From a virus: a stretch of 20,167 nt of DNA. The stretch spans positions 1 through 20,167 of IMG/VR virus record IMGVR_UViG_3300048549_000025, one strand, 5' to 3'. The translations under genes and the position numbers were made by a program. The notes under the pieces are model-generated. The model saw nothing but the letters and a program-made list of their open reading frames with translations. It did not search any database and was not told the DNA's origin. Every line of letters starts with the position of its first letter. Positions within the stretch are counted from its first letter, which is position 1. Shown here piece by piece: positions 1-20,167 of the stretch.

Positions 1-26
1 TAGACATAGAAGACATGAACAAATGA
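1..26 (+). CDS. 3' end of an upstream gene (partial)
   Basis: An open frame enters from the left edge and reads D-I-E-D-M-N-K before a TGA at 24-26. That stop overlaps the ATG of the next gene (23-25) as ATGA, the junction type used throughout this phage. Only eight codons are visible, so no function can be given. The overlap suggests translational coupling with the Ref-like nuclease gene. Confidence 0.5.
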
Positions 27-337
27 AAAAGCAAGACAAAGAAAGATTTGATAAATTAAAAAGAATTGGTTGTATTGCTTGTTCTAAAAAAGGTTTATTT
101 TCTGAACCTATAATTCATCATATTAGAAAGCATACAGGATTAGGATTAAGACCACCACACGATCAAACTATTCCTTTATGCCCACAACATCATAATATGG
201 GAAATGAATCAGTACACTTAAATAAAACAAAATTTGAAGCACTGTTCGGAACAGAACTTCAATTATTAGAAGAAGCTAACCAAAAAATAAAACAACTAGA
301 AAAGGAAAGTATATTTTATGACAAAGGAAACGAATAA
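23..337 (+). CDS. Ref-like HNH nuclease (RecA-dependent nuclease family)
   Basis: The 104-residue protein carries a zinc-binding HNH-type pattern: C17-x2-C20, a paired histidine at 32-33, then C53 with H56/H57 and H65. The order CxxC...HH...PLC..HH resembles the phage P1 Ref family (recombination enhancement function), in which an HNH-type nuclease cuts DNA at RecA filaments. The size fits a minimal Ref domain without the long basic N-terminal arm of P1 Ref. A lysine/glutamate-rich C-terminal helix (about 80-100) follows the zinc core. The gene ends 20 bases inside the next CDS. A role in phage recombination or DNA processing is inferred from the family; RecA dependence cannot be seen. It could also be a generic HNH endonuclease. 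Confidence 0.75.
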   Translation: MKKQDKERFDKLKRIGCIACSKKGLFSEPIIHHIRKHTGLGLRPPHDQTIPLCPQHHNMGNESVHLNKTKFEALFGTELQLLEEANQKIKQLEKESIFYDKGNE

Positions 338-1121
338 ATTTCATGCATTACAATTGTTTACAGATACATTTACTGCTGAAACTGTCCATTTAACTAACGA
401 AGCTATAGGAATATATATTAGACTATTAAGCTTTGCATGGACTAAAAATGCTAAACCTTTTACTACTGAAAATGCTTATAGAATTTGTCAATGTAAAACA
501 GATGATTGTTGCATAAATGTCTATGAAGTTTTGCAAGAATTTTTTATATTAAATACAGAAGATAAAGAAAATCGTAATAAAAACACATGGACACAAAAAA
601 GATTAGTACATGAGCATGAGTATTTAACTAATAAGTACAATGCTAGAGCAGAAGCTGGTAAAAAAGGGGGTCTAGCAAAAAGAGATTTAGCTACAAGCAA
701 AACTCAAGCACCTATACCTATACCTAAACCTATACCTAATAATAATATATATGACGAATCTTTTGAAAGACTATGGAAAGTATTAAAAATTAAAAGAGGC
801 TCAAAGTTCAAAGCCTATAAGGAATTTAATAAAATAAATGTTGAAGAAATTACCAATGAACAAATGGCAAGGATTTATAACAATCAAATAAAAGGTATAG
901 AAGATAATAAATTTGTGCCTCATTTTAGTACTTGGCTATCTCAACGAAGATGGGAAATGGAAGATGAAAACAATCCAATGCCCGATATTATTGATAGACT
1001 TGTTAATCTTGGCTATATTCATAAAGGAACAGATGGTAATTTTGAATTGTTTAATAAAGATGGTAAAAATTATAAAATAGACATTTTTGACGAAAAACAT
1101 CAAATGCAATTAATTCAATGA
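318..1121 (+). CDS. DUF1376 (YdaU-like) replication-associated protein
   Basis: This 267-residue protein starts with a DUF1376/YdaU-like domain (about residues 6-110): an N-terminal helical segment, the I-G-I-Y-I-R-L-L motif after T-x-E-A, and the typical segment KYNARAEAGKKGGLAKR near 107-123. DUF1376 proteins are common in phage replication modules and resemble winged-helix replication initiators; that role is established only by context in most phages. A proline-isoleucine linker (132-140) and an Asn run separate the N-terminal domain from a C-terminal helical half containing Trp-rich stretches (about 145-225), as in two-domain replisome organisers that recruit a helicase loader. It overlaps the nuclease gene by 20 bases and the next small ORF by an ATGA. 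Confidence 0.75.
   Translation: MTKETNKFHALQLFTDTFTAETVHLTNEAIGIYIRLLSFAWTKNAKPFTTENAYRICQCKTDDCCINVYEVLQEFFILNTEDKENRNKNTWTQKRLVHEHEYLTNKYNARAEAGKKGGLAKRDLATSKTQAPIPIPKPIPNNNIYDESFERLWKVLKIKRGSKFKAYKEFNKINVEEITNEQMARIYNNQIKGIEDNKFVPHFSTWLSQRRWEMEDENNPMPDIIDRLVNLGYIHKGTDGNFELFNKDGKNYKIDIFDEKHQMQLIQ
711..740 (+). repeat. Short in-frame CCTATA/CCTAAA repeat encoding a Pro-Ile linker
   Basis: Five consecutive six-base units, CCTATA twice, CCTAAA, CCTATA and CCTAAT, lie in frame and encode P-I-P-I-P-K-P-I-P-N. They form the interdomain linker of the DUF1376-like protein. The near-perfect units suggest growth by slippage. Confidence 0.7.
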
Positions 1122-1252
1122 TTGTTATTCTAAGAATTTTTAAGTATTGCAGAAAAAGGATTATTGCATTAAGTATCGAGAATAGACAATTAAAAATGCA
1201 ATTAGAATATCTTAGAGCCACATTAAACCAAGATGAACATACAAAGCATTAA
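1118..1252 (+). CDS. 44-residue basic, possibly coiled-coil protein
   Basis: The reading frame begins at an ATG inside the ATGA overlap with the preceding stop (TGA 1119-1121) and ends at TAA 1250-1252. The product starts MIVILRIFKYCRKR and continues with a helical, heptad-compatible stretch (ENRQLKMQLEYLRATL, residues 21-36). It fills what would otherwise be a 111-base gap and overlaps the following gene by 20 bases. Phages often carry such a short coiled-coil ORF here, but I do not recognise a family. The hydrophobic start followed by Arg/Lys could allow weak membrane association. No function is assigned. Confidence 0.55.
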   Translation: MIVILRIFKYCRKRIIALSIENRQLKMQLEYLRATLNQDEHTKH

Positions 1253-1538
1253 ATATGGCAGAAAAAAGATTAAAATTAAATATGAGATATTAAAAAATTT
1301 ATATGGATTTTATGAGCCTAATAAAAACTTGCTTGTATTTGATAAAAGAGTAAAAGGAATAAAGTTGTTTAATACAATAATGCACGAGTTATTTCACATA
1401 ATAATTTATCAATCAGGAATAGATGTAAATAATAGGGGAGAGGAACCTATTGCACAAGCTATTGGAGATGGATATGAAAAAGTATTTAGACAAAATCCTA
1501 ATTTATGGAACTCTTTAACTAAACTATTAAAAGGATAA
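1233..1538 (+). CDS. HExxH metallopeptidase-like protein (ImmA/IrrE- or SprT-like)
   Basis: The 101-residue protein has a zincin motif, H51-E-L-F-H55, in a hydrophobic helix (NTIMHELFHIIIYQSGI), with acidic residues E70/E71 in the position expected for a third zinc ligand. ImmA/IrrE proteins cleave phage or ICE repressors; SprT-like minimal domains have the same HExxH core. The protein is short compared with ImmA (about 140 or more residues) and consists almost only of the zinc-binding core. It lies 1 base upstream of the ParB-like gene and 20 bases inside the preceding small ORF, so it is co-transcribed. No partner repressor with an HTH is visible nearby. Whether it cuts protein is unknown. 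Confidence 0.65.
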   Translation: MNIQSIKYGRKKIKIKYEILKNLYGFYEPNKNLLVFDKRVKGIKLFNTIMHELFHIIIYQSGIDVNNRGEEPIAQAIGDGYEKVFRQNPNLWNSLTKLLKG

Positions 1539-1539
1539 T

Positions 1540-2031
1540 ATGGAAATTATAGAAATGGATATAAGTGAAATAAAACCTTATAAAGATAATCCTAGAGAAA
1601 TTTCACAAGAAGCAGTAAAAAAAGTTAAAAATTCTATATCAGAATTTGGAAATAATCAACCTATCGTAATAGATCAAAATAATGTTATAGTTGTCGGTCA
1701 TACTAGATGGAAAGCATTAAAACAACTTAATAAAACTAAAGCTTATGTAATTAAAAAAAATTTTGACAAAAATAAGGCAGTTGCTTATAGAATTATGGAT
1801 AATAGATCGGGTGCTGAATCTAAATGGGATAAGCAGTTACTTATGTCTGAATTACAAGTTTTAAAAGATAATAAATTTGATTTAGATTTAACAGGATTTG
1901 ATGCATTAGAACTTAAAGACATTATATTAGATAAAGATTTATTTGAACCTACTGATAAAGATGATCAAGGAAAGCTAGATCAAGACACTAAAGAAATATG
2001 TCCTGAATGTGGCCAAGTTATCAATGGATAA
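1540..2031 (+). CDS. ParB/Srx-domain protein with C-terminal CxxC tail
   Basis: The N-terminal 90 residues form a ParB-like domain: I-x-P-Y-x-x-N-P-R (11-19), a helix 'SISEFGNNQPIVID' and the G-H-T-R-W motif (53-57) that corresponds to the GERR/GHTR nucleotide-binding motif of ParB/Srx proteins. Phage proteins of this type usually sit beside DNA-modifying enzymes and may act as nucleases, CTPases or regulators; partitioning is unlikely because there is no ParA and no HTH domain. The acidic C-terminus ends in C154-P-E-C157, half of a zinc-ribbon-like element. Its stop overlaps the start of the Mom-like gene by 8 bases, suggesting they are expressed and used together. Confidence 0.8.
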   Translation: MEIIEMDISEIKPYKDNPREISQEAVKKVKNSISEFGNNQPIVIDQNNVIVVGHTRWKALKQLNKTKAYVIKKNFDKNKAVAYRIMDNRSGAESKWDKQLLMSELQVLKDNKFDLDLTGFDALELKDIILDKDLFEPTDKDDQGKLDQDTKEICPECGQVING

Positions 2032-2611
2032 AGGATTATTTATAGACTATTGTAGTTATGAAGCTTCTAAATATGCAGTATTAAATTATCATTATTCTAA
2101 AGCTATGCCATCTGGAAAATTAGTTAGATTTGGAGTATGGGAAGATAAAGAATTTATAGGCTCGGTTTTATTCGGTTCTGGGGCTAATCCTAATATGTCT
2201 AAAGTAGTTAATCTTACACCTTATGAAGTATGTGAATTAGTTAGAGTTGCTTTAAATAAGCATAAAAACCCTGTTTCTAAAATAGTTTCATTCTGTATGA
2301 AGAAATTAAGAAAAGACTTTCCTAATATAAAAGCAGTAGTAAGCTACGCTGACCCTATACAAAATCATAAAGGAAAAATATATCAGGCTATGAATTGGCT
2401 ATATTTAGGCGAAACTAAAGGTGCTACACATTTTACACAAGATGGAAAATTTTATCATTCTAGAACTATTAATCAAAAGAATAGAGAAGATTCAGATTTT
2501 AATCGAGATGAATTTACTAAAGTAAATATGAAAAAATATAAGTATATCTATTTATTTGATAAATCTTTAAAAAAAATAATAAATGGAGAATTAAAAGAAT
2601 ATATTGCGTAG
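2024..2611 (+). CDS. mom: Mom-like DNA adenine modification protein (GNAT-fold)
   Basis: This 195-residue protein matches the phage Mu Mom family: N-terminal NYHYSKAMPSGK (21-32), a strand-rich segment V-W-E-D-K-E-F-I-G-S-V-L-F-G-S-G, then the diagnostic block VSYADP...H-K-G-K-IYQAMNWLYLGET. Mom has an acetyltransferase-like fold and converts N6 of adenine in phage DNA to a carbamoylmethyl form, which protects it from host restriction (known from Mu). I choose ATG 2024; an in-frame GTG at 2009 lies deeper in the ParB-like gene. The stop codon lies in the acceptor stem of the tRNA-like element. No separate com gene is seen, although the upstream ParB-like protein ends with a CxxC pair. Confidence 0.8.
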   Translation: MDKGLFIDYCSYEASKYAVLNYHYSKAMPSGKLVRFGVWEDKEFIGSVLFGSGANPNMSKVVNLTPYEVCELVRVALNKHKNPVSKIVSFCMKKLRKDFPNIKAVVSYADPIQNHKGKIYQAMNWLYLGETKGATHFTQDGKFYHSRTINQKNREDSDFNRDEFTKVNMKKYKYIYLFDKSLKKIINGELKEYIA

Positions 2612-2676
2612 GCTTTAGAAAGGCTAGGTGGTACCCCCACTTAGATAGGAGGTGCGATTCCTACCCCTACGCTCCA
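2606..2676 (+). ncRNA. tRNA-like cloverleaf with CCA end and reduced D arm
   Basis: Folding by eye gives a 7-bp perfect acceptor stem (GCGTAGG 2606-2612 with CCTACGC 2666-2672), an unpaired T2673 and encoded CCA 2674-2676. Inside are an anticodon-type arm (2626-2630 with 2638-2642, 7-base loop GTACCCC with T at position 33 and would-be anticodon ACC), a 5-base variable loop, and a T arm (2648-2664/2665, loop TGCGATT, stem GGAGG/CCT-A-CC with one bulged A). Only 10 bases occupy the D-arm region, and C replaces the usual purine at position 37, so this is not a normal tRNA. The anticodon-type stem can extend to 8 bp (2624-2631/2637-2644). It is either a decayed tRNA or, more interestingly, a tRNA-mimic RNA. 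Confidence 0.65.
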
Positions 2677-2679
2677 CAC

Positions 2680-2707
2680 TTGAAATTAAACTAAAAAAGG
2701 ACATAAT
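2680..2707 (+). promoter_or_regulatory. Possible sigma70-type promoter before terS (weak call)
   Basis: TTGAAA (2680-2685) and CATAAT (2702-2707) each match the -35 and -10 consensus at five of six positions and are 16 bases apart. The predicted start would fall at about 2714, directly before the terS ATG at 2715, so the transcript would be leaderless and would skip the AAAAAAGG ribosome site (2693-2700). In AT-rich DNA such matches are frequent by chance. Confidence 0.25.
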
Positions 2708-2714
2708 AAGCTAT

Positions 2715-3056
2715 ATGGCAAGACCTATGAAAAAAATAGATGAAGAAGCAGTAAAGAAATTAGCCCAATTACATTGCACTTATGATGAGATTGCAGAATT
2801 TTGTGAGGTTTCTACAAAGACTTTACAAAGGCATTATGTCCACCTTATAAAAAAGGGTAGAGAGATGGGCAGAATAAGTTTAAGGCGTGCACAGTTCGAG
2901 AAAGCTTTATCTGGGAATGTAGTTATGCAAATCTGGTTAGGAAAACAACATTTAGATCAAAAAGATAAGATAGAACAAACAACGTACAACGAACCCTTAC
3001 CATTAATTATTAATGCTAAACCAGATGAAATAGAAGATGTCAAAAAAAAAGGGTAA
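2715..3056 (+). CDS. terS: Terminase small subunit-like HTH protein
   Basis: The 113-residue protein starts MARPMKKIDEEAVKKLAQLH and continues with a helix-turn-helix (CTYDEIAEFCEVSTKTLQRHY, about 21-41), then R-R-A-Q-F-E-K-A and MQIWLGKQHL, the oligomerisation-type segment of many small terminase subunits. TerS recognises the packaging start on phage DNA and activates TerL. The start at ATG 2715 is chosen because MARPMK is a typical TerS beginning; a longer frame from a GTG at 2652 would run into the tRNA-like element. TerL is not adjacent but lies 1.6 kb downstream. The gene ends in nine A residues plus GGGTAA, overlapping the next start. Confidence 0.7.
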   Translation: MARPMKKIDEEAVKKLAQLHCTYDEIAEFCEVSTKTLQRHYVHLIKKGREMGRISLRRAQFEKALSGNVVMQIWLGKQHLDQKDKIEQTTYNEPLPLIINAKPDEIEDVKKKG

Positions 3057-3189
3057 TGTATTCGGTGCAGTTATTGAATATACTAAAACAGAAAAAGGAA
3101 CATCTATTGGTAGAAGAAAAATAACAAGCACTATGAACAAACACAAAAGAAGACAACAGAAAGCAAAGTATCGTGGACAAGGAAAATAA
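3037..3189 (+). CDS. 50-residue strongly basic protein
   Basis: The ATG at 3037 lies within the last codons of the terS-like gene, in the +1 frame, and the frame ends at TAA 3187-3189. The product begins MSKKKGNVFGAVIEYTKTEK and ends HKRRQQKAKYRGQGK; about a third of residues are Lys or Arg, with few acidic ones. This charge suggests binding to nucleic acid or to the packaging complex, but that is inference. The gene overlaps its downstream neighbour by 17 bases. I do not know an established family name; small basic proteins of this look occur in marine phage packaging regions. Confidence 0.6.
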   Translation: MSKKKGNVFGAVIEYTKTEKGTSIGRRKITSTMNKHKRRQQKAKYRGQGK

Positions 3190-3388
3190 GAGAAGCAACT
3201 TCTATCCTACAGGCGAGATAATAGATTATAGCTTACCTCAATCATTTACAAAAGCATTACATGGTAAAAGTTGTGGCGATTGTGGTTTATATAGCAACAA
3301 GTGGTCATTTTGCGGTAGATGGGGAGCAAAAGCTGTCAAAGATACTTATGTTTGCCATGATTGGCGACAACGACATTTTAAAAGATAA
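3173..3388 (+). CDS. 71-residue Cys-rich small protein
   Basis: The frame starts at GTG 3173; no ATG is available before the conserved-looking region. It contains C34-G-D-C37, C47 and C61, followed by H-D-W-R, an arrangement that could hold a zinc ion or disulphides (CGDCGLYS...FCGRWGA...YVCHDW). N-terminal residues YPTGEIIDYSLPQSF are not basic, unlike the preceding protein. It overlaps the 50-residue basic gene by 17 bases. I do not recognise a named family. Either a zinc-binding regulator or a minor structural protein would fit. Confidence 0.6.
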   Translation: MDKENKRSNFYPTGEIIDYSLPQSFTKALHGKSCGDCGLYSNKWSFCGRWGAKAVKDTYVCHDWRQRHFKR

Positions 3389-3426
3389 AACTATAAATTT
3401 TGTAAGTTGTGTGATATTTATGCCAC

Positions 3427-3708
3427 ATGGCTAAATTTAAAGGACGATCTGTTAAACTTAATAAACCTATGCGTGGGGATGTTAAGAAATTTAAAGTATT
3501 CGTAAAGAATAGAAAAACAGGAAGAATAGTTAAAGTTAATTTTGGCGATAAAAAGCTATCTATCAAAAAGAATATTCCAGCTAGAAAAAGATCATTTATG
3601 GCAAGATTTAGACCTATACTTGCTAAAGCTAAAAGATCAGGAAAACAATTAAATACAACTCCTGTATATTGGGCAGTTAAATCATGGCAAAAAGGGTTTA
3701 AAGTTTAA
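3427..3708 (+). CDS. Conserved basic phage protein (KVNFGD family)
   Basis: The 93-residue protein is rich in Lys and Arg and has the arrangement RSVKLNKPMRGDVKKFKVFV, a turn 'KTGRIVKVNFGDKKLSIKKN', then P-A-R-K-R-S-F-M-A-R-F and a C-terminal Y-W-A-V-K-S-W. This order strongly resembles a family widespread in marine phages, in which the segment after the SF-x-AR motif usually carries cysteines. Those cysteines are missing here, replaced by RPILAKAKR. The function is unknown; a DNA- or capsid-associated role is a guess from the charge. It follows a 38-base non-coding gap and ends in a one-base overlap with the next ORF. Confidence 0.75.
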   Translation: MAKFKGRSVKLNKPMRGDVKKFKVFVKNRKTGRIVKVNFGDKKLSIKKNIPARKRSFMARFRPILAKAKRSGKQLNTTPVYWAVKSWQKGFKV

Positions 3709-3797
3709 TGGATAAGATTATTTATAAATTTTGTGGACTTATAGATAACTGTTTTGCATGGCTAGAAAGTAAATTTAAAAAGAAAAAAAAGAAATAA
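3708..3797 (+). CDS. 29-residue peptide with lysine tail
   Basis: The start ATG shares its A with the preceding stop (TAATG) and the frame ends at TAA 3795-3797. The product, MDKIIYKFCGLIDNCFAWLE followed by SKFKKKKKK, is an amphipathic helix with an almost pure lysine tail and two Cys residues seven positions apart. It fits neatly between two other genes, which supports that it is translated. No family is recognised. The form would suit a membrane-surface or nucleic-acid-binding peptide. Confidence 0.5.
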   Translation: MDKIIYKFCGLIDNCFAWLESKFKKKKKK

Positions 3798-3799
3798 TT

Positions 3800-3883
3800 A
3801 TGGGTAGGACAATGAACTATTACTTTACAGGAATGTTAATTTTATGTTTTGTATTTCTTGCCTTTTGTGTGAGGCCATTATGA
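3800..3883 (+). CDS. 23-27-residue single-span membrane peptide
   Basis: A short frame from ATG 3800 (or the internal ATG at 3812, giving MNYYFTGMLILCFVFLAFCV) ends at TGA 3881-3883, which overlaps the next start as ATGA. After a short polar start nearly the whole peptide is a hydrophobic helix (TGMLILCFVFLAFCV), ending in R-P-L. It is followed directly by a second membrane-anchored protein. Tiny one-span peptides paired with a second membrane protein are consistent with holin or holin-regulator genes, but this is inference from shape only. Confidence 0.5.
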   Translation: MGRTMNYYFTGMLILCFVFLAFCVRPL

Positions 3884-4251
3884 AAATATCTGACAATACA
3901 TCTGTTGCACTACCATTAAGAAATCTAATTGCAATTATAGGAACAGTAGCTTTAGGTGTTTGGGCTTACTTTGGTGTGATTGAAAGAGTTAACAACCTAG
4001 AAACTAAAAACCAATTATTTGAACAAGACTTATTAGAGGCGAGTACGCAGAAACCCATAGACCAAGAACAATTTATGCTTATTGAAGATTTGTATAAAAC
4101 AACTGAAAAGCTAGAAACTACACAAGAACAAAACATGACCAATAAGGTTAATATTGAGTTTCTAAAAGATCAGGTTGAAAAGCTACAAAGAGATGTAGAA
4201 AAATTAAAAGATAAGCAGAGAGATTTTTCAAATGGTAATGGGCATGGTTGA
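3880..4251 (+). CDS. Membrane-anchored coiled-coil protein
   Basis: I choose ATG 3880, in the ATGA overlap, because the longer upstream frame would translate the small membrane peptide region in the wrong phase. The 123-residue product starts MKISDNTSVALPLRN, has one membrane helix (about 16-34, IAIIGTVALGVWAYFGVIE) and a long charged C-terminal half with heptads (36-60 and 85-115; EFLKDQVEKLQRDVEKLKDK). The topology (short N-tail, one span, coiled coil) matches a family I associate with marine phages and with holin- or spanin-like membrane proteins; neither role is proven. It overlaps the next gene by 20 bases. Confidence 0.75.
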   Translation: MKISDNTSVALPLRNLIAIIGTVALGVWAYFGVIERVNNLETKNQLFEQDLLEASTQKPIDQEQFMLIEDLYKTTEKLETTQEQNMTNKVNIEFLKDQVEKLQRDVEKLKDKQRDFSNGNGHG

Positions 4252-4456
4252 GATAGTTGTAGCATTATTAATGATAGTTAATGGAGAAATAAAAGAACAT
4301 AGAATACAAGAATCCATGAGTAATTGTTTAAAAGGAAAAAGAATTGCTATGCGTAGCAACACAGGTAATAATGTAGAATATCAATGTATCAAAAGTGAAG
4401 CTGAAATAGAAATTTATTTAGGTGCAAAATCTATTAAAAAACTAATATTAAAATGA
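4232..4456 (+). CDS. Small membrane/secreted protein with conserved Cys pair
   Basis: The 74-residue frame has three possible ATGs (4232, 4238, 4244). An AGAG ribosome site at 4217-4222 favours 4232, while homolog-like spacing would fit M-V-E-I at 4244. Residues 5-17 (MVEIVVALLMIVNG) form a hydrophobic helix; after it come KEHRIQESMSNCLKGKRIAM and YQCIKSEAE. The two Cys residues (32 and 52) may form a disulphide in the periplasm. The pattern EHR-x-QES-x-x-x-CLKGKR resembles small proteins of marine phages; function unknown. It overlaps both neighbours, downstream by ATGA. Confidence 0.7.
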   Translation: MVMGMVEIVVALLMIVNGEIKEHRIQESMSNCLKGKRIAMRSNTGNNVEYQCIKSEAEIEIYLGAKSIKKLILK

Positions 4457-4677
4457 CTAAATTTATTTTAGCTTTCTCAATCTGTTCTGCAATTAGTGGA
4501 TACTGTGATAATACAATGACAATAGATAAAAAATTTAACAATTGGTCAGAATGTGTTATAGGTGGTAGTCAATTAACTATTGCTTATGCAGAAAAAATGG
4601 AAGAAAAAGTAAATAAGGATAAATTGTATATTACTTATTTCTGTAATGAAGATCACTCTCACAAAACCCCAGCTTAA
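4453..4677 (+). CDS. Small secreted Cys-containing protein
   Basis: The 74-residue product begins MTKFILAFSICSAISGYCDN, a signal-like hydrophobic start with Cys residues at 11 and 18, followed by NNWSECVIGG (Cys34) and YITYFCNEDHS (Cys64). Four cysteines suggest one or two disulphides and hence export to the periplasm or membrane attachment. A lipobox is not clear. It starts in an ATGA overlap and ends 32 bases inside the large terminase gene. The shape (secreted start, W-x-E-C motif, conserved tail Cys) resembles a small family in marine phages. Function unknown; lysis or superinfection control would fit the location of a membrane cassette. Confidence 0.65.
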   Translation: MTKFILAFSICSAISGYCDNTMTIDKKFNNWSECVIGGSQLTIAYAEKMEEKVNKDKLYITYFCNEDHSHKTPA

Positions 4678-5884
4678 AGTATCATCAAGCAAATCAAGGT
4701 TCAGAGTATTAGTATCTGGTCGTAGATTTGGTAAAACATATTTATGTATTACTGAAATAATGAAATATGCAACACAGATTAATAAAAAAATCTGGTATGT
4801 AGCACCTACTTTTAAAATGGCTAAAGAGATTGTTTGGTCAAATCTTAAAGATATGCTTTCTCAATTTAATTGGATAGAAAACATTAACGAATCTAATATG
4901 ACTATTACTATTAAAAAAACAGGCAGTAAAATATCATTAAAGGGTTGTGATAATTATGATAGCTTGAGGGGAGTAGGGTTAGATTTTTTAATACTAGACG
5001 AATTTGCTGACATTGAAGAAAAAGCTTGGACAGAGGTATTAAGAGCGTCTGTATCTGATACCGAGGGAGATGTACTTATGTGTGGTTCTCCAAAGGGATA
5101 TGGTAACTGGTCGTATAGAATGTACCTCAAAGGGCAAGAGGGCGACAAGGAATGGGATAGTTTCCAATTTACTACCTTGCAAGGTGGTATGGTATCAGAA
5201 GCTGAAATAGAACAAGCTAAACAGGATATAGATATTAGAACTTTTAGACAAGAGTTTGAGGGTACATTTGAGAACTATGCTGGTAGTGTTTATTATAACT
5301 TTCACCCTGTAGAAAGTGTAGTTGATAAACAAATAGATTGGACAAAACCACTACATATTGGCATGGACTTTAATGTGGATCCAATGAGTGCTTGTGTTGG
5401 ACAAATAGAAAAAGATAAAATATTTTTTTTAGACGAGGTTATAATTTATTCAAGTAATACTGATGAAATGGTAGAAGAAATAAGAAACAGATATGGAACT
5501 AAGATACCTATATTTATTTATCCTGACCCAGCTTCTCGTCAAAGAAAAACTTCTGCTGGTGGTAGGACTGATTTAAGCATATTACAAAATGCTGGATTTA
5601 AAGTTAAATGTAAAATTAAACACCCAGCTGTTCGTGATAGGATTAACGCTGTTAATAGCAAACTCAAAGATTCTAATGGCAATAGGCATATTTTTGTTTC
5701 CAAAACTTGCAAAACTATTGTAAAAGGATTACAAAGACAAATATACAAGGAGAACACTAATATTCCTGATAAGGAAGATGGCTTTGATCACATGAATGAC
5801 GCAATAGGCTACATGGTAGATTTTTTAAAACCTCTTACTACACAGGCACAGTTTTCTCGACCAACAAGATGGGCAATAAAATAG
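4646..5884 (+). CDS. terL: Terminase large subunit (packaging ATPase-nuclease)
   Basis: The 412-residue protein has both parts of a phage packaging motor. The ATPase has Walker A S24-G-R-R-F-G-K-T31 and Walker B L-I-L-D118-E119. The C-terminal RNase H-like nuclease has MDFNVDP (D241), YPDPAS (D294) and DHMNDAIGY (D381/D385), the acidic residues expected to bind two metals. TerL pumps DNA into the prohead through the portal and makes the packaging cuts. Its length is normal for the Terminase_6-type family. The start at ATG 4646 lies 32 bases inside the preceding gene; the portal gene follows after one base. Whether it packages by cos or headful cutting cannot be told. Confidence 0.95.
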   Translation: MKITLTKPQLKVSSSKSRFRVLVSGRRFGKTYLCITEIMKYATQINKKIWYVAPTFKMAKEIVWSNLKDMLSQFNWIENINESNMTITIKKTGSKISLKGCDNYDSLRGVGLDFLILDEFADIEEKAWTEVLRASVSDTEGDVLMCGSPKGYGNWSYRMYLKGQEGDKEWDSFQFTTLQGGMVSEAEIEQAKQDIDIRTFRQEFEGTFENYAGSVYYNFHPVESVVDKQIDWTKPLHIGMDFNVDPMSACVGQIEKDKIFFLDEVIIYSSNTDEMVEEIRNRYGTKIPIFIYPDPASRQRKTSAGGRTDLSILQNAGFKVKCKIKHPAVRDRINAVNSKLKDSNGNRHIFVSKTCKTIVKGLQRQIYKENTNIPDKEDGFDHMNDAIGYMVDFLKPLTTQAQFSRPTRWAIK

Positions 5885-5885
5885 T

Positions 5886-7298
5886 ATGGCATACACTAGA
5901 GATCAAGCATTAGACACTCACAAAGATTATTCAGAAACTATTAATAATTGGGAGTATTATATTAGATCATATAATGGTGGCTATGACTATATGATTGGTC
6001 AATACCTAAATAGATACAACCTAGAATTAGATAACGAATTTAACCAAAGATTAGCTAATACTCCTTGTGATAACCATTGTAAAAACATCATACAAATTTA
6101 TTCATCATTTTTATTTAGAGTTAGACCAAGTAGAGATTTTGGAGATATGCAAGATGAACCTAGTTTAGAATCATTCTTAAAAGACGCTGACCTTGAGGGT
6201 AACAATTTAAACTCTGTAATTAAACAAGCACAAAACTATGCTTCTATTTATGGTCATTGTTTTATGATGTTAGATAAACCAAATGTAACTACAAACACTA
6301 GAGCCGAAGAATTAGATCAAGATATAAGACCATACTTATCAATCGTTACTCCAGAAAATGTTTTAGATTGGAACTTTCAAAGACAAGTTAATGGTAAGTA
6401 TGAACTTAACTATTTAAAAGTTAGAGAAGAAGTAGATAAGAGTGGTGGTACTTACATGAGAATTTGGTATCCAGATAAAATTGATACTATTTATATGGAA
6501 GAAAGATCAGAGCCTAGATTGATAGATAGTGTTCCAAATATGATAGGTAAAATACCAGCAGTTATTTTATACAATTCTAAATCACATAAAAGAGGAATAG
6601 GTCAATCAGATTTAACTGATATTGCTGATTTACAAAAGGCTATCTACAACGAGTACTCTGAAATGGAACAATTAATTAGATTAACTAACCACCCATCATT
6701 AGTTAAAACTCCAAGTGTAAATGCTAGTGCAGGTGCTGGTGCAGTTATAGAAATGCCTGATGAAATGGAGCCTAATTTAAAACCATATCTATTACAGCCA
6801 TCTGGTCAAAATTTAACTGCAATAATGGATTCTATAAATAACAAAGTAGATTCTATAAATAGGATTGCACACACAGGTGCAGTAAGAACACAAAAAACAG
6901 GCATTACTTCTGGTGTTGCACTACAAACAGAATTTGAATTATTAAATGCTAGACTATCAGAAAAAGCTGACAACTTACAAATAGCAGAAGAACAACTATT
7001 TAGACTATATGCTTTATTCCAAGATACTACATTTGATGGAGAAATAAATTATCCAGATTCATTTAATATTAGAGATTATGCAAGTGATTTAGTTTTCTAC
7101 CAACAAGCAAAAGCTATTGGTGTTCAATCTCCTACACTAGCTAAAGAAATTGACAAAGAAATAGCAAGAGCAGTAATAGATGATGATGCTAAACTAAATG
7201 ATATTTTTGATGAGATAGATGTAAAATCAGAAGTAGGAGAATTTACACAAGACGAGCCACAACAAGAAGATCAAGAAGTGGAAGAAGAAGAAATTTAA
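5886..7298 (+). CDS. Portal protein
   Basis: The 470-residue protein is typical in length for SPP1 gp6/HK97-type portals, which form the twelve-subunit ring at the head vertex through which DNA passes. Visible features are an N-terminal helical wing (about 10-95, with NNWEYYIRSYNGGYDYMIGQ), a strand-rich clip or stem region with PAVILYNSKSHKRGIGQSDL (about 225-245), and a long helical crown-like C-terminus (from about 330, with 'TGAVRTQKTGITSGVALQTE' near it) ending in an acidic tail (DEPQQEDQEVEEEEI). It lies between TerL and an F-like head protein, the usual order. Identification rests on this order and on the pattern of segments rather than a single motif. Confidence 0.85.
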   Translation: MAYTRDQALDTHKDYSETINNWEYYIRSYNGGYDYMIGQYLNRYNLELDNEFNQRLANTPCDNHCKNIIQIYSSFLFRVRPSRDFGDMQDEPSLESFLKDADLEGNNLNSVIKQAQNYASIYGHCFMMLDKPNVTTNTRAEELDQDIRPYLSIVTPENVLDWNFQRQVNGKYELNYLKVREEVDKSGGTYMRIWYPDKIDTIYMEERSEPRLIDSVPNMIGKIPAVILYNSKSHKRGIGQSDLTDIADLQKAIYNEYSEMEQLIRLTNHPSLVKTPSVNASAGAGAVIEMPDEMEPNLKPYLLQPSGQNLTAIMDSINNKVDSINRIAHTGAVRTQKTGITSGVALQTEFELLNARLSEKADNLQIAEEQLFRLYALFQDTTFDGEINYPDSFNIRDYASDLVFYQQAKAIGVQSPTLAKEIDKEIARAVIDDDAKLNDIFDEIDVKSEVGEFTQDEPQQEDQEVEEEEI

Positions 7299-7301
7299 TG
7301 A

Positions 7302-8324
7302 ATGTCAGATATAGTCAAAGAAGCTACAGAATATCGTATCAAGCAAATTGAATTAGCAGAAGCTAAATATTATAAAACACTTATAGCTACATTAGATAGA
7401 ATAGAACGAGAAGTTATTTCATTAGCTAATAGATTACCAACACAAGATGGTAAATTAATTGAACTACAATCAGCTATAGCTATTCGACCAAGAATAAAAT
7501 TTATATTAGAAAAGGAATATTTAGCATGGTCAGATACAGTTGTTAGAGAGGGATTTAATAAACAAGCTAAAAGAGTTAATAAATCATTTAAAGCTATATT
7601 AGAAAAAGCTAAAATAAGAAATAAACTTTCAGCAGAAGATTTAGCAAAGTTTTCTGAATTAACTAAAGGCGATTTAGCATTAGTACAAAATTTAAAACAA
7701 CAATACTTTACACAATTTAAAGATGTATCTAATACATTTACTAGAAGATTATCAGAAAAGGTTTATCAGAATACATTAGTTGGTAGCGAGTTTGCAGTAT
7801 TAGAAAAAGAACTAAGACAAACTATTAATGGTATTTATGCTAGTGCAGATGACCCAGAAGCACAAAGGTTAATTGATTATATAAATGAAAATAAATTTGA
7901 TAAATCAAAAAGGGCTATTGTTGATAAATCTATACAAACATTACAGTCTAAATTTGCTAGAGATAGGGCTGGGGAAAACATGAAAAGATATGCTGGGCAA
8001 ATATTAAATGATTCTTTAAGAGATTTTGACGCAACCCTTAATTTTAATAAGTCAAATGATGCTGGATTAACTTATGTTAAGTATTATGGCGATGTAATAC
8101 CAACTACTAGAGAGCATTGCGAAAAGATAATTAATGGGGTATATGATAAGAGGAAAAGTGGACTTTTCACAATTGATGAAGTCAAATCACTTTGGGCAAG
8201 TAGAAGTTGGAAAGGCAAGAAACCTGGTAATCCTTTAGTTGTTCGTGGTGGATATAATTGTCGTCATCAATGGTCTTATGTCAATCCAGATTGGTATGAC
8301 AGTAAAGGCGAACTAATAATATAA
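7302..8324 (+). CDS. Minor head protein (SPP1 gp7 / Mu F-like)
   Basis: The 340-residue protein has a long helical N-terminal region and a compact C-terminal domain, YYGDVIPTTREHCEKIINGV...LWASRSWKGKKPGNPLVVRGGYNCRHQWSYVNPDW, that matches the SPP1 gp7/Mu gpF (head morphogenesis) pattern: T-R-E-H-C, a central charged loop, and G-G-Y-N-C-R-H-x-W. The paired Cys and His residues could bind zinc. Such proteins sit on the portal and are packaged inside the head or ejected with DNA. It starts 3 bases after the portal stop. Length fits the family. Confidence 0.85.
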   Translation: MSDIVKEATEYRIKQIELAEAKYYKTLIATLDRIEREVISLANRLPTQDGKLIELQSAIAIRPRIKFILEKEYLAWSDTVVREGFNKQAKRVNKSFKAILEKAKIRNKLSAEDLAKFSELTKGDLALVQNLKQQYFTQFKDVSNTFTRRLSEKVYQNTLVGSEFAVLEKELRQTINGIYASADDPEAQRLIDYINENKFDKSKRAIVDKSIQTLQSKFARDRAGENMKRYAGQILNDSLRDFDATLNFNKSNDAGLTYVKYYGDVIPTTREHCEKIINGVYDKRKSGLFTIDEVKSLWASRSWKGKKPGNPLVVRGGYNCRHQWSYVNPDWYDSKGELII

Positions 8325-8338
8325 CAATAGGAGAACAA

Positions 8339-9037
8339 ATGTCCGAAGAACAAACAAATGTTGCACCAGAAGTAGCAAATGAAACACCAAAAGAAGAAGT
8401 AAAAGTAGAAACACCGAAACAAAATACTTTTACGCAAGAACAATTAGACAACATAATTAAAACAAGACTTGAAGCAGAAAAATCTAAGTATGAAAAAAAA
8501 CTTCAAGAAGAAGAAAAGCAAAAACAAGAAATTTTAAAACAAGAGCAACTTAAAGAAGCTAAGACTAAGCAAGAATTAGAAAAGATAATGCAAGAAAGAC
8601 TATCTGAAAAAGAACAAGAACTTAGCAGATATAAAAATCAAATAAAAAAAGAAAAGGTAGATAATTCCATTTTATCTGTTGCTTCTTCAAACAAAGCTAT
8701 TAGCCCAGCACAAGTTGTTGCTTTATTAAAAGATGAAGTGAAGTACACAGATGATGGTAGAATAGAAGTAGTTGATAATAATTCTAATGTACGATATAAC
8801 GCACAAGGAGAACTACTTACAATTGAAGATAGAGTTAAGGAGTTTTTAGATAGCAACCCACACTTCCGTCAAGGGTCGTTGTCTGGTTCAGGAAGCCAGA
8901 GTGCTATTGGTGGTAAAACTGTTAAACCTTTTAACCTACAGGACTTGGACTTAACAAAGCCAGAAGATCGTAAAGCCTATGCAGAATATAGGAAGAAACG
9001 AGATTCAGGTGCTGTTGAGATTAATTTAACAAAATAA
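8339..9037 (+). CDS. Capsid scaffold protein
   Basis: The 232-residue, highly charged protein is mainly helical: a Glu/Lys/Gln-rich coiled-coil stretch spans about residues 25-110 (QEQLDNIIKTRLEAEKSKY; EEEKQKQEILKQEQLKEAK). A globular C-terminal half contains LSVASSNKAISPAQVVALL and DSNPHFRQGSLSGSGSQS. This is the pattern of phage scaffolding proteins (DUF4355-like) encoded directly before the major capsid gene. It is expressed from a good ribosome site (AGGAGAAC) 11 bases upstream of the ATG. Scaffolds direct HK97-fold capsid assembly and are then lost. No protease domain is visible. Confidence 0.85.
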   Translation: MSEEQTNVAPEVANETPKEEVKVETPKQNTFTQEQLDNIIKTRLEAEKSKYEKKLQEEEKQKQEILKQEQLKEAKTKQELEKIMQERLSEKEQELSRYKNQIKKEKVDNSILSVASSNKAISPAQVVALLKDEVKYTDDGRIEVVDNNSNVRYNAQGELLTIEDRVKEFLDSNPHFRQGSLSGSGSQSAIGGKTVKPFNLQDLDLTKPEDRKAYAEYRKKRDSGAVEINLTK

Positions 9038-9055
9038 CCTTAATAGGATAATAAA

Positions 9056-9901
9056 ATGGCAAACGAAAGCACAAGTTCTACGCTATCGGAACTATACACA
9101 GAGATAGTAGCTGAAGCACAATTCGTAGCTTCTGAAAAATCCATCATGAGAAACTTAGTTAAAAACTATGCGATCACTGGTGGTGGAAAAGCAGTTGAAG
9201 TTCCTGTTTATGCAAATGTATCAGCATCAGCAGTAGCAGAAGCAACTGATTTATCTAACACAGCAATCAACCCTAGTTCAGTAACTATTACTGCTTCTGA
9301 GGTTGGTGTTATGACTACTCTAACTGACTTAGCAAGAAATTCAGCACCAAGAAATGTTGCTGGAGATATTGGTAAATTGTTTGGAGAAGCACTAGCAAGA
9401 AAACAAGACGCAGATTTAACTGCATTGTTTGATGGCTTTTCAAGTGCATTAGGAGATGGTACAGGTGCTATTTCATCTGCTTCAATCTTCCAAGCACTTT
9501 CAACTTTAAGAGAAAATGCTCTTAACATTGACGAGTGCGCAGTTGTTCTACACCCTAAAATCGCTTATGACTTAAAAGCTGGTTTGACTAATACTTTCGC
9601 AAACGCAAATGCAAATGACTTATCAAACGAAGCATTAAGATCAGGTTTTGTTGGTAGATTAGCTGGTATGCCTGTCTTTGAAACTTCAAACATTGCTAAT
9701 ACTGGTAATGCTGGAGATTACAAAGGTGGTGCGTTCCACAGAGATGCACTAGCAATTGCTATGATGCAAGATGTTAAAATCGAAACTCAAAGAGATGCTT
9801 CTCTTAGAGCAGACGAGATTGTAGCAACTTCAGTATATGGTGTTGGAGAAATCCATGATTCATATGGTGTTGAGTTACATTTTGATTCATCAATCCAATA
9901 A
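9056..9901 (+). CDS. Major capsid protein (HK97 fold)
   Basis: The 281-residue protein follows the scaffold gene and has the usual plan of a small HK97-fold capsid: an N-terminal arm (MANESTSSTLSELYTEIVAE), an E-loop/P-domain region with G-G-G-K-A-V-E-V-P-V-Y, a long central spine helix (GDIGKLFGEALARKQDADL, about 104-122), and an A-domain ending in the conserved C-terminal block IVATSVYGVGEIHDSYGVEL. Base use is richer in G and C than nearby genes (GCA, GCT, GTT codons), as expected for a highly expressed gene. It has a good ribosome site and is followed by a strong hairpin. No cleavable delta domain is present, in line with the absence of a protease gene. Confidence 0.9.
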   Translation: MANESTSSTLSELYTEIVAEAQFVASEKSIMRNLVKNYAITGGGKAVEVPVYANVSASAVAEATDLSNTAINPSSVTITASEVGVMTTLTDLARNSAPRNVAGDIGKLFGEALARKQDADLTALFDGFSSALGDGTGAISSASIFQALSTLRENALNIDECAVVLHPKIAYDLKAGLTNTFANANANDLSNEALRSGFVGRLAGMPVFETSNIANTGNAGDYKGGAFHRDALAIAMMQDVKIETQRDASLRADEIVATSVYGVGEIHDSYGVELHFDSSIQ

Positions 9902-9913
9902 TAATTGGATACT

Positions 9914-9941
9914 TTGTGAGGGTGGGAAACTGCCCTCGCAA
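9914..9941 (+). terminator. Hairpin after the capsid gene (attenuator or processing site)
   Basis: A 9-bp stem (TTGTGAGGG with CCCTCGCAA, one G-U pair) encloses a 10-base loop, TGGGAAACTG. It is the strongest inverted repeat in the intergenic DNA. No T-tract follows (CTAACTTAGG comes next), so it is not a textbook intrinsic terminator; a partial terminator or an RNA-stability element that raises capsid-gene mRNA is more likely. Confidence 0.55.
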
Positions 9942-9959
9942 CTAACTTAGGAGAATAAA

Positions 9960-10202
9960 ATGGTAAAATTAGTATTATCAAATGAAAAAATGGTTACTTT
10001 AAAAAGAGGTAACAAAACAATCACAAGAAGTGAATTAGATTATCAAACTAATAAAGGTATGTATGATTTTAGAGGTTTTAAACTAGAACAAGATGTTGTA
10101 AAAGAAGTTAAAGAAGTTACTTTAGAAAATGTAGTACCTTTAAAAAAGAAACGAAAAACAAGGAAGAAAAAAGATGAACAAGTGGATTTGGAAACAAACT
10201 AG
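9960..10202 (+). CDS. 80-residue protein between capsid and connector genes
   Basis: The product starts MVKLVLSNEKMVTLKRGNKT, then has SELDYQTNKGMYDFRGFK (about 23-40) and a lysine/arginine-rich stretch PLKKKRKTRKKKDEQ near residues 60-74. A strong AGGAG ribosome site lies 9 bases before the ATG. I recognise no family. Location after the capsid gene fits a head-stabilising, decoration or connector-associated protein; the basic tail could contact packaged DNA. The last codons overlap the start of the 40-residue membrane peptide gene. Confidence 0.65.
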   Translation: MVKLVLSNEKMVTLKRGNKTITRSELDYQTNKGMYDFRGFKLEQDVVKEVKEVTLENVVPLKKKRKTRKKKDEQVDLETN

Positions 10203-10296
10203 AAAATGGTCAAAATGGGTTTGGAGAAAAAGCATTAATAATCCAATGTACTCTATACCTTTATTAATAATAATTTCTTATTTAATTTGGAAGTAA
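10174..10296 (+). CDS. 40-residue Trp-rich membrane peptide
   Basis: The ATG lies within the last codons of the preceding gene after a GGAAG-type ribosome site, and the TAA is three bases before the next ATG. The product starts MNKWIWKQTRKWSKWVWRKS, with five Trp and seven Lys/Arg residues in the first 20, followed by a hydrophobic helix (PMYSIPLLIIISYLIW). The tight fit between neighbours supports translation. The Trp/Lys pattern is that of a membrane-binding or membrane-permeabilising peptide. A holin-like role is possible, but a one-span protein in the middle of the head-tail genes is unusual. No family recognised. Confidence 0.55.
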   Translation: MNKWIWKQTRKWSKWVWRKSINNPMYSIPLLIIISYLIWK

Positions 10297-10299
10297 ATT

Positions 10300-10785
10300 A
10301 TGGCTAATTATACAGGTGCAGATGTTATTAACACATCAGATGTTTTAAAGTATCAGCCAGATGCTTTTGACTTTGGTATATCTACAACTGCTACAGAAAC
10401 AGTTAATTTTTTAGCACAAACTACTAATGATATTTTAAGAGCATTAAGAGTTGAGTGGTGGCCTGTATATAAGACAAATATATTTACAGATATTACAGTT
10501 CTTAATACTGCTGAAATGGTTAATACAAAAGTTAATCTAGATCAGTTTGAGCGTGCTGGTGTTTATTTATTTCTTGGAAGATTTTATTTACCAGCATTAA
10601 CTAAGTTTAGACCAGAAACAGAAAAAGATAGATTTGAAAGAATGCAAGAATATTACATGAGCCAATACAATATTGAATGGAGAATGATATTAGAAGATGG
10701 TGTTGAGTATGATGTAGATTCTGATGGAACTATTATCTCTAATGAAAGAGAGCCATTACATGGGTTTAGAAGATTGACTAGATAA
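10300..10785 (+). CDS. Head-tail connector (adaptor) protein
   Basis: The 161-residue protein starts MANYTGADVINTSDVLKYQP and is followed by a helical segment (ETVNFLAQTTNDILRALRVE) and a strand/turn region. Its position, two genes after the capsid and before the gp10-like and tail-terminator genes, is that of the adaptor/head-closure proteins that link portal to tail (HK97 gp6 or gp15-like in other phages). No diagnostic motif is visible, so the assignment is by order and size. It ends in an overlap (TAATG) with the next gene. Confidence 0.55.
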   Translation: MANYTGADVINTSDVLKYQPDAFDFGISTTATETVNFLAQTTNDILRALRVEWWPVYKTNIFTDITVLNTAEMVNTKVNLDQFERAGVYLFLGRFYLPALTKFRPETEKDRFERMQEYYMSQYNIEWRMILEDGVEYDVDSDGTIISNEREPLHGFRRLTR

Positions 10786-11267
10786 TGGCTTTAGATATTA
10801 AAATCAAAACTAATTCAAAAGCTATACAAAAAAGATATTCAAGAATACAAAGAAAATTTAAAAGCATAATTGAAAAGGGGATACTACAAGGTGGTTTCCA
10901 ATTATTAGATATTATTAGAACTAAAACTGCAAAAGGTATTGATTTTAGAGATAGACCTTTTTTGCCATATTCTTCAGGTTATTTAAAAAGACTGCAAAAA
11001 GAAGGTAGATCAACAAAAATTGATTTGTTTTATTCTGGTAGAATGATGGGTGCTTTAACACCTGGTCCAAAAACAGTAAAAAAAACAGGAACAAATAAAA
11101 TTTCATTAGGATTTAGTAATTCTCAAATGACACAAAGAGCATTATTTAATCAAGTATTAGGTAAAAATAAAAGAGAATTTTTTGGTTTTAATGATAGAAC
11201 AGCAGATATAATAAGAAAACAATTTAATAGATTTGTTGCGAAAGAGTTTAGGAAAGCAAGAATATGA
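10785..11267 (+). CDS. Head-tail/tail completion protein (gp10- or Mu G-like)
   Basis: The 160-residue basic protein starts MALDIKIKTNSKAIQKRYSR, with a helix GGFQLLDIIRTKTAKGIDFR, a strand region P-F-L-P-Y-S-S-G-Y and F-Y-S-G-R-M-M-G-A-L, then F-S-N-S-Q-M-T-Q-R and N-K-R-E-F-F-G-F-N-D-R-T. The last blocks recall phage virion-morphogenesis proteins (Mu G/tail completion) and the HK97 gp10 group. Such proteins join the tail to the head. The stop overlaps the next start by four bases (ATGA), and the neighbour is the tail-terminator candidate. Confidence 0.65.
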   Translation: MALDIKIKTNSKAIQKRYSRIQRKFKSIIEKGILQGGFQLLDIIRTKTAKGIDFRDRPFLPYSSGYLKRLQKEGRSTKIDLFYSGRMMGALTPGPKTVKKTGTNKISLGFSNSQMTQRALFNQVLGKNKREFFGFNDRTADIIRKQFNRFVAKEFRKARI

Positions 11268-11701
11268 GTGTTAGAGAAAACATAGCAAGTAATTTATTGT
11301 CAGTTATATCTGCTATATCTAGTCCAGATATTAAAAAAGCAACTAGGCAACCTTTCCAATTAGATGAATTATCAGAACAACAATATCCAGCAGTAATAGT
11401 TCAAACATCAGAAGAAAATAGAGATGATTCTGAATTAGGTAGTGGTGCTAAAACTAGACATGGTACGATAGACTTTGTAATACTAGGATTTGTTAAAGGT
11501 GCAGAAGCTAATATTGATACTAAAAGGAATCAATTAATTACAGCTATTGAAACTGCATTAGAAACTGATATTACTAGAAATGGTAATGCGCTTGATACAG
11601 AAGTTGTTCAAGTAGAAACTGACGAGGGAAGTTTATTTCCTGTTGGTGGCATTAGAATGACAATAAGATGTATGTATGAATATCAATCAGGAACACCATA
11701 A
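11264..11701 (+). CDS. Tail terminator-like protein
   Basis: The 145-residue protein begins MSVRENIASNLLSVISAIS and has the alternating helix-strand plan of tail terminators (lambda gpU-like): helix, strand 'QYPAVIVQTSEE', strand-rich 'GTIDFVILGFVKG', helix 'TKRNQLITAIETALE', then strands with V-Q-V-E-T-D-E-G and I-R-M-T-I-R-C-M-Y-E-Y. These proteins form the ring that caps the tail tube and joins it to the head. Assignment is by order, size and fold-like alternation; no single motif is decisive. It overlaps both neighbours. Confidence 0.65.
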   Translation: MSVRENIASNLLSVISAISSPDIKKATRQPFQLDELSEQQYPAVIVQTSEENRDDSELGSGAKTRHGTIDFVILGFVKGAEANIDTKRNQLITAIETALETDITRNGNALDTEVVQVETDEGSLFPVGGIRMTIRCMYEYQSGTP

Positions 11702-11892
11702 TGGCTAAAGCAGATCAATTAATAGACAAAGTAGAAAGTAAGCTAGATGATGTTGAAAAGCTAGTAGATGAAATTTCTTTAATGATTATGGATTGTAGAA
11801 AAAAAATAGATAATTACAAAGAGGGAGAAAGTATAGAAGATTTTCCTGAGTTAGATGAGTTCAATGAACTTGACGAAGAAGAAGAAAACTAA
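11701..11892 (+). CDS. 63-residue acidic coiled-coil protein
   Basis: The product starts MAKADQLIDKVESKLDDVEK and continues as one amphipathic helix to about residue 42, then an acidic tail (DFPELDEFNELDEEEEN). The heptad-like spacing of Leu, Ile and Val suggests self-association. It is nested between the tail terminator and the tail-tube genes, with one-base overlap upstream. No family recognised. Similar acidic helical proteins are seen as assembly factors in some tails, but this is inference. Confidence 0.6.
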   Translation: MAKADQLIDKVESKLDDVEKLVDEISLMIMDCRKKIDNYKEGESIEDFPELDEFNELDEEEEN

Positions 11893-11904
11893 TAAAAGAG
11901 CATT

Positions 11905-12072
11905 ATGGCTAAAGATATTAAATTATATAAAGGTAATTCAGAGATCATTATAAATGAATCTAACCTTGAACATTTTTTAAGTTTAGGCTATAAGCAAGAA
12001 AAAGAACAACAACAATCTAAAAGTAAAAAGGATAAGAAATGGCAACACATCACGGAAAAGAAGGAGTTGTAA
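11905..12072 (+). CDS. 55-residue protein preceding the tail tube gene
   Basis: The ATG (11905) follows a good AAAGAG ribosome site, and the frame ends at TAA 12070-12072, overlapping the tail tube start by 34 bases. The product starts MAKDIKLYKGNSEIIINESN, then L-E-H-F-L-S-L-G-Y-K and a Lys/Gln-rich tail. The I-K-L-Y-K-G-x-x-x-x-x-x-x-x-x-x-x-x-x-F-L-x-x-G-Y arrangement is common in small phage proteins of the head-tail region and resembles a short strand-helix fold. No function is known to me. Confidence 0.65.
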   Translation: MAKDIKLYKGNSEIIINESNLEHFLSLGYKQEKEQQQSKSKKDKKWQHITEKKEL

Positions 12073-12425
12073 CAGCTGGTGGAACAGCAGTAGGGGAACT
12101 TACTAGCTTCACACTTGAAACAACAGGAGATGTAGTAGAGGATACAGCTTTAACAGATGCAACTAAATCATTTGTTGCTGGAAGAACATCATTCTCTGGT
12201 ACTTTAGAAATGCACTTTGACGAAACAGATACACCTCAAACAAGCTTAGTTGCTGGTGCTTCAATCTCATTTATATTACTCCCAGAGGGTAATGCAAGTG
12301 GCGACAGAAGTTTCTCAGGAACAGGAATTGTTACAGGAATGTCAGTTAATAACTCAATGGACGCAATCGTTTCAAGAACTGTTACTTTTCAAGGAACTGG
12401 CGACTTAACTATAGGAACTGTATAA
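12039..12425 (+). CDS. Major tail tube protein
   Basis: The 128-residue protein starts MATHHGKEGVVTAGGTAVGE and is almost all strands and turns, with Thr- and Ser-rich blocks (TTGDVVEDTALTDATKSFVA, FSGTLEMHF, RSFSGTGIVTGMSVNN, IVSRTVTFQGTGDLTIG). This is the usual look of a small siphovirus tail tube protein, which stacks as rings around the tape measure. The codon use is GC-richer than neighbours, as in the capsid gene, fitting high expression. A clear AAAAAGGA ribosome site lies before the ATG. It is followed by the tail chaperone and tape measure, as expected. Confidence 0.8.
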   Translation: MATHHGKEGVVTAGGTAVGELTSFTLETTGDVVEDTALTDATKSFVAGRTSFSGTLEMHFDETDTPQTSLVAGASISFILLPEGNASGDRSFSGTGIVTGMSVNNSMDAIVSRTVTFQGTGDLTIGTV

Positions 12426-12434
12426 TCCTAATTT

Positions 12435-12788
12435 ATGTCAGTTATTGATAGAGTTAAATCTCATTTTGAAACTCTTAAAACTATCACTATTGAAGTTAAT
12501 GAGTGGAAAGACGAGCATGGTAATCCGAGTGTATTTTATTCAGAGCCATTAACCCTTGAAGAAAAAAACATAATCTTTAAGAAGTCTAACAACTTTCAAG
12601 ATTTAACTATTCTTGTAGATTTGCTTATAATGAAGTTGCAAGTCAAAAATGATAAAGGCGAAATGATAAAAGCCTTTAGCCCAGAAGATAAATTTGCACT
12701 TAGAAAAAAAGCGGATTCAAATGTTATATCTATTATTGCCAATCAAATACTTTTAGACACTAATTACGCAGACGCAGAAAAAAAGTAG
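12435..12788 (+). CDS. Tail assembly chaperone, short form (gpG-like)
   Basis: The 117-residue zero-frame product ends ...NYADAEKK at a TAG (12786-12788) that lies directly after the slippery heptamer. N-terminal strands (KTITIEVNEWKD) and a helical middle (NNFQDLTILVDLLIMKL) resemble siphovirus tail chaperones. Such proteins bind the tape measure and guide the tail tube in assembly; they are absent from the finished virion. It lies between the tail tube and tape measure, and the frame change to the long form is described separately. Confidence 0.8.
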   Translation: MSVIDRVKSHFETLKTITIEVNEWKDEHGNPSVFYSEPLTLEEKNIIFKKSNNFQDLTILVDLLIMKLQVKNDKGEMIKAFSPEDKFALRKKADSNVISIIANQILLDTNYADAEKK

Positions 12789-12964
12789 ATAGCGACCCAG
12801 ATGTTAGGTCGCTGTTAGTTATTGCAGAACGATTACATCTTACAATTCAACAAGTTCTTGATATGCCTGTTAGCCATTATAATCTTTGGTTAGCTTACTT
12901 GAAAAAAGAGCAAGAACAGTATAAAACAAGTCAATCACTAGCAGAAGCAAAGAAGTTTAAATAA
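12435..12964 (+). CDS. Tail assembly chaperone, frameshifted long form (gpGT-like)
   Basis: If the ribosome slips back one base at 12779-12785, reading continues V-D-S-D-P-D-V-R-S-L-L and ends at TAA 12962-12964, sharing one base with the tape measure start. This adds 59 residues to give 176 in total (frames 12435..12785 and 12785..12964). The extension has helices (LLVIAERLHLTIQQV, HYNLWLAYLKKEQEQYK), as expected for the T domain that recruits the tube protein in lambda-like systems. The extension has no ATG of its own early in the frame, which supports expression by frameshifting. Confidence 0.8.
12779..12815 (+). promoter_or_regulatory. Programmed -1 frameshift signal (A AAA AAG plus hairpin)
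   Basis: The heptamer A-AAA-AAG (12779-12785) is in the correct phase, followed at once by TAG. A 7-bp perfect stem (AGCGACC 12791-12797 with GGTCGCT 12807-12813, extendable to 9 bp by A-T and T-G pairs) with a 9-base loop starts 3 to 5 bases after the heptamer. This is a compact version of the dnaX-type site. I see no SD-like stimulator close upstream. Confidence 0.85.
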
Positions 12965-14826
12965 TGACACAAAAACTAAATATAGACATAGTAGCACGAG
13001 ATAAATCCAAACAGGCTTTAAATGGTGTTCAAAAATCTTTAGGAAGATTAAAAGATTCTGTATTCAATCTTAAAAATGCTTTTTTAGGCTTAGGTGCTGG
13101 GCTTGTTGTTAGAAATTTAGTTAATACAGGAAAACAATTAGAGAATTTAAGAACTAGATTAAAGTTCTTACTTAAAGATACAAACGAGGGTGCAAAGGCA
13201 TTTGAGAACATGACTAAGTTTGCATCTAAAGTGCCTTTCTCACTTGAGGAAATACAAGCTGGTGCTGGTATTCTTGCAACAGTAACAGATAATGCAGATG
13301 ACTTACAACAAATGTTAGAGATAACAGGTAATGTTGCGGCTGTAACAGGATTAGATTTTAGAACTGCTGGAGAACAAATACAAAGATCATTTAGTGCTGG
13401 TATAGGTGCGGCAGACTTATTTAGAGAAAAAGGTGTTAGAAATATGCTTGGCTTTAAAGCTGGTGCAACTGTATCTATTGAAGAAACAGTGGAAGCGTTT
13501 GAAAGAGTGTTTGGTAAAGAGGGTAGGTTTGGAAAAGCTACAGATGAATTAGCAAATACTTTTGAGGGAACTCTATCAATGATTGGAGATAAAGTTTTTA
13601 ATTTTAAGAAAGTATTATTAGAAGCTGGATTTTTTGAAGAACTTAAAAATCAATTTGGAGATTTAGATACATTTTTACAAAATAATGCAAAACAATTAGA
13701 CCAAATAGCAACAGCCATAGGAAAGAATTTAGCAAATGCAATAATTGGTGCTGTTAAATTAGGAAAAGATTTAGTTCCATTTTTAACAAAAGTTAAAGAT
13801 CAATTAGTAGGATTAAAAGAAACATTTGATACTTTACCAGCAGTAATGAAACAGGCTGGTATTATTGGTGCTTTAATGCTTGGTAAAAAAGGATTTTTAG
13901 GTTTAGCTTTAATTTTAAAAGCAATAGAAAAAGCAGATGAGTTTGGAGAAAAATTTGGCGATAAAGGAATAAAAGTAAAAATTGAACCATTTGAACATGA
14001 GTTATCAGGAAATAGTCAAATAGCTGAAAGAAATAAATTAATTAATGAAACTGCTACAGCCATAAAAAAAGCAACAGCAGAAGAAAAAAGATTAACAGAA
14101 GAATTTTTAAAAACTCAACAACCGATACATGATATTATTCACGATATGTCTATCGAGTTGCCATCAGCTTTTGAAAAAGCAAAAGGAGAAGCGTTTGATG
14201 GATTTAAAGAGGGCTTAACATCAGCACTTGATGTTTCAACATTTGATAGATTTAAAAAGGTAGGGGAAGATTCTTTAAAAGCGTTAAAAGATTCATTAAC
14301 TGATTTTATAATGACAGGTAAAATTAGTTTCCAATCTTTAAAAGAAGTTATTATAAGATCATTAGTTGAAGCGTTAGTAGGTTCGGCAGTTCAATCAGCT
14401 ATTAAAAAGGCTTCTGCATTATTTAAAATGGAAGCTATTAAAAAAGCTATGATTTCAGTTTATGAGGGTGCATTAAAAACTTTTGCTTCTATACCTTTTC
14501 CATTTAATATAGCGGCGACAGGGTTAGCCATTGGTGCTGGAATGAAACTTGTAGATAAAATTAAAGGATTTCAAAAAGGTGGTGCAGTATCAAAAGGTCA
14601 ACCAATTTTAGTTGGAGAAGGTGGTCCAGAATTATTTGTACCTAACCAAACAGGACAAATTACACAAAATGCTAGAGGAACAAATGGTGGTGCTACAACA
14701 GTTAATTTTAATATTAACACAGTAGATGCTTCTGGTTTTGAAGATTTACTATTTAGATCAAGAGGAACTATATCAGCATTAATTAATCAAGCTGTTAATG
14801 AACAAGGTAGAGAGGCAGTAGTATAA
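12964..14826 (+). CDS. Tail tape measure protein
   Basis: The 620-residue protein begins MTQKLNIDIVARDKSKQALN and is mainly helical, with small-residue-rich hydrophobic stretches (FLGLGAGLVV, 39-48; PFNIAATGLAIGAGMKLV, about 513-530) that may enter the host membrane on ejection. The C-terminus has the G-G-x-x-x-G-x-x-x-L-V-G-E-G-G-P-E motif (about 539-556), common to tape measure proteins. It sets tail length and moves out ahead of DNA. By the usual 0.15 nm per residue rule the tail would be of the order of 90 nm; this is an estimate. No lytic or peptidase domain is seen. It overlaps the chaperone extension and the distal tail gene by one base each. Confidence 0.9.
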   Translation: MTQKLNIDIVARDKSKQALNGVQKSLGRLKDSVFNLKNAFLGLGAGLVVRNLVNTGKQLENLRTRLKFLLKDTNEGAKAFENMTKFASKVPFSLEEIQAGAGILATVTDNADDLQQMLEITGNVAAVTGLDFRTAGEQIQRSFSAGIGAADLFREKGVRNMLGFKAGATVSIEETVEAFERVFGKEGRFGKATDELANTFEGTLSMIGDKVFNFKKVLLEAGFFEELKNQFGDLDTFLQNNAKQLDQIATAIGKNLANAIIGAVKLGKDLVPFLTKVKDQLVGLKETFDTLPAVMKQAGIIGALMLGKKGFLGLALILKAIEKADEFGEKFGDKGIKVKIEPFEHELSGNSQIAERNKLINETATAIKKATAEEKRLTEEFLKTQQPIHDIIHDMSIELPSAFEKAKGEAFDGFKEGLTSALDVSTFDRFKKVGEDSLKALKDSLTDFIMTGKISFQSLKEVIIRSLVEALVGSAVQSAIKKASALFKMEAIKKAMISVYEGALKTFASIPFPFNIAATGLAIGAGMKLVDKIKGFQKGGAVSKGQPILVGEGGPELFVPNQTGQITQNARGTNGGATTVNFNINTVDASGFEDLLFRSRGTISALINQAVNEQGREAVV

Positions 14827-15446
14827 TGTCAGGTGCTTTTCCAATATCAACTTCTGCGTTCTCAACAATGGGAATTAGATCATCTCAAAATACAATTATC
14901 TCATTAACAGATAGTGGTAAAAAATTATCAAGACAAATAGATGGTCAAAGATTTGGATTTACTGCAAAAATTATAACTGCAAAAAGAGATGAAGTTTATG
15001 GATTGCTAATGGCTTTTATAATGAAACAAAGATCAGGCAAAGAAAATTTTACAATAGTTCCACCAGAATTAAAAAATGCCAAAGGACATGAGAATGGAAC
15101 AGTACAAGTTGATGGCGTACACTCTGCTGGAGATACTACTATTGATATGGACGGATTTGCTCATGATGGCACAAAAAGATTTAAAGCTGGAGATTTTATA
15201 AAATTTGCTAACCATTCAAAAGTTTATATGGTAATTGAAGATGTTACAGCTTCAAGTAATTCAGCAACAGTTACAATAGAACCACCATTAGTATCTAGTC
15301 TAGCAGATGATGAGGTAGTAACTTATGATAATGTACCATTTACAGTATATTTAACAAATGATATTCAAGAATTTGGAACAGTAGGTGCTAACGCATCTGG
15401 AGATTTATTATATCAGTTTGAATTAGATGTTGAAGAAGCACTATAA
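14826..15446 (+). CDS. Distal tail / minor tail protein
   Basis: The 206-residue protein starts MSGAFPISTSAFSTMGIRSS and is strand-rich with TIISLTDSGKKLSRQIDGQR (24-43) and a C-terminal block FTVYLTNDIQEFGTVGANAS. It sits right after the tape measure, where siphovirus distal tail proteins (Dit-like) are encoded, and ends in E-L-D-V-E-E-A-L, a strand-type end seen in such proteins. A middle insertion (about 80-120; VDGVHSAGDTTIDMDGFAHD) resembles a small beta-sandwich inserted into the ring domain. No motif is decisive. It is probably the adaptor between tail tube and tip. Confidence 0.65.
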   Translation: MSGAFPISTSAFSTMGIRSSQNTIISLTDSGKKLSRQIDGQRFGFTAKIITAKRDEVYGLLMAFIMKQRSGKENFTIVPPELKNAKGHENGTVQVDGVHSAGDTTIDMDGFAHDGTKRFKAGDFIKFANHSKVYMVIEDVTASSNSATVTIEPPLVSSLADDEVVTYDNVPFTVYLTNDIQEFGTVGANASGDLLYQFELDVEEAL

Positions 15447-15677
15447 ATGACAAAATATTTAGTAAGGCATTATGTTACTGCTGACTTTCTCGCAGAAAAA
15501 GTAGTAGATGAATCTGAAATTGATTTAGAAAAAAACAATTTAAAACAAAATACTATTCCAGATGGAAGTTTTAGCTTTATTATGGTAGAACAAAGCGAAA
15601 AACTAATAAGAACAACCTACGAGAAATATGACGAGAGCCTTAACAACAGCAGTAAAGAACCAACTAGCAACAAATGA
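15447..15677 (+). CDS. 76-residue acidic/polar tail-region protein
   Basis: The frame begins immediately after the distal tail gene and overlaps the hub gene by 50 bases. The product has MTKYLVRHYVTADFLAEKVV, then a Glu/Asp/Lys-rich region, F-S-F-I-M-V-E-Q-S-E, and an Asn/Ser-rich tail. The long overlap with the DUF2163-like gene is unusual for this window and leaves its 3' end in doubt, but the first 60 codons look coding. No family recognised; a chaperone or small structural role at the tip is possible. Confidence 0.5.
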   Translation: MTKYLVRHYVTADFLAEKVVDESEIDLEKNNLKQNTIPDGSFSFIMVEQSEKLIRTTYEKYDESLNNSSKEPTSNK

Positions 15678-16191
15678 TATAAGACCAGTTCATCTTATTA
15701 ATATCGGTTTTAGTACTCCTATTAATTTAACTGATTGTTCTTTTCCTTTAACTTCTTCAATATCTGGTTCAGCAGTTACATATTCTGCAAGTGATTTTAT
15801 ATTAGATATATCTAGCTTTAATGAACAAACTGATATTACTAAAGGTACATTAAACCTAACTTTATCTGGTGCTAATACAGTTTATATTGCAGTTGTACTT
15901 AATGAGAATGTAATTAATAGTGATGTAACTATTTATAGAGGAATATTAAATAGTTCAAATACACTTATTGCAGACCCTATATTACTTTACAAAGGAACAA
16001 TTGAGGGTTTTGATATAAATGAAAACAAAACACAGAGTTTATTAAATTTAAAAATTGTATCTCATTGGGCAGACTTTGATAAAAAAGCTGGTCGTCAAAC
16101 AAATCATGCTTCTCAAAAAAGATTTTTTTCATCTGATAATGGTATGCAATATTCAGCAAAAGTTGTTAAAGAATTGAAATGGGGTAAATAA
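15628..16191 (+). CDS. DUF2163-like baseplate hub protein
   Basis: The 187-residue protein begins MTRALTTAVKNQLATNDIRP and has VHLINIGFSTPINLTDCSF, strand pairs with Y-S-A-S-D-F, then ITKGTLNLTLSGAN, and a C-terminal motif W-A-D-F-D-K-K-A-G-R...S-S-D-N-G-M-Q-Y-S. This order is like the DUF2163 tail proteins of alphaproteobacterial phages and gene transfer agents, which form a hub ring at the tail tip. In those systems DUF2163 precedes an NlpC/P60 peptidase and a large gpJ-type protein. Here the next gene is an HlyC-like protein instead. The protein is shorter than usual (often around 290), so it may be only the N-terminal part of the family. Confidence 0.65.
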   Translation: MTRALTTAVKNQLATNDIRPVHLINIGFSTPINLTDCSFPLTSSISGSAVTYSASDFILDISSFNEQTDITKGTLNLTLSGANTVYIAVVLNENVINSDVTIYRGILNSSNTLIADPILLYKGTIEGFDINENKTQSLLNLKIVSHWADFDKKAGRQTNHASQKRFFSSDNGMQYSAKVVKELKWGK

Positions 16192-16577
16192 TGAAAGATA
16201 TTATTTCACTTTATCGTAACTTTGATTTTTACAATTATTTAACAGATGAAGATTTAGAAAGTAACTTTGAGCCAAGTATAAAATTAAATCAGTACAATAA
16301 ACATTTTAAAGATAATAAACTAATAGGTTTTACTAATTGGGCTTTTCTATCAGATAGTAATTTACAAAAATTTAAAACAACAGGAATTATAGAACTATCA
16401 GAATGGAATAGTGGAAATAACCTTGTATTTGTATTTCTTATAGCTTTAAAAAATTTAAGAAATATTTTCTATTGGTGTATAAACAAATCTAAAGAATTTA
16501 TTAATATTAACAAAGACTTTACATGGTTAAGAATACAAGATGATAAAGTAAAAAGAATTATAACAAGGCGTATATAA
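16191..16577 (+). CDS. HlyC-like (toxin lysine-acyltransferase family) tail-region protein
   Basis: The 128-residue product matches HlyC across most of its length when compared from memory: PSIKLNQY (28-35; HlyC PAIRANQY), F-K-D-N-K-L-I-G-F-T-N-W-A-F-L-S (39-54; HlyC SWANLS) and EWNSG (71-75; HlyC DWTSG). HlyC moves a fatty acyl group from acyl-carrier protein to lysines of RTX toxins. In a gap-free alignment the residue facing HlyC His23 is Tyr14 and the one facing Asp92 is Phe82, so the known catalytic pair seems absent. It lies between the hub and gpJ-like genes, where comparable tails often have a peptidase. It may be a structural or modified-activity relative. Confidence 0.65.
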   Translation: MKDIISLYRNFDFYNYLTDEDLESNFEPSIKLNQYNKHFKDNKLIGFTNWAFLSDSNLQKFKTTGIIELSEWNSGNNLVFVFLIALKNLRNIFYWCINKSKEFININKDFTWLRIQDDKVKRIITRRI

Positions 16578-19486
16578 TGGGTGGTGTATTAAGAACTATA
16601 AAAAAAGTTGTTAAAAAAGTTGTAAAAACTGTTCTTAAAGTTGTCCAAAAAGCTATACCTTGGTTGAACCCATCATTTCCTAATTATCCAGAAAGTAATT
16701 TTGGAGATTCTCCAATGGATTCATATGAAAAAGGGCTTTTAATAAATAAACAATCTAATGACGCAAATATTCCTGTAATTTATGGAGAAAGATTAATCGG
16801 TGGAACTAGAGTATTTGTAGAAACTGGTGGAACTGGTACATTATCAAATAGATATTTATATGTTGCACTTGTTTTATCAGAGGGAGAAATAAATTCAGTC
16901 GAACAAATATATATAAACGATAGATTAATAAATTGGGACGGAGCATTAACTCATGGCTCAGTAAGAGCAACAACTCGTGGTTCTAAGAACTATTATATTA
17001 AAAGAAGTTATAAAGATTTTTCTTTAGTTCGAGCACAATGTTTTATGGGTAAAGAAAATCAAACTTCATCATCATTATTATCAGAAGCATCAGGGTGGGG
17101 TTCTAATCACAGATTAAGAGGACTTGCCTATATTGGTTTTAGATTTAGATATTGGAATGGTTATTGGGAACAAGGGATTCCAAGAATTAAAGTAAAAGTA
17201 AAAGGTAAAAAAGTAACAACTTATAATTCAAGTTTGGTTGAACAAACTCCATCTTTCTCTAATAATCCAGCTTGGTGTATTTTAGATTATTTGACAAATG
17301 AAAGGTATGGAAAAGGACTTGCAACAACAGATATTGATTTGCAAAGTTTTTATGATGCGTCTATCGTTTGTAACACTCAAGTAACTCCTTATAGTGGTGG
17401 TAGTAATATCCAAATTTTTGATACAAATTATGCCTTAGATACTGGTAGAAAAATAATTGAGAATTTAAGGGAAATGATTAAAGGTTGTAGAGGCTATCTT
17501 CCTTATACACAAGGTAAATATAAATTAATTATTGAAACAACAGGCACAGCTTCAATCACACTAACAGAAGATAATATTTTAGATGGATATGTATTGTCTA
17601 GCCCAGAAAAAAATTCAAGGTTTAATAGGGTTATCGCTTCATTTGTTAATAAAAGTAAAGACTATCAAATAGATCAAACTCAATGGCCACCTCGTAATGA
17701 TAGTGGGCTACCAAGTGCAGACCAATTTCAAAATATGAAAACAGAAGATGGTAATGTTTTATTAGAATTAAAAGCAGATTTTCCTAGCATAACATCAGTT
17801 TATCAAGCACAAGAAATGGCAGAAATTATTTTAAGAAGATCAAGACAAGCATTAGGATTACAATTAACTGCTGACTTTAATGCTTATGATCTAGCCATAG
17901 GGGATATTGTAAATATTACACACGCATCATTAGGTTTTAGTTCAAAACCATTTAGAGTTTTAGGAATAACTTTTAATGAAGAATATACTATTGACCTAAC
18001 TTTAATAGAACATTCAGATTCCATATATACTTGGGCTTCTAAAGATGAAGAAGAAGCAGAGCCAACAACAAACTTACCAGACCCATTTGATAGTACAATT
18101 GATTTAACTACTGTAGTTGGTTTTATGAATTTATCTGACACTATTGTTGAATATAATGATGGTGTAATAATAACAAAATTATTAATTGATTTATTACCAT
18201 TAAACGAATCATTTACTATTAACTCTGAAACAGGATTAGAAGATGACCCACCAGATACTTTCTATGAATATTTTGAAGTAGAAATATCAGAAGATGGAAC
18301 AAACTTTTCTTTAGTTGGCAGAGGAAATCAAGCAAGATTTGAAGTTTTAAATGTTAAAGATGATGTTACTTATACTGTAAGAGTTAGATATGTTAATATT
18401 GTTGGAGAATTTTCAGAATATATAACACAAACACATACCATAGTTGGTCAATCTGCACCACCAAGTAATGTTGAAAACTTTTCAATAAATGTTGTAGGAG
18501 ATCAAGCAATATTAAGTTGGGATGCAGTTACAGATTTAGACTTGTCTTATTATGTTATCAAACATAATTCTAATACTACTGGTGCTACTTGGATAAATTC
18601 TAAAACAATAATAGATAAAATTGGACGACCAGCAACTACTGTTACTGTTCCTTTTTCTAAAGGTACTTATTTAATTAAAGCAGAAGATAAGAGAGGAAAC
18701 CAATCACTTAAAGAAACTTTAATTGTTTCAACTATTGAAACACTTAATTACACATTAGAAACTACCATAAATGAACACACTGCATTTTCTGGTACTAAAA
18801 CAAACGTAGAAGTAGTTTCAAAAAATTCAGTTAATCATCTTGGTTTAACTGCAACAGGAACATTAGGTGTATCAACAACATCTGTTCCAAGTTCAGGTAC
18901 TTATGAATTTTCAAACACAATTACATTACCAGCAGTATTTAAAGCTAAATTTGAATCTAATGTTTTGCAAATTGTAGAAGATGTTGCTAATTACATTGAT
19001 GCTGGACGACCAGATAGCACAACTTTAATAGATAGTGGTTCTCCAGACCCTTTTGATGGCAAAACAGTTCAGAATAGTAACACAATATTACAAATATCTA
19101 CAAGTGATGATAATGTTACTTTTAGTGCTTTTAAAAATTTTACAACAGGAGAGTTTTCAGGTCGTTATTTTAAATTTAAGGCATTATTTACTTCTGCTGA
19201 TCAAGATTCAAGAACTCTAGTTAATACACTTTCTGTTACAGCTAGTTTAAAAGAAAAAATAGAATCAGGTGCAGATATATCTAGTGGAACAGGGGGCAAA
19301 GCAATTACTTATTCAAGTGCATTTAGATTAAATCCAGCAATTATAATTAGTGGTCAAAACATGGCAACAGGAGATTTTTACACAATCACAAATAAAAGCA
19401 CAACAGGATTTACTATTGAATTTTTTAATTCGTCTGGTACAAGTATAGACAGAACTTTTGATTTTCAAGCAAGAGGAACAGGATAA
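16577..19486 (+). CDS. Central tail tip / receptor-binding protein (gpJ-like)
   Basis: This is the largest gene, 969 residues. It starts with a Lys-rich amphipathic helix (MGGVLRTIKKVVKKVVKTVL, Lys at 9, 10, 13, 14, 17, 21, 25), then NIPVIYGERLIGGTRVF (62-78), the start of the gpJ-like hub. The middle part (about 250-490) contains strand-rich baseplate hub and OB-like parts. Fibronectin-type strands occur about 555-620 and 625-720 (PPSNVENFSINVVGDQAILS). The C-terminus (about 905-969) has FRLNPAIIISGQNMATGDFY. It likely forms the tip trimer that binds the host and opens the tail. It overlaps the HlyC-like gene by one base. Confidence 0.85.
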   Translation: MGGVLRTIKKVVKKVVKTVLKVVQKAIPWLNPSFPNYPESNFGDSPMDSYEKGLLINKQSNDANIPVIYGERLIGGTRVFVETGGTGTLSNRYLYVALVLSEGEINSVEQIYINDRLINWDGALTHGSVRATTRGSKNYYIKRSYKDFSLVRAQCFMGKENQTSSSLLSEASGWGSNHRLRGLAYIGFRFRYWNGYWEQGIPRIKVKVKGKKVTTYNSSLVEQTPSFSNNPAWCILDYLTNERYGKGLATTDIDLQSFYDASIVCNTQVTPYSGGSNIQIFDTNYALDTGRKIIENLREMIKGCRGYLPYTQGKYKLIIETTGTASITLTEDNILDGYVLSSPEKNSRFNRVIASFVNKSKDYQIDQTQWPPRNDSGLPSADQFQNMKTEDGNVLLELKADFPSITSVYQAQEMAEIILRRSRQALGLQLTADFNAYDLAIGDIVNITHASLGFSSKPFRVLGITFNEEYTIDLTLIEHSDSIYTWASKDEEEAEPTTNLPDPFDSTIDLTTVVGFMNLSDTIVEYNDGVIITKLLIDLLPLNESFTINSETGLEDDPPDTFYEYFEVEISEDGTNFSLVGRGNQARFEVLNVKDDVTYTVRVRYVNIVGEFSEYITQTHTIVGQSAPPSNVENFSINVVGDQAILSWDAVTDLDLSYYVIKHNSNTTGATWINSKTIIDKIGRPATTVTVPFSKGTYLIKAEDKRGNQSLKETLIVSTIETLNYTLETTINEHTAFSGTKTNVEVVSKNSVNHLGLTATGTLGVSTTSVPSSGTYEFSNTITLPAVFKAKFESNVLQIVEDVANYIDAGRPDSTTLIDSGSPDPFDGKTVQNSNTILQISTSDDNVTFSAFKNFTTGEFSGRYFKFKALFTSADQDSRTLVNTLSVTASLKEKIESGADISSGTGGKAITYSSAFRLNPAIIISGQNMATGDFYTITNKSTTGFTIEFFNSSGTSIDRTFDFQARGTG

Positions 19487-19489
19487 AAT

Positions 19490-19798
19490 ATGTCACAAGT
19501 AACACAGATAGCAGTTGATAACCAAACATTCGCAACTTTTAGAACTACTTTAAACAGTAGCTTAGACGCATTAAATACAGGTCATTTAGGTTCATCAAGA
19601 CCAAGTTCAGCAGTAGCTGGAACTATTTGGCTAGATAATTCTGCAACAGATACTATCGCTATGAAACTGTTTGATGGAACAGATGACTTAACATTATTTT
19701 CAGTAAATACATCAACTAACGCAATAACACTTCCTAATAATATTTCTATTACAGAAACTGACCCAAGTGCTATTCCATTTGCAATCGCTTTAGGATAA
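19490..19798 (+). CDS. Tail fibre-type protein with GTIWLD motif
   Basis: The 102-residue product begins MSQVTQIAVDNQTFATFRTT and has the motif G-T-I-W-L-D-N-S (44-51) typical of small tail fibre-type proteins with a 'GxxWxD' loop. The rest is strand-forming (AMKLFDGTDDLTLFSVNTST). Its ribosome site, AGGATAAAATATG, is repeated before the next gene. It follows the gpJ-like gene after 3 bases, as tail fibre or head-binding proteins do. The exact role (fibre tip, decoration) is unknown. Confidence 0.65.
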   Translation: MSQVTQIAVDNQTFATFRTTLNSSLDALNTGHLGSSRPSSAVAGTIWLDNSATDTIAMKLFDGTDDLTLFSVNTSTNAITLPNNISITETDPSAIPFAIALG

Positions 19799-19807
19799 AA
19801 GGATAAA
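19792..19807 (+). repeat. Tandem 8-base repeat at a start region (AGGATAAA x2)
   Basis: AGGATAAA occurs twice in direct succession, and the second copy forms the ribosome site before ATG 19810. The same AGGATAAAATATG block lies before ATG 19490. The first copy overlaps the last codons of the preceding gene (G-stop). A minor feature that supports local duplication of the fibre-gene leader. Confidence 0.7.
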
Positions 19808-19809
19808 AT

Positions 19810-20130
19810 ATGGCTAACAATTTTAATGACGCACAAATAAGTTTAACAGACGCAACTTTAACAGATGTTTATACTGCAAGTAATAAATCACTTGTTATTG
19901 CTGGTACTATTTCAAATACTACAACAACTTCAATTTTAGTTAGTTTAAAAAAATATGATAACTCAGCAACTGCTGGTAAATTTATATTTGAGAATGTTCC
20001 ATTACCTACAGGCTCATCTATTGAACTTCCTAAAATAGTTTTACAAGCAAGTGACAAGATTCAGGCTCAAAGCGATAGTGCTAGTGGTAATGCTGATGTT
20101 CACTTACAACTTTTAACAGATGTATCGTAA
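19810..20130 (+). CDS. Small beta-rich tail protein
   Basis: The 106-residue protein starts MANNFNDAQISLTDATLTDV and is Thr- and Ser-rich with strands (VYTASNKSLVIAGTISNTTT, ILVSLKKYDN, SSIELPKIVLQASDKIQAQS). It looks like a small beta-sandwich tail-associated protein; similar products follow gpJ-like genes in marine phages. No domain motif is decisive. It ends in TAATG, overlapping the next, cut gene by one base. Confidence 0.65.
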   Translation: MANNFNDAQISLTDATLTDVYTASNKSLVIAGTISNTTTTSILVSLKKYDNSATAGKFIFENVPLPTGSSIELPKIVLQASDKIQAQSDSASGNADVHLQLLTDVS

Positions 20131-20167
20131 TGAGTTATTTGGGCAACGCACCAGCTTTAGCATACAC
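20130..20167 (+). CDS. Start of the next tail fibre-type gene (partial)
   Basis: After the TAA at 20128-20130, an ATG at 20130 opens a frame reading M-S-Y-L-G-N-A-P-A-L-A-Y to the window edge. The MSYLGNAPALAY opening is common in phage tail fibre-type proteins of marine phages, in my recollection. Only 12 codons are visible; the one-base overlap with the previous stop supports a real start. Confidence 0.6.
   Translation, partial: MSYLGNAPALAY

Follow-up and report, generated by a model that had tools for sequence, protein, structure and literature searches.

The window analysed here is the whole 20,167-nucleotide stretch of IMG/VR virus record IMGVR_UViG_3300048549_000025 (positions 1 to 20,167). 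In its early part, a ParB-like gene, a mom gene and a 71-nt tRNA-like element lie in that order on the + strand, and the gene downstream of the element is probably terS (PHROG match, E=1e-6). The features are as follows:

1540..2031, + strand: ParB-like gene, directly upstream of mom
2027..2611, + strand: mom, GNAT-fold DNA adenine-modification enzyme (PF25680 E=6.5e-48; phrog_1384; 8bv8 Z=20.3)
2606..2676, + strand: tRNA-Gly-like element with encoded CCA, 71 nt (sequence, folding, relatives, covariance model)
2606..2612, + strand: acceptor stem 5' strand GCGTAGG, with G1 C2 G3 at the glycine identity positions
2613..2625, + strand: short D region, 13 nt (read from sequence)
2626..2642, + strand: anticodon-type arm AGGTG-GTACCCC-CACTT, with U33 at 2632, ACC at 2633-2635 and C37 at 2636
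2648..2665, + strand: T-type arm GGAGG-TGCGATT-CCTaCC, with the conserved bulged A64 at 2663 and UGC replacing TPsiC
2666..2676, + strand: acceptor 3' strand CCTACGC, with discriminator U73 at 2673 and encoded CCA at 2674-2676

The gene adjoining the element is a clear member of the Mom family with, as modeled, the fold of Mu Mom: its PF25680 match spans the whole protein, and the AlphaFold2 model (pLDDT 93) superimposes on Mu Mom (8bv8) over 185 aligned residues at an rmsd of 2.8. Among the matches listed, the closest folds behind that of Mu Mom belong to CoA-using GNATs (Z<=12.7); aminoacyl-tRNA transferases are absent from these matches, which are mostly CoA GNATs, an absence that is not informative either way. 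In the Mom alignment no GNAT CoA loop of the usual kind (Q/R-x-x-G-x-G/A) is apparent; a conserved serine (S84) occupies that place. The ParB-like–mom gene order recurs in Arthrobacter, Microbacterium and Psychrobacter phages and in phiEf11. Upstream of terS lies a variable accessory site, which holds mom in the window (2027-2611), an FkbM methyltransferase in Pelagibacter phage HTVC112P (L082:8304-9002) and other genes in other relatives.

The Element and Its Fold

The element reads GCGTAGG-CTTTAGAAAGGCT-AGGTG-GTACCCC-CACTT-AGATA-GGAGG-TGCGATT-CCTaCC-CCTACGC-T-CCA. The original prediction had described a tRNA-like cloverleaf at 2606-2676, and nearly all of its particulars are borne out by the sequence: an acceptor stem with 7 of 7 pairs formed, U73 and encoded CCA; a 5-bp anticodon-type arm whose 7-nt loop carries U33, ACC and C37; a 5-nt variable loop (AGATA); and a T-like arm with a single bulged A. 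The only correction concerns the D-arm region, for which 10 bases had been given and in which 13 lie between the acceptor and anticodon stems. The sequence there would allow a 4-bp D stem (2615-2618 with 2624-2627), as a rival to an extended anticodon stem. The mom stop codon (TAG, 2609-2611) falls within the acceptor stem.

Standard tools pass over this RNA: ARAGORN made 0 calls in the window, and Rfam gave no match to the element at the gathering threshold or at E<=10 on 2400-2900; a snoR145 match at E=4.1 was set aside as chance, leaving no known Rfam family for the element. Folding energy (z=-1.86, with 9 of 200 shuffles equally good) would be weak evidence as the sole proof. The minimum-energy fold gives another T arm (2646-2651 with 2658-2663), which was rejected because variants in relatives disrupt its pairing and favor the bulged arm. 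It is the comparative evidence that confirms the window cloverleaf as genuine and puts it far beyond chance.

That evidence comes from 100 distinct elements, in which every acceptor pair is formed in all (100/100, counted on parsed structures); the scanner that gathered most of them required stems, so the complete pairing is partly built in, but the variety of pair types is not. Acceptor pairs 4-7 occur in as many as four Watson-Crick types (shuffling would lead one to expect 39-63 of 100), the anticodon-stem pairs are likewise varied in type, and the T stem covaries around the bulged A64. In the alignment of the covariance-model training set, 100% of pairs are formed, with a covariation of 0.554 against 0.196 when shuffled; in that of the new elements the values are 97.9% and 0.678 against 0.156, with slid controls at or below 0.09. 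Model-based alignments lean towards their model, but this alone cannot explain the slid controls and the variety of pair types. When all classes were aligned with MAFFT, the members with long D regions had their 5' strand misplaced, and pairs were therefore counted on parsed structures and model-based alignments. The original prediction had proposed selection on structure and a search of related phages for pair-preserving changes and conservation; that search was run and found both, with compensatory changes in the stems across relatives.

Association of the Element With mom

IMG/VR was searched with the window terS protein and then with the window Mom protein. Relatives of terS that have mom carry the element, and those with a different gene in the slot are without it; among Mom relatives down to ~53% identity, the element stands at the mom 3' end even where the next gene differs. 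The placement between mom-like and terS genes was thus right as regards mom, but the partner of the element is mom and not terS. A packaging signal or other terS-linked RNA, which had been suggested as one function, is rejected, since the element is missing from mom-less terS loci and elsewhere tracks Mom next to any gene.

A profile search seeded with the Mom of Arthrobacter phage Sonny yielded 80 more Mom loci on the protein profile alone. In 63 of these 80, a cloverleaf scanner located a glycine-type element at the 3' end of mom; its hits numbered 0 in 240 dinucleotide shuffles and 1 in 1316 control windows drawn from those loci. Another 4 elements seen by eye bring the count to 67/80. With just 15 pelagiphage-type elements as its training set, a covariance model recovered 68 elements in 88 other sources, nearly all of them Mom loci; it also found 8 at Mom loci of bacterial or MAG origin, and the 313 kb taken from 59 mom-less terS loci gave none. 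Approached from the opposite side, a DNA pattern of the T arm and acceptor end gave 80 loci, with Mom directly upstream of the element in 69 and directly downstream in 3 (L363, L394, L405), 72/80 in all. The remainder comprises three loci that end at a contig edge, one cut within an apparent Mom C-terminus (L369), one with an intact element in which mom is seemingly reduced to a C-terminal remnant (L380:2754-2953), one with the element beside ParB and a PF22559 GNAT (L393) and two from a single phage type (L372/L410), whose 83-kb record has neither Mom nor a PF22559 GNAT. At these last two loci, the element has an apparent cytosine-5 methyltransferase on one side and the large terminase on the other.

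Over 38 loci, distances between elements correlate with those between Moms (Mantel r=0.28, with 0 of 5000 permutations as high), as expected for co-inherited parts. A separate observation comes from L123, on the same contig as L002, where a Mom 53% identical to that of the window is followed by an element identical to the window's; this sequence pattern reads as a recombination joint between mom and the element. No adjacent element was detected for the phage Mom lineages of Mu, ICP1, FSL SP-031, Vaquero, Hayley, Pan3, Liebe, Melnitz, phiEf11, LP-114 and JeffCo, nor for those of Yersinia/Serratia prophages. The element is an RNA family physically tied to Mom and apparently unreported.

Glycine Identity and Decoding Features

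G1-C72, C2-G71, G3-C70, U73 and C35 C36 are the identity nucleotides for glycyl-tRNA synthetase in bacteria, and they are nearly invariant in the family. When the best structural matches in 60 loci were taken without a sequence filter, G1C2G3 and U73 were each present in 60/60 and C35C36 in 57/60. The corresponding parser counts for the 100 distinct elements are 100, 100 and 96, although the automatic set within them had been filtered for a GC start, U73 and CC, so that the 60-locus figure is the unbiased one. The CCA end is encoded in 88/100 elements.

The features that serve decoding have fared otherwise. U33, universal in decoding tRNAs, is found in only 50/96 family elements, that of the window included. 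The bulged A64 is present in 89/100; the T loop has UUC in 12/100 and UGC or GGC (UGC in the window) in 68/100; and the D region is mostly 10-13 nt, with 13 in the window, and is not a canonical D arm with G18 G19. Measured against a canonical elongator tRNA-Gly, the family thus has the acceptor identity, U73, CCA and the NCC positions, but U33 as a family trait, a regular T stem with U54U55C56 and recognition by standard models are lacking. Retained glycine identity combined with lost decoding and EF-Tu determinants is the pattern of the staphylococcal-type non-ribosomal tRNA-Gly, with which the element would be classed on its sequence. The original prediction had called it tRNA-like but no normal decoding tRNA-Gly, a view with which the family agrees; the glycine identity, incidental there, is the central clue.

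A few members look canonical and are called tRNA-Gly(UCC) by ARAGORN (L149, L170, L191), and others have lost the D-loop GG and carry a UGC T loop on a still regular T stem (L148, L151, L168, L179). The existence of these canonical and intermediate members suggests descent from a normal tRNA-Gly(UCC) that drifted away from the ribosome with its charging identity retained.

Cultured Phages and Other Loci

Between mom and terS, Psychrobacter phage vB_PmaS_Y8A carries a tandem pair of elements (L338:1850-1990), whose differences covary; its paper reports no tRNA (PMC10434257). Another mom gene lies elsewhere in the same record. In Salinibacter phage B2_17 one element is present, annotated merely as tRNA-Gly. 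The mom of this phage (L335:1201-1790) matches PF25680 over 2-132 and 128-202 in overlapping pieces in different frames, and the deposited gene seems to be frameshifted. In Arthrobacter phage Sonny an unannotated element overlaps the mom 3' end, and in Microbacterium phage Appa a canonical tRNA-Gly(CCC) adjoins mom on the opposite strand. Two further loci have a canonical tRNA-Gly(UCC) a few hundred bases downstream of Mom and no degenerate element (L286:2358-2431, L293:2383-2456). At L201 an identical element occurs twice, at 1312-1381 and 2023-2092, 711 nt apart; the two 100-base stretches that end at the copies are exactly alike, and identity drops further upstream.

Firmicutes-type Mom loci (L308:2140-2240, L141, L162, L177, L180, L309, L310, L311, L312) are without the tRNA-Gly element; between mom and the gene that follows they have another region, structured and conserved, made up of a long closing stem, an inner stem and an ACGCGT-type hairpin, with pair-preserving changes at 14/26 pairs and no Rfam match in the loci searched.

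The element also lies near a second type of adenine-modification enzyme, DAM-like plus GNAT (PF22555/PF22559), in ~5/16 loci. Those near the DAM-like + GNAT fusion, adjacent to it or with ParB between, are at L495:660-727, L501:4499-4573, L502:4490-4564 and L509:1230-1305, and no Mom is present in the stretches retrieved for these four. These sequences hint at a more general principle.

A Probable Glycyl Donor for DNA Modification

We consider it quite probable that the element is a dedicated non-ribosomal tRNA-Gly that serves as glycyl donor to Mom for DNA modification. The RNA would be transcribed with mom and matured to a ~71-nt molecule ending in CCA, and host glycyl-tRNA synthetase is predicted to charge it with glycine because all the identity nucleotides are retained. 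Because of the bulged A64 and UGC loop of its T arm, and of its D arm and anticodon loop, the RNA would be unfit for EF-Tu and decoding and would be kept off the ribosome; once charged, it would pass its glycyl group to Mom and on to N6 of adenine in phage DNA. The product would be the known +C2H3NO glycinamide-type mark, which blocks restriction. Simple N6 acyl transfer would give an isomer of that mark; the known isomer could arise by an intramolecular rearrangement in which the glycyl amine attacks C6 and N6 leaves as the amide. Since Mu and several other Mom lineages have no adjacent element, host glycyl-tRNA would have to suffice in them if the mechanism is general.

The mark that Mom puts on adenine contains exactly one glycyl residue's atoms, and it is the adjacency to Mom of a chargeable, non-decoding tRNA-Gly that, taken with this composition, leads us to propose glycine as the donated group. 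The mark has been named ncm6A (PMC8281217), and reviews give the Mom donor, as predicted or stated, as glycyl-CoA or acetyl-CoA (PMC7824862; PMC11340752). This acyl-CoA assignment counts against the glycyl-tRNA donor, as do the CoA-GNAT folds, the element-less Mom lineages and the Mom-less phage type; in its favor are the lack of an apparent GNAT CoA loop in Mom, the element near a second GNAT type and the staphylococcal precedent. No report of Mom with glycyl-tRNA or aminoacyl-tRNA was found in open PubMed Central papers and a few preprints. In general terms, we think it likely that Mom enzymes, and perhaps the second DAM-like/GNAT family, take glycine from glycyl-tRNA, and that many phages carry a dedicated, ribosome-diverged tRNA for it.

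Alternative Explanations

The element might instead control mom in cis, through cleavage by RNase P or another RNase or through binding of glycyl-tRNA synthetase at the 3' end of the message, with glycylation acting as a sensor or being incidental; such control would tune Mom, which is toxic if mistimed. In most of the loci L146-L225 (e.g., L147, L165, L176) the mom frame is open through the entire element. At these loci the same DNA may encode both the Mom tail (..PYPKRAKQAM..) and the RNA, and since the frame crosses the element in most lineages, the mom message would lose its end when the tRNA matures, as cis control would have it. What such control leaves unexplained is the invariant glycine identity, including U73, C35 C36 and the frequently encoded CCA, as well as the elements upstream of mom and the tandem copies in Psychrobacter phage Y8A, and we regard it as unlikely.

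Another reading, that of an ordinary phage tRNA-Gly assisting the host in decoding glycine codons, would agree with the frequency of tRNAs in phages and with the canonical minority that ARAGORN recognizes, but most elements escape both ARAGORN and Rfam and are without U33, the UUC T loop and an intact T stem, and codon supply does not predict adjacency to Mom; we give this reading very little credence. Equally improbable to us is a glycyl-tRNA-like RNA with a target other than Mom, such as a decoy for host glycyl-tRNA synthetase or for an anticodon nuclease: the identity nucleotides would suit a decoy too, and one phage type has the element without Mom, but the linkage to Mom in 72 of the 80 element-first loci, from unrelated phages, speaks against it. 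A decayed tRNA or integration-site remnant, or a conserved Mom coding tail seen as a hairpin, has virtually no chance even though tRNA genes are common phage integration sites and the mom frame is open through many elements, because the massive covariation refutes it as the main explanation (and with it the decayed tRNA considered in the original prediction), an integration remnant is further at odds with the position, and lineages differ in how the reading frame falls on the element, the pelagiphage types having the mom stop within the acceptor stem and a compensated 3' strand.

Comparison With Known Systems

The RNA itself is a tRNA-Gly variant, and the pair that it forms with a DNA-modifying enzyme matches no known kind; we know of no earlier case of a tRNA serving DNA modification. 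A tRNA of glycine identity that is tied to mom across several host phyla (known for cultured phages only) points to a glycyl-tRNA donor. If this is true, the donor of the Mom reaction is named and a new class of tRNA use defined, the lack of tRNA calls by standard tools in phages like Psychrobacter phage Y8A would be explained, and the element becomes a recognizable RNA signature of DNA-modifying loci.

With the ordinary phage tRNA-Gly the element shares the cloverleaf outline, the NCC anticodon positions and CCA, and it differs in that most members are without U33, the UUC T loop and an intact T stem and in its fixed adjacency to mom. The Mom of phage Mu (PF25680; PDB 8bv8) is of the same family and fold as that of the window, but Mu has mom without an adjacent tRNA-like element, whereas the lineage of the window brings its own.

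The nearest likeness is to the staphylococcal non-proteinogenic tRNA-Gly, which has a GUGC T-loop and serves the Fem enzymes, themselves of GNAT-like fold, in building the pentaglycine bridge. In both RNAs glycine identity is kept, G18G19 is lost and the T-stem/EF-Tu determinants are weakened. The element, unlike its staphylococcal counterpart, is phage-encoded, adjoins a DNA-modifying enzyme and would have DNA adenine as its presumed acceptor; it also usually has the bulged A64, a shorter D arm and often no U33. In staphylococci, G18G19 is replaced, the pairs that bind EF-Tu are weak and the tRNA is the glycine donor for cell-wall bridges (PMC4052509). The charged tRNA is drawn away from the ribosome and serves a non-ribosomal aminoacyl transferase and, by analogy, the phage element would be diverted likewise.
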